From the NCBI RefSeq assembly GCF_900113315.1, contig NZ_FOZG01000001.1, positions 620,001 through 684,000 of the forward strand: DNA of 64,000 nt. Direction: 5' to 3'. This stretch comes from Sphingomonas jatrophae (GTDB lineage: Bacteria; Pseudomonadota; Alphaproteobacteria; Sphingomonadales; Sphingomonadaceae). Of the stretch, positions 1 through 64,000 are shown one piece after another. Below the pieces are notes generated by a model. It ran no database searches and was not told where the DNA came from. It saw only the letters and a list, made by a program, of their open reading frames with translations. Positions within the stretch are counted from its first letter, which is position 1. The number at the start of each line of letters is the position of its first letter. The position numbers were made by a program, and so were the translations under genes.

Positions 1-756
1 CTGGCCACGTATGAAGAGCTGGTCGCGGAACAGCGCGGTCAGGTCAGCGCAGCGAGCGACAGCGCGCGGCTGGAGACGATGATCACGCAGCTGGACGGCG
101 GCTTCGTGGCACTCGACAAGGAGATGGTCGTCACCGAGATCAATCCGGCCGCCTGCCTGTTCTTCCGCGTGACGCGCCCCGCGGTGCTCGGCCGTGCGCT
201 GGGCGAGGAACTGCCCGAACTGCAGCATTCGGTGGTGCGCGCGCATCTCGCCCGCGCGGTCGCGGCGGGGGAGGTCACCAGTTGCGAGCTGCCCGCCGTC
301 AGCCATCCGGGTGAGTGGCTCCGCTGCACGGTCTTCCCTTATGGGGAGGGGGCCGCCTGCCTGCTGCGCAACATCACCAGCGATCAGCACGCCCGCACGA
401 ACTTCCAGCATCAGGAGGCGCTAAACCAGGCGCTGCACGCAACCGGCCAGATCGCCTGCGCGAGGCTGAGCGTGCGCGGCACCTTCACCTTCGTCGAGCC
501 GGATTTCGCCGCGATGGTCGGCCTGGTGCCGGAAGCGCTCGAACAGGTGCGGCTGACCGACATCCTGCCGGTCGCGCGCCGGTCACAGGCGGCGAGCCAC
601 CTTGATGCGGTGCTGGGCGGCGGGGCGCCGCACGGCTTCGATACCGTGCTGCTGGTCAACGACGCAGCCGAACTGCCGGTCAGGATCGGCCTCGCGCCGC
701 TTCGTCGCGGCCATGCGATCGATGGCGCGACGGTGGTGGCGCGGTCGCTCCGCTGA
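1..756 (+). CDS. PAS-domain protein, 5' end cut off by window
   Basis: The reading frame is already open at base 1, so the start lies outside the window; 251 residues are visible. The first ~25 residues look like the end of a helical linker. They are followed by a PAS-like fold (from about the visible Met at base 79, with the text DGGFVALDKEMVVTEINPAA) and a second, weaker PAS-like segment containing FVEPDFAAMVGL. No kinase, GGDEF or EAL domain follows, so any output domain would have to lie upstream. PAS domains sense ligands or redox state or mediate dimerisation. The role here is unknown; a sensor or regulator is an inference from the domains only. Confidence 0.75.
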   Translation: MATYEELVAEQRGQVSAASDSARLETMITQLDGGFVALDKEMVVTEINPAACLFFRVTRPAVLGRALGEELPELQHSVVRAHLARAVAAGEVTSCELPAVSHPGEWLRCTVFPYGEGAACLLRNITSDQHARTNFQHQEALNQALHATGQIACARLSVRGTFTFVEPDFAAMVGLVPEALEQVRLTDILPVARRSQAASHLDAVLGGGAPHGFDTVLLVNDAAELPVRIGLAPLRRGHAIDGATVVARSLR

Positions 757-808
757 GCCGGTCGGCCCGCCTGGCGCTCGTATGCCGGGCGGGCCGTGCA
801 CGGCTCGG

Positions 809-976
809 TCAGCGCGTGCGCATCGGCTCCGGCGATTGGCCGTCGAGCGGCTCGTGCAGCACTTCGGGCAGGCGATCGGACGGGACGATGCCGCGGTCGC
901 GCCGCATCCAGGCAAACAGGAAGGATGCCGCCACGACCAGAGTTATGAAGATGACGAGGTTTACCCGAACGTCCAT
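809..976 (-). CDS. small single-pass membrane protein, hypothetical (55 aa)
   Basis: This is a short protein with one hydrophobic helix at about residues 6-22 (NLVIFITLVVAASFLFAW), then an RRDR stop-transfer motif and a polar tail. I chose the ATG at 976 rather than an in-frame start 21 nt upstream because GAGGGA sits about 7 nt before it. It is convergent with the PAS gene upstream and shares its strand with the next hypothetical gene. I do not recognise the family. Topology would be N-out or N-in with a ~30-residue soluble tail. Confidence 0.55.
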   Translation of the reverse strand: MDVRVNLVIFITLVVAASFLFAWMRRDRGIVPSDRLPEVLHEPLDGQSPEPMRTR

Positions 977-1075
977 CGCTGTTTCCCTCAACTGCACGCC
1001 GCCCCCGGCACCTCAGCCTAGCGCGCAAGACCTTAACGATTTGCTGCGCGGCTGGGCGACAGGCTCCGCTCCCGC

Positions 1076-1600
1076 CTAGCTCTCCCACGCATTGAACGCG
1101 TCGGCATAGGCCTGCGCCGCGGCATCTCGGGCATGCTCCAGGTCCGTCCGCTTGCGCTCATGCGCATCGTCCAGCGCCTGCCGCTCGCGGGCCAGCGCCG
1201 CTTCCCGTTCGGCGATCTCCCGGCGAGCTCTTACATGGCGCTCATCCGCCTCGGCTAACGCCGCTTCCGCACGCTCCAAGGCGTCGCGGCTGGGACGCGG
1301 CGCGGAACGGGCGCGCGGTTTGGCGGACGGCCTGCTCTTTCCCCTCGCCTTGGCCGGGGGGTCGGGCGGAAGTGCGGCGATCTGCTCGGCCTCTGTGCCG
1401 CGAAGACGCCGGATCACCTCGCCGGGACGCGCCAGCGGCTCGGCCGTCAGTGCCGGATCGGTGACGATCTCGGCCGCGCCGCGGGCGAACAGATCCTTGT
1501 CGCTGCCCCATGCCTCCAGCGCCGCCTTCTTGGTCCGCGCGGCGACATAGGCATCGTGGAAGCCGATCGGCGTGCGATAGACTTTCAGCGCGCGCGCCAT
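1076..1600 (-). CDS. hypothetical protein with C-terminal coiled coil (174 aa)
   Basis: The start at 1600 is supported by GGAGGGAAG about 5 nt upstream. The N-terminal ~60 residues (begins MARALKVYRTPIGFHDAYVA) form a compact region with an AALEAWGSDKDLFA motif. A basic linker follows (residues ~75-100), then a long Ala/Glu/Arg-rich stretch (~105-174) with heptad character that should be a coiled coil. Similar proteins in sphingomonads are often labelled TolA-like only because of this low-complexity tail; I see no TolA domain. Function unknown. It is divergent from the CitE-like gene with a 107-bp shared upstream region. Confidence 0.7.
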   Translation of the reverse strand: MARALKVYRTPIGFHDAYVAARTKKAALEAWGSDKDLFARGAAEIVTDPALTAEPLARPGEVIRRLRGTEAEQIAALPPDPPAKARGKSRPSAKPRARSAPRPSRDALERAEAALAEADERHVRARREIAEREAALARERQALDDAHERKRTDLEHARDAAAQAYADAFNAWES

Positions 1601-1707
1601 GCCACTTCCCTCCGCGTCCGCTGCTGCAAACCCCGGTAACGGCGGCGGGATCCGAGCCAGCATTGGCGGCGCTTGCGTCGCACCGGCCCGCCCGCCACAA
1701 GCGGGCC

Positions 1708-2544
1708 ATGATCCGCCCTCGCCGCTCGATGCTCTATGTCCCTGGTGACAAGCCGCGCGCCCTTGAAAAGGCGCGCACCCTTCCCGTCGACGGCCTGATC
1801 CTCGACCTGGAGGATGCGGTCGCGCCCGAGAACAAGGCCGTGGCACGCGAGACAGTGGCCGCAGCGCTGAACGGCGGAGGCTATGGCGAACGCGAATGCC
1901 TGCTCCGCCTGAGCGACCCAACCAGCGAGGTCGATCTCGCACTGGCCGACGCGTTGCCGCTCGACGGCATCGTGCTGCCGAAGGTCGAGACCCCGGAGAC
2001 GGTCCGTCTCGCCGCGGCGCGCACGCGTCACCCGATCTGGTGCATGATCGAGACGCCGCTCGGCGTGCTGAATGCCGGGGCGATTGCCGGCGCCTTTCGC
2101 GTGGGAGGCTTGATCGCGGGCACCAACGATCTCGCCAAGGCTCTCCACGCACGCCACGTGCCGGATCGCGCGCCGCTGCTGCCGTCGCTCGGCATGATCC
2201 TGCTGGCCGCGCGCGCGCATGATGTCGCCGCGCTCGACGGCGTGCATCTTGATCTGGACGACGCCGCGGGGTTCGAGGCGAGTTGCCGCCAGGGTGTCGA
2301 CATGGGCTTCGACGGAAAGACGCTGGTCCACCCGTCCACGATCGAGCCGGCCAATCGCCTGTTCGCCCCTCCGCCCGAGGAGGTTGCCGCCGCCCGCCGC
2401 ATCGTTGCGGGCTGGGCCGAGGCGCGGGCGCAGGGTCTCGGCGTTGCCCGGATCGACGGCCGCATGGTCGAGCAGTTGCACGTGGACGAGGCGGAACGGC
2501 TCATCGCGCTCGCCGACGCCATTGCCGCGCGGGCAAGCGCCTGA
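1708..2544 (+). CDS. HpcH/HpaI aldolase / CitE-like CoA ester lyase
   Basis: The protein has 278 residues. The N-terminal RRSMLYVPGDKPRALEKA and LILDLEDAV motifs are characteristic of the CitE/malyl-CoA lyase TIM-barrel family; the Asp/Glu of DLEDAV and a later acidic residue bind Mg2+, and RLSDPTS and MIETPLGVLNA fit the barrel core. The C-terminus contains GFDGKTLVHPSTIEPAN, a family hallmark. Family members cleave or form beta-hydroxyacyl-CoA esters (citryl-, malyl- or methylmalyl-CoA) or hydrolyse the thioester. No citrate lyase alpha/gamma subunits are nearby, so it is not part of a citrate lyase complex. The exact substrate cannot be told. The ATG at 1708 begins just before the conserved motif; upstream ORF sequence is antisense shadow. 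Confidence 0.85.
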   Translation: MIRPRRSMLYVPGDKPRALEKARTLPVDGLILDLEDAVAPENKAVARETVAAALNGGGYGERECLLRLSDPTSEVDLALADALPLDGIVLPKVETPETVRLAAARTRHPIWCMIETPLGVLNAGAIAGAFRVGGLIAGTNDLAKALHARHVPDRAPLLPSLGMILLAARAHDVAALDGVHLDLDDAAGFEASCRQGVDMGFDGKTLVHPSTIEPANRLFAPPPEEVAAARRIVAGWAEARAQGLGVARIDGRMVEQLHVDEAERLIALADAIAARASA

Positions 2545-2579
2545 ACGGACCGCCCCGCCGCAGTCTCTTCCCCCGTTCC

Positions 2580-2603
2580 GTCTTAGCGCTATAAGACACC
2601 CGC
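2580..2603 (+). promoter_or_regulatory. inverted repeat overlapping a -10-like element, leaderless start
   Basis: GTCTTA (2580-2585), a 6-nt spacer and TAAGAC (2592-2597) form a perfect inverted repeat. The right part also reads GCTATAAG, close to the alphaproteobacterial -10 consensus. The -10 hexamer ends 8 nt before the ATG at 2604 and no Shine-Dalgarno is visible, so transcription could start at or next to the ATG. The -35 is poor. This is inference from sequence only. Confidence 0.4.
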
Positions 2604-4634
2604 ATGTTCGAGCCGCAGCGCGACCTTCCCGAGCCGTCCAATCCGGCCGTGCCGCCGGTCATCGTCGAGCCTGCCGCGCCGCCGCCGCCACCCCGCCGCC
2701 GGCCATGGTGGCCGCGCGCCGTCGCCGCGGCCCTTCTGCTGCTGTTCGTCGCGGCGGCGTGGCTCGCCATCACCGCGCCGCTGTCGCGCTCGCTCCGCCC
2801 GACGGCGCCGCCCTCCGTCACCCTGCTGGCGGCGGACGGCACGCCGATCGCCCGGAAGGGCGCGATTATCGACCGGATGGTGGATGTCGGCACCCTGCCC
2901 GATCATGTCGGCAACGCCTTCGTCGCGATTGAGGATCGCCGCTTCTATTCGCACTGGGGCATCGATCCCCGCGGCATCCTGCGCGCCGCCTGGTCGAACA
3001 TGCGGGCGGGCGGCGTGGTGGAGGGTGGCAGCACGATCACCCAGCAGCTCGGCAAGGTCGCCTTCCTCGACTCCGACCGGACGATGGCGCGCAAGCTGCG
3101 CGAAGCGATGATCGCCGTCTGGCTGGAGCTCTGGCTGACCAAGCGCGAGATCCTGTCGCGCTATCTCTCGAACGTCTATTTCGGCGACAACGTCTATGGC
3201 CTGCGCGCCGCCGCGCAGCATTATTTCAGCAAATCGCCGGAGAAGCTGAGCGTCAGCGAGTCAGCGATGCTCGCCGGGCTGATGAAGGCGCCGTCGCGTC
3301 TCGCCCCTTCCACCAACCTGTCCGGCGCCCGCGCCCGGCAGAAGCTCGTCGTCGCCGCGATGGCGCGTGAAGGCTTCCTGACCGAGCGTGAGGCACGCGC
3401 CGCCAGGCCTGCGCGGCTGCGTCTGCGGCGCATCCGGACGTTGCCGACCGGCACTTACTTCGCCGACTGGGCGATGCCTGCCGCGCGGGACAAGGCCGGC
3501 GCCGTCTATGCCGAGCAGACGGTGCGCACCACGCTCGATTCCCGCATCCAGAAGGCGGCGGTGCGCGCGGTCAATCGAGCCGCACTCGGCCAGGCGCAGG
3601 TCGCCATCGTCGCGATGCGGCCGGACGGCCGGGTCGTCGCGATGGTCGGCGGGCGCGACTACAAGGCAAGCTCGTTCAATCGCGCCACGCAGGCACGTCG
3701 CCAGCCCGGCTCCACCTTCAAGCTGTTCGTCTATCTCGCCGCGCTGCGCGCCGGCATGACGCCGGACGACATGGTTGAGGACGAAAAGGTCACGGTCGAT
3801 GGCTGGACGCCGGAGAATAACGACCGGCGCTATCGCGGTGCGATCACGCTGCGCCGGGCCTTCGCGCTCAGCAGCAATGTCGCGGCGGTGCGGCTGGCCG
3901 AGCAGGTCGGGCGCGACCGGGTGATGAAGGCCGCACGCGATCTCGGCATCCGCAGCCCGCTGACGGAGCGGCCCAGCGTGTCGCTCGGCACGTCGGGCGT
4001 GACGCTGATCGAGCTGACCGCCGCTTATGCCGCGGTCGCCGCCGGCAATTATCCGGTGCTGCCGCAAGGTCTGCCCCCCGCCGAGGCGGCGGAGCGCGGC
4101 TGGCTGCAAAGCCTGTGGGATCGGCGCCACCGCCTTTCCACGCGTGAGCGGGACATGCTGCTCGATCTGCTCGCCGCCACGGTGCGCGAGGGCACCGGCC
4201 GCGCCGCCGCGCTGGCCGAGCCGAGCTTCGGCAAGACGGGCACCACGCAGGACCACCGCGATGCCATCTTCGTCGGCTTCGCCGGCGATCTCGTGACCGG
4301 CGTCTGGGTCGGCCGCGACGACAACAAGCCGATCCCCGGCATGACCGGCGGCACCCTGCCCGCGCGCATCTGGCGCGACTTCATGGCGGAGGCGATCGGC
4401 AGCCGCCCGCTCGCGCGCCCCAAGCCCGTGGTCGATCCCGAGCCCGACGTGACGGAGCTCGGCGATCTCAACATCTCGACCGACTTCGGCGGCATGTCCT
4501 TCGATCTCGGCGTCGGCGAGGACGGCCTCGACATCCGCGCCCGCCCGAGCGCGCCCGGAGACGAGGCGCTGCCGCCGGTCGACGACGCGGCGCCGCCGCC
4601 CCGCGCCGAGGACGAGATCGAAGAGGAATATTGA
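2604..4634 (+). CDS. class A penicillin-binding protein (transglycosylase/transpeptidase)
   Basis: This 676-aa bifunctional peptidoglycan synthase polymerises lipid II and cross-links stem peptides in the periplasm. A proline-rich cytoplasmic tail precedes one membrane helix (residues ~39-57). The GT51 domain carries EDRRFY (110-115, catalytic Glu) and GGSTITQQLGK (141-151). The transpeptidase domain has S370-T-F-K373, S423-S-N425 and K544-T-G. The C-terminus is an acidic Pro-rich tail. A second class A PBP (59459-61948) lies in the window; this one is shorter and lacks the OB-like insertion. The start lacks a ribosome binding site, consistent with leaderless expression. Confidence 0.93.
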   Translation: MFEPQRDLPEPSNPAVPPVIVEPAAPPPPPRRRPWWPRAVAAALLLLFVAAAWLAITAPLSRSLRPTAPPSVTLLAADGTPIARKGAIIDRMVDVGTLPDHVGNAFVAIEDRRFYSHWGIDPRGILRAAWSNMRAGGVVEGGSTITQQLGKVAFLDSDRTMARKLREAMIAVWLELWLTKREILSRYLSNVYFGDNVYGLRAAAQHYFSKSPEKLSVSESAMLAGLMKAPSRLAPSTNLSGARARQKLVVAAMAREGFLTEREARAARPARLRLRRIRTLPTGTYFADWAMPAARDKAGAVYAEQTVRTTLDSRIQKAAVRAVNRAALGQAQVAIVAMRPDGRVVAMVGGRDYKASSFNRATQARRQPGSTFKLFVYLAALRAGMTPDDMVEDEKVTVDGWTPENNDRRYRGAITLRRAFALSSNVAAVRLAEQVGRDRVMKAARDLGIRSPLTERPSVSLGTSGVTLIELTAAYAAVAAGNYPVLPQGLPPAEAAERGWLQSLWDRRHRLSTRERDMLLDLLAATVREGTGRAAALAEPSFGKTGTTQDHRDAIFVGFAGDLVTGVWVGRDDNKPIPGMTGGTLPARIWRDFMAEAIGSRPLARPKPVVDPEPDVTELGDLNISTDFGGMSFDLGVGEDGLDIRARPSAPGDEALPPVDDAAPPPRAEDEIEEEY

Positions 4635-4668
4635 TCCGGCCACCACCGCCCTTTGGCGGAGCGCCGGA
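4635..4668. terminator. hairpin between convergent PBP and DUF808 genes
   Basis: TCCGGC/GCCGGA outer arms and CCGCC-CTTT-GGCGG inner arms fold into one stem with an internal loop in the 43-nt convergent gap. There is no T-run, so it may work with Rho or as a bidirectional 3' end stabiliser. Confidence 0.5.
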
Positions 4669-4677
4669 CGCCGTCTC

Positions 4678-5622
4678 TCAGTGAGCGCCCTTGCCGCGCA
4701 TCTTGTGCACCTGGTGAACGATCAGCGCGATCACGCCGCCGACAATCAGCCCGAGAATGCCGGAGCCGAGCGCGGTGACGATCCATTCCACGGCGCCATG
4801 CGCCGCCGGCACCGCGTGGCTGGCGCTTTCAGCGGCATGGTGGATGACATGCTCGGGCCCCGCGACGCCCAGTTGCGCGAGGCCGTGGACGAGGATGCCA
4901 CCCCCCACCCAGATCATCGCCGCGGTGCCGACGACGGAGAGCACCGCCATCACCTTCGGCATGCCCTTCACCAGCCCGCGGCCGATCGCCTGCACGGCTG
5001 CACTCCTGCGCTTGGCCAGGTTCAGGCCGATATCGTCCATCTTCACGATCAGCGCCACGACGCCGTAGACGCCCGCCGTGATCGCGATGGCGACGAGGAT
5101 CAGCACCACCGCCTGCGTCAGGATCGGCCGATCCGCCACGTCGGCCAGCGCGATCGCCATGATCTCGCCCGACAGGATCAGGTCGGTGCGTATCGCACCG
5201 GAAACCTTGCTCGCCTCCAGTTCCTCCGGTGTGGCGGCAGCGTCCGCCACCTCCTCGTGCACCTTGCCGGAAACCGCCTCGATAACCTTCTCCGCCCCTT
5301 CGAAGCAGAGGAAGGCGCCGCCCGCCATCAGGATCGGCGTGATCGCCCACGGCGCAAAGGCGGAAAGCAACAGCCCGGCCGGTAGCAGGAACAGCAGCTT
5401 GTTGCGGATCGAGCCGAGCGCGATCTTGCCGATGATCGGCAATTCGCGCTGCGGGCTCAGCCCCATGACGTAGCGCGGGGTGACGGCGGTATCGTCCACC
5501 ACCACGCCGACGGCCTTGCTGCCCGCCTTGGATGCGGCAGCGCCGACATCGTCGAGCGAGGCCGCCGCCAATTTGGTGATACCGGCAATGTCGTCGAGCA
5601 GGGCTACGAGGCCGGAGGGCAT
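4678..5622 (-). CDS. DUF808 family inner-membrane protein (YedI-like)
   Basis: The 314-residue protein starts MPSGLVALLDDIAGITKLAAASLDD, the conserved beginning of the DUF808/YedI family, followed by VVVDDTAVTPRYV and the charged ELPIIGKIALGS loop. Several hydrophobic segments follow (about 85-100, 160-190, 210-225 and 280-305), ending in an HQVHK tail. The membrane location is clear but the biochemical role of the family is unknown. A weak AAGGAC precedes the ATG. The upstream neighbour on the same strand is a 60-aa hypothetical gene 97 nt away. It is convergent with the PBP gene. Confidence 0.85.
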   Translation of the reverse strand: MPSGLVALLDDIAGITKLAAASLDDVGAAASKAGSKAVGVVVDDTAVTPRYVMGLSPQRELPIIGKIALGSIRNKLLFLLPAGLLLSAFAPWAITPILMAGGAFLCFEGAEKVIEAVSGKVHEEVADAAATPEELEASKVSGAIRTDLILSGEIMAIALADVADRPILTQAVVLILVAIAITAGVYGVVALIVKMDDIGLNLAKRRSAAVQAIGRGLVKGMPKVMAVLSVVGTAAMIWVGGGILVHGLAQLGVAGPEHVIHHAAESASHAVPAAHGAVEWIVTALGSGILGLIVGGVIALIVHQVHKMRGKGAH

Positions 5623-5719
5623 AAAGGTCCTTGTCGCGCGAGGCTTGGGAGTTATCGCCTAGCCCTGTTTCATCGTCCTGCTCAAGCGGGCACCGATCCG
5701 GGCACCTGTCGGCCTGATC

Positions 5720-5902
5720 TCAGTCGCGGTCGATCGACGCTCCCTTGTCGTCGCCGAAGCCTGCGTCCCTCATGGCACGATCTTCCGCCTCGGCCCGCTC
5801 GCGTGCGGCCAGCGGCGTATCGGGATCGCCCGCTTGCGGATCGACGCCGCCTTTCGCCTGCGCGCCCGGGCGGCCGCCGCGATTCTGCTCCTGATCCGAC
5901 AT
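5720..5902 (-). CDS. small hydrophilic hypothetical protein (60 aa)
   Basis: A highly charged, probably disordered protein (MSDQEQNRGGRPGAQAKGG...), rich in Asp, Ala, Gly and Arg, with no hydrophobic core and no cysteine. It is supported as a real gene by GAAGGAG 8 nt before the ATG. It lies between the MATE exporter gene upstream (49-nt gap) and DUF808 downstream on the same strand. No family recognised; such proteins in sphingomonads are often stress-related, but nothing here proves that. Confidence 0.6.
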   Translation of the reverse strand: MSDQEQNRGGRPGAQAKGGVDPQAGDPDTPLAARERAEAEDRAMRDAGFGDDKGASIDRD

Positions 5903-5951
5903 TAGCGATCTCCTTCACCGGGGAGAAAGGCTCGGCCCGCCTACCTGTTCC

Positions 5952-7301
5952 TCAAGCCGCCGCAGTCCGCCGCCGCCAGCGCCCCCACAGCAGCACCGCC
6001 ACCACCGCCAGCCCGCTCGCCAGCCCCAACCAGACACCCACGCCGGCAAGCCCCACCGGGAAGGCGAGCAACGCGCCGAGCCCCAGCCCGACGCCCCAAT
6101 AGCCGACGGCCGCGATCAGCATCGGCACACGCGTATCCTGAAGCCCGCGCAGCATCCCGGCGAGGATCGCCTGCGCCGCATCGACCAGCTGGAACAGCGC
6201 CGCAACCCGCAGGAACGCGATCGCCAGCGCCGCCGCCGCGGCGTTGGCCGGATCTGCCAGATCAAGGAATCCCGCGATCAGCGGCCGTGGCGCCAGTGCC
6301 AGCACCAGCGCGGTCACCGTCGCAAAGCCGAGGCCCGCCACCAACGCCACCGCCCCCGCACGCTTCACGCCGGCAAGGTCCTGCCGTCCCTGCGCGAAGC
6401 CGACTCGCACCGTGGCGGCGCGTCCGATGCCCATCGGCACCATGAATACCAGCGAGGCGATCTGGATCGCCACCGCATGCGCCGCCAACGCTGCCCCGCC
6501 GATCAGGCCCATCAGGAACACCGCCGCGTTGAACACGCTGACTTCCAGCAGCAACGTCACTGCGATCGGCAGCCCCACGCTCCAGACGGTGCGCAGCCGC
6601 GCCCAATCCGGCACCCAGAAGCGGCCGAACAGGTGATAGCGGCGGAACCGTCGGTCGAGCGTCACCACCGCAACCATGCCGAAAGCCATGAAGCCCGACG
6701 AGAACACGCCTGCTAAACCTGCGCCGAGCAGCCCCAGCGCGGGCAGGCCGGCATGGCCGAAGATCATCGCCCAGCCCGCCACCACATTGACCGGGATCGC
6801 CGCCGCGGTGACGACCAGCCCCCACAAGGGCCGCTCCAGCGCCGCGACGAAGTTGTCGAGCGTCAGGAATGTCAGATAGAGCGGCAGCGCCCACATCAGC
6901 CCACGCAGCAGCCGCCCTGCATCTGCCGCCAGCGCCGGCTCCTGCCCCAGCAGCAGCAACAGCGCCTCGCCGTGCCAGAGGAGCAACCATAGCGGGATCG
7001 TCACCATGCCCCCCGACCACAGCGTCTGCCGCACCGTCCGGCGGATATCGCGCACCGCGTGCAGCCGTCGTCCGCGCTCGCTCGCCACCAGCGGCGCCGC
7101 CGCCGCGGTCAGACCCAGGCCGAAGACGATGCAGGGCGTATAGAGCGCCAACGCCAGCGCGCCCGCCGCCACGGCGCGCACATTGACGCGGCCGAGCAGC
7201 AGCAGGTCGGTGGCTGCGATCGCCGACCAGGCGAGGTTGCCCGCCACCAGCGGCAACGCCAGCGCGGCCAGCGCGCGTGCTTCCGCCTTCCACCCCGTCA
7301 T
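5952..7301 (-). CDS. MATE family efflux transporter
   Basis: The 449-residue protein has about twelve hydrophobic segments in two halves, as expected of MATE/NorM exporters, which use Na+ or H+ gradients to expel cationic drugs and metabolites. The N-terminus (ALALPLVAGNLAWSAIAATDLLLLGR) matches the first helix and loop of the family; the second half begins near GLPIAVTLLLEVSVFNAAVFLMG, the repeat of the first. It is preceded by GGAGAGGTGG just before the ATG. The C-terminus ends in a basic WRRRTAAA. The substrate is not predictable. It is divergent from the BrkB-like gene. Confidence 0.88.
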   Translation of the reverse strand: MTGWKAEARALAALALPLVAGNLAWSAIAATDLLLLGRVNVRAVAAGALALALYTPCIVFGLGLTAAAAPLVASERGRRLHAVRDIRRTVRQTLWSGGMVTIPLWLLLWHGEALLLLLGQEPALAADAGRLLRGLMWALPLYLTFLTLDNFVAALERPLWGLVVTAAAIPVNVVAGWAMIFGHAGLPALGLLGAGLAGVFSSGFMAFGMVAVVTLDRRFRRYHLFGRFWVPDWARLRTVWSVGLPIAVTLLLEVSVFNAAVFLMGLIGGAALAAHAVAIQIASLVFMVPMGIGRAATVRVGFAQGRQDLAGVKRAGAVALVAGLGFATVTALVLALAPRPLIAGFLDLADPANAAAAALAIAFLRVAALFQLVDAAQAILAGMLRGLQDTRVPMLIAAVGYWGVGLGLGALLAFPVGLAGVGVWLGLASGLAVVAVLLWGRWRRRTAAA

Positions 7302-7406
7302 TCCACCTCTCCCGCCGGGGCTCTTGAGGCGAGAAGGGCTTGAGACGCAATCATCTTTCCGCAGGCGTATCGGAACGCCGCTTTGTCAGGCTCGTTCATC
7401 GCTGCC

Positions 7407-8585
7407 ATGCCTACCGCTGCAGACTCGCCGTTTTCCCTCCATCGCACCGACTGGAAAGCAGTGCTGCTGCGGACGTGGAAGGAGGCGGGCGAGGACAATG
7501 TCGGCCTCGTCGCCGCGGGCGTCGCCTTTTACGGCTTCCTCGCGCTCGTCCCGCTCGTCACCGCCGTGGTCCTGATCTACGGGCTGGTGGTGGAGCCGGC
7601 GCAGGTCCGCGAGGATCTGATGCAGCTCTTCTCGATCATGCCGGGCGACATCGCCAAGGTGATCGCCACGCCGATGGTGGACAGCGTGCAGGCGTCCGAT
7701 CGCAGCAAGGGCTGGGGCCTCGTCATCGCGCTCGGCGTCGCGCTGTTCGGCGCCCGCAACGGCGCGGGAGCGATCGTCACTGCGCTGAACATCGCCTACG
7801 AGGAGAATGAAACGCGCGGCTTCGTCCGGCTCAACCTGCTCGCACTCGCCGTCACGGGTGCGGCGGCGGTGCTGGCGATCGTCGCGGCGGGCGCGATCGC
7901 CGCGCTCGGCCACCTCGATGCGCTGCTGCCGCAGCTTGGCGGCATCGGCCTCGTCTTCGGCAAGGCTTCGACCTACATCGTCCTCGGGCTGCTCGGGGCC
8001 GGCATGGCGGCGACGCTCTACCGTTTCGCGCCCGATCGGCAGGCCGCACGCTGGCAGTGGCTGACGCCGGGATCGATCTTCTCCGCGCTCGGCTGGCTGG
8101 TTCTGACGCTCGGCTTCGGCCTCTACGTCGCCAATTTCGGCAATTACGATGCCACCTACGGCTCGCTTGGCGCGGTCGTCGTGCTGCTCACCTGGCTCTA
8201 TCTGTCGAGCTACGTCCTGCTGCTCGGGGCCGAGCTGAACGCCGAGCTGGAGCATCAGACCGCCAGCGACACCACGACCGGCGCTCCCGTGCCGCTCGGT
8301 CGCCGCGGGGCGTGGGTGGCGGATCATGTCGCGGACTCGACCATGGCCGGCCCACCGGCACCCCAGCCTGCACGCCGCCCGGCCGCAGCCCGGGCGAACA
8401 AGCCGGCGCGTTGGGCCGCGCCCGTCGTCGTCGCGGGCCTGCTGCTCGGCCAACGTAACGGCACCGCGCGCTATGCCGGCCGGGCGATTGCGCTGGCAGC
8501 GTTGATCGCTCGCTTCAACCGGCCCCGCAGACCTGCAGCGGCAGGCCCCCTGCCCTCCGCGCGACCTCAGTCAGGAACGCCATGA
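7407..8585 (+). CDS. YihY/BrkB family inner-membrane protein
   Basis: The family motif N-V-G-L-V-A-A-G-V-A-F-Y lies near residue 30, followed by six hydrophobic segments. RSKGWGLVIALGVALFGARNGAGAIVTALN and YGSLGAVVVLLTWLY are typical of the BrkB fold, once mis-assigned as RNase BN. The C-terminal ~100 residues are Pro/Ala/Arg-rich and variable. The ATG at 7407 was preferred over an in-frame TTG at 7383; neither has a good ribosome binding site. It overlaps the methyltransferase start by 4 nt (ATGA), so the two are translationally coupled. The molecular function of the family is unsettled. Confidence 0.82.
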   Translation: MPTAADSPFSLHRTDWKAVLLRTWKEAGEDNVGLVAAGVAFYGFLALVPLVTAVVLIYGLVVEPAQVREDLMQLFSIMPGDIAKVIATPMVDSVQASDRSKGWGLVIALGVALFGARNGAGAIVTALNIAYEENETRGFVRLNLLALAVTGAAAVLAIVAAGAIAALGHLDALLPQLGGIGLVFGKASTYIVLGLLGAGMAATLYRFAPDRQAARWQWLTPGSIFSALGWLVLTLGFGLYVANFGNYDATYGSLGAVVVLLTWLYLSSYVLLLGAELNAELEHQTASDTTTGAPVPLGRRGAWVADHVADSTMAGPPAPQPARRPAAARANKPARWAAPVVVAGLLLGQRNGTARYAGRAIALAALIARFNRPRRPAAAGPLPSARPQSGTP

Positions 8586-9523
8586 CCCATCATCCCGATT
8601 CCTCTCTGGGTGAGTTGCTCACCGCGCTCAAGGCACGCAATTACCGCTTCGTCACGCCGACCCCGGCGACGCACGCCCGCATCGTCGCGCGGCCGGATCG
8701 CCGCGAGGCGCGCAGCCTCGCCGACGTGCTCGGCTGGAGCCTGCCCTTCGCCCCCGACCTGCTCGACGCCGACATCCGCCGGCTGCTCGATGCGGCAGGC
8801 GCGCTGGAGGAAGCGGAGGGCGGCCTGCTCCGCTCCTGCTACCGCGTCTCGTCGCTGCACGATCAGCTCTACATCCACTCCGCTTTCCCGACGGATGCGG
8901 AGGATTCGGTCTTCTTCGGCCCGGACAGCTATCGCTTCGCCGATGCGATCGTCGCGGAGCTGGAGGGCTGCCCCCGGCGTCACGGCGCGCAGATCGTCGA
9001 TATCGGCACGGGCGCAGGCGTCGGTGCGATCGTCACCGCCACCCGCTGCCCGGATGCATCGGTGGTGATGACCGACGTGAACCCGCGCGCGCTCCGCCTC
9101 GCCCGCATCAATGCGCGCGCGGCCGGAGTCGAGGCACAGCCGCTGCTCGGCGCCGACCTGACCGGGGTGGAGGGCGAGATCGACGTCGCGCTCGCCAATC
9201 CACCCTACATCATCGACGAGGCGGGCCGCACCTATCGTGACGGCGGCGGCATGCACGGCGGCGAGGTGTCGCTCGACATGGCCAGGATGGCGCTGCCCCG
9301 CCTCGCGCCGGGCGGCCGCTTCCTGCTCTACACCGGCAGCGCCATCGTGCGCGGTGAGGATGAGCTGCATCAGGCGCTTATCGCGCTCGCCGGCGATCAC
9401 GGCATGTCGCTCCGCTACCGCGAGATCGATCCCGACGTGTTCGGCGAGGAACTGGAGACGGAGGCCTACGCCGACGTCGACCGGATCGCGCTGGTCACGG
9501 CCGTGGTGACGCGGCCGGACTGA
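8582..9523 (+). CDS. class I SAM-dependent methyltransferase, HemK/PrmC-like fold
   Basis: The protein has 313 residues. An N-terminal ~110-residue region without a recognised domain is followed by a Rossmann methyltransferase: motif I DIGTGAGVGA, the acidic D of VVMTDVNPRAL, and the N-P-P-Y motif in LANPPYI, which binds a planar or amide nitrogen substrate (Gln, Asn or adenine/guanine). The GGGMHGGEVSLDMARM segment is also seen in PrmC-type enzymes. No GGQ-specific N-terminal PrmC domain is visible, so the substrate may be a ribosomal protein, a nucleic acid or a small molecule. It is coupled to the BrkB-like gene. The last 29 nt overlap the convergent symporter gene. Confidence 0.82.
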   Translation: MTHHPDSSLGELLTALKARNYRFVTPTPATHARIVARPDRREARSLADVLGWSLPFAPDLLDADIRRLLDAAGALEEAEGGLLRSCYRVSSLHDQLYIHSAFPTDAEDSVFFGPDSYRFADAIVAELEGCPRRHGAQIVDIGTGAGVGAIVTATRCPDASVVMTDVNPRALRLARINARAAGVEAQPLLGADLTGVEGEIDVALANPPYIIDEAGRTYRDGGGMHGGEVSLDMARMALPRLAPGGRFLLYTGSAIVRGEDELHQALIALAGDHGMSLRYREIDPDVFGEELETEAYADVDRIALVTAVVTRPD

Positions 9524-10697
9524 CCGGCGCGTTCCGCCCGACAATTGCCGCCGCCGCGATGTCACCGGTGACGTTGCCGAGCGTGCGGAACAGATCGGGC
9601 AGGCTCTCCACCGCCAGCAGCAGCGGCAGCAGGCCGACCGGCACACCCGCCGCGACGCACACCGGCGCGATCGTCGCGAAGAAGCTCACCTGCGCCGGCA
9701 GTCCGACCGCCGCCACGCTGACGGTCGCTGCGACCAGCACCAGCGCCGCCACCGTGCCTGCCGCCAACGACACGCCGTGGACGTGCGCGAGATAGACCGT
9801 CACCGCCACGTTCGCCGCCGCGCTCGCCACCCGGAACACCGCGACCGCAAGCGGCAGCACGACCGCGGACGCCGCCTCGCTCACCCCCAGCGCACCCACC
9901 GCCTGGAACATCGCCGGCAAAGTGGCGAGAGAGGACTGCGTGCTCACCGCCACGGCCTGCGCCGGCGCCGCCGCCCGCAGGAACGCCAGCGGCCCCCGTC
10001 CGCCGAGCAGCGCCCCCGCCAACAGCGCGAGCAACGTGACGCCAAGACAGCATGCCGCCACGGTGATAACGTAGTGCGCCAGCACGCCGAGCGCCCCGCC
10101 CGCGGTGCTCGTCCCCACCTGCAAGGCCAGCGCGAACACGCCGAGCGGCGCCACCCACAGCACCCAGCCGACGATCACCAGCATCGCATCCACCAGCCCG
10201 CGCATCGGCGCCAGCAGCCCCTCCCGCCGATCCGGCGCGATGCGCGATGCGGCAAGGGCGAAGATCAGCGTGAACAGCACCAGCGGCGTGATCGCCGTCT
10301 CCGCCGCCGCCGCGATCGGATTGGTCGGCAGCAGTCCGGTCAGCCAGTCGCCCGCGGGGGCCAGCGCCGGCACGTCCCCGCTCGGCCGCAGCGATGCCGC
10401 TGCCTTCGGCACCGGCCAGACGCCCAGCAGCATCGTCGCGATGCCAGCCGAGGCCGCGCAGGCGATCACCAGCCCGACCGCGAACAGGATCAGCGTGCGA
10501 AAGGCGATGCCCCCCGCCGCCGCCTGCCCCGCCGCACCGGCAATACCGGTCAGGATCAGGCCGAACAGCAGCGGCACGACCGTCATCGTCAGCGCATCGA
10601 GCCACAGCTTGCCGACCGGCTTCGCCACGGCCACCGCCGCCTCTGCAGCACCCGGCCAGCGTGGCAGCAAGGCGCCGACCAGCAGCCCGAGCGCCAA
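9495..10697 (-). CDS. dicarboxylate/amino acid:cation symporter (DAACS family)
   Basis: This inner-membrane protein resembles GltP/DctA, which import glutamate, aspartate or C4-dicarboxylates with H+ or Na+. Hydrophobic segments, the P-L-L-F-G-L-I-L-T-G stretch, and the serine-rich re-entrant hairpin region AVAVSTQSSLATLPAMF fit the family. The C-terminal helix hairpin is present but the usual NxxGT/S signature is degenerate (FRVASAAANVAVT), so substrate preference may differ. The only start with an accepted codon is TTG at 10697. The frame stays open upstream to the M28 stop, with a CTG at 10733, so the true N-terminus may be ~12 residues longer. It follows the M28 gene on the same strand. 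Confidence 0.78.
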   Translation of the reverse strand: MALGLLVGALLPRWPGAAEAAVAVAKPVGKLWLDALTMTVVPLLFGLILTGIAGAAGQAAAGGIAFRTLILFAVGLVIACAASAGIATMLLGVWPVPKAAASLRPSGDVPALAPAGDWLTGLLPTNPIAAAAETAITPLVLFTLIFALAASRIAPDRREGLLAPMRGLVDAMLVIVGWVLWVAPLGVFALALQVGTSTAGGALGVLAHYVITVAACCLGVTLLALLAGALLGGRGPLAFLRAAAPAQAVAVSTQSSLATLPAMFQAVGALGVSEAASAVVLPLAVAVFRVASAAANVAVTVYLAHVHGVSLAAGTVAALVLVAATVSVAAVGLPAQVSFFATIAPVCVAAGVPVGLLPLLLAVESLPDLFRTLGNVTGDIAAAAIVGRNAPVSPAASPRP

Positions 10698-10729
10698 CCC
10701 CCCAAGGATGCGGAGGGCGGCGTAGCGGC

Positions 10730-12361
10730 TCAGCGCCGTTGCCCCTTGCTGGCGTCACGGGCGGCGCGGAACTCGCTATCCGCGCTCCACTCCGGCCAGT
10801 CGCGCGAGTCCGCCAGCGTGCGGCCGACGGAATAGACAAGCTTCAGGTCCGGCAGCACGCCCCCCATGTCCCAGTCGGCCGACCATTCGTCGGATGGCTG
10901 GTGGTAGCTCTCTTTGGTGAAGGCAGCGCTCAGCGCCTCGCCCCGCGCCTTGCCGCCCTGCACCAGATCATGCCCCGGCTCGAACGACACCGCCGGCACG
11001 CCGCGCTTGGCGAAGGGGAAGTGGTCAGAGCGGTAATAATGGCCGGCCTCGGGCAGCGGATCGGGCGAATAGGCACGGCCCTCCGCCTTGCCCTCGGCGA
11101 TCAGACGATCAAGCACACCGTTCTTGGCCGATCCCGAGGTCGAGAAATCCCTGGCCGCACCGGCACCGACCAGCATGTCGAGGTTCAGCACGCCCGCCGT
11201 GGTCGCCAGCGGGAAGACCGGGTTGGCGGCATAATATTCGGAGCCGAGCAGCCCCTTCTCCTCCGCCGTCACCGCCAGGAACGCGACCGAGCGGTCCGTC
11301 CGCGGTGCCTTGGCATAGGCACGCGCCAGCTCCAGCACCATGGCGATGCCCGACGCATTGTCGCGCGCGCCGTTGTAGATACGGTCGCCCTTCGCATCCG
11401 GTGCGCCGACGCCGAGATGATCCCAGTGTCCCGAATAGATCACCGTCTCCTGCGGGTGCTTCGTGCCCGGCAGCATGCCGACGACGTTCTTGGACACGAT
11501 CTGCTCGGGCTTCACCTGGTAGCGCGCGGTCAGCGTCGCCTTCAGCGGCACCGGCTTGAAATCACGCTTCCGCGCCGCCGCCTTCATCGCCTCCAGATCG
11601 AGGCCGCTCGCCTTGAACAGCTCGGCCGCCAGATCGCGCTGGATCCAGCCCTCCATCGCCGCGTGCGACAACTTTGGGTCACTCCGCACGATATCGAACA
11701 TCGTGTTCGTGTTGGAATTCTTCACCGTCGGCCAGCCGTAGGAGGCAGGTGCATATTCGTGGATCACGAGAACGCCCGCCGCACCCTGCCGCGCGCCTTC
11801 CTCATATTTGTAGGTCCAGCGGCCATAATAGGTCATCGCCTTGCCGCCGAAATCGCCTTCGCCGCCCTCGAAATCGGGATCGTTGACGAGCACGACCATG
11901 ATCTTGCCCTTGAGGTCGACGCCCTTAAAGTCGTCCCACTGCCGCTCGGGCGCCTTTACGCCATAGCCGACGAAGACCAGCGGCGCGCCCGCAATGCTCA
12001 CCTCACTCTGCCCCGTCAGCGCGGCGCGGACGGCAATCTCCTCGCCCTGCGTCAGCGTGCGCGCACGGCCATCGACTGACAGCGACAGGGCCGGTGCGCC
12101 GACGATATTGGATTTCAGCAGCGGCACGTCCTGTGTCCACGCGCCCTTGTTGCCCGGCTGCAGGCCCGCGGCCTTCATCTGCGCGACGATGTAATCGACC
12201 GTCTTCGTCTCGCCCGCTGTCGCCGGCCCCCGCCCCTCGAACGCATCGCTCGCCAGCGTGCGGATGTCCTGCGTCACCCGGCCGATGTCGAATGCGGGCG
12301 GCGGCGAGGCCGCGGCGGTGGTGAGCAGAGCAACGAGCGCGAGCGGCAGGGCGTTCTTCAT
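10730..12361 (-). CDS. secreted M28 family zinc aminopeptidase
   Basis: The 543-residue protein begins with a cleavable signal peptide (MKNALPLALVALLTTAAASPP), after which come a PA-like insert (about 110-280) and the M28 catalytic domain. Expected metal ligands and catalytic residues are visible in order: H in SGHWDHLG, D in GARDNASG, E-E in TAEEKGLLGS, D in LNLDML and H in YRSDHFPFAKRGVPA. It probably removes N-terminal residues from peptides in the periplasm or outside the cell. GGAG 6 nt before the ATG fixes the start; the longer open frame upstream is antisense shadow of the GNAT gene. The C-terminus ends 33 nt before the first start codon of the symporter. Confidence 0.9.
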   Translation of the reverse strand: MKNALPLALVALLTTAAASPPPAFDIGRVTQDIRTLASDAFEGRGPATAGETKTVDYIVAQMKAAGLQPGNKGAWTQDVPLLKSNIVGAPALSLSVDGRARTLTQGEEIAVRAALTGQSEVSIAGAPLVFVGYGVKAPERQWDDFKGVDLKGKIMVVLVNDPDFEGGEGDFGGKAMTYYGRWTYKYEEGARQGAAGVLVIHEYAPASYGWPTVKNSNTNTMFDIVRSDPKLSHAAMEGWIQRDLAAELFKASGLDLEAMKAAARKRDFKPVPLKATLTARYQVKPEQIVSKNVVGMLPGTKHPQETVIYSGHWDHLGVGAPDAKGDRIYNGARDNASGIAMVLELARAYAKAPRTDRSVAFLAVTAEEKGLLGSEYYAANPVFPLATTAGVLNLDMLVGAGAARDFSTSGSAKNGVLDRLIAEGKAEGRAYSPDPLPEAGHYYRSDHFPFAKRGVPAVSFEPGHDLVQGGKARGEALSAAFTKESYHQPSDEWSADWDMGGVLPDLKLVYSVGRTLADSRDWPEWSADSEFRAARDASKGQRR

Positions 12362-12460
12362 GCAGTCTCCGAAACTTGTTGGCGCCGGGTCTAGGCTTGT
12401 CACGGGCGCGTTGGAAAGCCCCGGCTTGTCTGCCGCCGCCGCTCGCGCCAAACCGGCGGC

Positions 12461-12982
12461 ATGGTTCCCACCCTTACGACCGCGCGGTTGCTGCTCGATG
12501 CCCACCGCGAGGCTGATCTCGACGCCGCCGCCGCGCTCTGGGCCGATCCCGCGGTCGTGCGCCACATTGGTGGTCGCCCGTTCACGCGCGAGGAGGTGTG
12601 GCACCGGCTGCAACGCTATGTCGGCCACTGGTCGCTTAAGGGCTATGGCCTGTGGGCGGTGCGGCTGCGCGAGAGCGGACGCTTCGTCGGAGAGGTGGGG
12701 TTCGCCGATTTCAAGCGCCCGCTGACCCCGCCGATCGAGATCGCCCCGGAGGCCGGCTGGGTGATGGCCACCGAAACGCATGGGTCGGGCATTGCCAATG
12801 AGGCGCTCACCGCCGCGCTCGGCTGGGCTGACAGCCGTGCGCTCGGCACCATCTCCGCACTGATCGCGCCGGAGAATGTGGCATCGCTCCGGCTGGCGGC
12901 GCGCCACGGCTTCGCCGGGGATCGCCGCGTCACCTATCACGGGCGCATCTCGCTGCTGCTGACGCGGCCCGGCGGCGGCTGA
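12461..12982 (+). CDS. GNAT family N-acetyltransferase (RimJ/RimL type)
   Basis: The 173-residue protein starts LTTARLLLDAHREADLDAAAALWADPAVVRHIGG, the classic opening of the RimJ/RimL-like Acetyltransf_3 group. The central FVGEVGFADFKRP strand and GWVMATETHGSGIANEALTAALGWA, with a degenerate acetyl-CoA binding loop (normally Q/RxxGxG/A), complete the fold, and IAPENVASLRLAARHGF is the conserved C-terminal helix. It transfers an acetyl group from acetyl-CoA to an amine; the target is unknown. It is divergent from the M28 peptidase gene (99-nt gap) and 47 nt ahead of the DNA ligase gene. Confidence 0.85.
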   Translation: MVPTLTTARLLLDAHREADLDAAAALWADPAVVRHIGGRPFTREEVWHRLQRYVGHWSLKGYGLWAVRLRESGRFVGEVGFADFKRPLTPPIEIAPEAGWVMATETHGSGIANEALTAALGWADSRALGTISALIAPENVASLRLAARHGFAGDRRVTYHGRISLLLTRPGGG

Positions 12983-13028
12983 GCCCTGACCGGCAACGAC
13001 TCCGCCCTTCGCGGATTGTCGGCAGGGC
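12983..13028 (+). terminator. stem-loop between acetyltransferase stop and ligase start
   Basis: Arms GCCCTG/CAGGGC, CCG/CGG, CAA/TTG and CCGC/GCGG pair in order around a CCTTC loop. The structure begins directly after the GNAT stop and ends one base before the ligase ATG, enclosing the only purine-rich segment (GGCAGGG) that could be its ribosome binding site. It may terminate GNAT transcripts or limit ligase translation. Confidence 0.45.
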
Positions 13029-13029
13029 C

Positions 13030-14052
13030 ATGACCTTCCCGCTCGATCCCGCGCTCGCACCAATGGAGGCGAAGCTCGTCGCCAGCCTGCCCGACGAGGA
13101 TGGCTGGCAGTTCGAACCCAAGTGGGACGGCTTCCGCTGCCTCGCATACCGGGCCGGGCCCGTGGTCGAGCTCATGTCGAAATCGGGCAAGCCGCTCACC
13201 CGCTACTTTCCGGAGGTCGCCGCGATGCTCGGCCGGTTGCGCTCGGACAGATTCGTGCTCGACGGCGAACTGCTAATCCCGCTCGGCGAAACTTTGTCCT
13301 TCGACGCGCTCCAGGCCCGGCTGCATCCGGCCGAGAGCCGCATCCGCCGGCTGGCCGCGGAAACGCCGGCGCAGTTGATGCTGTTCGATTGCCTCGCGAC
13401 CGGCGATGAAGCCCTGCTCGAATTGCCCTTGGCCCTGCGCCGCACTGCCCTGGAGCGGCTGCACGCGCGCGAGGCGGAGGCGTCGCTGCTCCTCTCTCCC
13501 GCCGTGGTCGAACGATCGCAGGCGGATGCGTGGCTCGCCCGCAGCGGCGGCGCGCTCGACGGAGTCGTCGCCAAGCGGCTGGATCAGGCTTACACGCCGG
13601 GCGAGCGGACGATGCTCAAGGTGAAACAGCATCGCAGCGCCGACTGTGTCGTCGGCGGCTTCCGTTACGGTGCGGCCGGCGGCGAGGTCGCCTCGCTGCT
13701 GCTCGGCCTCTACGGGGAGGACGGGCTGCTCCACTATGTCGGCTTCACCTCAGGCCTTCCCGCCGCCGAGCGCCCCGCCCTCACCCGCAGGTTGGAGGGC
13801 ATTCCCGGCAGCGGCTTCACCGGCAAGGCGCCCGGCGGGCCCAGCCGATGGACGCGTGGGGAGACGCATGAGTGGCGCCCGCTCGCGCCCGAGCTGGTCG
13901 TCGAGGTCCGCTACGATCAGGTAACGGGCGGCCGCTTCCGCCACGGCACGCGCCTGCTCCGCTGGCGACCGGACAAGCGCCCCGACCAGTGCCGCACCGA
14001 TCAGCTCATCCACGAGCTGAAACCGGTCGCCCTGATGGAGGTGATCGCCTGA
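13030..14052 (+). CDS. stand-alone ATP-dependent DNA ligase (LigC-like)
   Basis: The 340-residue protein is a two-domain nucleotidyltransferase ligase. The adenylation domain has motif I with the AMP-accepting lysine in EPKWDGFR (K31), LDGELL, LFDCLA, DGVVAKR (motif IV) and MLKVKQ (motif V). A C-terminal OB-fold follows from about residue 215. The size and absence of polymerase or nuclease domains place it with the LigC/Lig B-type ligases linked to minor repair or Ku-related end joining. No Ku gene or LigD is in the window. The main replicative NAD-dependent ligase must be elsewhere. Confidence 0.88.
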   Translation: MTFPLDPALAPMEAKLVASLPDEDGWQFEPKWDGFRCLAYRAGPVVELMSKSGKPLTRYFPEVAAMLGRLRSDRFVLDGELLIPLGETLSFDALQARLHPAESRIRRLAAETPAQLMLFDCLATGDEALLELPLALRRTALERLHAREAEASLLLSPAVVERSQADAWLARSGGALDGVVAKRLDQAYTPGERTMLKVKQHRSADCVVGGFRYGAAGGEVASLLLGLYGEDGLLHYVGFTSGLPAAERPALTRRLEGIPGSGFTGKAPGGPSRWTRGETHEWRPLAPELVVEVRYDQVTGGRFRHGTRLLRWRPDKRPDQCRTDQLIHELKPVALMEVIA

Positions 14053-14059
14053 GCGGCGC

Positions 14060-15289
14060 TTAAAGCCTGTCCCACTCGATCGGCTGCGTCCGGTCGAGCC
14101 AGTTGGGCGCTTCCGGCATCGGGTATTTCAGGCCCGTGGCGCAGTTGAACAGCACCACTTCCTCATCCGCGCTCACCAGCCCCTCGGCCCGCGCACGGCG
14201 ATAGGCGGCAAGCGTCGCCCCACCCTCCGGGCAGAGCAGCAGCCCATCCTGGCGCGCGCAGTCTGCCACCGCTGCCAGCGTGTCCGCATCCTCGACGGCC
14301 AGCGCACGGCCACCGCTCTCGCGCACCGCCCGCAGGATCAGGAAATCGCCCACCGCCTTCGGCACGCGGATGCCCGCTGCAACGGTGTGCGCGCCTTCCC
14401 AGCGCTCGGCATGCTCCACGCCGTCCTCGAACGCCTTGACGATGGGCGCGCAGCCCGCCGCCTGCACCGCATACATGCGCGGCCGCTTGGAGCCGATCCA
14501 ACCCAGCTTCTCGAGCTCGTCAAAGCTCTTCCACATGCCGATCAGGCCCGTGCCCCCGCCCGTCGGATAGAAGATGGCGTCCGGCATGCGCCAGCCGAGC
14601 TGGAGCGCGAGTTCCAGCCCCATCGTCTTCTTGCCCTCAATCCGGTAAGGCTCTTTCAGGGTCGAGAAGTCGAACCAGCGGCCCTGCTTGGCGCCCTCCG
14701 CGACGATCGCACCGCACTCGTCGATCAGCCCATTGACGCGCCACACGCGTGCACCTTGCATCGCGATCTCGCGGACGTTCACCTCCGGCGTGTCCTCGGG
14801 GCAGAAGACAATCGTCTCGATCCCCACGCGGCTGGCATAAGCGGCCAACGCCGCGCCGGCATTGCCGTTCGTCGGCATGGCGATCCGCTTGATGCCGAGT
14901 GCCTTGGCCATCGCCACCGCCATGACGAGGCCGCGCGCCTTGAACGATCCGGTCGGCAGCCGGCCCTCATCCTTCACCAGCACGTGCGGGCCGCCGCTCA
15001 CCGGGATCGGAACCAGCGGCGTCTCCACCTCACCCAGGCTCACCACGTCGGCGACGTGGCGCACGGGGAGGAGTTCACGCCAGCGCCACAGGCCCGCCGG
15101 GCGCGCCGTCATTTCCTCGCGCGACACCGCGGCGCGGATGCCATCGAGATCGTACCGCACCAGCAGCGGCCGCCCGGCGCCCGACAGGCCGTGCACCTGA
15201 TCCGCGGGGTAGGTCTCCCCCGAGATCGAACAGTCGAGATGCGTGACGAAGCTCGGCCGCTCGTCGGTGAGGTTGATATCGATGCTCAT
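14060..15289 (-). CDS. threonine synthase-like PLP enzyme
   Basis: The 409-residue protein is a fold-type II PLP enzyme. The N-terminal HLDCSISGETYPADQVHGLSG is typical of the threonine synthase group in which a short, Cys-containing leader precedes the catalytic domain. The internal aldimine lysine is in TGSFKARG (K117), the phosphate loop in YPTGGGTGLIGMWK, and PTNGNAGAALAAYA binds the substrate carboxylate. It converts O-phosphohomoserine to threonine. The assignment to thrC is by overall motif pattern; a dedicated diaminopropionate or related lyase is less likely. It is convergent with the ligase (7-nt gap), and the upstream 64-aa gene lies 20 nt away on the same strand. Confidence 0.82.
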   Translation of the reverse strand: MSIDINLTDERPSFVTHLDCSISGETYPADQVHGLSGAGRPLLVRYDLDGIRAAVSREEMTARPAGLWRWRELLPVRHVADVVSLGEVETPLVPIPVSGGPHVLVKDEGRLPTGSFKARGLVMAVAMAKALGIKRIAMPTNGNAGAALAAYASRVGIETIVFCPEDTPEVNVREIAMQGARVWRVNGLIDECGAIVAEGAKQGRWFDFSTLKEPYRIEGKKTMGLELALQLGWRMPDAIFYPTGGGTGLIGMWKSFDELEKLGWIGSKRPRMYAVQAAGCAPIVKAFEDGVEHAERWEGAHTVAAGIRVPKAVGDFLILRAVRESGGRALAVEDADTLAAVADCARQDGLLLCPEGGATLAAYRRARAEGLVSADEEVVLFNCATGLKYPMPEAPNWLDRTQPIEWDRL

Positions 15290-15309
15290 GCCGCGCCTCT
15301 AGGCCCGCT

Positions 15310-15504
15310 TCAGCCCTCGTGGAAGTCGCTCCAGGCGATCACGTCATCCGCGGTTTGCAGCCAGAGCACCTGCTGATCCTCGACCGGCATCGCCGCCGCG
15401 GCCGCGCTAGCCTCTGCCAGCGAACCATAGAGCACGGTTTGCGCAAACCCGTCATCGTCCAACCGGTAAAGCCGAACCGGTCGATCATCGGCAACGTTAC
15501 GCAT
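15310..15504 (-). CDS. small hypothetical protein (64 aa)
   Basis: This is a soluble, acidic protein (pattern VRLYRLDDDGFAQTVLYGSL) with an Ala-rich helix and a Trp/Gln-rich end. AGGAGA lies 8 nt before the ATG, so it is very probably translated. It precedes the threonine synthase gene by 20 nt on the same strand and may be cotranscribed with it. No family recognised. Confidence 0.6.
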   Translation of the reverse strand: MRNVADDRPVRLYRLDDDGFAQTVLYGSLAEASAAAAAMPVEDQQVLWLQTADDVIAWSDFHEG

Positions 15505-15614
15505 CGTTTAACTCTCCTGCTGCACCGCAGTGCCAAACGCAAACAGGCTCGCCTGCAACTTCGCTCCTCTCCATAGGTTGAAGCAGCGGGAACAATGAGC
15601 TACGCCATGCTGCA

Positions 15615-15965
15615 ATGCACCAAACAGCTGCAACGATCGAGCGTGTGACCGAACCCGACGCCTCACCAACCCGCCTCATCATGGAGGCGATCGCCCGTCG
15701 CGTGCGGCTTGCCGCCACCTACAACGGAACCGCTTCCATTCTCGCTCCGCACGTCCTCTACACCCGCGCCGGCGAGTTGTACCTGGGTGCCGTGGTGATG
15801 GAGCGGAACGGCCTGCCGCCGCGTGAGCCGAAACTCGGCATCTTCAAGCTCGATGGCATGTCGGCGCTGGCGTTGGTCGAGCAGGCGTTCGAGCCCGATC
15901 GCACGCTCTACGATCCGCGCGATCCCCGCTTCTCCGAGACGACGGTCTTCGCCGTCGAATTCTGA
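15615..15965 (+). CDS. small protein resembling an isolated WYL-type domain (116 aa)
   Basis: The central part (IARRVRLAATYNGTASILAPHVLYTRAGELYLGAVV) has the strand order of the WYL fold: an I.YNG strand, a basic P-H turn and an exposed Y.LGA strand. WYL domains bind ligands or nucleic acid and usually sit behind an HTH, which is absent here. There is no strong ribosome binding site; a second ATG at 15681 is possible. It is divergent from the 64-aa gene. The similarity is by eye and the assignment is tentative. Confidence 0.6.
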   Translation: MHQTAATIERVTEPDASPTRLIMEAIARRVRLAATYNGTASILAPHVLYTRAGELYLGAVVMERNGLPPREPKLGIFKLDGMSALALVEQAFEPDRTLYDPRDPRFSETTVFAVEF

Positions 15966-15966
15966 T

Positions 15967-16000
15967 CCTGTTCCAGCCGGCTGATCGCCGGACTGACAGG
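15967..16000 (+). terminator. probable terminator after WYL-like gene
   Basis: CCTGT/ACAGG, CAG/CTG and CGGC/GCCG pair around TGATC, directly after the stop codon at 15963-15965. It is followed by AAAAGCGTTTGTTG rather than a clean T-run. Confidence 0.5.
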
Positions 16001-16085
16001 AAAAGCGTTTGTTGATCGACATTTCAGGCTGGAAACACGGCGTCAGGCGTGCATTCTTTCGTTAACGCGGAAGGAGAGACGCGCC

Positions 16086-16202
16086 ATGAACAACGTCCAC
16101 GGGGCTAAGCTCTGGTTCGAAGGTCTGGGTCTGGTGCTTGGCGGTGCAGCCGTCAGCGTCGGCCTGTATCAGGCGATTGGCTATTGCATGGCCTGCTTCT
16201 GA
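16086..16202 (+). CDS. very small membrane protein, hypothetical (38 aa)
   Basis: A 38-residue ORF with an excellent ribosome binding site (AAGGAGAG, ~8 nt before the ATG). It starts MNNVHGAKLWFEGLGLVLGG, then a single hydrophobic helix (about residues 10-30) and a Cys-containing end (YCMACF). Nothing else occupies this gap. The two cysteines near the C-terminus could bind a metal or form a disulfide. Family unknown. Confidence 0.5.
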   Translation: MNNVHGAKLWFEGLGLVLGGAAVSVGLYQAIGYCMACF

Positions 16203-16248
16203 GGCCGTGACGCCCGCCGCCTGACCTAGCAGACGGGCGCAACGCCGA

Positions 16249-17634
16249 TCATTCGCCTTCGTCGCGGTTATCCGCGAGGCCGAGGCTCTTGAGCTTGCGG
16301 TGGAGCGCCGATCGCTCCATCCCGATGAACGTCGCAGTCCGGCTGATATTGCCCGAAAAGCGACGGATCTGGACGCGCAGATATTCGCGCTCGAACGTCT
16401 CCCGCGCTTCCCGCAGCGGCGTCCCCATGATCGAACGCGCGGCCTCGCCCGGTGCCAGCTTCACCTGATCCGACAGCACCTCCGGCGGCAACATGTCGAT
16501 GTCGATCACGCGCAGCCGGTCGCCCGGCGCCAGGATGATCGTCCGCTCCACCACGTTGCGCAGTTGGCGGACATTGCCCGGCCATTCGTAGCTTTGCAGC
16601 GCGGCGATCGCCTCTTCTGAGACGGCGGGCGTCGGTACGCGCCGTTCCGCCGCATAACGGGCGACGAAATGCTCGACCAACGCGGGAATGTCTTCGCGTC
16701 GCTCCGCCAGTGGAGGCAGGTGCACAGGCACCACGTTCAGCCGGTAATAGAGGTCCTCGCGGAACCGCCCGGCCGCGATCTCACCCTGCAAGGCGCGCGA
16801 TGTCGCGGAAACGACGCGAACATCGACCTTCACCGTTCGCGTACCACCCACGCGGGTGAAGCTCTGATCCGTCAGCACGCGCAGGATCTTGGCCTGCGTC
16901 GTCAGCGGCATGTCCGCGATTTCGTCGAGGAACAGGGTGCCGCCATGCGCCTGCTCGAGCATGCCCGGGCGCGCCAGCTGGCCGCCCTCCTCCACCCCGA
17001 ACAGCTCCTCCTCCACCCGCTCGGGCGTCATCCGCGCGGCGGAGACGACCACGAACGGGGCGCTCGCCCTCGGGCTCCAGATGTGCAGCAGCCGCGCGGC
17101 AACTTCCTTGCCGACGCCGGCCGGGCCGCTCACCAGCACGCGGCTGCCGGTTGCGGCGACGCGCTTCAGCGTCGCGCGCACGGTGTTGATCGCCGCGGAG
17201 GCACCGGTCAGCTCCTCATCCTGGCCGAACTGCGCACGAAGCGACGCATTCTCGCGCCGCAGCCGCTCGGTCTCCGTCGCGCGAGCGACCAGCAGCAACA
17301 ACTGCTCCGCCTGGAACGGCTTCTCGATGAAGTCGGCAGCACCACGCCGCACCGCTGCAACCGCCGTGTCGATATTGCCGTGGCCGGAAATGACCAGCAC
17401 CGGCAGGCTCGGGTCGCGACGCTTGATCTCGTCCAGCAGCTCCAGCCCGTCCAGGCGCGAGTTGCGGAGGAACACGTCCAGCAGCGCAAGGCTCGGCCGC
17501 CGTTCCGCCAGTGCCGCCAATGCGGAGTCGGCGTCCGCCGCGCTGCGCGTCGTGTAGCCTTCATCCTCCAGCACGCCCGCGACGAGCTCGCGAATGTCCT
17601 GCTCGTCATCCACAACCAAGACTTCAAGTGCCAT
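16249..17634 (-). CDS. ntrX: nitrogen regulation response regulator NtrX
   Basis: The 461-residue protein has a receiver domain (1-120; VVDDEQDIRE acidic pocket, phospho-Asp in LALLDVFL, K of EKPF), an AAA+ domain (about 140-370) and a Fis-type HTH (GNISRTATFIGMERSALHRKL). The Walker A reads GPAGVGKE and the loop after ELFG is EEGGQLARPG, so the GAFTGA sigma-54 contact motif is missing. This is known for alphaproteobacterial NtrX, which works with other sigma factors. The gene ends the dusB-ntrBC-ntrYX operon, one base after ntrY. It likely controls nitrogen, respiration or cell-envelope genes with NtrY as its kinase. Confidence 0.92.
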   Translation of the reverse strand: MALEVLVVDDEQDIRELVAGVLEDEGYTTRSAADADSALAALAERRPSLALLDVFLRNSRLDGLELLDEIKRRDPSLPVLVISGHGNIDTAVAAVRRGAADFIEKPFQAEQLLLLVARATETERLRRENASLRAQFGQDEELTGASAAINTVRATLKRVAATGSRVLVSGPAGVGKEVAARLLHIWSPRASAPFVVVSAARMTPERVEEELFGVEEGGQLARPGMLEQAHGGTLFLDEIADMPLTTQAKILRVLTDQSFTRVGGTRTVKVDVRVVSATSRALQGEIAAGRFREDLYYRLNVVPVHLPPLAERREDIPALVEHFVARYAAERRVPTPAVSEEAIAALQSYEWPGNVRQLRNVVERTIILAPGDRLRVIDIDMLPPEVLSDQVKLAPGEAARSIMGTPLREARETFEREYLRVQIRRFSGNISRTATFIGMERSALHRKLKSLGLADNRDEGE

Positions 17635-17635
17635 G

Positions 17636-19900
17636 TCAGGCGCCCTTCATGCGGGTGAGTTCGGGGAGCGACGCGTCATCCTCGCGTTCGGCCGACGCCG
17701 CCTCGGCAAGCGGAGCGAGCGCGTCGGGATCGAAGGACAGGCGGACCAGCGTGCCGCCGCCCGCGCGGTCGGCAAAGGCGATGGTGCCGCCATGTTCCTC
17801 GACGATGCGCTTGACGATGGCAAGGCCGAGGCCCGTGCCGCGTGCGCGTGTGGTCATATAGGGTTCGGTCAGCCGGTCGCGCTCGGCGGGAAGGCCGATC
17901 CCGTCGTCGGATGTGTCGATGACGAGGCGGCGGGGGCTGCCCTCGCCGCCCTCCAGCACGATCCGCATCGCCACTTGCCCCGCCGGCTCGGGCTTCGCCT
18001 CGATCGCCTCGACCGCATTCTTGACGATGTTGGTCAGCGCTTGCCCAAGCTGGCGGCGATCGCTGACGAGGATGGGCGAGGGATCGGGCGCATCGAGCAG
18101 GAAGCGCACGCGTGGATGCGCCACCTCATGCAGGAACAGCACCTGCCGCGCGACATCGGCGATCGGCTCGGGCCGGAATTGCGGCTTTGGCATGCGCGCG
18201 AAGGCGGAGAATTCGTCCACCATGCGGCGCAGATCGCCCACCTGCCGCACGACCGTCTGAGTCAGCCGCTCGAATGTCGCCGGATCGCTGGTGATCTCCT
18301 TGCCATAGCGGCGCTGGAGCCGTTCCGCGGCGAGCTGGATCGGGGTGAGCGGGTTCTTGATCTCGTGCGCGATGCGCCGCGCCACGTCGGACCAGGCCGC
18401 GCGCCGCTGATCCGCCAGCTGCTGGGTGATATCGTCGAGTGTGATGACCAGCCGATCCTCGGCGTGGACCGAACGGACGGCGATCGTCCGCGGCTCGCCC
18501 TCGCGGACGATCTGCACCACCGTCTCGCGTTCGCGCCCTGCCAGCGCCGCCTCGAGCTCGGGCGCGAGATCGTGCAGCGGGCGGCCGACCGCGGTGTCGC
18601 AGCCGAGCAACGCCTCGGCCGAGCGGTTGATGGTGCGCACCATCCCGTCACTGTCGACCGACACGACACCCGCGGTGACGCCTTCGAACACCGCCTCGAT
18701 CAGCGTGCGGCGACTCTCCGCCTCGGCATTGGCGGAGACGAGCGCACCGGTCTGCTCCTCCAGTCGGCGGGTCATGCGGTTGAACGCGGCCGCCAGCGCG
18801 CCGACCTCACCCGCCGCACGGCCGATCGAGACACGCGCGGACAGGTCACCGCCGCCCACCCGCCGCGCCGCGCCGACGAGATCCGCCACCGGCCGCACCA
18901 GCCGGTCGGCGACGGACAACGCCACGACGATCGCCACGCCGACGATCAGCAGCGAGACGAGGAACAAGGCGAGATTGAAGCGCAGCTGCAGCGCGCGCGA
19001 GCGGTCGAGCAGCCGGTTATAGTCGCCCAGCGCCGTCTGCGCGGCCGCTGCCTGCCGCAGCACCAGCGGGTTGGCCACGCGTGCGACATAGAGATAGAGC
19101 TGCGCCCGCCGGTCGAGCAGCACCACCGCCTCCACCCGGTCTCCCGCCTCGGTGGTGACGCGCTCGCTGCCCTGCTGCAGCATCGGCAACGCCGCCACCG
19201 GCACGCGCGCTTCCAGCGGGCGCGGGTCGAGATTGGCGCCGATCACCAGCCGCATCACCTTGTCGCCGCCGACCGAGATGATCGCTGCCTGATCGAGCAG
19301 CCGGAACGCCACCTGCTGCGCAAAATAGGTACTGATCCGCGGATCGCCGATCTGCGCCTCCCTGAGCGCGTTGCGCAGGTCGAACGCCATCGTCCGGCTT
19401 TCCAGCGCGAGCCGCTGCTTGCTCTCGTCGACATAGGCCTGGGTCACGCGATCGGCATTTTCGAGCACCGCGCGCGCCCGGTCCGAGAACCAGAATTCAT
19501 TGGAATATTGGAACAACAGCGACGCGAAGATCACCACCAGCAGCGTCGGCACTGCTGCGATGATCGAGAACAAGGCGACCAGGCGGACGTGCAGGCGCCC
19601 GCCCCGCCCGATCCCCGAATCAACAGCGCGCCGGATCGCCACGCGCCGGGCGATCAGCACCATCAGCGCCATGGCCGGCACCAGGTTGGCGATCAGCAGC
19701 AGCGCCACCATCGGCGGCGTCATCAGCTTGGCTTGGTCCCCCGAGCGCGTGACGAACGCCCAGGTGGCGATGGCGATGCCCAGCAGCGTGCCGAGGGTCA
19801 GCCACTCCAGCGCGGCCAGCAAACGCCGCTGGCCGAGCAGGAAGAACCGCCGCCGCCAGCGCGTGCTATGTCGGGCACCAGGCGCGATCCGTGACGTCAT
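17636..19900 (-). CDS. ntrY: nitrogen regulation sensor histidine kinase NtrY
   Basis: The 754-residue membrane kinase has helices near residues 30-50, 65-85, 100-125 and ~315-340, a large extracytoplasmic region (~125-315), a HAMP domain (ADRLVRPVADLVGAARRVGGGDL), a PAS domain (AVFEGVTAGVVSVDSDGMVRT), the H-box [19 protein letters not shown] with the phospho-His, and an ATPase end with N (NIVKNAVEAIE), DDGIGLP and TGLGLAIVKRIVEEH. It phosphorylates NtrX. The start is the ATG at 19900; upstream frame is not needed. A 67-nt gap separates it from ntrC. Confidence 0.93.
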   Translation of the reverse strand: MTSRIAPGARHSTRWRRRFFLLGQRRLLAALEWLTLGTLLGIAIATWAFVTRSGDQAKLMTPPMVALLLIANLVPAMALMVLIARRVAIRRAVDSGIGRGGRLHVRLVALFSIIAAVPTLLVVIFASLLFQYSNEFWFSDRARAVLENADRVTQAYVDESKQRLALESRTMAFDLRNALREAQIGDPRISTYFAQQVAFRLLDQAAIISVGGDKVMRLVIGANLDPRPLEARVPVAALPMLQQGSERVTTEAGDRVEAVVLLDRRAQLYLYVARVANPLVLRQAAAAQTALGDYNRLLDRSRALQLRFNLALFLVSLLIVGVAIVVALSVADRLVRPVADLVGAARRVGGGDLSARVSIGRAAGEVGALAAAFNRMTRRLEEQTGALVSANAEAESRRTLIEAVFEGVTAGVVSVDSDGMVRTINRSAEALLGCDTAVGRPLHDLAPELEAALAGRERETVVQIVREGEPRTIAVRSVHAEDRLVITLDDITQQLADQRRAAWSDVARRIAHEIKNPLTPIQLAAERLQRRYGKEITSDPATFERLTQTVVRQVGDLRRMVDEFSAFARMPKPQFRPEPIADVARQVLFLHEVAHPRVRFLLDAPDPSPILVSDRRQLGQALTNIVKNAVEAIEAKPEPAGQVAMRIVLEGGEGSPRRLVIDTSDDGIGLPAERDRLTEPYMTTRARGTGLGLAIVKRIVEEHGGTIAFADRAGGGTLVRLSFDPDALAPLAEAASAEREDDASLPELTRMKGA

Positions 19901-19967
19901 CGTTGCGACGCTACCACATCGTTGCGGGTCGGACACATGCCTTGCGCCCATCTGTCCGACGCTTTTG

Positions 19968-21422
19968 TCAGGCGTTTCGTCGCAGCTCTGCCGGATCGAG
20001 CCCACGTTCGGACAGCTTCTTGCGTAGCGTGTTGCGATTGATCCCGAGCAACCTTGCCGCGCGCAGCTGGTTGCCGCGGGCCGCCGCCAGGGAAAGCCGC
20101 AGCAGCGGGCGCTCCACCTCCGCCAGCACCGCATCGTAGAGGCCGTCGGGCGGCAGATCGCGGCCATGCGCAGCGAACAGTCGGGTGAGGTGCGCTTCCA
20201 CCGCCTGCGCAAGATCCGTCTCACCCGCAAGCGCCTGTGGCTCCGCTGCACGGCGGCGCGCGGGATCGAGCTGCGCCTCCACAACGCTTGCGGTCACCAC
20301 CTCCTCACGCGTCAGCGCGGCAAGCCGGCGCATGAGGTTCTCGAGCTCGCGGACGTTGCCCGGCCAGGGATGGCGCCTGAGCCGCTCCACCGCCGCAAGG
20401 TCGAGCGACTTGCGCGGCAGGCCCTCCGCCGCTGCGCGATCGAGAAAATGACGCGCCAGCTCGCCAATGTCCTCGCCACGGTCGCGCAGCGCCGGCAGAC
20501 GGACGGGCACGACGGCGAGGCGGTAATAAAGATCCTCGCGGAAGGCATGATCGGCGACGAGCGCCGGCAGATCCTTGTTGGTCGCAGCGATGATCCGCAC
20601 GTCCACCTTGATCGATCGCTGCCCGCCGACGGGCGAAACCTCGCCCGATTGCAGCACGCGCAGCAGCCGCGTCTGCGCCTCCGCCGGCATGTCGCCAATC
20701 TCGTCGAGGAACAGCGTGCCGCCCTGCGCCTGCTCGAACCGGCCGGCGGTGCGCTGGCCGGCCCCCGTGAAGGCGCCCCGCTCGTGCCCGAACAACTCGC
20801 TCTCGATCAGTTCGCGCGGGATTGCGGCCATGTTGATCGCAACGAACGGCCGTGCCTGCCTTGTGCCGAGATCGTGGATGGCACGTGCGACCAATTCCTT
20901 GCCCGTGCCCGACTCACCCAGGATCAGCACCGACAGGTCGTTGCCGATCACCCGCGCGATGGTGCGATACACCTCCTGCATCGGCGGCGAGCGGCCGATC
21001 AGCGGCAGTTCGTCGCCCGTCGTTGCCGCCGCTTCGGGTCCAGCTTCCGCACCACCCATTGCGATGGCATCGCCGACAGCGCGGCCAAGCTCGGTCAGGT
21101 CGAACGGCTTGGGCAGATATTCGAATGCGCCCTGCTCGGTCGCACGAACCGCCGTGGCCAGCGTATTCTGCGCGGACAGGACGATCACGGGCATGGCGGG
21201 ATGGTCCGCAATCAAGGCAGGCACCGCATCCAGGCCATTGCCGTCCGGCAGCACCACGTCGGTCAGCAGCACCTGCGGCTTGAACGCGGCGAGCTTCGCC
21301 CGTCCCTCGCGCAGCGACGCCGCGGTTTCCACCTCATGCCCCTCACGGCGCAACGCCTCGCGCACCACCGTGCGGATGGCGGCATCGTCGTCGATCAGCA
21401 GGACGCGCCCGGTGCGGCTCAT
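19968..21422 (-). CDS. ntrC: nitrogen regulation protein NR(I), NtrC
   Basis: The 484-residue activator has a receiver domain with the phospho-Asp in [13 protein letters not shown], an AAA+ domain with intact Walker A (GESGTGKE) and an intact GAFTGA in [16 protein letters not shown], and a Fis-type HTH ([21 protein letters not shown]). This is a standard sigma-54 activator of ammonia-limitation genes. Its start overlaps the ntrB stop by 4 nt (ATGA), which fixes the start. Comparison with the neighbouring NtrX, which lacks GAFTGA, is useful. Confidence 0.95.
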
Positions 21423-22507
21423 GCGCGCGCCAGCAGCAGGCGGAACAGGGTGCGCGGCGGATCGCCCTCGCGCGCATATTCGATCATGCCGCCGCAATCG
21501 GTCACCAGCTTGTCGACCAGCGCAAGGCCGAGGCCGCCGCCCGTGCGCTTGGTCGTGACGAACGGCTCGAACAGGTGGTCCGCCAGGTCGGGCGGCGCGC
21601 CCGGTCCCTCGTCGATCACGCACACCTCGATCGGCAATGAGCGCCGGGTGCCGTCAGGCCCCATCACCCGGGCCACGCCATGGCGATAGGCGGTGGTCAG
21701 CACGATCTCGCCGGGTGTCTCCATCGCCTCCGCCGCATTCTTCAGCAGGTTCAGCATGACCTGAATAAGCGAATCGCGGTGCCCGATCACCGCCGGCAGC
21801 GACGGATCGTAGAGCTCGCGGATGGTGAAGCCCTCGGCAAACCCGTTCAGCGCAACGTCACGGGCATGGGCCAGCACGGCATGGATGTTCTGGGGCTCCA
21901 GCCTCAGCGGGCGTGTATCCGTGAACCCCTCCATTCGGTCGATCAGTGCGGCGATCCGGTCCACTTCGTCGCGGATCAGGCGGGTGAGCGAGCCGTCGCC
22001 GCCCCCCTCCAGCAGCTGCGCCGCACCGCGGATGGACGAGAGCGGGTTCTTGATCTCATGCGCCAGCATCGCCGCCGCGCCGACCGCGCTGCGCTTGGGG
22101 CCGTCCCGATCGGCGCGACGGCCGGCGGGATGGGCGGGGCTGCGGCCATGGATCATCACCACGCGCCAGCCCGGCCGATCCGGCAAGGGCGCCGCGGTCA
22201 CATCCGCTTCCTGCCGCCGCCCGCCGGGCAGCGACAGGACGAGATCATAAGCGGCGAACGGCGCATCCTGAGGAACCACCGCCAGGCGATGGCCGAGCAG
22301 CGTCTCCACCATCCGCCCCCTCATCGCGCTGCGGGCGAGATTGAGGAAGCCTTCGGCAGCGGCATTGGCATCCGCCACGCAGCCCTCTTCATCCAGCAGC
22401 AGCAGCGGTGTCGGCATGGCGGCGATCAGATCAGCCGCGCCCGCCGCATCCGCCGTCGCCGCGGCGCGTCGCCGAAAGGTGATCAGGCGGCCGCCCGCGT
22501 GCGCCAA
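21419..22507 (-). CDS. ntrB: nitrogen regulation sensor kinase NtrB
   Basis: This soluble kinase of ~362 residues has a PAS domain (residues ~25-115, [20 protein letters not shown]), the H-box [22 protein letters not shown], the N-box [12 protein letters not shown], and ATPase motifs DEGPG and [13 protein letters not shown]. It phosphorylates or dephosphorylates NtrC according to PII signals. The predicted TTG start at 22507 overlaps the dusB end by 25 nt and has no clear ribosome binding site. An ATG at residue 31 ([12 protein letters not shown]) is the alternative but would cut the PAS N-cap. Confidence 0.92.
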
Positions 22508-23481
22508 GGCGCATAGAAGGCGTCGAGCATGGCCAGCACCCGCTCGGGGTCGGGCTCCTGATTTACGGCGTTGCGGAAGTCGGCCGAGCCGTGCAGCCCC
22601 TTGGTGTACCAGCCGATATGCTTGCGAGCCATGTTCACGCCGGTTTCCCGGCCGTACAGTTCGAGCATCGCATGATAGTGGCTGACGATCGTCTCATACT
22701 GCTCGTGGAGACTGGGATCGGCCCGCCGCTCGCCCGTCGCGAACCAGCGCATCACCTGGCCCAGCAGCCAAGGCCGCCCATAGGCACCGCGGCCGATCAT
22801 CACGCCGTCCGCGCCCGATTGCTCCAGCGCCGACTCGGCATCCTCGATGCCGCAGATGTCGCCGTTGACGATCACCGGGATCGACACCGCATCCTTGACC
22901 CGCCGGACGAACGCCCAGTCGGCAGACCCCTTGTACATCTGGTTCCGAGTGCGGCCGTGCACTGTCACCATGCGGCACCCGAGATCCTCCGCGATCCGCG
23001 CCAGTTCGGGCGCGTTGAGGTTGGCATGATCCCAGCCCATCCGCATCTTCAGCGTGACGGGCACGGACACCGCTTTGACGACGCCCTCGACGATCGCCGC
23101 CGCATTCTTCAGGTCGCGCATCAGCGCGGAGCCGGCATCGCCGTTCGTCACCTTGCGGACGGGACAGCCCATGTTGATGTCGATGATCGCGGCGCCGCGA
23201 TCCTCCGCCAGCTTCGCCGCCTCGCCCATCTCATGCGGCGTGCAGCCGACCAGCTGCATCGACACGGGATCCTCGACCGGATCCCACAACAGCTTCTGGA
23301 TCGATTGGCGTGTCTCGCGGATCGCCGCCTGGCTGGCGATCATCTCGGTCACGTTCAGGCCTGAGCCGAAGCGGCGGACGAGCGTGCGGAACGGCCGATC
23401 GGTCACGCCCGTCATGGGCGCGAGGATCACCGGCTGCTCGATCCGCACGGGACCGATCTGAAGGGGCTTCAAGCGAGACAT
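22483..23481 (-). CDS. dusB: tRNA-dihydrouridine synthase DusB
   Basis: The 332-residue flavoenzyme reduces uridine in the tRNA D-loop. It shows the family opening [26 protein letters not shown], the catalytic cysteine in NMGCPV (C106), the FMN phosphate motif [16 protein letters not shown], and R-x-x-x-x-HIGWY in the C-terminal helical domain. The dusB-ntrB-ntrC order is widespread in alphaproteobacteria and gammaproteobacteria. It is the first gene of the five-gene nitrogen operon. The 89-bp gap to ispDF must hold the divergent promoters. Confidence 0.95.
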
Positions 23482-23570
23482 GATAGATCAGTTTGCCTAA
23501 TTCTTAAGCAGCTCCACCTAAGCCTTCTCCCCCTTCCCCGCAAGCCGCCGCTGGGCTAGTCGGCCGCCTT

Positions 23571-24710
23571 ATGCGTAATGTCGCCCTGATCGTCGCCGCC
23601 GGAGCAGGCGTGCGCCTCGGCGGCGAGGTGCCGAAGCAATATCGTGAGGTGGCGGGCAAGACGCTGCTCGTGCATGCCATCGATGCGCTCGCCGCTCATC
23701 CATCGATCGATGCGGTGCAGGTGGTGATCGGCGCCGGCCAGGAGGCGCTCTATGCTGCGGCGGTGGGCGATCGCATGCTCCCTCCGCCGGTCCTCGGTGG
23801 CGAGACGCGGCGGCAATCGGTTGCGAACGGATTGGCGGCGATCACCGCAGACCGCATCCTCGTCCACGATGCCGCGCGCCCCGACGTGCCAACCGAAGTG
23901 ATCGACCGCCTGCTCGCCGCGCTGGACGACCATGACGGCGCCATCCCCGTTCTGCCCATCGCCGATACGCTCGCGCGCGACGCGGGCGTGCTGGGCGAGA
24001 CGGTGCCGCGCGACGGCCTCGTCCGCGTGCAGACACCGCAGGCGTTCACCGCCGTCGCCCTGCGTCGGGCCCATGCCGAATGGCCGGGCGATGCCACCGA
24101 CGACGCGCAGATGGTGCGCGCGGTCGGCGGTCGCGTGGCGCTGGTTGCGGGCGACACGCGCCTGGAAAAGATCACCTTTGCGGAGGATGTCATCGCGCTC
24201 GAACGCCGCCTTTCGCCGCCGCTCGTCTCGCGCACGGGGCTCGGCTTCGATGTCCATGCGTTCGAGCCGGGCGACCATGTCATGCTGGGCGGCGTCCGCG
24301 TGGCCCACGATGCCGCGCTCGCCGGTCATTCCGACGCGGACGTCGTGCTGCATGCCATAGTCGATGCACTGCTCGGCGCGGTCGGCGCCGGCGACATCGG
24401 CCAGCATTTCCCGCCGAGCGACATGCGTTGGAAGGGCGCCGACTCGACCGCCTTCGCCCGCCACGCCGTCTCGCTCGTCGCCGCCGCAGGTGGGCGGATC
24501 GACCATGTCGACGTGACCGTCATCTGCGAGCGGCCGAAAGTCGGCCCCCATCGCGACGCCATTCGCGCTTCGGTTGCGGCTGCCCTCGACGTTCCGACGG
24601 CGCGCGTCAGCATCAAGGCCACCACCACCGAAGGGCTCGGCTTCACCGGCCGGCGCGAGGGCATTGCCGCGCAGGCGGTCGCCACGGTCAGGGTTCCGGA
24701 GACGATATGA
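23571..24710 (+). CDS. ispDF: bifunctional IspD/IspF, isoprenoid (MEP) pathway
   Basis: The 379-residue fusion couples MEP cytidylyltransferase with MEcPP synthase, steps 3 and 5 of the MEP pathway. Residues 1-220 have the IspD nucleotide motif [16 protein letters not shown] and the acidic DAARP loop. From ~222 ([21 protein letters not shown]) it is IspF, with the metal-binding D/H of GFDVHAF and GHSDADV and [11 protein letters not shown] at the end. Together with dxr in this window it supplies isoprenoids for undecaprenyl phosphate and quinones. The fusion is typical of alphaproteobacteria. GCTAGT lies 10 nt before the ATG and no ribosome binding site is seen, so a short or absent leader is possible. 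Confidence 0.95.
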
Positions 24711-25219
24711 GCAATCTCACCCCCGAACTGATCGAGGCGGCACGCCGCGTGATCGAGGCCAATCGCACCGCCGGTCGCCGCGTCGCGCTGGCGGAAAGCT
24801 GCACCGGCGGCCTTGTCACCGCCGCGTTGACCGAGGTGCCCGGCTCCTCCGACGTGCTCGACGCAGGGTTCGTCACCTATTCGAACGAGGCCAAGCGCTC
24901 GATGCTGGGTGTGGCCGGCGACGTGCTGGAAACCTTTGGCGCAGTGTCGATTGCGACCGCCTGGGGTATGGCGCGCGGCGCGATCGAGCGCAGCCAGGCG
25001 GATGTGGCGGTGGCGATCACCGGCATCGCAGGGCCCGGCGGCGGCACCGAGAAGAAGCCTGTCGGCACCGTCGTCTTCGCCCGCGCGCTGAAGGGTGCCG
25101 ATCCAGACAGCATCGTTGCCGATGCCCGCATGTTCGAAGATCGCGGGCGCGAGTCGATCCGGCTTCAGGCCGCGCTTTGTGCGCTCGAGCTGCTGATCCC
25201 CGGCTCACCCGGCCCGTAG
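24707..25219 (+). CDS. CinA-family NMN amidohydrolase (PncC domain)
   Basis: The 170-residue protein is a stand-alone PncC/CinA C-terminal domain, which deamidates nicotinamide mononucleotide in the pyridine nucleotide cycle. It has the motifs [17 protein letters not shown] (Ser/Lys-type catalytic region), [10 protein letters not shown] and [20 protein letters not shown]. Its ATG overlaps the ispDF stop by 4 nt. Its last 55 nt overlap the tail of the convergent COQ10-like gene. No CinA N-terminal domain is present. Confidence 0.9.
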
Positions 25220-25638
25220 AGCGCCGCTGCCCGCGCTTCGAACGCGCCGATCATGCGCCTCAGCGCCATGCCGAACATCTGCCCGGCGACGGCCTCGAAG
25301 ATGCGGCTCTTGAACGCGAAATCGACGCAGAACTCCACCGCCGTGCCACCCTCGACCCGGCGGAACTTCCAATCGTTGCTCAGATGCTCCAGCGGCCCGT
25401 CGACATATTCGACATGGATGTGGTTGGGCCGCTCCTTGTGGACGCGCGAGGTGAACCGCTCGCGGAGCGCCTTGAAGCCGACCACCACGTCCGCCACCAT
25501 TTCCGTCGCGCTGTCCGAACGCACCCGCACCGCCGCCACCCACGGCAGGAACTCCTTGTAGCGGGCGACATCGGCGACGAGATCGAACAGCTGCTCAGGC
25601 GTATAGGGAAGGATACGGGTCTCGGCGTGACGCGGCAT
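25165..25638 (-). CDS. COQ10/RatA-like START-domain protein
   Basis: The 157-residue protein matches the polyketide cyclase/START fold of the coenzyme Q-binding COQ10 and RatA family: the N-terminal TRILPYTPEQLFDLVADVARYKEFLPW, G-F-K-A-L-R-E-R-F-T-S-R-V and a final helix GQMFGMALRRMIGAFE. In eukaryotes COQ10 helps quinone function; RatA is linked to ribosome assembly in E. coli. I chose the ATG at 25638. It starts one nt after lipA stops, so the two genes form an operon (lipA first). The convergent overlap with cinA is 55 nt. Confidence 0.88.
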   Translation of the reverse strand: MPRHAETRILPYTPEQLFDLVADVARYKEFLPWVAAVRVRSDSATEMVADVVVGFKALRERFTSRVHKERPNHIHVEYVDGPLEHLSNDWKFRRVEGGTAVEFCVDFAFKSRIFEAVAGQMFGMALRRMIGAFEARAAALYGPGEPGISSSSAQSAA

Positions 25639-25639
25639 C

Positions 25640-26590
25640 TCAGGCAGGCACCACGGTCTTGAGCAGGCCGGCGCGGGCAAGCTGCGCCTCGCGCGCCGCC
25701 TTCAGCTTCGCGAAATCATCGCCAGCGTGGTAGGACGATCGCGTCAGCGGGCTGGAGGCGACCAGCAGGAATCCCTTCGCCCGCGCGATCGCCGCATAAG
25801 CGGAGAAGGTCTGCGGCGAGACGAACTCCTCCACCTTGGCATGCTTCGGCGTCGGCTGAAGATACTGGCCCAGCGTCAGGAAATCGATGCCGGCCGAGCG
25901 CATGTCGTCCATCACCTGATGGACCTCCATGCGTGCCTCACCCAAGCCCATCATCATGCCCGACTTGGTGAAGATCGACGGATCGAGGCGCTTCACCTGC
26001 TCCAGCAGGCGCAGCGACGCATAATAGCGCGCACCGGGCCGGATCGTCGGATAGAGCCTCGGCACCGTCTCCAGATTGTGATTGTAGACGTCGGGCCGCG
26101 CAGCGACGATCGCCTCGACTGCGGCCTCGTGCTTGTTGCGGAAGTCGGGCGTCAGGATCTCGATCGTGGTCGTCGGCGTGGTCCGCCGCAGCGCCTCGAT
26201 CACTCGGACGAACTGGCTCGCACCGCCGTCCGCCAGATCGTCGCGGTCGACCGACGTGACGACGATATGCTCGAGCCCCAGCTCCGCCGCCGCATCGGCA
26301 ACATGCTGCGGCTCCTTCATGTCGACTGCGCGCGGCATACCGGTCTTCACGTTGCAGAAGGCGCAGGCGCGGGTGCAGGTGTCACCCAGGATCATCACGG
26401 TCGCGTGCTTCTTGGTCCAGCACTCGCCGATGTTCGGGCAGGCCGCTTCCTCGCACACCGTGGCAAGGTTCAGGCGCCGCATCAGCGCCTTGGTGTCGTT
26501 ATAGGCTTGCCCGATCGGCGCCTTGACCCGGATCCAGTCGGGCTTGCGGGTGCGGGCGCGCAGCGGCGGCGTAGCAGCGATCTCGGTCAT
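25640..26590 (-). CDS. lipA: lipoyl synthase LipA
   Basis: The 316-residue radical SAM enzyme inserts two sulfurs into octanoyl chains on lipoyl domains. The auxiliary 4Fe-4S cluster cysteines are C46, C51 and C57 ([13 protein letters not shown]) and the radical SAM cysteines are in TCTRACAFC (C72, C76, C79). The R-S-S-Y end of the third auxiliary ligand segment is seen in [11 protein letters not shown]. The start at 26590 is ATG, with a longer frame upstream that has no homology. It is divergent from the carbonic anhydrase gene with a 65-nt gap. Confidence 0.96.
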
Positions 26591-26655
26591 GTGCCGCAGA
26601 TAGTCGGTCAAGGGCGCGCTTGCCACCCCCGAGCGGGAAACGTAACAACGGCGAC

Positions 26656-27291
26656 ATGACTGACTTCTCCGGCATGATCGACGGGTATCGCCGCTTCCGC
26701 GCAGGCGATTGGGCAGCACAGCGCGCGCGCTGGGCGGAGCTGGCGCAGGGCCAGTCCCCCAAGGTGATGATCGTTTCCTGCTCGGACAGTCGGGTCGATC
26801 CCGCCACGGTGTTCGATGCGTCGCCCGGCGAAATGTTCGTTGTCCGCAACGTCGCCAATCTTGTGCCGCCTTATGAGCCCGACTCGGCGCGCCACGGCGT
26901 GTCGGCGGCGCTAGAATTCGCGGTCACGCAGCTTGAAGTGTCGGAGCTTGTCGTAATGGGCCACGGCAAGTGCGGCGGTGTCCACGCGGCGCTTACCGGC
27001 GCGTTCGCCGACAAGGCGCCGGGCGAAGGCGGCTTCATCGCCAACTGGATCACCCTGCTCGACGATGCGCGTGCCAAGGTGATGGCGGAGCATGGCACCG
27101 GTCCCGAGGCGGTCCACGCGCTCGAGCTGGAGTGCGTGAAGACCAGCCTCACCAACCTTCGCACTTTCCCTTGGGTGGCGGAGCGAGAGGCGGACGGGCG
27201 GCTTGCGCTGCGCGGCGCTTATTTCGCCATCGCCGACGGCGTGCTGCACGTGCTGGACGAGCAGACGGGCGAGTTCAGCCCGGCTGTCTGA
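26656..27291 (+). CDS. beta-carbonic anhydrase
   Basis: The 211-residue protein interconverts CO2 and bicarbonate. Zinc ligands are C42 (in CSDSR, with the Asp-Arg dyad D44/R46), H103 and C106 (HGKCG). The [12 protein letters not shown] strand is typical of the plant-type beta class. It supplies bicarbonate for carboxylases and supports pH control. It is preceded by a short untranslated region without a strong ribosome binding site. It is convergent with metG (25-nt gap). Confidence 0.93.
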
Positions 27292-27316
27292 CCGCAACGG
27301 GCCGGACGGTGCCGGC

Positions 27317-28849
27317 TCAGTCCTTGTCCACCCAGCGCGGGAATACGCCCTGCGGTGCGGGCAGCGTGATGCCCGGCTGGAGCGGCGTCTCCAACGCGGC
27401 AAAATCCCGCGCCTCGACAGGCTGGCCAAGCTGGTCGAGCAGCGCATCCGCGCTCGCCGGGATCGCCCAGCGGACGAGGATCGCCAGCTGCCGCACCGCC
27501 TCGGCCGCCACATACAGGACCCGATCCGCACGCGCGGGATCGCTCTTGCGTAGCGTCCACGGCGCTTGCTCGGCGAAATAGACGTTGGCTGCGGCCACTC
27601 CGCCCCAGATGGCCGACAAAGCATTGTGGATCGCAAGGTCGCCCATTGCACGGCCTGCCTCGTCGGCAGCGCTCCTGAGGGCCGCCAGCAACGCCTCGTC
27701 CTCTGCAGTCGCTGCGCTGCCCTCCGGCACCGCGCCGCCGCAATTCTTGGCAATCATCGACAGGCAGCGCTGCGCCAGGTTGCCGAGCCCGTTGGCGAGA
27801 TCGGCATTGGATCGCGTGACGATCGCCTCATGGCTGTAGCTGCCATCCTGCCCGAAACTCACCTCGCGCAGCAGGAAGTAGCGGAGCTGGTCCACGCCGT
27901 AGGTCCGCGCCATCTCCAGCGGATCGACGACGTTGCCGACCGATTTCGACATCTTCTCACCGCGGTTCAGCAGGAAACCGTGGCCAAACACTGCCTTGGG
28001 CAGCGGCAGGCCCGCCGACATCAGGAAGGCCGGCCAGTAGACCGCGTGGAAGCGGACGATGTCCTTGCCGATGACGTGCAGATCGGCCGGCCAGAACCGC
28101 TCGTACGTAGCTGGTACACCTGGATAACCGACACCGGTCAGATAATTCGTGAGAGCATCCACCCAGACATACATGACATGCCCCGGCGATCCCGGTACGG
28201 GCACGCCCCAATCGAAGCTGGTGCGTGAGATGGAGAGGTCGGAAAGCCCGCCGCGAACGAACGCCATCACTTCATTACGCCGCCCTTCCGGACGGATGAA
28301 GCCGGGGTTCGCCTCATAATGTTCGATCAGCCGATCCGCATAAGCGGAGAGGCGGAAGAACCAGCTTTCCTCCACCGTCCACACCACCGGCGTGCCCTGC
28401 GAAGAGAGCTTGGCTCCGCCCTCCCCTTCGATCAGCTCGTCCTCACCGTAGAAGGCCTCGTCGCGAACCGAATACCAACCCTCATAGCGGCCGAGATAGA
28501 TATCACCCCGCTCGCGCATCGCCTCCCACAGCGCCTGACTAGCGGCATAATGGGCAGGCTCAGTGGTCCGGATGAAACGATCGAACGAGATGTTCAGTGT
28601 CTCGTCCATCTCTCTGAACGCGCTCGACATCTCGTCTGCCAGCGCACGTACCTCGATGCCGCGGTCACGCGCCGTCTGCGCCATTTTCAGGCCATGCTCG
28701 TCCGTGCCGCTCATGAAGAAGACGTCGTCGCCCGAGAGGCGACGGTACCGCGCGATGGCGTCTGTTGCGATCGCTTCGTAAGCGTGGCCGATATGCGGCC
28801 GTCCGTTCGGATAGCTGATCGCGGTGGTGATGTAGAACGGCTTGCCCAT
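27317..28849 (-). CDS. metG: methionyl-tRNA synthetase
   Basis: The 510-residue class I synthetase has H19-I-G-H22 and K299-M-S-K-S303 signatures and the W in the VWVDALTNYLTG motif of the methionine pocket. The connective region lacks the four-cysteine zinc knuckle seen in the E. coli enzyme (it reads DEAFYGEDELIEGEGGAK), so this is a zinc-free type. There is no C-terminal tRNA-binding EMAP-like domain. It is the last gene of a minus-strand run tmk-holB-metG, with 5 nt between holB and metG. Confidence 0.96.
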   Translation of the reverse strand: MGKPFYITTAISYPNGRPHIGHAYEAIATDAIARYRRLSGDDVFFMSGTDEHGLKMAQTARDRGIEVRALADEMSSAFREMDETLNISFDRFIRTTEPAHYAASQALWEAMRERGDIYLGRYEGWYSVRDEAFYGEDELIEGEGGAKLSSQGTPVVWTVEESWFFRLSAYADRLIEHYEANPGFIRPEGRRNEVMAFVRGGLSDLSISRTSFDWGVPVPGSPGHVMYVWVDALTNYLTGVGYPGVPATYERFWPADLHVIGKDIVRFHAVYWPAFLMSAGLPLPKAVFGHGFLLNRGEKMSKSVGNVVDPLEMARTYGVDQLRYFLLREVSFGQDGSYSHEAIVTRSNADLANGLGNLAQRCLSMIAKNCGGAVPEGSAATAEDEALLAALRSAADEAGRAMGDLAIHNALSAIWGGVAAANVYFAEQAPWTLRKSDPARADRVLYVAAEAVRQLAILVRWAIPASADALLDQLGQPVEARDFAALETPLQPGITLPAPQGVFPRWVDKD

Positions 28850-28854
28850 AGCGC

Positions 28855-29838
28855 TCAGGCTTTAGCGGGCGCGCGCTCCGGAGCAAGGGCGGCGGCGATG
28901 CCTGCCAGTTCGACGACGGTCGCCTGCGGATCGAGCGACAGGCGCGGTGCGATCGACGCAATCTCGCGCGCGCGGCTCCAAGCGTCGAGCGCGGTCGACA
29001 GCCGCTCCCCCGTGGCGCGACGGGCATGGGCCGCGATGCGCTGCGGCAGGCGCTGCAGGAACAGTTCGTAGCGGGCCTGAGCGCTCTTGAGCGCAAGCGC
29101 CTTGCCAAGCGCCACACGCTCCCCGCCTGTCGGATCGCCACCGGCGATCAGCGCATCCACAGCCCTGTCCAGTGCGGCGACGTCCAGCCCGGCGAGCGCC
29201 AGCGCACGTCCCGGCGCGCCCTCGCCCGCCCGCACCAGGGCTGCCCGTTCGTCCGCATCAAGATGGGGCGCGACCGCGGCCAGCGCGGAGGTCATCGCAT
29301 CGTCGTCCAAAGCCGAGAAGCGCAGCAGCCGACAGCGCGAACGAATGGTCGGGAGCAGACGCGCGGGCGCATGGCTGACCAGCAGGAACAGCGCGCCTTG
29401 CGGCGGCTCCTCCAGGTTTTTCAGCAGCGCATTGGCGGCGGGCGCCTCGAGATCGTCGATCGCATCGATCACCACGATGCGCCGCTCGGAAAAGCTGCCT
29501 GCGCTGGCAAACAGGCGGGAAAGTCCGCGCACCTGATCGACCGTGATCGAACGCGCGCGATCCCCCTTGTCGCGCTCCAGCCGCTCCAGCCGCATCAGAT
29601 CGGGATGGCTCCCCGCCGCGATCAGCCGCGCGGTCGGATGGTTGTCCGGCAGATCGAGGCCGGGTGCCGATACGAACGGGCCCGCCGCGTCCGCCAGCAG
29701 CCGCGCTGCTGCACGATCGGCAAAGGTCGCCTTGCCGACGCCCTGCGGCCCGGCGAGCAGCCAGGCATGGTGCAGCCGCCCTGCCCCGGCCGCGTCGCGC
29801 AGCGCGGCGATGTTGGCGTCATGTCCCCACAGGGTCAC
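28855..29838 (-). CDS. holB: DNA polymerase III subunit delta'
   Basis: The 327-residue AAA+ clamp-loader subunit has Walker A GPQGVGKA (30-37), the Walker B-like IVVIDAIDDLEAPAANALLK, and the SRC motif in IRSRCRLLRF. The zinc-binding cysteines found in the E. coli subunit (between ~50 and ~65) are absent. The GTG start overlaps the tmk stop by 4 nt (GTGA). It helps load the beta clamp at the replication fork. The tmk-holB pair is a conserved arrangement. Confidence 0.94.
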   Translation of the reverse strand: MTLWGHDANIAALRDAAGAGRLHHAWLLAGPQGVGKATFADRAAARLLADAAGPFVSAPGLDLPDNHPTARLIAAGSHPDLMRLERLERDKGDRARSITVDQVRGLSRLFASAGSFSERRIVVIDAIDDLEAPAANALLKNLEEPPQGALFLLVSHAPARLLPTIRSRCRLLRFSALDDDAMTSALAAVAPHLDADERAALVRAGEGAPGRALALAGLDVAALDRAVDALIAGGDPTGGERVALGKALALKSAQARYELFLQRLPQRIAAHARRATGERLSTALDAWSRAREIASIAPRLSLDPQATVVELAGIAAALAPERAPAKA

Positions 29839-30461
29839 AGCAGATCCATTAGTGCGATCATCAGCCGATCGGTCACCATCTCCGGCGTGCCCGCCGCCTC
29901 GACAAGCGAGACTCGCTCGGGCTCGGCCGCGGCGATGCGCCGGAACGTCTCCGCAACGCGCGCATGGAAGTGCTGGTCACGTCCGCCAATCCGGTCGGAT
30001 CGGCCGCCGTCCCGCGCAGCCTCACGCCCGCGCGCCTCGCCGGGCGGCAGATCAAGCACGAGGGTCCGATCGGGAAGCACCCCCTCGCTGCCGATGCCAT
30101 GCAGCGTTAGAATAGCCTCGTCCCCGATGCCGTCGGCGCCGCCCTGGTAGGCGCGCGAGCTGTCGAGGAAGCGGTCGCACACCACCCAGGCACCACGTTC
30201 CAGTGCAGGGCGGATCGTGCGCGCGACATGATCGGCGCGCGCGGCCGCGAACAGCAGCGCCTCCGCGCGTGCGCCCCACCGCTCGCTCTCGCCCGTCAGC
30301 AACAGGCCGCGGATCGCCTCCGCCCCGTCGCTGCCGCCGGGCTCGCGCGTCAGGACCACCTCGCGTCCGGTGTCGGCGATCGCCTGTGCCAGGCGTGGTG
30401 CCTGCGTGGACTTGCCCACGCCCTCGCCACCCTCAAGGCTGATGAAGCGCCCGCGCGTCAC
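29835..30461 (-). CDS. tmk: thymidylate kinase
   Basis: The 208-residue kinase phosphorylates dTMP to dTDP. It has the P-loop GGEGVGKS (11-18), the TREPGG motif, and DRFLDSSRAYQG with the DR(Y/F) signature. The GTG start lies 8 nt after the dacA stop. Together with holB it forms part of a run that also carries metG. The nearby thyA start at the window end belongs to the same pathway. Confidence 0.95.
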   Translation of the reverse strand: MTRGRFISLEGGEGVGKSTQAPRLAQAIADTGREVVLTREPGGSDGAEAIRGLLLTGESERWGARAEALLFAAARADHVARTIRPALERGAWVVCDRFLDSSRAYQGGADGIGDEAILTLHGIGSEGVLPDRTLVLDLPPGEARGREAARDGGRSDRIGGRDQHFHARVAETFRRIAAAEPERVSLVEAAGTPEMVTDRLMIALMDLL

Positions 30462-30469
30462 GCCCGTGA

Positions 30470-31633
30470 TCAGGCCAGACCGAACAGCCAGCGCAGGCCA
30501 GCCATCACCCGGCCGAAGAAACCGGCTGTCTCCACCGCGTCACCCGCCACCAGCGGCAGGCGCTGCGGCGGCATGTCGGGCAGCGTGACGACCAGATCGG
30601 CGACATGAGCGCCCTTGGCGATGGGCGCTTTGAGCGGCCCTTGATAGACGACCTCGGTCTTCAGGTCCGTGCCCAGCCCCGCCGGCACCGTCACCGAAAG
30701 ATCGCGCGGCGCGACAAGGCTCACTTCGCGGGCATCGCCCTGCTGCACTTCCGCCGTCTGCACGCGCGCGCCGGCCTTCGCCAGCGGCTTGGCCGACCAT
30801 GCGCTGAAGCCCCAGTTCATGAAGGCGACGGATTGCTCTATCCGCTGGTTGGACGAGGTCAGCCCCGCCAGAACCATCACCAGCCGGCGGCCATTCTGCG
30901 CCGCCGAGCCGGTGAAGCCATAGCCGGCCTCCTCGGTATGCCCCGTCTTCAGGCCGTCCGCGCCGTCAACCCGGCCGAGCAGCGGATCGCGATTCGCCTG
31001 CGTGATGTCCGCGCCCGAGCCCAGCGTCTTGCCCCAGGTGAACTCGCGCTTGGAGTAGAATTCCTTGTACATGGCGGGGAAGCGCTCGATCGTCGCGGCG
31101 GCCAGCTTGGCCAGATCGCGCGCGGTGACGAAGGTGCGGCCCTCATCCGGCCAGCCGTTCGAATTGCCGAATTGCGAGTTGGTCAGCCCCAGCTCCTGCG
31201 CGCGCCGGTTCATCAGCGCGACGAAGGCGGGCTCGGTGCCGGAAATGCCCTCGGCCAGCACCACGCAGGCGTCGTTCCCGGACAGGGTGACGATGCCGTA
31301 GAGCAGATTGCGCACGCTCACCTGTTCGCCAGGCGACAGGAACATGGTCGATCCCGCCTGCGGGCCGTGCCAGCGCCGCCACGTTTCCGGCCGCACCGTG
31401 ATCATCTTGTCGAGGCTGAGCTCGCCCTTCTTCACCAGATCGAAGGCGACATAGACGGTCATCATCTTCGCCATCGACGCGGGCGGCATCCGCCGGTCCG
31501 CATCCTTGGCGAACAGGATGGCGCCAGAGGACAGATCCTCCATGAAGGCGACGGGCGCGGGCGTATTGAACGGCGGCACCGCAGCGGCGAGTGGGGCGGC
31601 AACGGCAACGAGGGCAAGGAGCAGACGCTTCAT
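30470..31633 (-). CDS. D-alanyl-D-alanine carboxypeptidase (S11 family)
   Basis: The 387-residue protein is a periplasmic low-molecular-mass PBP that removes the terminal D-Ala from peptidoglycan stems. A signal peptide (MKRLLLALVAVAAPLAAA) comes first; the catalytic triad of motifs is S53-M-A-K56, S118-G-N120 and K-T-G in DGLKTGHTEEAG (~residue 220). A beta-sandwich domain follows and a C-terminal amphipathic segment (VMAGLRWLFGLA) could anchor it to the membrane. GGGAAG before the ATG at 31633 supports the start. It is one of three cell-wall genes in the mltB-rlpA-dacA stretch. Confidence 0.94.
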   Translation of the reverse strand: MKRLLLALVAVAAPLAAAVPPFNTPAPVAFMEDLSSGAILFAKDADRRMPPASMAKMMTVYVAFDLVKKGELSLDKMITVRPETWRRWHGPQAGSTMFLSPGEQVSVRNLLYGIVTLSGNDACVVLAEGISGTEPAFVALMNRRAQELGLTNSQFGNSNGWPDEGRTFVTARDLAKLAAATIERFPAMYKEFYSKREFTWGKTLGSGADITQANRDPLLGRVDGADGLKTGHTEEAGYGFTGSAAQNGRRLVMVLAGLTSSNQRIEQSVAFMNWGFSAWSAKPLAKAGARVQTAEVQQGDAREVSLVAPRDLSVTVPAGLGTDLKTEVVYQGPLKAPIAKGAHVADLVVTLPDMPPQRLPLVAGDAVETAGFFGRVMAGLRWLFGLA

Positions 31634-31660
31634 CGGGCTTCCCGGATCAGAGTGCGCGCC

Positions 31661-31689
31661 TTCTAGTCCCGCGCGGGAGCCGGCCTCAA
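31661..31689 (-). promoter_or_regulatory. predicted promoter of D,D-carboxypeptidase gene
   Basis: On the minus strand TTGAGG (31689-31684) and CTAGAA (31666-31661) lie 17 nt apart, matching the alphaproteobacterial -35/-10 style. Transcription would start near 31654, about 20 nt before the ATG. Sequence-based prediction only. Confidence 0.4.
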
Positions 31690-31724
31690 GCACTCATCGC
31701 ATCTGCTGACACCAGGGCTGCGGA

Positions 31725-32204
31725 TCAGCCGCCCGATCGCAGCCGCCGCCGCTCGCTCTCCGATGGATAGACGCGGCGGACGCGGACGCGGGCAATCCCA
31801 TCCCGCTTGATGCCGAGGCGGCGTGCGGCGGTCTCGGACAGGTCGATGATCCGCCCCTCGGCAAATGGACCCCGGTCGTTGACGCGGACCGTGAGCTTGC
31901 GCCCGGTCTCCAACACGGTCACCTCGACATAGGAAGGCAGCGGCAAGGTCTTGTGCGCCGCCGCCGTCATGCGGCCGTCCCGCCGCTCGCCATTGGCGGT
32001 CAGGCGACCGCTCTCTCCGCCGTACCAGGAGGCGAGGCCCGTCTCATCGTAGTCGCGATCATCGCGCGGGTAATATGTGCGCCCACGCACCTGATAGGGC
32101 TTGCCGATCTTGACGACAGCGTCCGACACGGGTCGCGCCCGCTCCCGTCCGCCGCAGCCCGACAGGAGCAGGATCAGCGTCGCGACGGCAAGGCGCCCGC
32201 GCAT
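31725..32204 (-). CDS. rlpA: RlpA-family septal ring lipoprotein
   Basis: The 159-residue lipoprotein has a signal peptide with lipobox L-S-G-C (residues ~14-17) and a double-psi beta-barrel domain with TGLASWYGGESGRLTANGE and the VNDRGPFAEGRIIDLS strand that carries the catalytic Asp of RlpA transglycosylases. There is no SPOR domain in this short version. It may cleave denuded glycan strands at the septum. It lies 8 nt after mltB and 91 nt before dacA on the same strand. Confidence 0.88.
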   Translation of the reverse strand: MRGRLAVATLILLLSGCGGRERARPVSDAVVKIGKPYQVRGRTYYPRDDRDYDETGLASWYGGESGRLTANGERRDGRMTAAAHKTLPLPSYVEVTVLETGRKLTVRVNDRGPFAEGRIIDLSETAARRLGIKRDGIARVRVRRVYPSESERRRLRSGG

Positions 32205-32212
32205 GACGCCGC

Positions 32213-33292
32213 TCAGCGCGCCACCTCGTCCGCCAGCAAGCCGACCGACAGCGCGTAGAAGTTGGAGCAGTTATAGTCGAGGATCGCGCGATAGTTCGTC
32301 GTCAGCAGATAGGCGGTGCGGCCGGGACCGTCCGGCTCGATCAAGGCCGCCAGTTCGTCGTTCGCCGGCACCGGCCACGTCAGCGGCTGCACGCCGAGCG
32401 CGCGCCACTCACCCACGGTCAGCCAACGGCTGTGGCGCGCGTGGACACGCGGGCAACGCGGCGATTGCAGCCGCGGCGTGAAGGCGGCACGATCCACCGT
32501 CTCGGGCACACGCACCGCAACGCCCCAGGGCACGCCCGGCTTCCAACCCGCATTCACCAGATAATTGCCGATGGAGGCGAGCGCGTCCGTCTCGTTCGTC
32601 CAGATATCTCGCCGCCCATCGCCGTCGCCATCGACGGCCAGCCGCAACACCATGGAGGGCAGGAACTGCGGATAACCGGTCGCGCCCGCCCAACTGCCCT
32701 TCAACCGGCTGCGCGGCACGCCCTGGTCGATCAGCTTGAGCGCGGCGATCAGCTCGGCGGTGAACAGCTCTCGTCGCCGCCCTTCATAGGCCAGCGTCGC
32801 AAGGCTGCGGATCGTGTCAAAATTGCCCGAGTAGCTGCCATAGCCAGTTTCGTGACCGTAGATGGCGAGCGCGATCGACTCGGGCACGCCCGTCTGCGCC
32901 TCGATCCGTTGCAGGCGCGGGCGCAGTGACTGATAACGCGAGCGACCGGTGTTGATCCGCACGCTGTCGACATGCTTGGCCTTGTAGGGCGCGAAATCCA
33001 GCGTCGGCGAGGGCGCCTGATTGGCCCCGCCGCCCGGCTGCGCACGATCGAAGCGGATCACACGCTCGTTCGGCGTCAAGCCGGCGGTTTCTCGATCGAA
33101 CGTGGTCGGCGAAACGCCCGCGGCAATTGCCCGAGCGCGGATCGAGGCGAGAAACGCATTGAAGGCGGGATTGCCAATCTCGGCCGGCGCAGCCTCTACA
33201 GGCGTGACGCCGGCATCCTCCGGCTGCGCCGCACCGGCACCGGAAGACAGCGTGAGGAGGAGTGCGAGGGCGGGAAGCAGATTACGGATCAC
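32213..33292 (-). CDS. MltB-like lytic murein transglycosylase
   Basis: The ~359-residue exported enzyme cleaves the MurNAc-GlcNAc bond of peptidoglycan. A signal peptide is followed by the MltB region: FDRAQPGG, the catalytic Glu in YGHETGYGSYSGNF, QFLPSMV, and SIGNYLVNAGWKPGVPWG. The track start is a GTG at 33301, but a GTG at 33292 sits better behind AAGGTGG. The C-terminal portion RAILDYNCSNFYALSVGLLAD is the conserved family end. It is the first gene of the mltB-rlpA pair. Confidence 0.9.
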   Translation of the reverse strand: MIRNLLPALALLLTLSSGAGAAQPEDAGVTPVEAAPAEIGNPAFNAFLASIRARAIAAGVSPTTFDRETAGLTPNERVIRFDRAQPGGGANQAPSPTLDFAPYKAKHVDSVRINTGRSRYQSLRPRLQRIEAQTGVPESIALAIYGHETGYGSYSGNFDTIRSLATLAYEGRRRELFTAELIAALKLIDQGVPRSRLKGSWAGATGYPQFLPSMVLRLAVDGDGDGRRDIWTNETDALASIGNYLVNAGWKPGVPWGVAVRVPETVDRAAFTPRLQSPRCPRVHARHSRWLTVGEWRALGVQPLTWPVPANDELAALIEPDGPGRTAYLLTTNYRAILDYNCSNFYALSVGLLADEVAR

Positions 33293-33302
33293 GCAAGCCA
33301 CC

Positions 33303-33331
33303 TTGGCACAGCCGCGCTCGCTGGCCTAGAG
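33303..33331 (+). promoter_or_regulatory. predicted promoter of tRNA-Ser gene
   Basis: TTGGCA (33303-33308) and CTAGAG (33326-33331) are 17 nt apart, upstream of the tRNA 5' end at 33343. The -10 element matches the GCTANAWC-type consensus of alphaproteobacteria. Confidence 0.4.
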
Positions 33332-33342
33332 CGGTTCGGCGC

Positions 33343-33432
33343 GGAGAGATGGCCGAGTGGTTTAAGGCAGCGGTCTTGAAAACCGCCGTGGGTTCACGCT
33401 CACCGTGGGTTCGAATCCCACTCTCTCCGCCA
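33343..33432 (+). tRNA. tRNA-Ser (anticodon UGA)
   Basis: The cloverleaf folds as a type II tRNA: acceptor GGAGAGA (33343-33349) pairs with TCTCTCC (33422-33428), discriminator G, and an encoded CCA end. The anticodon loop CTTGAAA in CGGTCTTGAAAACCG gives UGA, reading UCA and related serine codons. The long variable arm is present, as expected for serine. The T-arm is GTGGG-TTCGAAT-CCCAC. Confidence 0.97.
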
Positions 33433-33515
33433 ACCTGCCCTCCTCACCGCACAGCGGAGCCAAGCCGGCTTTGCCTCGTTCTGTTGCACCCGCCCGGCAG
33501 AACAAGGAGCGCACG

Positions 33516-33875
33516 ATGGACATTCCCTGGGACAATGAAGCCAGCCTGATGCGGGTCGTGCCGTTCGAGACGGCCGAGCCGATGGAGGAGCTCGTCGCCC
33601 GCGGTACGCTGCACGAGCTCGTCGGCCAGGTGCTCGAAATGCCTGCGGACGCCCAGCGCAATCTGCTGCTGCGCGCCTCGGGGCCAGACTGGACCGAGGA
33701 ATATGACTCGCAGACGATCCGCGAACTCGCCGCTCGCCCCGAATATACCAGCGCTCACGGCGCATTCGACACCGCCGATCTGCCACGTGACCAACGGCCG
33801 CCGGAGACGGGCCCGGACCACGGGCTCTCGTCCGGTCAGGTCGGCGGGCCGACCGGCGTGCATCCGAACACCTGA
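33516..33875 (+). CDS. hypothetical protein (119 aa)
   Basis: AAGGAGCG just before the ATG at 33516 supports translation; the longer frame overlapping the tRNA is excluded. The sequence (MDIPWDNEASLMRVVPFETAEPMEELVARGTLHELVGQVL) is acidic, with a helix-rich N-terminal half and a disordered Gly/Pro/Thr end. No family recognised. The arrangement after the tRNA and before the XdhC gene does not reveal a role. Confidence 0.6.
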   Translation: MDIPWDNEASLMRVVPFETAEPMEELVARGTLHELVGQVLEMPADAQRNLLLRASGPDWTEEYDSQTIRELAARPEYTSAHGAFDTADLPRDQRPPETGPDHGLSSGQVGGPTGVHPNT

Positions 33876-33936
33876 CACGGGCTGGCGCCGCTCCTCACGC
33901 TCCGCCAAGGGAGCGGCACAGCATCGGAGCCCGATC

Positions 33937-34875
33937 ATGACCACGCCAGCCGCCGAACTCGACCGACTCGTCGCTTCCGCGCGCAGCTGGCGCGGAGACG
34001 GGATGGCGATCGCCACCGTGGTCTCCACCTGGGGCTCGGCGCCGCGGCCCAAGGGCAGCCACATGCTGGTGCATGCGGACGGCCGGTTCGAAGGCTCGGT
34101 TTCGGGCGGCTGTGTGGAGAATGAGATCCTCGCCGCCGCCGCGGACGCGATCGAGACGGGCACAAGCCGCCTTCTCGACTTCACCGTCGCGGATGACGCT
34201 GCGTGGGAAGCGCACCTGCCGTGTGGTGGTGCGATCAGCGTGCTGGTCCAACCCGTTGCACCGCAGGGCTACCCTCCGTTTCTCTTCGACGTGCTGGCCG
34301 CAGCCCGCGCAGGCGGACGGGCGCTGACCGTCACCACCGATCTGGCGAGCGGGGAGAGCCGGGCAGAGGATGCACCCGGCACCGGACGCTTCGTCAATCG
34401 CTATGCCCCTGCGCGCCGGCTGCTGATCGTCGGTGCGGTGCAGATCGCGCAGGCACTTGCCGGTTTCGCCGCCTCGCTCGACGCAACGGCGACCGTGATC
34501 GATCCGCGCGAGCGCTTTCTCACGGCAGAGCGCTTCCCCGGGGTGGCGCTCGACAGCCGCTGGCCGGATGACGCCATCGCCGCGGCCGATCCGGGTGCCG
34601 AGACGGCGGTGGTGACGCTCAGCCACGATCCCAAGATCGACGATCCCGCGCTGATCGCCGCACTGGCCGCGCCAACGGGCTATGTCGCCGCGCTCGGATC
34701 GCGCCGCAGCCATGCTGCGCGATTGGACCGGCTGCGCGCAGCGGGCGTGAGCGAGAGCGATCTCGCACGGATCGACGGTCCGGCCGGGCTCGACATCGGC
34801 GCGCTCGGACCGGCGGAGATCGCGCTTTCCATCGCTGCCGGGATGGTCCGCAGCTTCAGGACACGCGATCGCTGA
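33937..34875 (+). CDS. XdhC/CoxI family protein (molybdenum enzyme maturation)
   Basis: The 312-residue protein starts with the XdhC/CoxI domain (VVSTWGSAPRPKGSHMLVHADGRFEGSVSGGCVENEIL, and HLPCGGAISVLVQP with its Cys) and ends in a Rossmann fold (RRLLIVGAVQIAQALAGFA, YVAALGSRRSHAARLDRLRAAGV). Family members bind molybdenum cofactor and insert sulfurated cofactor into xanthine dehydrogenase and related enzymes. No xdhA/xdhB or cox gene is nearby. The nucleotide-binding GxGxxG is altered to VGAVQIA, as in other members. It is convergent with rpmE. Confidence 0.86.
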   Translation: MTTPAAELDRLVASARSWRGDGMAIATVVSTWGSAPRPKGSHMLVHADGRFEGSVSGGCVENEILAAAADAIETGTSRLLDFTVADDAAWEAHLPCGGAISVLVQPVAPQGYPPFLFDVLAAARAGGRALTVTTDLASGESRAEDAPGTGRFVNRYAPARRLLIVGAVQIAQALAGFAASLDATATVIDPRERFLTAERFPGVALDSRWPDDAIAAADPGAETAVVTLSHDPKIDDPALIAALAAPTGYVAALGSRRSHAARLDRLRAAGVSESDLARIDGPAGLDIGALGPAEIALSIAAGMVRSFRTRDR

Positions 34876-34883
34876 CAAGACGA

Positions 34884-34916
34884 AGCCCACCCGCCGCGGT
34901 TTGCGGCGGATGGGCT
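34884..34916. terminator. hairpin between XdhC gene and rpmE
   Basis: AGCCCACCCGCCGC pairs with GCGGCGGATGGGCT around a GGTTT loop, with a single mismatch. It lies 8 nt after the XdhC stop and probably acts bidirectionally. Confidence 0.6.
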
Positions 34917-34930
34917 GCATCGTCACGGCT

Positions 34931-34953
34931 CCCCTTGCCCGTCGGGCAAGGGG
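34931..34953. terminator. perfect hairpin at 3' end of rpmE
   Basis: CCCCTTGCCC, a GTC loop and GGGCAAGGGG make a perfect 10-bp stem 8 nt after the rpmE stop. No T-run follows on either strand. Confidence 0.6.
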
Positions 34954-34961
34954 CGAACCGC

Positions 34962-35195
34962 TTACTTCTTGCCGGTGAGGCTGAGCCCGCCGAAACGCTT
35001 GTTGAAGCGCGCCACCTGGCCACCCTGGTCGAGCAGCTGCGACTTGCCGCCGGTCCAGGCCGGGTGCACCGTCGGATCGATGTCGAGCTGCAGCGTGTCG
35101 CCGTCATTGCCCCAGGTGGAGCGCGTCTCGAACACGGTGCCGTCGGTCATCTGAACCTTGATGCGGTTCAGCTTGGGGTGGATGTCAGCCTTCAT
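34962..35195 (-). CDS. rpmE: 50S ribosomal protein L31
   Basis: The 77-residue protein starts [19 protein letters not shown] and contains [25 protein letters not shown] and the RFNKRFGG end, all typical of alphaproteobacterial L31. There are no cysteines, so it is a zinc-free form. I use the ATG at 35195 with GGAG in the leader. The 18-nt hairpin upstream (35214-35231) may regulate it. Confidence 0.93.
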
Positions 35196-35213
35196 AATCT
35201 GTCTCCGTGACAT

Positions 35214-35231
35214 GGCCGGTTCCGACCGGCC
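35214..35231 (-). promoter_or_regulatory. leader hairpin upstream of rpmE
   Basis: GGCCGGT-TCCG-ACCGGCC is a perfect 7-bp stem, positioned 18 nt before the rpmE start codon and ahead of its GGAG. It could end fabZ transcripts or act as an L31-responsive leader element, as known in other phyla for rpmE. Confidence 0.35.
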
Positions 35232-35308
35232 GGGAGGCGCCTCGATCAGCGCGAAGGCGCGCGCATAGCTGCGCGGCCCGGGTTTGGCAATAAGGTGACC
35301 GAGGCCGC

Positions 35309-35806
35309 TCAGGCGGGTCGGTCAGCCACCATCGCGGTGCAATTGGCCTGCGCCACGACCTTGCCGTCCACCAGCGCACGGCCGGTGAACTTGCAGACCG
35401 TCGCCCGGCGCTGCGTGATGGTGACTTCAAGCCGCATCAGCACGCCCGGCTCCACGGGGGCGCGGAACTTCGCTTCCTCGATCCCCATGAAGTAGAACAG
35501 CTTGCCCTCTTCATCGCCGCCCATAGACTTGAGCGCGAGGATGCCCGCGGCCTGCGCCAGCGCCTCGACGATCAGCACGCCGGGCATGATCGGGCGGCCC
35601 GGAAAGTGGCCCTGGAAGAACGGCTCGTTGATCGACACCGCCTTGGTGGCGACGATCGACTCGCCGGGAACGAGGCTCTCGACCCGGTCAACCAGCAGCA
35701 TGGGATAGCGATGCGGCAGCGCCGCCATCACCTGCCGGATGTCCAGCGGGCCGATGGCGGCGTCGGTTGCAGCGGGCACCGCGGCGTCGTCCCCTGCGAC
35801 GCCCAT
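35309..35806 (-). CDS. fabZ: (3R)-hydroxyacyl-ACP dehydratase FabZ
   Basis: The 165-residue hot-dog protein dehydrates beta-hydroxyacyl-ACP in fatty acid elongation. The opening [13 protein letters not shown], the catalytic His in [18 protein letters not shown] (H67, with E81) and the R-x-x-V strand match FabZ. It follows skp by 4 nt. In most LPS-making proteobacteria lpxD would stand between skp and fabZ and lpxA after fabZ; both are absent here. Confidence 0.94.
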
Positions 35807-35810
35807 CAGC

Positions 35811-36422
35811 TCAGCGGCCCTTCGGCGCAGCAGCCGCCGTCGCCGCAGTCGGCTGGCCCGGCTGCCAGTTGGCCGGCGGCGTGGTGGAGACGGTGCGCAC
35901 CATCGCGTTCAGCTGGGTCGTCACGTCGGCGGTCAGGTCGTTGGTCGGGTTCACCGCCATCACCGCCTGCGGGCTGACGACGATGCCGACGCGCTTGGCG
36001 TTCATCGCCGCCTTCACCGCATCGTCCAGCTTCTCCTCGACCTGCGCCTGCGCGAAGGCGAGCGGGCGCTGGAACGGCTGCGCGAGCGGGGCGAGCTGCT
36101 GCTGCAGCGCGGCCTCACGGGTCTGGAAGGCCTGGATCTTGGACTGGAGCGTCGCGGGCGGCGTATTGCCGGCGCGTTGCAGGCTCTGGATCTCCGTCTG
36201 CAGCGGCTGCAGTTCGGTGGCGGCAGCCTGGCGGCGCTGCGTGAAGGTGTCGATTTGCGCCTTGTACTGCGTCTGGATCTGCGTCTGCGCGGTCTTCAGC
36301 GCGGTCACGTCCGCCACGGCCTTGCCGAGGTCGACAGTGGCAACGGCACCGACCTGCGCCATCGCAGGAACGGCAATCGTGGCAGCGGCGGCAAGCGCCA
36401 GCATCTTGATCGTCTTGGTCAT
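35811..36422 (-). CDS. skp: Skp/OmpH family periplasmic chaperone
   Basis: The 203-residue exported protein has a signal peptide ([23 protein letters not shown]), an N-terminal beta core ([14 protein letters not shown]) and a long Gln/Ala-rich helical section (about 55-130) that forms the tentacles of Skp, followed by a hydrophobic strand ([16 protein letters not shown]). It holds outer-membrane proteins for BamA. The bamA stop and skp start overlap by one base (TGATG). The C-terminal Pro/Ala tail is species-specific. Confidence 0.88.
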
Positions 36423-39118
36423 CAGAACTGGGTTCCCACGTTGAAGGTGAACAGCTTGGTATTGTCGCCCGGCTCCTTCAAGAGCGCCTTGGCGATGTCG
36501 ACGCGCAACGGACCGAAAGGCGAATTCCAGTTGACGCCAAAGCCGACCGAAAGGCGCGGCTTGGGCGTATCGCCGAGGTAGAACTCGCGGAACGGCGCTG
36601 CGATCTGGCCGGTATAGTTGGTGGTGCCTGCCGGGCATCCGGTCGCGGGGCGATCGGATACGGCCGAGCTGCTGCTGTTGACGCACTGAAGCTGGCCGTT
36701 CACGCCCAGAATGTCGCGCGTCAGCCGCGGATCGCCCTCGGGATAATTGTCGACGATCGGGTTTTTGAGCCCGAACACCGCACCCGCATCGACGAAGATC
36801 GACGGCCGCAGCCCGAGTTCACGCGCGCCGGAGCCCAGTGGCACTTCCAGCTCGAGGTGGCCGAGGTAGTAAGCGCGGCCACCCAGCGCGTCGTCCTGGT
36901 CGTTCTTGGCAGGCAGGAAATCACCCGCCGTAGCCGTCGTCGTGTCGTAATAGCGGCGAACGACGCGCGGACCCACACCACGAATGCCAAAGCCCCGCAA
37001 TTGCGGCTGCCCAAGCATGAAGCGGTCGGTCAGTCGGATCTTCTCGATCGAATTGCCGAGCGGATCTGTCCGCGTATTCTCAAGGCTGTGAATGTAGCCG
37101 CCTTCACCGCGGACGGAGAAGATGAAGCCGCTGCCGAGACTCCAATATTTGGCCGCTTCGGCACGTGCGCGGACATACTTCACCGTGCCGCCAAGACCTG
37201 CCACGTCCGCACTAAGCAGCGCACGCTGGCCGGCCGACGGGCGAACGCGGTTGTTGAGATTGTCGAACACAAGGCTGGCGCCGATCGACGAAGTCGTCCG
37301 ATTGCCGATCGCGTCGCACAGGTAACGGCCGGCGAGCAGGATGTCGCACTGACCGTTATAGTAATAGGTATCCTTGTCGAGCGACACGTCATCGAGGCTG
37401 AGGCCGTAGCGCAGTGCGAGGCTGACATATTCGGTCAGCGGCACGCCCGCACGGATCTGGAAGCCCGTGGTCACCTGCTGGTAGGTGGTATTGCGATCGC
37501 CGTTCGACAGATAGTTGAACGAGTTGTAATCCCGGCGGAAGATGTCGCCGCCCACCGCGATGTTCTTGTCGAACAGATAAGGCTCGGTGAAGCCCAGCTC
37601 CACCGACTTCGAGTAGGTCGAATAGTTCACGCCGGCGCGGACGATCTGGCCCTTGCCCATGAAGTTGCGCTGCTGGATCGACAGGTCGACGATGAACTTC
37701 TCCAGACTGGAGAAGCCCGCCGACACCTGCAGCTCACCCGTGGATTTCTCCTCCAGGTTCGCCTCCAGCACAACGCGGTCCGGCGCGGAGCCGGGCTTCT
37801 GCTCGATCTCCAGCTTGTCCTGGAAGAAGCCGAGCGACTGGATGCGATCCCGCGAGCGCTTGACGCGGAAGGTGTTGAACGCGTCGCCCTCGGACAGACG
37901 GAACTCGCGACGCACAACCTTGTCGCGCGTCACCGTGTTGCCGTTGATGTCCACCCGCTCGACATATTTGCGGGGGCTGTCCTGAATGCGGAAGGTGACG
38001 CTCATCGTCAGCTCTTCCTTGTCGCGGTCGAAGTCGGGCGACACGTCGGGCGTGTAGCCGAGGAGACCGGTCGCCTCGGTCAGGCGATCGACCGTGTCCT
38101 CGATCTGCTTGGCGTTGTACCAATCGCCCTTTTTCATCAGCAGCAGCGGCTTGAAGTCCGCTGCCTTGATGTCGCGGATGTCGCTCTCGAGATCGACGTC
38201 GCCGAACTTGTAGCGCTTACCTTCCTCCACCACGTAGGTGATGATGAAGTCGCGCTTGTCGGGCGTCAGTTCGGCCACAGCCGAGACGACGCGGAAATCC
38301 GCGTAGCCGTTCGTCAGATAATATTGGCGCAGCTTCTGCTGGTCGTAGGACAGCCGGTCCGGATCGTAGCTGGTGCCGGAGGAGAAGATCTTCGTCAGCC
38401 CGCTTTCCTTGGTGGCCATCTGGCCACGCAGCTCGCTGTCGGAGAACTTCTCGTTGCCGATGATGTTGATGCGGCGAACGCGCGATTTCGCGCCCTCGCT
38501 GATCTCGAAGATGACATCCACGCGGTTCTGGTCCAGCGCGACCATCTTGGGCTCGACAGTGGCGGCGAAACGACCCTGACGGCGATACAGCTCGACGATG
38601 CGCGCCACGTCGGCCCGCACCTTGGAGCGCGTGAAGATCTGTCGCGGCGCCAGCCGGATTTCAGGGCGGATCTTGTCCTCTTTCAGGCGCTTATTGCCTT
38701 CGAGGACGACACGGTTGATCACCGGGTTTTCGCGAACCTGAATGGTCAGGTTGCCCTGCCCGTCGTCGCGTACCTGCACGTCCGCGAACAGCTCGGTCGC
38801 GTAGAGATCCTTGAGCGCCTGATCGCCCGCTTCACGGGTGTAGACGTCGCCGGGCTTCAGCTTGATGTAGGAGCGGACCGTATCCGCCTCCAGCCGCTGC
38901 GATCCGCTCACCGTGATCGACTTGATTCGCTCGCCAGCCGGCTGCGCTGCCGCTGTCGGGGTTGCCGCTGGCGTCGCCGGTGCCGGGCGTGCCGCGGGCC
39001 GCCCCCGGGCAGGCGCGGCTGCTGGCTGGGAGAGCGCCGGTGCGCCCGCGCCCAGGATGGTACCGATAAGCAGGCCGCGCGCCACGCGCGAGGCCTGAAG
39101 TCCCTTGCAATCGATCAC
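36422..39118 (-). CDS. bamA: outer membrane assembly factor BamA
   Basis: The 898-residue protein inserts beta-barrel proteins into the outer membrane. A signal peptide and a Pro/Ala-rich linker precede five POTRA domains (about residues 62-480; repeats such as ERIKSITVSGSQRL and ENPVINRVVLEGNKR) and a 16-strand barrel (about 490-898) with the characteristic RGFGIRGVGPR loop and a C-terminal aromatic (VGTQF). The GTG start at 39118 has AAGGGCGGGA upstream. The gene order rseP-bamA-skp-fabZ is the standard one minus lpxD. Six of its residues in the barrel loop are cysteine pairs (QCDILLAGRYLCD, QCVNSSSS...GCPAG), which could form disulfides. Confidence 0.95.
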   Translation of the reverse strand: MIDCKGLQASRVARGLLIGTILGAGAPALSQPAAAPARGRPAARPAPATPAATPTAAAQPAGERIKSITVSGSQRLEADTVRSYIKLKPGDVYTREAGDQALKDLYATELFADVQVRDDGQGNLTIQVRENPVINRVVLEGNKRLKEDKIRPEIRLAPRQIFTRSKVRADVARIVELYRRQGRFAATVEPKMVALDQNRVDVIFEISEGAKSRVRRINIIGNEKFSDSELRGQMATKESGLTKIFSSGTSYDPDRLSYDQQKLRQYYLTNGYADFRVVSAVAELTPDKRDFIITYVVEEGKRYKFGDVDLESDIRDIKAADFKPLLLMKKGDWYNAKQIEDTVDRLTEATGLLGYTPDVSPDFDRDKEELTMSVTFRIQDSPRKYVERVDINGNTVTRDKVVRREFRLSEGDAFNTFRVKRSRDRIQSLGFFQDKLEIEQKPGSAPDRVVLEANLEEKSTGELQVSAGFSSLEKFIVDLSIQQRNFMGKGQIVRAGVNYSTYSKSVELGFTEPYLFDKNIAVGGDIFRRDYNSFNYLSNGDRNTTYQQVTTGFQIRAGVPLTEYVSLALRYGLSLDDVSLDKDTYYYNGQCDILLAGRYLCDAIGNRTTSSIGASLVFDNLNNRVRPSAGQRALLSADVAGLGGTVKYVRARAEAAKYWSLGSGFIFSVRGEGGYIHSLENTRTDPLGNSIEKIRLTDRFMLGQPQLRGFGIRGVGPRVVRRYYDTTTATAGDFLPAKNDQDDALGGRAYYLGHLELEVPLGSGARELGLRPSIFVDAGAVFGLKNPIVDNYPEGDPRLTRDILGVNGQLQCVNSSSSAVSDRPATGCPAGTTNYTGQIAAPFREFYLGDTPKPRLSVGFGVNWNSPFGPLRVDIAKALLKEPGDNTKLFTFNVGTQF

Positions 39119-39203
39119 CCGCGTCCCGCCCTTGCCGCCGCCCGTTACCGTGATAGCGCCGGGTTCCCCGCTCCGGCCGTCTTACCGCCCTGCCCCAAGC
39201 GGG

Positions 39204-40334
39204 TCAGCCGATCAAGCCGGCAAGCCGCGTCCACAGGCCTAAGTTGCCCAAGTCGTTGATCGTCACGAACACCATGAACGCCATCAGCACCGCCAGCCCC
39301 GAACGGAAGGCCCATTCGGTCGCCTGCGGACCGACCGGCCGACGCCGCACCGCTTCCACCGCGTAGAAGAAGAGGTGGCCACCATCCAGCAACGGAATTG
39401 GCAGGAGATTGATGAACCCCAGATTGATCGAGATCATCGTCATGAAGATGATGAAGTCGAACCACCCCATCGTGGCGACCTGCCCGGAGAATTTGGCGAT
39501 CTGAAGCGGACCGCCCAGCTCGCTGACCGAGCGGCGGCCGGTGACGATCTGGACGATCGTGTCCACCATCATCCGTACGATCGCGACCGTCTGCCGGACA
39601 GCAGCGCCCGGCAGCTCATGCCATGCCAGCGGCACGATGGTCCGCCCGGCGGGGCTCACGCCGATGCGGCCGATGCGGAACTCGTTGCCGAAATTGTCCC
39701 GCTCAAGATCGACCCGCGGGGTCATGCGCAGGTGGATCTGGCGGCCGTTGCGCCAGATATCGACCGGCACCGCCTCTCCGGCGCGGATGCGGACGATGTC
39801 GGAGATGTCCTCGAACCGATCGACGGACTGGCCGGCGACCATGCTGATCCGGTCCCCAGGCACGATGCCGGCGGCGGCCGCCGGCGATCCCGGCTGCACC
39901 GCGGCGATGACTGCAGGCGTCCGCGGCTCACCCGAGACGGCGAACACCGCCATGAAAACGATGATGGCGAAGAGGAAGTTCGTCACGGGCCCCGCCGCGA
40001 CGATCAGGAAGCGCTGCCATACCGGCTTCGCCTGGAAGGTGCCCGCCCGCTCCTCCGGCGACATGGCGAGCCACTCGGCCGTCGGCGCGCTGGCCGGGTT
40101 CATGTCACCCGCAAACTTTACGTAACCACCGAGCGGCAGCGCCGCGACCTTCCAGCGCGTACCCCGCTTGTCCGTCCAGCCGACAATCTCCCGGCCGAAG
40201 CCGATCGAGAAGGCATCCGCCTTCACGCCGAACCACCGACCGACAAGATAATGGCCGAGCTCGTGCAGGAAGATCAGAGGGCCGATGACGGCGAAGAAGG
40301 CAAGGATCGTCCACAGGATACCGGGCTGGGTCAC
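39204..40334 (-). CDS. rseP: RIP metalloprotease RseP/MmpA (site-2 protease)
   Basis: The 376-residue membrane protease has H24-E-L-G-H28 zinc motif in IFLHELGHYLVGRWFGV, a PDZ domain (about 125-205; QPGSPAAAAGIVPGDRISMV), and the second zinc-side motif NLLPIPLLDGGHL near residue 320. It cleaves anti-sigma factors or regulated membrane peptides. GTG start overlaps the dxr stop by 4 nt (GTGA). One PDZ domain is visible. It belongs to the frr-uppS-cdsA-dxr-rseP-bamA cluster. Confidence 0.94.
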   Translation of the reverse strand: MTQPGILWTILAFFAVIGPLIFLHELGHYLVGRWFGVKADAFSIGFGREIVGWTDKRGTRWKVAALPLGGYVKFAGDMNPASAPTAEWLAMSPEERAGTFQAKPVWQRFLIVAAGPVTNFLFAIIVFMAVFAVSGEPRTPAVIAAVQPGSPAAAAGIVPGDRISMVAGQSVDRFEDISDIVRIRAGEAVPVDIWRNGRQIHLRMTPRVDLERDNFGNEFRIGRIGVSPAGRTIVPLAWHELPGAAVRQTVAIVRMMVDTIVQIVTGRRSVSELGGPLQIAKFSGQVATMGWFDFIIFMTMISINLGFINLLPIPLLDGGHLFFYAVEAVRRRPVGPQATEWAFRSGLAVLMAFMVFVTINDLGNLGLWTRLAGLIG

Positions 40335-41503
40335 GCCACCATCGTCTCCAGCGCCCCGCGAGCCACTTCCCGCGCCCGGGCGTCGATCCCTAATACCTCA
40401 TTAAGCGTTCCGGGTGCGGGCGGATCGTAGCGCTCGAGCGTCTTAAGCACGATTTCGGTGATATCGAGAAAACCGGCCCGCCCCTCCAGGAATGCGGCGA
40501 CCGCGACCTCGTTCGCGGCATTGAGAATGGCCGGCTTCGCCCCGCCCGCCGCCATCGCATCGCGCGTGAGCGTCAGCGCGGGGAAGCGCACCGGATCGGG
40601 CGCCTCGAAGTCCAGCCGACCGAGCGCTGCAAAGTCCAGCCCGGTGCAAGGCGTCGCCATGCGTTCAGGCCAGGCCAAGGTGTAGGAGATGGGCACCCGC
40701 ATGTCGGGCAGGCCAAGTTGCGCCAGCACCGATCCGTCGATCGTCTCGACCATCGAGTGGATCACCGATTGCGGATGGACGACGATCTCGAACCGGTCGA
40801 GCGGCACCGGGAACAGGTGCGCCGCCTCGATCAGCTCCAGCCCCTTGTTCATCAGCGTCGCCGAGTCGACCGAGATCTTGGTGCCCATGGACCAGTTCGG
40901 ATGCTTCACCGCCTGCGCCGGCGTCATGCCGCGCATCGCCTCGCGATCCATCGTCCGAAACGGCCCGCCGCTCGCGGTCAGCAAGATGCGGCGCACGCGC
41001 TCGGGAGCGTCATGCGGGAAACACTGGAAGATGGCGTTATGCTCGCTGTCGACCGGCAGCAGGGTCGCGCCATGCGCGCGCGCCGCTGCCGTCATCAGCG
41101 CACCGGCGGAAACCAGCGCCTCCTTGTTGGCGAGGGCTACCGTCCGCCCCCCTTCCAGCGCCGCCATCGTCGGCGCAAGCCCGGCGCAGCCGACGATGGC
41201 GGCCATCGTCCAGTCCGCGCCCATGCGCGCGGCCTCGACAAGAGCCTCCGGGCCGGCACCGGTGGCGATGCCGCTGCCTGCGAGCGCGTCTGCCAATTCC
41301 GGGCCGCACGCCACATCCGCAACCGCGGCGAACCGCGCCCGCGTCCGGCGGGCCGCATCCGCAAGCTCCGCGACATTGCGGTGCGCGGTTAAAGCGACGA
41401 CGTCATACCGCTCGGGCTCGCGCTCGATCAGATCCAGCGTGGACGCGCCGATCGATCCGGTCGCGCCGAGGATGGTCACGCTGCGTGCGCCTGCGCCCGC
41501 CAT
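40331..41503 (-). CDS. dxr: 1-deoxy-D-xylulose 5-phosphate reductoisomerase
   Basis: The ~390-residue NADPH enzyme makes MEP, the second step of the MEP isoprenoid route. It has the Rossmann start SVTILGATGSIGASTLDLI, the substrate-loop LPVDSEHNAIFQC, the metal ligands in that region, and LTASGGPFRTMDREAM. The ATG at 41503 is used; a TTG at 41509 overlaps the cdsA stop. It links with ispDF (23571-24710), which carries later steps. Confidence 0.95.
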   Translation of the reverse strand: MAGAGARSVTILGATGSIGASTLDLIEREPERYDVVALTAHRNVAELADAARRTRARFAAVADVACGPELADALAGSGIATGAGPEALVEAARMGADWTMAAIVGCAGLAPTMAALEGGRTVALANKEALVSAGALMTAAARAHGATLLPVDSEHNAIFQCFPHDAPERVRRILLTASGGPFRTMDREAMRGMTPAQAVKHPNWSMGTKISVDSATLMNKGLELIEAAHLFPVPLDRFEIVVHPQSVIHSMVETIDGSVLAQLGLPDMRVPISYTLAWPERMATPCTGLDFAALGRLDFEAPDPVRFPALTLTRDAMAAGGAKPAILNAANEVAVAAFLEGRAGFLDITEIVLKTLERYDPPAPGTLNEVLGIDARAREVARGALETMVA

Positions 41504-41505
41504 GG

Positions 41506-42306
41506 TCAAAGTGCATGCCCCGCGATCAGCGCGGCGACCAGCGCCGCCACCGGCACCAGCCCATCCGCACGGTCCAGCACGCCGCCATGCCCAGGCAGGA
41601 TGCGCCCGCTATCCTTCACGCCGGCACGGCGTTTCAGCCAGCTTTCAAAGAGGTCGCCCATCTGCGCCAGCACCGCCATTACGCCGCCAAGCCCGAGAAA
41701 TGCCGCCGGCAGCCGTCCTGCCACTGCGAGCGCCGCACCCAGCACCAGCGCCGCGACAGCACCACCGAGCAGACCCGCCCATGTCTTGCTGGGGCTGAGC
41801 CGCGGTGCCAGCTTCGGCCCGCCGATGGCGCGACCGGCGAAATAGGCGCCCGTATCCGTCGCCGCCACCACCGCCAGCACCCACAGCGCCAGCCAAAAAC
41901 CGCCGGGCAGTGTCCTCAGATAGAGTAGTCCGATCGCGGGAAGCCCGACATAGGCCAGCCCCGAACCCAGCCGCACGCTGCCCAGCGCCAGCGCAACCAC
42001 GATCGCCGCGCTCGCCAGCAGCGCCACGGCATCGCGGTTGGGCCCGAACAGCGCGGGCGTCGCCGCGAACAGCGCCAGGACATAAAGCAGCACGGCAACA
42101 CGGGTGCGGCCCATCGGCGCGTGCATCAGCCCCGCCCATTCCGCCAGCATCGCGGCGGATACGGCCACGACGAACAGCCAGAACGGCCAGCCGCCCAGCG
42201 CGAGCAGCACCAGCGCCACCACCACCATCACAACACCCGCCAGCGCGCGCCGGCCGAGATCGGTCCGCCGCGCCGCAGCCGCCGCGCCCGCAACGCGCCG
42301 GATCAT
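41506..42306 (-). CDS. cdsA: phosphatidate cytidylyltransferase CdsA
   Basis: The 266-residue integral membrane enzyme makes CDP-diacylglycerol for all phospholipids. It has several hydrophobic helices and the family signature SPSKTWAG...GDLFESWLKRRAGVKDSG with GHGGVLDRADGL at the end. It ends 3 nt before the dxr ATG (TTGA overlap if the alternative dxr start is used). The uppS-cdsA gap is 14 nt. The products feed pssA/psd at 46.8-48.3 kb. Confidence 0.94.
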   Translation of the reverse strand: MIRRVAGAAAAARRTDLGRRALAGVVMVVVALVLLALGGWPFWLFVVAVSAAMLAEWAGLMHAPMGRTRVAVLLYVLALFAATPALFGPNRDAVALLASAAIVVALALGSVRLGSGLAYVGLPAIGLLYLRTLPGGFWLALWVLAVVAATDTGAYFAGRAIGGPKLAPRLSPSKTWAGLLGGAVAALVLGAALAVAGRLPAAFLGLGGVMAVLAQMGDLFESWLKRRAGVKDSGRILPGHGGVLDRADGLVPVAALVAALIAGHAL

Positions 42307-42320
42307 GCCCGTGCCTTCAT

Positions 42321-43073
42321 TCAGAGCCCGCCATAACGCCGCTCACGCCGCGCATAATCGGCCAGGGCCGCTTCCAGCGCGGTGCGATCGAAATCGGGCC
42401 ACAGCGTATCGACGAAGATGAGCTCTGCATAAGCCGCCTGCCACAGCAGGAAGTTGGACAGGCGCTTCTCGCCCGACGTGCGGATCATCAGATCGAGCGG
42501 CGGCAGACCGGCGGTGGACAGCCGGGCCTCCATCGCCGAGGCATCGATCGCCGCCGGTTCGATGCGACCGGCGGCAGCATCCGTCGCCAGCGCCCGTGCA
42601 GCCTCCACCAGCTCGTCCTGCGCGCCATAGTTCAGCGCCACCGCGAGGATCATGCCCTCGTTGCTGGCCGTGCGCGCCACCGCACCCTCGATCATCTCGC
42701 GCAGCTCGGGGTCGAACCGGCCGAGATCGCCGAGGATGCGCAATTGCACGCCGCCTTGCGCCAGCTCCTCCAGCTCCGCCAGCAGATACCGGCGGAGCAG
42801 TCCCATCAGGTCGGCAATCTCGCTCTGCGGGCGCCGCCAATTCTCTGAGGAAAAGGCATATAGCGTCAGTGCCTCGACGCCGATCTCGCCGGCCGCGCGC
42901 ACAACCTTGCGTACGGCATCCACGCCCGCCCGGTGCCCGGCGACACGCGGCAACAGCCGCTTCTTCGCCCAGCGGCCATTGCCGTCCATGATGATCGCCA
43001 CATGGCGCGGCAGGCCACCGCGGGCAGCGCTCGCGATCGCCCCGGCTGCCGCGCTGGCCCGCGCGGCGCTCAC
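42321..43073 (-). CDS. uppS: undecaprenyl diphosphate synthase UppS
   Basis: The 250-residue cis-prenyltransferase makes the C55 lipid carrier for peptidoglycan. It has the catalytic Asp in [14 protein letters not shown] (D30), [11 protein letters not shown]-like motif ([11 protein letters not shown]), and [16 protein letters not shown] near the end. The GTG start overlaps the frr stop by 4 nt (GTGA). The longer upstream frame is antisense or frr shadow and is excluded. Confidence 0.95.
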
Positions 43074-43627
43074 TTGCCCAGGATTTCCTTTTCCTTGGCG
43101 CTCGACGCCTGGTCGATCTCGGCGATGGTCGAGTCGGTGAGCTTCTGCACCTCCGCCTCGCGGCGCTTGCGCTCGTCCTCGCTGATCTCGCCCTTCTTCT
43201 CGTCGGCCTTCAGCTGGTCGTTGCCGTCGCGACGGACGTTGCGCACCGCGATGCGGGCCGCCTCGGCATATTTGGAGGCGAGCTTGGCCAACTCCTTGCG
43301 ACGCTCCTCCGTCAGATCCGGGATCGGCAGGCGCAGCGTGGTGCCGTCCACGATCGGGTTCAGGCCGAGGCCTGCCGAGCGGATCGCCTTGTCGGTCGGG
43401 CCGACATTCGCCTTGTCCCACACCTGCACCGAGATCAGCCGCGGTTCCGGCACGGACACCGTCGCCACCTGGTTGATCGGCATGTGCGCGCCATAGACTT
43501 CGACCGTCACCGGATCGAGGAGCGACACGGTAGCACGGCCGGTGCGCAGGCCCGACAGGTCGCCCTTCAGCGACTCGACCGCGCCCGCCATGCGCCGCTC
43601 CAGGTCGGCCTTATTGAACTGGGGCAT
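43070..43627 (-). CDS. frr: ribosome recycling factor
   Basis: The 185-residue protein releases ribosomes from mRNA after termination, together with EF-G. It has [36 protein letters not shown], and [10 protein letters not shown], all diagnostic. GGAGGAA 6 nt before the ATG gives the start, which overlaps the pyrH end by 17 nt. Confidence 0.96.
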
Positions 43628-44366
43628 GGCTCATTTCCTCCGTCTGCGCGTGGTTGCTGACGATCGTGGCAACGCCCTCACCGGCGAGAACGCGGGCGAG
43701 ATTGCCCTGCTCGCGGATGTTGAACACCACGATCGGAATGTCGTTATCGCGGCACAGCGCGATCGCCGACGCGTCCATCACGCGCAGGTCGTCGCTGAGC
43801 ACGCGGCTGAAACTGATCTCGTCAAAGCGCTTGGCCGTCGGCACCTTCTTCGGGTCCGCATCATAGACGCCGTCCACGGACGTGCCCTTCAGCAGCGCAT
43901 CGCACTTCATTTCGGCAGCACGCAGCGCGGCACCGCTGTCGGTCGTGAAATAGGGTGAGCCGACACCCGCGGCGAAGATCACCACCCGGCCCCTTTCCAT
44001 GTGCCGCTGTGCACGGCGGCGAATGAACGGCTCGCATACCGTGTCCATCGGAATAGCGGACTGGACCCGCGTGTCGACGCCAATCGACTCAAGCGCATTC
44101 TGCACGGCGAGCGCGTTCATCACCGTCGCCAGCATGCCCATGTAATCGGCCGTCGCCCGGTCGGTGAAGCCCTTTGCCGCAGCGGACAGGCCGCGGAAGA
44201 TGTTGCCGCCGCCGACGACGATGCACAGCTCGTGATCGCGGGCGACGCCCGCAATCTCCTGCGCGACACGCGCGACCGTCTCGGGATCAATGCCGAACTG
44301 GCCCGGGCCCATCAGCACCTCGCCCGACAGCTTCAGGAGGATGCGATTGAGGCGGAGGCGGGGCAT
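43611..44366 (-). CDS. pyrH: uridylate kinase
   Basis: The 251-residue amino acid kinase-fold enzyme makes UDP from UMP. It has the opening [37 protein letters not shown], and the allosteric/nucleotide motif [15 protein letters not shown]. The start at 44366 is the ATG; longer frame upstream is not supported. It has a 174-nt gap to tsf, filled by the structured terminator-like element. Confidence 0.95.
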
Positions 44367-44442
44367 GGCGGGGGCCTTAAAGCGGGGCGGATGAATTGTG
44401 AAGCGGTGCGCGACGGCTTGGCTGTGCACCGGGCATAAGAAA

Positions 44443-44521
44443 CCCCGTTCGACCTGAGCCTGGCCGGGTGCCACCCTCCCGACAGGAGAGCGGCCCGTGA
44501 CAAGGCTGAGGCCGAACGGGG
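44443..44521 (-). terminator. large structured terminator-like element after tsf
   Basis: Two 19-nt arms (44443-44461 and 44503-44521) pair with two mismatches; on the minus strand the stem is followed by TTTCTTATG. About 41 nt between the arms contain a smaller stem (CTCC/GGAG). It fits a rho-independent terminator of the rpsB-tsf operon, unusually long, and may have an extra role. Confidence 0.6.
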
Positions 44522-44540
44522 TATCAGAACGCGGTGGCGC

Positions 44541-45494
44541 TTACTGCGCCGATGCCGGCTCCTTGGCGCCGATGCCGGAAGCGGCAGCGACTTCCGCGGC
44601 GAAGTCGGACGTTTCCTTCTGGATGCCTTCACCCAGCTGGAAGCGCACATAATCGACCAGCGCGATCGAGCCACCCGCGTCCTTCGCCGCCTTGGCGACG
44701 ACGTCGGAGATCTTGGTCTTGTTGTCCATGACGAACAGCTGGCTGACAAGCGCGCTTTCCTTGCGGAACTTCGCGACCGCGCCTTCCACCATCTTCTCGA
44801 TAATGTTGGCCGGCTTGCCGCTCTCGGCAGCCTTCTCCGCAGCGATGGCGCGCTCACGCTCCACCATCGCCTCGTCCAGGCCTTCCTCATGCAGCGCGAG
44901 CGGGCTGGCGGCAGCGATGTGCATCGCCAGCTGCTTGCCGAGCGCCTCGATCGCGTCCTTGGGCGCATCGCCCTCGAGCGCGACGAGCACGCCGATCTTG
45001 CCCATGCCCGGCGAGACCGCATTGTGGACGTAGGAGACGACCGCGCCCTGCGACACCGCCACCGTCTTCGCGCGGCGAAGCTGCTGGTTCTCGCCAATCG
45101 TCGCGACGTTCGCGGTCAGCTTGTCCGCAACACTGCCCTCGCCGCCCGGATAGGCGGCCGACTTCAGCGTCTCGACATCGTCGCCGGTGGTCAGCGCAAC
45201 CTGCGTGACGGTGCGGACGAAATCCTGGAACTGATCGTTCTTGGACACGAAGTCGGTCTCGGAATTGACCTCGACCGCGGCGCCCTTCAGCCCCTCGACC
45301 GCAACGCCGACGAGGCCCTCAGCCGCGGTGCGGCCGGACTTCTTGGCGGCAGTGGCCAGGCCCTTAGTGCGCAGCCAGTCAACTGCGGCCTCCATGTCGC
45401 CGCCGGTCTCGGTCAGCGCCTTCTTGCAATCCATCATGCCCGCGCCGGACCGCTCGCGCAGATCCTTCACGGCCGCAGCGGTGATCTCCGCCAT
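44541..45494 (-). CDS. tsf: translation elongation factor Ts
   Basis: The 317-residue nucleotide-exchange factor for EF-Tu begins [27 protein letters not shown] and carries the TDFV motif ([11 protein letters not shown]), both diagnostic, followed by the core subdomains and the [15 protein letters not shown] end. ATG at 45494 is preceded by AAGGAG. It follows rpsB after 113 nt containing two REP-like palindromes. Confidence 0.97.
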
Positions 45495-45516
45495 AGCATG
45501 CTCCTTAAGATGTGGA

Positions 45517-45600
45517 CGTCGCCCCAGCGCCAAGCTGGGGCCTCTGTCGGTGGCGGGCAACGCCGGCCGAAAGAGATGCCAGCCTTCGCTGGCACGACGG
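45517..45600. repeat. inverted pair of REP-like palindromes between rpsB and tsf
   Basis: Copy A (45521-45541) is GCCCCAGC-gccaa-GCTGGGGC; copy B (45577-45594) is TGCCAGC-cttc-GCTGGCA. Copy A read forward and copy B read in reverse complement share the pattern GTCG-nn-CCAGCG...GCTGG-nn-CTCT. Such paired palindromes resemble REP/BIME repeats common in sphingomonads. Confidence 0.5.
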
Positions 45601-45607
45601 TTACAGT

Positions 45608-46363
45608 TTAGGCGTTCAGCGCCGCTTCCGGCAGCGGATCGGCAGAGGCGCCGAGATCCTCGCCGCGGGCCATGCGTCCACCCTGGTTGCCGCGCGTCGC
45701 CGCATCGGCCACCGCATCGCAATACAGGCGGATGGCACGCGCCGCGTCGTCGTTCGCCGGGATCGGGAAGGCGATGCCGTCGGGCGAGACGTTCGAATCA
45801 AGGATCGCCACGACCGGGATCCCCAGCGTGTTGGCTTCCTTGATCGCCAGCTCTTCCTTGTTGGCATCGATCACGAACATGATGTCCGGAATGCCGCCCA
45901 TGTCGCGGATGCCGCCGAGCGAAAGCTCGAACTTGTCCCGCTCGCGGGTGAGCTGCAGCACTTCCTTCTTGGTCAGGCCGTGCGTGTCGCCCGAAAGCTG
46001 CTCTTCCAACGCCTTGTAGCGCTTGATCGAGCCGGAGATCGTCTTCCAGTTGGTCAGCATGCCGCCGAGCCAGCGATGGTTGACGAAATGCTGGCCGGAG
46101 CGACGCGCCGCCTCGGCGATCGGCTCCTGCGCCTGGCGCTTGGTGCCGACGAACAGCACCTTGCCGCCGGCGGCGACGGTGCCATTGATGAAGTCCAGCG
46201 CGCGCGCCATCAGCGGAACGGTCTGGCTCAGATCGATGATGTGGATGCCGTTGCGCTCGCCGAAGATGTAGGGCTTCATCTTCGGGTTCCAGCGGTGCGT
46301 CTGGTGGCCGAAGTGCGCGCCTGCGTCCAAAAGCTCGTGCATCGAGACGGTCGGTGCCGCCAT
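45608..46363 (-). CDS. rpsB: 30S ribosomal protein S2
   Basis: The 251-residue protein has [35 protein letters not shown] and [15 protein letters not shown], both S2 hallmarks, and IPGDPVAI-type [24 protein letters not shown] near the end. ATG with GGAAGGAG upstream. First gene of the rpsB-tsf operon; its 5' leader is about 110 nt if the predicted promoter is right. Confidence 0.97.
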
Positions 46364-46449
46364 GGGATAGTCTCCTTCCGGTTGATCCTCGTCGCAGCAG
46401 GAACCGGCTTGGTCGCCGGCACCGGGCTATGTCGCCACGACTGTGGAAT

Positions 46450-46467
46450 GCCCCGTTTCGGCGGGGC
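46450..46467. promoter_or_regulatory. leader hairpin upstream of rpsB
   Basis: GCCCCG-TTTCGG-CGGGGC is a perfect 6-bp stem between the predicted rpsB promoter and the start codon. On the minus strand further GCCGG/CCGG repeats lie between it and the ribosome binding site. S2-controlled rpsB leaders are known in other proteobacteria; homology here is untested. Confidence 0.3.
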
Positions 46468-46475
46468 CGTCGCGC

Positions 46476-46503
46476 AACTAGTCGCAATCTCTGCACAAAT
46501 CAA
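46476..46503 (-). promoter_or_regulatory. rpsB: predicted rpsB promoter
   Basis: Minus strand TTGATT (46503-46498) and CTAGTT (46481-46476) with 16 nt between (17 nt to TAGTTG). Good -35/-10 spacing. It lies 13 nt from the LexA-like box of the divergent small gene. Confidence 0.45.
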
Positions 46504-46506
46504 GGC

Positions 46507-46530
46507 TTGACGCCGGAACATTAAGAGAAC
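46507..46530 (+). promoter_or_regulatory. LexA-type SOS box with -35 element
   Basis: GAAC-ATTAAGA-GAAC (46516-46530) is an exact GAAC-N7-GAAC, the reverse complement of the alphaproteobacterial LexA box GTTC-N7-GTTC. TTGACG (46507-46512) lies just upstream, a good -35. The -10 is not clear. The site faces the 74-aa gene, 94 nt away. One such match per 64 kb could occur by chance, by my rough estimate. Confidence 0.5.
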
Positions 46531-46624
46531 AGATGGAACCTGCAACGTTCAGGCGCATTCAGGCCACGTTCCATCGCCATCACGTCAGATGCGCGTCGGA
46601 GATGGGGCCAGTCCGGAGGGAAAC

Positions 46625-46849
46625 ATGGTTGTGTTGGCGTCCACTTTCTTTTTCGCGGTTGCCGCGGGATCGCTCTGGCTGATGATCGCCATGTTCTCGG
46701 CGAACGGCGCCGCGATCGTCCGCGCACTCCGCATGCAGGCTCAGCCCGACGTGCGGCCGACCCCGCCGGCCGCTCGCGTCACGCGGGTTCGCCGCTCGAT
46801 CCGGACGCGTTCGGCCGTGGCACCGGCGCAGTGGCGCGCTGCCGCCTGA
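46625..46849 (+). CDS. small membrane protein, putative SOS-controlled (74 aa)
   Basis: The ATG at 46625 has a close GGAGGG. The sequence begins MVVLASTFFFAVAAGSLWLM and has one long hydrophobic segment (residues ~3-32), with the tail (33-74) rich in Arg and Pro ([13 protein letters not shown]), probably cytoplasmic. Size, single helix and LexA-like box upstream recall SidA/DidA division inhibitors of Caulobacter, but there is no recognised sequence homology. Its last 71 nt overlap the convergent pssA 3' end. It lies downstream of a LexA-type box and -35. Function is inferred only. Confidence 0.6.
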   Translation: MVVLASTFFFAVAAGSLWLMIAMFSANGAAIVRALRMQAQPDVRPTPPAARVTRVRRSIRTRSAVAPAQWRAAA

Positions 46850-47612
46850 CCTTGGCATAGCCGCGCATCCCGAGCGGGATCAGCGCGGCATAGACGACCA
46901 CCAGCGCCGTTAACGTGGTCCAGGGCGCGGTGATGAGGGCACCGAAGACCATCGCGATCGCGACAAGCAGTCCGAACCGGATGCCGCGCCGCAGCCGCAG
47001 CGCACCCCAGCTATAGGTCGCCACACTGGAGACCATCAGGAGGGCGACGATCGCCATCCACGGCGCCACCACCCAGGCCTCCCGAAACGTGCCGAGGCCT
47101 GTCCACAGCCAGAGGTAAACGGGCAGCAGCGCCATTCCCGCCGCCGCGGGCGCTGGCACGCCCGTCAGGAAGCCGGCCGACTTGTGCGGCTGCTCGCTCG
47201 CGTCGATCTGCGCGTTGAAGCGGGCGAGCCGCAGCGCGCAGCACACGCCATGCGCCAGCGCAAACAGCCAGCCCCATCGCGGCGCGTGCTGAAGCGACCA
47301 CAGGAACATGATCAAGGCCGGCGCCACGCCGAATGCGATCACGTCCGACAGCGAATCGAGCTCGGCGCCGAACCGGCTCTCGCCCTTCAACAAGCGCGCG
47401 ATCCGTCCATCGAGGCCGTCGAGAACGCCCGCCCCGATCACGCAGGCGATCGCCTTCTCCCAATCCTCGATACCGCCGCCGCCCGCGGCCGAGATGGCGA
47501 ATCGCACCCCGGTCAGTCCGCAGCACAGGGCCAAAGCTGTCACCGCATTCGGTGCCAGCGCACGCAGGGGGATGCCGCGCCGTTCGCGCCGCGCTCGTGT
47601 CGTCTGTGTCAT
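46779..47612 (-). CDS. pssA: CDP-diacylglycerol-serine O-phosphatidyltransferase
   Basis: The 277-residue membrane enzyme makes phosphatidylserine. The CDP-alcohol phosphotransferase signature DG(x2)AR(x8)G(x3)D(x3)D is seen in [23 protein letters not shown]. Several hydrophobic segments follow. The start overlaps the psd stop by 4 nt (ATGA); psd-pssA form one operon, psd first. The last 71 nt overlap the small SOS-type gene. Confidence 0.92.
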
Positions 47613-48340
47613 TGCGGAATGGAGCGCACAGGCTCCGCCTCACCGAGCCGGCCGATGATCGTCTCGCCCGCCAGCACGCGCTGGCCCAGCGTGACCTTGG
47701 GGGCGGTGCCCGCGGGCAGATACACGTCCACCCGGCTACCGAAGCGGATCAGCCCGATCCGCTGCCCGGCGGCAACCATGTCCCCTTCCTTGACGAACGG
47801 CACGATCCGCCGCGCCACCAGACCGGCAATTTGGGTGAAGCCCACCGCGATTCCGTTCGCGCCTTCCACCACCAGATGCTGCCGCTCATTCTCCTCGCTG
47901 GCCTTGTCGAGGTCGGCGTTGAGGAACCTGCCGGAGATATAGACCACCCGCCGCACCGTGCCGGTGATCGGCGATCGATTGATGTGTACGTCGAACACCG
48001 ACATGAAGATCGACACGCGGGTATAACGCCCGTCGGGCAGCCCGCCTTCGCCCACCATTTCCCGCGGCGCCGGCACATCGGCGATCATCGTCACCAGGCC
48101 GTCAGCGGGCGAGATGATGAGATCGGCACCCTGCGGCACCGCGCGGACCGGATCGCGGAAGAAAGCCGCCACCCAGATCGTCAGTCCGACCATCAGGAAC
48201 GCCAGCTCGTCCCAAATGGCGAACATGACGAGCGTCGCCGCCGCCGAGACCAGGACGAAGATGCGCCCTTTCGGGTGAACCGAGGGAAAGCGCCACTTGA
48301 CGTTGGTCGTAACCACGTCGGGCTTGTCGAGTGATGCCAT
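47609..48340 (-). CDS. psd: phosphatidylserine decarboxylase
   Basis: The 243-residue protein makes phosphatidylethanolamine after self-cleavage. It is the short form: FFRDPVR near residue 60, [22 protein letters not shown] and the processing site G201-S202 in [12 protein letters not shown], which yields the pyruvoyl cofactor. The ATG at 48340 is preferred; the longer frame has no support. It is divergent from icd. Confidence 0.93.
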
Positions 48341-48477
48341 GGCCGGCCTTGTAGGTGCGGGGTCGCGGACTGACAATCGCAAGCGCGGCGCCGTGGTTCC
48401 GCCCATTGATCGTGGCCCTGCCCTCCCCTAAGCCCCGCCCACCTTATCCTCACACGGAAGCGGGAGCGCGGAGCGGA

Positions 48478-49695
48478 ATGGCCAAGATCAAGGTGAACAC
48501 CCCCGTCGTCGAGCTGGACGGCGACGAGATGACCCGTATCATCTGGCAATGGATCCGCGAGCGGCTGATCCTCCCCTACCTCGACGTCGATCTGAAATAT
48601 TACGATCTGTCCGTCGAGAATCGCGATGCCACGAACGATCAGGTGACGATCGATTCCGCCAACGCGATCAAGCAATATGGCGTCGGCGTTAAGTGCGCGA
48701 CGATCACCCCCGACGAGGCACGCGTCGAGGAATTCAAGCTCAAGAAGATGTGGAAGTCGCCGAACGGCACGATCCGCAACATTCTCGGCGGCGTCGTTTT
48801 CCGCGAGCCGATCGTCATCTCCAACGTCCCCCGTCTGATCCCCGGCTGGACGGACCCGATCGTCGTCGGCCGCCACGCCTTCGGCGACCAGTATCGCGCG
48901 ACCGACTTCAAGGTGCCCGGCCCCGGCAAGCTCACCATCAAGTGGGTCGGCGAGGACGGCCAGGAGATCGAGCACGAGGTGTTCGACTTCCCGTCGGCCG
49001 GCGTTGCCATGGGCATGTACAACCTCGACGAATCGATCCGCGATTTCGCGCGCGCCAGCCTGAACTACGGTCTGACGCTCGGCTGGCCGGTCTACCTGTC
49101 GACCAAGAACACCATCCTCAAGGCCTATGACGGCCGCTTCAAGGACATCTTCGAGGAGGTCTATCAGGCCGAGTTCGCGGACAAGTTCAAGGCGGCGGGC
49201 ATCGTCTACGAGCATCGCCTGATCGACGACATGGTCGCCTCCGCGCTCAAGTGGAGCGGCAAGTTCGTCTGGGCGTGCAAGAATTACGATGGCGACGTGC
49301 AGTCGGATCAGGTGGCACAGGGCTTCGGCTCGCTCGGCCTGATGACCTCCGTGCTGCTCTCGCCCGACGGCAAGACGGTGGAAGCGGAAGCCGCCCACGG
49401 CACGGTCACGCGCCACTACCGCATGCACCAGCAGGGCAAGTCGACCTCGACCAACCCGATCGCGTCCATCTTCGCGTGGACCGGCGGCCTCAAGTTCCGC
49501 GGTCGCTTCGACGGAACGCCCGAGGTGACGCAGTTTGCCGAAACGCTCGAGCGGGTCTGCATCGAGACGGTCGAGAACGGCCACATGACGAAGGACCTCG
49601 CCATCCTGATCGGCCCCGATCAGCCCTGGATGACGACCGAGCAGTTCTTCGAGCAGATCGTCGAGAACCTCGACAAGGCGATGGCGAACGCCTGA
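48478..49695 (+). CDS. icd: NADP-dependent isocitrate dehydrogenase
   Basis: The 405-residue dimeric enzyme of the TCA cycle begins [20 protein letters not shown], the eukaryote-like homodimeric IDH class, with the substrate motif [12 protein letters not shown] and NYDGDVQSD. Near the C-terminus [14 protein letters not shown] contributes to NADP binding. GGAG before the ATG. It is followed by the perfect hairpin at 49703-49737. Confidence 0.96.
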
Positions 49696-49702
49696 GCCGG
49701 CT

Positions 49703-49737
49703 GCCGTTCGTGCCGGGCGACACCCGGCACGAACGGC
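49703..49737 (+). terminator. perfect 15-bp hairpin after icd
   Basis: GCCGTTCGTGCCGGG, loop CGACA, CCCGGCACGAACGGC. It starts 8 nt after the icd stop. No T-run, but stem quality supports termination or 3' end protection. Confidence 0.65.
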
Positions 49738-49789
49738 GCCTTCCATCGCGATCGGGAACCCTGCGCGGCGCGCTCCGTTCGCATGCGGA

Positions 49790-51403
49790 ATGACCCGCAC
49801 CACCGCTCGCCGCCGCCTCGAGGTTCGCCCCGCCACGCCCAAGGATGCCGCCGGCATCGCCGCGCTGGCCCGCCGGGTCTATCCCGAGTTCGATCCCTAC
49901 ACGCCCGCGATGATCCGGGCGCAGATCAACAATTACCCTGACGGACAATTCGTCGCGCTCTACGACGGCAAGCCTGTCGGCTACTGCGCGTCCAGCCGGG
50001 TCGACGAGGCGGTCGCCTTCGCCGCGCACGACTGGGAGGCGATCAGCGGCAACGGGCTCGGCACGCGCCACGATCCGACCGGCGACTGGCTCTACGGGTT
50101 CGAGATGGCGGTCGATCCGACGCAGCGCGGTCTGCGGATTGGTCAGCGGCTCTACGAGGCGCGTCGCGCGCTGGCCGAGCAGCTGGAGCTGAAGGGCATC
50201 GTCTTCGCCGGCCGCATGCCCGGCTTCGCCCGCGCAAAGCGGTCGGTGAAGACGCCAGGCGCCTATCTCGATGCGGTCCGCACCGGCAAGCTGCGCGATC
50301 CGGTGATCGGCTTCCAGATCAACAACGGGTTTGAGCCGTCGGGCTTGCTCGCCCGCTACCTGCCCGAGGACAAGGCGTCGGGCGGCAACGCCGTGCTGAT
50401 GGTGTGGCGCAACCCCTATGTCGATCCGAACGAGGAGCCACGCTTCCGCGTCCCACGCGGGATCGAAAGCGTGCGCCTCGCCACCGTGCAGTTCCAGGCG
50501 CGAGCCGTCGCCAACTTCGAGGAGTTCGTCAAGAACGTCGAATATTTCGTTGATGTCGCGGCGGATTATCGTGCCGACTTCGTCGTCTTTCCCGAGCTGT
50601 TCAGCCTGTCGCTCCTCTCGTTCGAGGATCGCGCGCTCAGCCCCACGGAGGCGATCGACAAGCTGACCGAGCACCGCGCGCCCCTGGTGGAGGCGCTCAG
50701 CCACATGGCGCTCAGCTACAATATCAACATCATCGGCGGCTCGCACCCGACGCGCACCGACGATGGCGAGATCCAGAACGTCGCCTATGTCTGCCTGCGC
50801 GACGGGTCGGTTCACGCGCAGGAAAAGATCCATCCTACCCCGAACGAGCGCCATTGGTGGAACATCAAGGGCGGCGACACGATCGAGGCCATCCAGACCG
50901 ACTGCGGCCCGATCGGTGTGTTGATCTGCTATGACAGCGAATTTCCGGAGCTCGCCCGCAGGCTGGCAGATGAGGGCGCCCGCATCCTGTTCGTGCCCTT
51001 CTGCACCGACAGCCGGCAGGGTTATCTGCGCGTGCGTTACTGCTGCCAGGCGCGCGCGGTGGAGAATCAGTGCTTCGTCGTGATGTCCGGCAATGTCGGC
51101 AACCTGCCCGGTGTCGATAATATGGACATCCAATATGCGCAGAGCGGCATCCTGACGCCGTGCGACTTCCCCTTCGCTCGTGACGGCATCGCGGCGGAGG
51201 CGAGCGAGAATGTCGAGACGCTGACGATCAGCGACGTGAACCTCGCGGATCTTACCTGGGCGCGCGCAGAAGGCACCGTGCGCAACCTCTCCGATCGCCG
51301 CTTCGATCTCTACAATATCGACTGGAACAGGGCTCCTGTCGGCGATCCCACCCGCCCGAGCGCTCCTCCGCCTGCGGGCGGCAAGGGGCCGGGCGGCGGC
51401 TGA
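49790..51403 (+). CDS. GNAT acetyltransferase fused to nitrilase-family hydrolase
   Basis: The 537-residue protein combines an N-terminal GNAT domain (about 1-205; VDPTQRGLRIGQRLYEARR is the acetyl-CoA loop) with a C-terminal carbon-nitrogen hydrolase (about 225-510). The hydrolase triad is E269 (FPELF), K346 (EKIHPTPNE) and C380 (VLICYDSEFPE). The pair of activities is found in many bacteria, but its substrate is unknown; amide hydrolysis linked to acetylation is one idea. There is no obvious operon partner. Confidence 0.88.
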   Translation: MTRTTARRRLEVRPATPKDAAGIAALARRVYPEFDPYTPAMIRAQINNYPDGQFVALYDGKPVGYCASSRVDEAVAFAAHDWEAISGNGLGTRHDPTGDWLYGFEMAVDPTQRGLRIGQRLYEARRALAEQLELKGIVFAGRMPGFARAKRSVKTPGAYLDAVRTGKLRDPVIGFQINNGFEPSGLLARYLPEDKASGGNAVLMVWRNPYVDPNEEPRFRVPRGIESVRLATVQFQARAVANFEEFVKNVEYFVDVAADYRADFVVFPELFSLSLLSFEDRALSPTEAIDKLTEHRAPLVEALSHMALSYNINIIGGSHPTRTDDGEIQNVAYVCLRDGSVHAQEKIHPTPNERHWWNIKGGDTIEAIQTDCGPIGVLICYDSEFPELARRLADEGARILFVPFCTDSRQGYLRVRYCCQARAVENQCFVVMSGNVGNLPGVDNMDIQYAQSGILTPCDFPFARDGIAAEASENVETLTISDVNLADLTWARAEGTVRNLSDRRFDLYNIDWNRAPVGDPTRPSAPPPAGGKGPGGG

Positions 51404-51459
51404 GGCAGGCGCTCCTGTCCTTTGCGGATCGTCAACGCTTCGGCGATAAGGCGCTCATC

Positions 51460-52161
51460 ATGGCCGATACCCCGATCGACAGGAAGTGGCTGATGGCGGG
51501 CGCGGCGCTCGCCGGCACGGCGATGCTGACGATCGTCGCGCTTGCCATGCGCGGCATGGTGCCCGCGACAAGTGCGCCAGCGCCCAAACCGGCGCCGCCC
51601 GTGGTCAAGTCCGCGCTTCCCGCGCCGCCGCCGCCGCCCGCAGCAACCGTACCCGCCGCCAAGCCGGCCGCTGCCGCATCTGTCGGTGCTCCCGCCGACC
51701 CGACCACCTTCGTGCTCCGCCGCGTGCTGCCGGTTGCCGGACCGTTCCGCCACGGCGACTGGCTGTGGGACGACAAGGGGGTGCCGGCCGGACCGATCGT
51801 CATCACCGTCGATCTCGAGGCGGAGACGCTCTCGATCTTTCGGGACGGGTATGAGATCGGCACGGCCGTGATCCTCTACGGTGCCGACTACAAGCCGACA
51901 CCCCTCGGCACCTATCCGATCACGCAAAAGGATGCGGACCACCGCTCCAATCTCTACGGCGGCGCGCCCATGCCCTTCATGCTGCGCCTGACCAATGACG
52001 GCATCTCGATCCACGGCAGCGACGTGGCGCTGGGCGCGGCGACGCATGGCTGTATCGGCGTGCCGACGCCGTTTGCGCGCAAGCTGTTCGCTGCCGTGAA
52101 GCTCGGCGATCCCGTGATCGTGACCCGGGGCCGCCGCATCGAGGCGGCACCGTCTGCCTGA
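51460..52161 (+). CDS. L,D-transpeptidase family protein
   Basis: The 233-residue protein has a single N-terminal membrane helix (~11-32), a Pro/Ala linker (~37-80) and a YkuD domain. The catalytic motif is H185-G ... H196-G-C198 in the ISIHGSDVALGAATHGCIGVP region, with Cys as the nucleophile. It may form 3-3 cross-links or attach proteins to peptidoglycan. It is convergent with the DsbA-like gene (9-nt gap). Confidence 0.9.
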   Translation: MADTPIDRKWLMAGAALAGTAMLTIVALAMRGMVPATSAPAPKPAPPVVKSALPAPPPPPAATVPAAKPAAAASVGAPADPTTFVLRRVLPVAGPFRHGDWLWDDKGVPAGPIVITVDLEAETLSIFRDGYEIGTAVILYGADYKPTPLGTYPITQKDADHRSNLYGGAPMPFMLRLTNDGISIHGSDVALGAATHGCIGVPTPFARKLFAAVKLGDPVIVTRGRRIEAAPSA

Positions 52162-52170
52162 CGCGCAGGC

Positions 52171-53358
52171 TCAGCGGCCAGCGCGTGCCTTGGCGATGGC
52201 GGCCTTCAACGCGTCATAGCCGACGGCGCCGCCGAGCAGCTGGTTTCCGACGATGAAGGTCGGCGTGCCCGTAATGCCGAGCGTCTGCCCGAGTGCGAGG
52301 TTGGTCTCCACCTCTGCCCGCGTATCCGGCCCCTGCACGTCGGCATTCACCTGCGCGGCATCCAGCCCGGCCTTCGCCCGCGCCTCACCCAAGGCACCGG
52401 CAGACAGGCGCGGCCCCGAATAAAGCGCACGGTGGAAGGCGAGGAACTTGCCCTGCTTGGCGGCAGACAGGCTCACCCGCGCTGCCTCGTCGCTCGCCTC
52501 GCCGAGCACCGGCAGCTCACGGAACACCACCTTGAGTCCACGATCCTCGGCGAGCAGCCGGTCGATATCCTTCACGCTCTGCCGGCAGAAGCCGCAAGCA
52601 TAGTCGAAGAACTCGACCAGCGTGACATCCCCGTTCGGGTTACCGGCCCACGCACCTTCAAACGGTGTCTCGATTGCCCTGCGCTGGCTGACGATCGCAC
52701 CCGCTTCCTCGCGTGCACGCAGCTTGGCGATTGCCTGCGGGATGATCTCCGGATGTTCCAGCAGGTAATCGTGGACGATGCCCTCGATTCGGGCACGCTC
52801 CGGATCAGCCGCCTGGCCCAGCCCCGCAATCAGCAACGCCCCCGCGAACAGCCCGCCAAGCCCAGCCATCGTCATCCTCTCCCTTTCGGGCAGCGCCCGC
52901 CACCATATGCCGACCGGCACCTTTTCGGCCGGCGGACGTGCGCCACCGGCCTGCGCCACCTCGGCGGGTGGCAGGCGCATCGGCGCGGGCTGCTCGGGCA
53001 AGTCGCCGAACAAGGGTGCAGGCGCAGCCGGTCGGCGTGGGCGCGGCGGCTCGGTCTGGCTCAGCTCGCCTTCGGGCAGGCCGTCGCGCGCCAGCATCGC
53101 CGCCATGACCGGATCAGGCTTCGGCGGCGCGGGCGTGGGCGGCGGTGTCAGGCGATCCCGCGCGCGCTCGATCAACGGAGCGACCCGCTCCGCAGCACCG
53201 CGCGCCAGCGCTGCGCCATCCCGCCGGGCGATCGTCGCCGCGCTCCCGACGCGGCGGTCGAGCTCCAGTCGCTCGATCCATGCACGCGTGCGCTGCCACG
53301 CTGCGGCAGCACGCGCGCGCGCAGCTCCGAGGCGCTCCTCCACCGCCGGCCCGTTCAC
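52171..53358 (-). CDS. membrane-anchored DsbA-family thioredoxin-fold protein
   Basis: The 395-residue protein has a long, Ala/Arg- then Pro-rich N-terminal region (1-~160), a membrane helix (~163-181) and a periplasmic DsbA/DsbG-like domain with C255-G-F-C258 and cis-Pro in TGTPTFIVGNQL. The catalytic part matches ScsC/DsbA-type isomerases. The GTG start overlaps the M48 gene stop by 4 nt, which supports the long N-terminus. The N-terminal region would lie in the cytoplasm and has no known domain. It forms an operon with the M48 protease. Confidence 0.85.
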   Translation of the reverse strand: MNGPAVEERLGAARARAAAAWQRTRAWIERLELDRRVGSAATIARRDGAALARGAAERVAPLIERARDRLTPPPTPAPPKPDPVMAAMLARDGLPEGELSQTEPPRPRRPAAPAPLFGDLPEQPAPMRLPPAEVAQAGGARPPAEKVPVGIWWRALPERERMTMAGLGGLFAGALLIAGLGQAADPERARIEGIVHDYLLEHPEIIPQAIAKLRAREEAGAIVSQRRAIETPFEGAWAGNPNGDVTLVEFFDYACGFCRQSVKDIDRLLAEDRGLKVVFRELPVLGEASDEAARVSLSAAKQGKFLAFHRALYSGPRLSAGALGEARAKAGLDAAQVNADVQGPDTRAEVETNLALGQTLGITGTPTFIVGNQLLGGAVGYDALKAAIAKARAGR

Positions 53359-54734
53359 TTCCTCTTACGCTCCTGCTCCACCGCGGTGCGGGCCGTCATC
53401 GCGATATCCTGCGCGCGAATCCAGTCCGGCGTGCCCTCGGGGATGCCGCGCAGCGCGGCCTCGGCACTGCTGAGCGCGAGTGGCGCCTGCCCCTCAAGGC
53501 TGTAGCGTTCGGCCGTGGCGAGCGCCGCCCGCGGCTGATCGCCCTCCCGATCATAGACGATGCCCAGCTGATACCAGGCGAACGGGTTCTGCACATCGCG
53601 CGCGACGGAAACCTTCAGCACCTGCTTGGCCTCGGCAAAGTTGGCCTGATCCTCCGTCGCGATCAGCGCGTGGCCGAGCAGCGCGCCGATCATCGGGTTG
53701 TTGCGCGATTGCGTTACCGCTTCGCGCAGCGGCGGGATGGCCTCGCGCGGTTTGCCTGACTCCAGCAGGATCTGCCCCTGCAGCTCCCGGTAGTAAGCGT
53801 CGTGCGGCGCCAGCTTGGTCAGCGCCGCGACTTCTGCGACCGCCTTGTCCGGATAAGCCGCACGATGCCATGCATAAGCACGGGCATAATGCGCCTCGAC
53901 CGACTGATCGCTCTCCGGATAGCGGTTCAGCACGATCTTCGGCTCTTCCATATAGCCGTAGAGCTTGGCCTTCACCCGATCCAGCCGCGCCTGAAGCACC
54001 GGATCCTGCGGCTTGCTCCAGTAAGGGGAGCGCGAAAGGTCGCCTTCCAGCGTCGTCTGCCGGTCGGCAGAGAGAGGGTGAGTCTGCGCGAAAGGATCGA
54101 TGTCCGCATAGGTCGGTGCCATGCGGAACTCCTCCTTCTTCAGCTTGCCGAAAAAGGAAATCATGCCCTTGCCGCTCAGCTGCGCCTTGTTGAGCGTGGT
54201 GACGGCAAACGCATCCGCGCTCGCCTCCTGCGTCCGGCTGAAGGCGAGATATTTGCCGAGCGCGGCCTGCTGCCCGGCCATCATCGCCGCCATGCCGGCG
54301 CTGCCTGCACCCGCCGCCAGCGCGGCCAGGCCGACGAGCAGCGACAGAACCGAGATCTTGGAGGGACCGGCCGTGCCCTGCGACAGCACCGCATGGCCGC
54401 CGACGACGTGGCCCAGCTCGTGCGCGATGACGCCCTGCACCTCGCCCGGCGTATCAGCCGCCAGCAGCAGGCCGGCATTGATGTAGACGACCTGCCCGCC
54501 GGCCACGAAGGCGTTGATCTGCCGATCGCCGATCAGGACGACGCGGACATTGCCCGGCTGAAGCCCCGCCGCGGCAACCAGCGGGCGCGCCATGTCGTCG
54601 AGCAGCGCTTCGGTTTCCGCGTCGCGCAGCATCGATTGCGCAGCGGCCGGGGCGGTGGCGGCGAACAGCATCGCCGTCGCCGCCACCGCCATCACCACTT
54701 TGCGCCAGCCGGCGCGCAGGCCCGGCGGAGTCAT
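53355..54734 (-). CDS. M48 family metalloprotease with TPR repeats (BepA-like)
   Basis: The ~459-residue exported protein has a signal peptide, an M48 domain with H105-E-L-G-H109 and the downstream metal ligand in QEASADAFAV, and C-terminal TPR-like helices (about 300-430). BepA in E. coli degrades or assembles outer-membrane proteins such as LptD. I use the ATG at 54734; a GTG at 54749 is also in frame. The gene order rne, then M48, then DsbA is on the same strand. Confidence 0.88.
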   Translation of the reverse strand: MTPPGLRAGWRKVVMAVAATAMLFAATAPAAAQSMLRDAETEALLDDMARPLVAAAGLQPGNVRVVLIGDRQINAFVAGGQVVYINAGLLLAADTPGEVQGVIAHELGHVVGGHAVLSQGTAGPSKISVLSLLVGLAALAAGAGSAGMAAMMAGQQAALGKYLAFSRTQEASADAFAVTTLNKAQLSGKGMISFFGKLKKEEFRMAPTYADIDPFAQTHPLSADRQTTLEGDLSRSPYWSKPQDPVLQARLDRVKAKLYGYMEEPKIVLNRYPESDQSVEAHYARAYAWHRAAYPDKAVAEVAALTKLAPHDAYYRELQGQILLESGKPREAIPPLREAVTQSRNNPMIGALLGHALIATEDQANFAEAKQVLKVSVARDVQNPFAWYQLGIVYDREGDQPRAALATAERYSLEGQAPLALSSAEAALRGIPEGTPDWIRAQDIAMTARTAVEQERKRK

Positions 54735-54795
54735 CCGTTCAACATCCACGACCCGTCAGGTCGCGCTGTACGGCTGAACCCGCGGTGAAGCCCGC

Positions 54796-54813
54796 GCGCC
54801 GACATGGCGGCGC
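54796..54813 (-). terminator. hairpin directly after rne
   Basis: GCGCCG-ACATGG-CGGCGC is a 6-bp stem touching the rne stop codon. It is short and without a T-run, so weak evidence. Confidence 0.35.
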
Positions 54814-57654
54814 TCAGGCGCCGAACGTCCGCTGCCACCAGCCGCGGCGGGGCGGTGCACCCGCCTCCTCCGCATCGCCGCTGGCCTGCGCGTCGGCGGC
54901 AGGCTGCGCATCAGGCGTCGCCACCTCCTCAGCCGGCGCAACCGCGACGGGCTCGGGTGCGGGCGCCTCCACAGCAGCTTCTGCCGGCGCAGTATCCGCC
55001 TTGCGACGACGCGTGCGCTTGGCCGGCGTCGCGGCGGGCTCTGCCTCTGCGGCAGCGGGCTCCGGCGTCGCTGCCGCGGGCGCTTCGGCGTCAGCCTTGC
55101 GCTTGCGCGTCCGCTTCGGCTTCTCCGGTGCTGCCGCTTCCGCCGGCTGCTCGACCGGAGCCGCGGCGAGAGCCGCATCCGCCGCCAACGGCTCATCCGC
55201 CGGCAGCGCCGCTACCTCGGCAACCGGCTCCGCTGCACGCGCGCGCGGACGACGACGAGCACGCGGCGCCGGTTCAGCCGGGGGAGCCTCTGCAGCGACC
55301 TCGACGGCCTCCGGCGCGGCCGCGACCGGCTCGGCCTCGGGCGCAGGCTCGGCTGCGACGACTGGCTCCGGCTCAACGGCCGGCGGGGCCGCTTCCTCGT
55401 TCAGCGCCTGCGCGTCGGCCTCGGCTGCCGGTTCGGAGTCACCCGCGGCAACCGCCCCGCCGTCACGCCGACGACCGCGACGGCCGCGGCGACCGCGCCG
55501 GCGACGGCCCTCGCCTTCATCGGTGCCCGGCTCATCGCCCGCTGCCGTCTCCGGCTGGACCTCGGCTTCACCTGCCTCGTCGGCCGCCTCGGCATCCACC
55601 TCGGCCTCGCCCGCCTGCTCGCTCTCGGCGATGTCGGCGCCCAGTTCGCCTTCCTCGCGGCGCCCGCCACGGCGACGACGACGACGGCGGCGACGGCCAC
55701 CCCTATCCTCGCCCTCATCGCGACGGTCGGAGCGTTCGCGCGGCGCTTCGTCCTCGGCGACGAGCTCTTCCTCGTCCTCCTCGACCTCGTCCTCGACCTC
55801 TTCGACGTAATCGTCCTCGAAGTCGTCGACCGGCGGTGCGACCGGCAGGCGCGGTGCGGCGATCGGCGGCGGACCGCCGGCCTCAACCGTCATGCGCGCA
55901 CCTTCCATCGAGCCGTCGGGCAGGATCTCGATGGAGACGCCATAGCGCTCCTCGATCTCCGCCAGCTCGCCGCGCTTGCGGTTGAGCACATAGAAGGCCG
56001 CTTCCTGGCTGGCGCGCAGGCGCAGCTGGCTGCCGCGGCCGCGTGCGGCCTCCTCCTCCAGCATACGCAGCGCCGACAGGCCCGCCGACGATGCGGTGCG
56101 GACCAGGCCGGTGCCCTCGCAGTGCGGACAGGTGCGCGTGGATGCTTCGAGCACGCCGGTGCGCAGCCGCTGGCGGCTCATCTCGAACAGACCGAAGGAC
56201 GAGATGCGGCCGACCTGGATGCGGGCGCGATCGTTCTTCAGCGCCTCCTTCATCGCGCGCTCGACCTTCCGGTTGTTCGAGTTCGACTCCATGTCGATGA
56301 AGTCGATCACGACCAGCCCGGCCATGTCGCGCAGCCGCAGCTGGCGCGCGATTTCGTGCGCGGCCTCGAGGTTCGTCGAAAGCGCGGTCTGCTCGATATT
56401 ATGCTCGCGCGTGGACCGGCCCGAGTTGATGTCGATGGAGACGAGCGCCTCGGTCGGGTTGATGACGATATAGCCACCCGATTTCAGCTGCACGACGGGC
56501 TGATACATCGCCGCCAGCTGATCCTCGACCCCGCCCCGCTGGAACAGCGGCACGGTGTCGATGTAGCACTTCACCTTCTTCACCGCCGCCGGCATCAGCA
56601 GCTTCATATACTGGCGGGCCTGGCGATAGCCTTCCTCGCCCTCGACGATCACCTCGTCGATATCCTTGTTGTAGATGTCGCGGATGGCACGCTTGATCAG
56701 GTCGCTATCGCCATAGATCAGCGCCGGCGCGGCCGAGCCCATCGTCGTCTCGCGGATCTCGTCCCACAGGCGGGCGAGATAATCGAAGTCGCGCTTGATC
56801 TCGTTCTTGGTGCGCTGAAGGCCTGCGGTGCGGACAATGCAGCCCATGGTGGAGGGCAGCGCCAGCTCCGCCATGATCGACTTCAGCCGCTTGCGATCCG
56901 CGCCGTTCGAGATCTTCCGGCTGATGCCGCCACCATGCGACGTGTTCGGCATCAGCACGCAGTAACGGCCGGCGAGGCTGAGATAGGTGGTCAGCGCCGC
57001 GCCCTTGTTGCCGCGCTCTTCCTTGACAACCTGCACCAGCAGCACCTGCCGTCGGCGGATCACGTCCTGGATCTTGTAGCGGCGGCGCAGGTTCATCCGC
57101 TTCTGGCGGAGATTCTCGACGGCATGGTCGTCACCGCCGACCGACTGCTTCTTGCGGGGGCGAGGCGCCTCTTCCTCGCCTTCGTCGACTTCGTCCTCGT
57201 CGCCCTCATCGGCATGGACATCAACCGGACGCGGCGCGACGCCCTCGTCTTCGTCGTTGAAGTCACTGTCGTCGCCGGCATCATCGGCGTGGAAGCCGTC
57301 GGCATCACCCTCGGCGTCGTCCTCGTCGTCATGCTCGGAAGCGCGCAGCCGCTCCTCCTCGGCGGCATGCTCCGCTTCCTCGCGCAGCAGGGCTTCGCGG
57401 TCTTCCTTCGGGATCTGATAGTAATCGGGGTGGATTTCGGAGAACGCCAGGAAGCCGTGGCGATTGCCGCCATAGTCGACGAACGCCGCCTGCAGCGACG
57501 GCTCGACCCGCGTCACCTTGGCGAGATAGATGTTCCCCTTGAGCTGCTTGCGCTCGGCGGATTCGAAATCAAACTCCTCGATCCGGCTCCCCTTGACGAC
57601 GGCCACGCGGGTTTCCTCCCGGTGGCGCGCGTCGATCAGCATGCGCATGGTCAT
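54814..57654 (-). CDS. rne: ribonuclease E/G family (RNase E)
   Basis: The 946-residue endoribonuclease starts MTMRMLIDARHREETRVAVV. The S1 domain (about 35-220) holds an acidic insertion of ~75 residues (Asp/Glu-rich, ~90-165), typical of alphaproteobacterial RNase E. The catalytic Asp pair lies in VSIDINSGR and VVIDFIDME; the zinc link is C509-P-H-C512. The C-terminal ~330 residues alternate acidic stretches with Arg-rich blocks ([30 protein letters not shown]), the degradosome scaffold region, and end GWWQRTFGA. GGAGACA before the ATG. Confidence 0.95.
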   Translation of the reverse strand: MTMRMLIDARHREETRVAVVKGSRIEEFDFESAERKQLKGNIYLAKVTRVEPSLQAAFVDYGGNRHGFLAFSEIHPDYYQIPKEDREALLREEAEHAAEEERLRASEHDDEDDAEGDADGFHADDAGDDSDFNDEDEGVAPRPVDVHADEGDEDEVDEGEEEAPRPRKKQSVGGDDHAVENLRQKRMNLRRRYKIQDVIRRRQVLLVQVVKEERGNKGAALTTYLSLAGRYCVLMPNTSHGGGISRKISNGADRKRLKSIMAELALPSTMGCIVRTAGLQRTKNEIKRDFDYLARLWDEIRETTMGSAAPALIYGDSDLIKRAIRDIYNKDIDEVIVEGEEGYRQARQYMKLLMPAAVKKVKCYIDTVPLFQRGGVEDQLAAMYQPVVQLKSGGYIVINPTEALVSIDINSGRSTREHNIEQTALSTNLEAAHEIARQLRLRDMAGLVVIDFIDMESNSNNRKVERAMKEALKNDRARIQVGRISSFGLFEMSRQRLRTGVLEASTRTCPHCEGTGLVRTASSAGLSALRMLEEEAARGRGSQLRLRASQEAAFYVLNRKRGELAEIEERYGVSIEILPDGSMEGARMTVEAGGPPPIAAPRLPVAPPVDDFEDDYVEEVEDEVEEDEEELVAEDEAPRERSDRRDEGEDRGGRRRRRRRRRGGRREEGELGADIAESEQAGEAEVDAEAADEAGEAEVQPETAAGDEPGTDEGEGRRRRGRRGRRGRRRDGGAVAAGDSEPAAEADAQALNEEAAPPAVEPEPVVAAEPAPEAEPVAAAPEAVEVAAEAPPAEPAPRARRRPRARAAEPVAEVAALPADEPLAADAALAAAPVEQPAEAAAPEKPKRTRKRKADAEAPAAATPEPAAAEAEPAATPAKRTRRRKADTAPAEAAVEAPAPEPVAVAPAEEVATPDAQPAADAQASGDAEEAGAPPRRGWWQRTFGA

Positions 57655-58123
57655 TTATGTGTCTCCGGGCGCGGGCCGCGCGCATCATCGGCGGCCTGGC
57701 GCGAGTGATCGGGCCCGGCGCGGCGATCGCCGGCGTCGTCCCGTGGGTGATGTTAAGTGCGTCCGCCCGGGCCCCATGCGCGGCGCCGTGCGCCGCGGGG
57801 AAGCTCCCGCACGACAGCGCGCGAACCAAATCGCGGCTTGTCGAACGGAAGGAAACTAGGGCCATGCGAGCGTCAACCTGAGCGAGGCCGGATCCGGGAT
57901 CGGTCGGCCGTTCGGCGCTTGCGCTGCCGATGATCGCTGAGGATCAAGAGATGCGCCGCTTGCCGGACTTGATGCAGGTAGCATCGCCCGTCTCCCCCCG
58001 CAAGCGGCGGCCCCGCCTCCGTAACAAAGCTAACCGCGCATTTACCGTGCGGCTTTACCGCAACTTGGCAGCCGCTGATCCACACGGCTGTCCATGGGGT
58101 TTGATTTCCAGAGCGGTGGGTGA
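57655..58123. other. 469-nt intergenic region: rne leader and divergent amidase promoter
   Basis: No convincing gene. For rne it is a long 5' leader, as in E. coli where the leader is the target of RNase E autoregulation. I see a perfect 8-bp hairpin CGCGGCGC-CGT-GCGCCGCG (57779-57797), a self-complementary CGGCGATCGCCG (57721-57732), and a possible minus-strand promoter (TTGACG at 57876-57871, CTAGTT at 57859-57854, spacing only 11-12 nt, weak). The amidase promoter should lie near its 3' end, an AT-richer patch around 58020-58065. Confidence 0.6.
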
Positions 58124-59392
58124 ATGACAATTTTCCGCTGGACCGGCCGGCACACCCGGCGGCAGGAACGCACGATGGGTTGCGCGCTTGCATGCCTCAC
58201 TGCGATGCTGGGTTTGTCACCGCTCGATGCGGCCACGATCCGCAGCGTCGATCTGGGCGACAATGCCATAACGCTCCGCTTCGACGACGCGGTCGAGGGT
58301 GCCTCCGCCTTCCTGCTCGATGGGCCGCAGCGGCTGGCAGTGGACGTGCGCGGCGCGACGCCGATGGCGGGCGCGGCCTCCGGGGGCATGGTGGCACAGA
58401 CCCGCATGGCGTCGCGCAACGGGGCGGCGCGCGTGGTGTTCGATCTGGCCACGCCCGCGCTTGTCACCGGTGGCGCCTTCGCAGCGGACGGCCGCTCGCT
58501 CACCCTGCTTCTTTCGCCGACGGACGCGCGCGCCTTTGCCCGCGCGGCCAATGGACGGCCGCAATCCTATGTCGTGCCCGCAGGCTTCCGCACCCGTCCG
58601 CCCGCGGGCGGTGACCGGGCGAGCGTCACCGTGCCGCTCGATCCGCCGCAGCCCTTTGTCGCCCCGCCGACGCCCCGCATCGTCGGTGCGCGCGCGGATC
58701 GGCCGCTCGTCGTGATCGATGCCGGCCATGGCGGCCACGATCCGGGTTCCACCTCGGTGCTCGGCGGCCGCAAGGAAAAGGACGCCGCGCTCGCCATTGC
58801 CAAGGCCGTGCGGGACGAGCTGGTCGCCTCGGGCCGCGTCCGCGTTGCGATGACGCGGGAGGATGACCGCTTCATCGTGCTGGGCGAGCGGCGCGAGATC
58901 GCCCGCCGGCTGAAGGCGGACCTGTTCATCTCGATCCACGCGGATAGCGCACCCAATTCCGCCGAGGCGCGGGGTGCCACCATCTACACATTGTCAGAAG
59001 TCGCGTCCGACCGCGTCGCTGCCCGGCTGGCGGCGCGCGAGAACCGGGCGGACGTGCTGAACGGCGTCAATCTGGGCGCCGAGACGAGCGACGTGTCCTC
59101 GATCCTCGTCGACTTGACGCAGCGCGAGACGATGAACGTCTCCTCCGCCTTTGCCGATCTGCTCCAGCGCGAGATGTCGCCGCTGGTGCAGTTCAAGTCG
59201 GGCTATCACCGGTTTGCGGGCCTGATCGTGCTGAAGGCGCCGGACGTGCCCTCCGTGCTGCTCGAGACGGGCTACATGTCCAACATCGACGACTCGAAGA
59301 AGCTGTTCTCGCGCGAGGGGCAGAAAGACATCGCGGTGGGCGTGCGCCGTGCCGTGATCGCGCACTTTGCCCGGCGAATGGCGTCGCGCTGA
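58124..59392 (+). CDS. N-acetylmuramoyl-L-alanine amidase (AmiC type)
   Basis: The 422-residue periplasmic enzyme has an AMIN domain (about 40-145) and an Amidase_3 domain (about 200-415) with zinc ligands in DAGHGGHDPG (His), the Glu of KEKDAALAIA, SIHADS (His) and the catalytic Glu in LLETGYMSN. It splits septal peptidoglycan. The ATG at 58124 gives a 17-residue charged leader before the signal peptide; the ATG at 58175 (MGCALACLTAML) with AGGA upstream is a good alternative. Confidence 0.9.
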   Translation: MTIFRWTGRHTRRQERTMGCALACLTAMLGLSPLDAATIRSVDLGDNAITLRFDDAVEGASAFLLDGPQRLAVDVRGATPMAGAASGGMVAQTRMASRNGAARVVFDLATPALVTGGAFAADGRSLTLLLSPTDARAFARAANGRPQSYVVPAGFRTRPPAGGDRASVTVPLDPPQPFVAPPTPRIVGARADRPLVVIDAGHGGHDPGSTSVLGGRKEKDAALAIAKAVRDELVASGRVRVAMTREDDRFIVLGERREIARRLKADLFISIHADSAPNSAEARGATIYTLSEVASDRVAARLAARENRADVLNGVNLGAETSDVSSILVDLTQRETMNVSSAFADLLQREMSPLVQFKSGYHRFAGLIVLKAPDVPSVLLETGYMSNIDDSKKLFSREGQKDIAVGVRRAVIAHFARRMASR

Positions 59393-59458
59393 TCCTGCGC
59401 AAGCGACCGCGCCGGCGGCTGGCATAACCGCGGCAACCTGCTAGAGCCGCGCGCGATT

Positions 59459-61948
59459 ATGGTGGATCAGGCCCGCACACCCCGCACGTCCCTGCTGCGC
59501 GGCAACCCTCTCGCCCCGCTTCGCGCCGCCTTCAGCCGCCGCTGGGTGCGCTGGATTGCGATCCTGCTGGGCTTCGTCATGCTCGGTTGGCTGGTCGTGT
59601 GGCTGCTGTTCGCGCGCAACCTGCCCTCTGCCGAGAGCCTTCTCGCCTATGAGCCGCCGCTGCCGACGAATGTGCGCGACATCGATGGCGCGCCTTTCCA
59701 CTCCTATGCGCGTGAGCGGCGGGTGGAGCTGGCGTTCGATGAATTCCCGCCCATCCTGATCCAGGCATTCCTCTCGGCCGAGGACAAGACCTTCTTCACG
59801 CACAGCGGCATCGACTTTCCCGGCCTTGCCGGCGCGGTCATCGATTATGTCAGCAAGCTGGGCAGCGGCCAGCGCGCCAAGGGCGGCTCCACCATCACCC
59901 AGCAGGTGGCCAAGAACCTGCTGGTGGGCGATGAATATTCGGTCAGCCGCAAGGTGCGTGAGGCGATCCTCGCCTACAAGATCGAGCGGACGCTGACCAA
60001 GCAGCAGATCCTCGAACTCTATCTCAACCAGATCTTTCTCGGCCGGAACGCCTATGGGGTACAGTCCGCCGCGCGCGCTTATTTCGACAAGGACGTCGGC
60101 GATCTGACGCTGCCCGAGGCCGCCTACCTCGCCATTCTGCCCAAGGCGCCGTCCAACTACACACCCGACCGGCATGAGAACCGCGCTCTGGAGCGGCGCA
60201 ACTACGTGCTTCGCGAGATGCTGGCCAATGGCTACATTACCCCGGCGCAGCGCGACGCCGCCTCCGCCGCCCCGCTCGGCACCGTACCGCGCGCGCGACC
60301 TGCGGCGCGCCCGATCGGCGGCTATTTCCTCGAGGAGGTTCGCCGACAGCTGATCGACCAGTTCGGCGAGACGGCTGAGGACGGCCCCTATTCCGTCTAT
60401 TCCGGCGGGTTGTGGGTGCGCACTTCGCTGTCCCCCTCGGCGCAGCGCGCAGCGGAGACGGCGCTGAGGGCCGGTCTGATGCGCTATGAAAGCGGGCGCG
60501 GCTGGCGCGGGCGGATCACCAAGATCGATCCGGGCGACGGCTGGCGCGGCCGCCTCGTCGCGGCGAATGTCGGCACTGGCTATGGCGACTGGCGGGCCGC
60601 CGTCGTCCTCTCGCGCGAGGGCAACGTCGCGGAGATCGGGCTGACCGACGGCACCACCGGCCGCCTGCCCGCCTGGGGCGCCGCCATGCCGAAGCGCGGC
60701 ACCGCCACCGCGGCCTTCCGCTTCCTCAATCCCGGCGACGTCATCGTCGTGAAGCGCGAAGGAAGCGATTACCTCCTCCGCTCGGTCCCGCTCGTCTCGG
60801 GTGCGTTTGTGGCGGAGGATCCGCACAACGGTCGGGTGCTGGCGATGCAGGGCGGCTGGGACGAACGCGGCGGTGCGTTCAACCGGGCGACGCAGGCGCT
60901 CCGCCAGCCGGGGTCCAGCTTCAAGCCGTTCGTCTATGCCGCCGCGCTGGAAAACGGCCTGACGCCCGCATCGATCATCGTCGACGGCCCGTTCTGCGTC
61001 TATCAGTCCGCGCGGCTCGGCAACAAATGCTTCCGCAACTTCTCAGGCGCCAATGCCGGGCCGCAGACGATGCGCTGGGGCGTCGAGCAGTCCCGAAACC
61101 TGATGACGGTGCGCGCCGCCAGTCAGACGGGCATGGACAAGGTGGTCAAGGTTGCCAAGGCGATGGGGATCGGTGATTATCCCGCCTATCTCGGCGTCGC
61201 GCTGGGCGCTGGCGAGACGACGGTGCTGCGCATGGTCAACGGCTATGCCATGCTGGCCAACCAGGGGCGTGAGCTGAAGCCTACGCTGATCGACTATGTC
61301 CAGAACCGCGCCGGCAAGGTGATCTTCCGCGCCGATACGCGCCCCTGCGACGGCTGCCGTGCGAAGGATTGGGACGGCAAGCCGATGCCGCGTCCGCCGC
61401 ATCGAACGAAGCAGGCGATCGACGCCATCTCCGCCTATCAGATGGTCCACATCCTCGAAGGTGTCGTCCAGCGCGGCACCGCCACGGTGCTGCGCGATCT
61501 CGGCCGGCCGCTCTTCGGCAAGACGGGCACGTCGACCGGCCCCACCAACGTGTGGTTTGTCGGTGGCTCGGCCGATCTGATCGCGGGCGTCTATCTCGGC
61601 TATGATCAACCCCGTCCGCTCGGCGGCTATGCGCAGGGGGGCACCGTCGCGGCCCCGATCTTCCGTCAGTTCGCGCAGGAGGCGATGAAGGACATGCCGG
61701 TCGTTCCCTTCGCCGCCCCCCCGGGCGTCCGCATGGTGCGGATCGACCGTCGTTCCGGCCGGCGGGTCTATGGTGGCTGGCCGACCTCGGACCCGAAATC
61801 CGCGATCATCTGGGAAGCGTTCAAGCCGGAGAGCGAGCCGCGCCGTGCCGTCCGGCGTGAGGAAATTGTTCGCCGTGCCGCCCCCCGCAAGGCCGCGGAG
61901 CGGCCGCGTGACGCCGATTTCCTGCAACGCGAAGGCGGGATCTACTGA
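59459..61948 (+). CDS. mrcA: penicillin-binding protein 1A
   Basis: The 829-residue class A PBP has a membrane helix (~30-51), GT51 (catalytic E108 in EDKTFF, GGSTITQQ from 142), an OB-like insertion (about 330-430) and the transpeptidase domain with S486-S-F-K489, S545-R-N547 and K688-T-G. Its C-terminus is basic. It follows the amidase after 66 nt. CTAGAG (59441-59446) 12 nt before the ATG, with no ribosome binding site, suggests a very short leader. Confidence 0.94.
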   Translation: MVDQARTPRTSLLRGNPLAPLRAAFSRRWVRWIAILLGFVMLGWLVVWLLFARNLPSAESLLAYEPPLPTNVRDIDGAPFHSYARERRVELAFDEFPPILIQAFLSAEDKTFFTHSGIDFPGLAGAVIDYVSKLGSGQRAKGGSTITQQVAKNLLVGDEYSVSRKVREAILAYKIERTLTKQQILELYLNQIFLGRNAYGVQSAARAYFDKDVGDLTLPEAAYLAILPKAPSNYTPDRHENRALERRNYVLREMLANGYITPAQRDAASAAPLGTVPRARPAARPIGGYFLEEVRRQLIDQFGETAEDGPYSVYSGGLWVRTSLSPSAQRAAETALRAGLMRYESGRGWRGRITKIDPGDGWRGRLVAANVGTGYGDWRAAVVLSREGNVAEIGLTDGTTGRLPAWGAAMPKRGTATAAFRFLNPGDVIVVKREGSDYLLRSVPLVSGAFVAEDPHNGRVLAMQGGWDERGGAFNRATQALRQPGSSFKPFVYAAALENGLTPASIIVDGPFCVYQSARLGNKCFRNFSGANAGPQTMRWGVEQSRNLMTVRAASQTGMDKVVKVAKAMGIGDYPAYLGVALGAGETTVLRMVNGYAMLANQGRELKPTLIDYVQNRAGKVIFRADTRPCDGCRAKDWDGKPMPRPPHRTKQAIDAISAYQMVHILEGVVQRGTATVLRDLGRPLFGKTGTSTGPTNVWFVGGSADLIAGVYLGYDQPRPLGGYAQGGTVAAPIFRQFAQEAMKDMPVVPFAAPPGVRMVRIDRRSGRRVYGGWPTSDPKSAIIWEAFKPESEPRRAVRREEIVRRAAPRKAAERPRDADFLQREGGIY

Positions 61949-61966
61949 TCGCCTGAGCCGTGTTGC

Positions 61967-62004
61967 GGGCAAGCGGTGCGGGCGATCGCCCGCGCCGCTT
62001 GCCC
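61967..62004 (+). terminator. strong hairpin after mrcA
   Basis: GGGCAAGCGG/CCGCTTGCCC and GCGGGCG/CGCCCGC arms with an AT loop give 17 pairs and one T-G position. It is followed by CTTGTG. Very likely the mrcA terminator. Confidence 0.7.
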
Positions 62005-62050
62005 CTTGTGACGCCAGCGCCTAATTGCCCGCTTCCGCAGGAGAAGCAGA

Positions 62051-63178
62051 ATGCGCGCCGAAGCGCAGGCCCATGTCGACAAGATCAACCAGGCGCTCGC
62101 GCTGGTCCGCCGGTTCCTCGATTGGGATCGCGCCCTCCGCCGCCTTGATCAGCTGAATAACCGCGTCGAGGATCCGACGCTCTGGAACGACCCCAAGGCC
62201 GCGCAGGAGGTGATGCGCGAGCGTCGCCGGCTCGACGAGTCGATCGGTGCCGCGAACGCCATCCAGCGTGAGCTTGATGATACGACCGAGCTGATGGAAA
62301 TGGCCGAGGCGGAAGGCGATGCCGCCCTGGTCGACGAAGCGGTCGCCAGCCTCGCCGCATTGGCCGAGCGCGCGGAGCGCGACAAGGTCGCCGCGTTGCT
62401 GGCCGGCGAGGCGGACGCGAACAACGCCTATATCGAGGTGAATGCCGGCGCTGGCGGCACCGAAAGCCAGGACTGGGCCGAGATGCTCCAGCGCATGTAT
62501 ACGCGCTGGGCCGAGCGGCGCGGCCTGAAGGTGGAGCTGATCGATCAGCATGCCGGCGAGCAGGCGGGTATCAAGTCCGCCACCCTGCTGCTCAAGGGCG
62601 AGAACGCCTACGGCTATGCCAAGACGGAGAGCGGCGTTCACCGCCTCGTCCGCATCTCGCCCTATGACAGCGCGGCACGGCGCCACACCAGCTTCTCGTC
62701 CGTCTGGGTCTATCCCGAGGTGGATGATGACATCGATATCGAGGTGAACGAGAGCGAGCTGCGCATCGACACCTATCGGGCGTCGGGCGCGGGCGGTCAG
62801 CACATCAACACGACCGATTCGGCGGTGCGCATCACGCACATCCCGACGAACATCGTCGTCCAGTGTCAGAATCAGCGCTCGCAGCACAAGAACCGCGCCG
62901 AAGCGATGAAGCAGCTGAAAGCCCGGCTGTACGAGGCCGAGCTCCAGAAGCGCGAGGCTGAGGCCAACGCCACCGCCGCGAACAAGACGGACATCGGCTG
63001 GGGCCACCAGATCCGCAGCTACGTGCTCCAGCCCTATCAGCTGGTGAAGGATCTGCGCACCGGCGTCACCTCCACGGCCCCTGCCGAGGTGCTCGACGGC
63101 GCGCTCGATCCCTTCATGGCGGCGGCCCTGTCGCAGCGCGTGACCGGCGAAAAGGTGGACGTCGAGGACGTCGAGTGA
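62051..63178 (+). CDS. prfB: peptide chain release factor 2
   Basis: The 375-residue factor reads UGA/UAA. It has the codon-reading S203-P-Y205 (SPF in E. coli) and G248-G-Q250 catalytic motif in [13 protein letters not shown]. The start at 62051 has AGGAG. The region homologous to the programmed frameshift (RRFLDWD, residues 20-26) is a continuous frame without UGA, so the frameshift control is absent. Confidence 0.96.
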
Positions 63179-63882
63179 CACGCAGGCTCGGCCTGCCGGC
63201 GCTGCTGCTGCTCGCGGCGTGCGGGGCCTCGCCCGACAAGGCAGCGAGGCCGCGGGACACCGACTTTCCGGTGCCTGCACGCGCCGTCGCACCGATCGTC
63301 TCCGATCGCTGGTCCAGCGAGGAGGCGCGCGATCGGCTGAGCGAGGCGGGCGCGGTAATGGATCGCGCCGGTATCCTGCCCGGAATGACGGTCGCGGATA
63401 TCGGTGCGGGCGAAGGTTATTACACCGTCCGCCTCGCCGCGCGCGTCGGCCCGGACGGCCGGGTACTAGCCGAGGACATTGTGCCCGCGGTGCGCGACCG
63501 GCTGGCCGCCCGCGTGGATCGCGAGCGGCTGGACAATGTCAGCGTCCGCCTCGGCACGCCCGAGGATCCGAAGCTGCCGCCTGACAGCTTCGATCGCGTG
63601 CTGATGGTGCACATGTATCACGAGATCGCCGCGCCCTACGAATTCCTCTGGAACGTGCGCCCGTCGCTCCGGAAGGGCGGCCGCCTGATCATCGTCGATC
63701 AGGATCGCGACACCGTGCACCACGGCACCCCACCGCGGCTGCTCGACTGCGAGCTGGCGGCGGTCGGTTACGTCCGGGTCGATCGCATGAAGATGCCGTC
63801 CGCCGGCGGCTACCTGGCTGCTTACGAGGCGCGCGGACCGCGGCCCGAGCCGGATGCGATCCGTCCCTGCACCGGGCTATAA
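63175..63882 (+). CDS. putative lipoprotein with class I methyltransferase domain
   Basis: The 235-residue protein starts with a lipoprotein-type signal ([19 protein letters not shown], lipobox L-A-A-C). A Rossmann methyltransferase follows: motif I VADIGAGEGYYTVRLA, D of AEDIVPAV, and FDRVLMVHMYHEI. GTG start overlaps the prfB stop by 4 nt (GTGA). SAM is cytosolic, so export of a methyltransferase is puzzling; it may bind another ligand. Function unknown. Confidence 0.8.
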   Translation: MTRRLGLPALLLLAACGASPDKAARPRDTDFPVPARAVAPIVSDRWSSEEARDRLSEAGAVMDRAGILPGMTVADIGAGEGYYTVRLAARVGPDGRVLAEDIVPAVRDRLAARVDRERLDNVSVRLGTPEDPKLPPDSFDRVLMVHMYHEIAAPYEFLWNVRPSLRKGGRLIIVDQDRDTVHHGTPPRLLDCELAAVGYVRVDRMKMPSAGGYLAAYEARGPRPEPDAIRPCTGL

Positions 63883-63909
63883 GCTGCGCTCGACTCGACG
63901 GAGGGCCTC

Positions 63910-64000
63910 TTGCGCCAATATCTCGACCTCATGGCGCTGATCCTCGATCGGGGTGCTGCGCAGCAGGATCGCACCGGCGTCGGCACGCGCTCGATCTTCG
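63910..64000 (+). CDS. thyA: thymidylate synthase, N-terminal part only
   Basis: The frame begins at TTG with GGAGGG 4 nt upstream and reads (M)RQYLDLMALILDRGAAQQDRTGVGTRSIF up to the window end, matching the start of ThyA (Q-Y-L-D-L and D-R-T-G-x-G-T). It makes dTMP from dUMP with methylene-THF. The rest lies beyond base 64000. Confidence 0.85.
   Translation, partial: MRQYLDLMALILDRGAAQQDRTGVGTRSIF

Follow-up and report, generated by a model that had tools for sequence, protein, structure and literature searches.

A small membrane protein gene with a conserved LexA-type operator is a candidate SOS division inhibitor in Sphingomonadaceae

Between rpsB and pssA in Sphingomonas jatrophae lies a 74-codon open reading frame (ORF) preceded by a sequence resembling a LexA operator. 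Does this box place the small gene under SOS control, and what might the product do? We analyzed the locus within a 64,000-nucleotide stretch of the genome, here called the window. The initial annotation had described a TTGACG hexamer, a GAAC-N7-GAAC box, a ribosome binding site and a 74-residue reading frame beginning 94 nt past the box, and on re-reading all of these positions and lengths, including the start and stop codons, were correct (Table 1). It had also cautioned that about one such box would be expected by chance, and rightly so: the exact pattern matches once in the 64-kb window with both strands scanned, against a chance expectation of 1.21, and 66 of 100 shuffles contained at least one match. 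Within the window the box is thus at chance level, and it gains significance only from conservation in 86 of 89 syntenic gaps.

Table 1. Features of the S. jatrophae locus, in window coordinates.
Feature	Position	Strand	Basis
rpsB (ribosomal protein S2), divergent neighbor	45608..46363	-	ORF; named by eye and in the initial annotation
-35-like hexamer TTGACG of the small gene's promoter	46507..46512	+	Read from sequence
LexA-box-like operator GAACATTAAGAGAAC (reverse strand GTTCTCTTAATGTTC), just 3' of the -35	46516..46530	+	Pattern GAAC-N7-GAAC
Third GAAC half-site, 5 nt past the box	46536..46539	+	Read from sequence
Ribosome binding site GGAGGG	46615..46620	+	Read from sequence
74-aa ORF (P0001), candidate SOS-controlled small membrane protein	46625..46849	+	ATG at 46625; stop ends at 46849
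Single transmembrane helix, codons 2-25	46628..46699	+	AlphaFold and alignment
Conserved helical continuation beside the membrane with I..AL motif, codons 27-36	46703..46732	+	Alignment
Pro/Arg-rich tail, coil in the model, R-A-A-A end, codons 37-74	46733..46846	+	Alignment and AlphaFold
pssA (phosphatidylserine synthase), convergent	46779..47612	-	ORF; named by eye and in the initial annotation

We detected rpsB in 295 of 298 Sphingomonadaceae genomes, with matches listed for the better-scoring part, and examined 107 rpsB-upstream stretches, comprising 100 from the better-scoring list spread over genera and seven others. BLAST placed rpsB in 101 of these, and pssA was the next gene in 89. The exact GAACN7GAAC pattern is found on the small gene's strand in 86 of the 89 gaps, a sample biased to more similar rpsB in which related genomes give non-independent counts. 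Other GAAC spacings from N2 to N15 occur in 2-21 of the 89 gaps, and as control patterns GTTCN7GTTC on the small gene's strand and CAAGN7CAAG occur in 2 and 4. The commonest spacing tested after N7 is GAACN5GAAC, at 21 of 89; a third GAAC placed 5 nt beyond the box may reflect wider or double LexA binding. Of the 86 boxed gaps, 77 have a TTGAC element no more than 30 nt upstream of the box, and in 63 this element stands 4-7 nt ahead of it, compared with 3 of 86 for a control using the reversed or reverse-complement pentamer. In the aligned gaps the favored box sequence is GAACAWANNNNGAACAT, from which the window copy differs at two positions. Three of the 89 gaps (L105, L114 and L159) keep the ORF without an exact box: the nearest box-like site in L105 has at least three mismatches, while L114 and L159 have one-mismatch sites, such as also occur in 7 of 100 unrelated 200-nt windows. 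The gene, the box and the rpsB-pssA context were all present in a further 7 of 7 relatives (Rhizorhabdus histidinilytica UM2, five Sphingomonas and one Sphingomonadaceae metagenome-assembled genome), at least three of which are probably the same records as sampled genomes.

Is this box a LexA operator? Alphaproteobacterial LexA recognizes GTTCN7GTTC at the promoter (PMC12700426). The S. jatrophae genome contains 94 GTTCN7GTTC sites, versus 44 for the same pattern read backward, and 15 of the 94 as counted from the list, the window's included, have an ATGTTC end. We read 20 regions together holding 21 of the 94 boxes, and found two boxes ahead of lexA, one ahead of recA, and others ahead of a uvrA-like gene, an rmuC-like gene and two imuB-like loci (names assigned by eye), with DnaE2-like matches 2.5-3 kb beyond both boxed imuB-like loci. 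For Sphingomonadaceae more broadly, we located lexA with model TIGR00498 and recA with TIGR02012, leaving out partial matches and a lexA locus whose flank was short. For lexA, 25 of 27 loci have a box in either orientation within ~300 nt upstream; for recA, 25 of 26 do. S. jatrophae is counted in both, and eight control spacings gave 0-6 occurrences at these loci. In an anoxia transcriptome of Sphingopyxis granuli TFA, expression of lexA, recA and imuABdnaE2 is induced (PMC6472365). Elsewhere in S. jatrophae, a small, plasmid-like contig of 5,175 bp (C2, L161), which carries a MobA-like ORF named by eye, has, ahead of a 219-aa ORF, a LexA box identical in 15 of 15 bases to the box at the imuB-like locus C4:650878. 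Another LexA-type box (C4:378220, L175) sits at the start codon of a gene resembling topoisomerase IV subunit A by eye.

We searched the gaps for an ORF of 45-120 aa that starts 5-160 nt past the box and has a hydrophobic segment near its N-terminus, placing the start of the search by hand in the three gaps lacking an exact box. An ORF with an N-terminal membrane helix was present in 88 of 89 gaps, compared with 13 of 1720 dinucleotide shuffles of the 86 boxed gaps. Reverse-complement control ORFs appeared in 2 of the 86 boxed gaps in a narrower stretch and in 33 of 86 in a wider one; we preferred the shuffles as a control because the wider stretch contains pssA, which itself encodes a membrane protein. 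The 88 ORFs encode 52-111 aa (median 75) and start at a median of 84 nt from the box. In all 84 measurable cases the small ORF overlaps pssA, whose ends were estimated by frame walking, and in the window the overlap is 71 nt. Across the first 45 codons of 26 non-overlapping pairs, pooled dN/dS is 0.32, a ratio lowered by the choice of pairs at ≥50% protein identity and accompanied by a dS of 0.97, near saturation. We consider the differences at codon positions 1, 2 and 3 of the same pairs and codons (343, 218 and 553) to be firmer evidence. The ORF looks protein-coding and under constraint in these comparisons. In the exceptional gap, L116, the box is intact and only a 28-aa, helix-only frame is present; hand translation finds tail-like sequence continuing in another frame, and a frameshift or an assembly error is possible.

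Searches with the window protein by itself were weak: non-self E-values ranged from 3e-4 to 0.01, and 6 of 29 non-self loci were real by synteny. A single-protein scan of named genomes gave no match. Among six family members compared with Pfam and NCBIfam, no model scored above its cut-off, and one member matched DUF5480 at E = 0.047, under that model's cut-off.

Rearranged genomes indicate which gene the box belongs to. In 12 oriented stretches pssA is not next to rpsB, and we ran a profile search on 11 of these genomes plus six in which rpsB was unrecognized (n = 17), leaving out G022, where the locus meets a contig edge. The gene was recovered in 12 of the 17, six times in its usual place and six times apart from rpsB, with four of the latter copies 1.2-3.1 kb from rpsB and the other two on a remote stretch or a different contig. 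An exact box lies within 250 nt upstream of 11 of the 12 recovered copies, and the other (G050, L249) has a box with one mismatch. Five of the six separated copies keep the exact box, and the 600 nt upstream of rpsB contain no box in any of these six genomes. pssA adjoins five of the six. The box and ORF were also seen by eye in a thirteenth genome, G024, while the profile search did not find the gene in G025, G283, G030 or G112. When ORFs detected by script are pooled with those from the profile search, 96 of 100 copies are preceded by an exact box (85 of the 88 in-place copies and 11 of the 12 recovered). A search across the taxonomic order yielded 29 of 147, far below the rate in the gap sample; of 25 further loci that it contributed, partly from the same genomes, 22 carry an exact box no more than 250 nt upstream, and two of the three unboxed loci look like chance matches. 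Since the box stays with the separated copies and is absent upstream of rpsB in the same genomes, it belongs to the small gene, and we rejected its assignment to rpsB. The initial annotation's proposal of a LexA-controlled small membrane protein is borne out at this level, as box and gene are conserved jointly across Sphingomonadaceae (86 of 89 boxes and 88 of 89 ORFs) and the box follows the gene away from rpsB. Comparative sequence evidence gives good support for a single-pass membrane protein of sphingomonads that is controlled by LexA.

An AlphaFold model made with 45 relatives shows one helix at residues 2-35 followed by a coil tail (mean pLDDT 79.5, pTM 0.42), with mean pLDDT of 93-98 over the first 30 residues. 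This agrees with the single membrane helix and basic tail originally noted in the window, as does the charge of the relatives: the part preceding the most hydrophobic segment has a median net charge of 0 and the part following it +7, the latter being the higher in 86 of 88 proteins. By the positive-inside rule this pattern suggests that the tail is cytoplasmic, which is the probable orientation. The aligned relatives (n = 88) have in common an I..AL motif after the membrane segment, along with a Phe near position 9 in 70 of 88, an Arg near position 56 in 87 of 88, and Ala as the last residue in 85 of 87; 76 of the 88 proteins end in AA. We considered whether the conserved C-terminal RAAA is a mere by-product of the overlapping pssA frame. 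Six copies without a detected opposite pssA (L250, L274-L277 and L119; the opposite-strand scan covered all but L119) end in LPEAA, LPEAA, MRLAA, MRLAA, PRVA and NLA. As these end in A in six of six cases and in AA in four of six (two near-identical), the overlap alone is unlikely to explain the conserved end. C-terminal Ala-Ala is the type of ClpXP signal found in the ssrA and CtrA tails, and its retention in most copies free of the overlap would suit removal by ClpXP.

Is the family related to known division inhibitors? Caulobacter sidA is, we presume, a neighbor of dnaE, and on this basis we took dnaE-linked peptides as SidA relatives. We searched 289 genomes of the class with an extended promoter pattern, which is present in 21 of the 86 boxed family gaps, is absent from the window copy, and so misses most cases. 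The pattern matched in 11 of the 289 genomes, with none for a reversed control among the matches listed. Five of the 11 matches, in three families, lie ahead of a single-helix ORF of 32-35 aa that immediately precedes a DnaE-like ORF. Another two, from a fourth family, have a similar ORF in an ambiguous dnaE context, of 34 aa in one case and running into masked sequence in the other, and the remaining four have no single-helix ORF of that kind. Two loci of one family (L291 and L292) have the SOS-type promoter pattern ahead of a gene that is glutathione S-transferase-like by eye. Among the 30 best-scoring dnaE loci of the class, five with short flanks, three have a box with a small membrane ORF and four a box alone. 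Several other alphaproteobacterial families thus have a LexA-type box and a tiny single-helix ORF upstream of dnaE (L288, L289, L293, L297, L298, L330, L331 and L348), and these peptides apparently form a wider SidA-like family. The upstream sequence of 28 sphingomonad dnaE loci, five of them with short flanks, contained no LexA box; two of the 28 (L300 and L316) have a small hydrophobic ORF, likewise unboxed.

Comparison of our family profile with the dnaE-linked SidA-like peptides gave an hhalign probability of 0.5%, in a test that is weakened by short membrane helices. A class-wide search with the family profile matched 3 of 289 genomes and left two of the four same-family genomes listed without a match; as it scored at most 20 candidates per genome, it is too insensitive to prove absence. 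Its single match outside the family, in G452, is a fragment without a box.

Among the closest parallels are small membrane proteins that block division. SidA and DidA are small single-helix division inhibitors acting at FtsW/FtsN (PMC4211646), and YneA acts by its transmembrane segment on FtsW (PMC13396833). Like the sphingomonad protein, SidA of Caulobacter crescentus is a small protein with one membrane helix, in an alphaproteobacterium, under LexA-type GTTCN7GTTC control; unlike it, SidA has 29 aa and is essentially helix only, whereas the sphingomonad protein has 74 aa and a long tail (SidA as described in PMC4211646). The dnaE-linked peptides, which stood in for SidA in our comparison, have no detectable similarity to the sphingomonad family. 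Caulobacter DidA, as described in PMC4211646, is similar in size at 71 aa and has a single helix, but it is SOS-independent and induced by DriD; the conserved LexA box argues against control of this kind for the sphingomonad gene. YneA of B. subtilis, SosA and ChiZ are likewise damage-induced small membrane proteins that block late division, in different phyla, and YneA contains a LysM domain (PMC13396833), whereas six sphingomonad members gave no LysM match.

We propose that the small gene forms an SOS unit by itself. LexA would bind GAAC-N7-GAAC just 3' of the -35 and block the promoter; upon DNA damage, RecA would trigger LexA self-cleavage and the gene would be expressed. The predicted product is a single-pass inner-membrane protein with an N-terminal hydrophobic helix, a short helix bearing I..AL, and a flexible Pro/Arg-rich tail. 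The transmembrane helix would most likely dock onto a late division protein, either FtsW, the first candidate, or the FtsW/FtsI/FtsN complex, so that septation would be held off until repair is finished, after which the protein would be removed, perhaps by ClpXP via the conserved C-terminal Ala-Ala. SidA-like division inhibition is the likeliest function, which we infer with moderate confidence from the analogy with SidA, DidA and YneA, from the lack of a LexA box at the 28 family dnaE loci, and from the lack of any other recognized domain in six members. The division target and proteolysis are weaker still. Taken as a whole, a LexA-controlled, SOS-induced small membrane inhibitor of late division is the explanation we favor, as moderately probable. 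Counted against it are the length of 74 aa versus 29 in SidA, the lack of profile similarity to the dnaE-linked peptides, the three unboxed gaps with an ORF, the helix-only frame in L116, and the departure of the window box from consensus. We suggest more tentatively, and with some doubt, that the dnaE-linked SidA-like checkpoint is missing from Sphingomonadaceae, by loss or from the outset, and that its place is taken by an unrelated, SOS-induced membrane inhibitor of late division found across the family, with an Ala-Ala removal tag, division restarting once LexA recovers.

LexA regulons also include small membrane proteins of other function, such as TisB, a LexA-controlled small membrane type I toxin with an antisense RNA. 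The sphingomonad protein could similarly be a membrane-active toxin or persistence factor that depolarizes the membrane and does not bind the divisome. Its SOS box, small size, one helix and absence of other recognized domains in six members are what such a protein would have, but TisB is much shorter and lacks a long basic tail, and neither the long Arg/Pro tail and conserved C-terminus nor the near-universal presence in sampled genomes, which is unusual for a type I toxin, fits this reading; we consider it unlikely. We think it a little less likely again that the protein, under LexA control, regulates the envelope or the supply of phospholipids and is linked in function to the convergent pssA. 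pssA is the neighbor in 89 of 101 oriented stretches and beside most of the copies separated from rpsB, with overlapping 3' ends in the window; however, overlapping 3' ends would by themselves preserve linkage, and the copies without a detected pssA alongside retain the box. The SOS unit might instead act at the RNA level, perhaps antisense to the 3' end of pssA, with the ORF incidental. This reading would account for the overlap in every measurable case, but it is very improbable given that the first 45 codons show constraint and an excess of third-position differences and that copies without a detected pssA retain the ORF. Finally, with about one box per window expected by chance and rpsB as the divergent neighbor, the box could in principle serve rpsB or be a chance match, but the 86 of 89 conservation, the TTGAC pointing to the small gene, and the boxed separated copies with box-free rpsB upstream regions make this scarcely credible, and already refuted provided that the separated copies were identified correctly.

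Neither the regulator and its operator nor the concept of a small membrane checkpoint is new. Our literature search, which many subscription papers lay outside, met no published sphingomonad division-brake candidate, and likewise no report of this small protein family, its conserved promoter or its near-universality. To our knowledge, few parts of the SOS response are as poorly conserved as the division brake, the lineages studied each having small proteins of their own. Sphingomonads are a large group of environmental and biotechnological importance, and this gene, which follows a LexA box in nearly all the genomes examined, is a direct candidate for their division brake. If the favored explanation is true, the roughly one hundred diverged sequences would form a natural comparison set for asking which face of the membrane helix suffices to stop division, and the same set would let one ask whether FtsW is a shared target.
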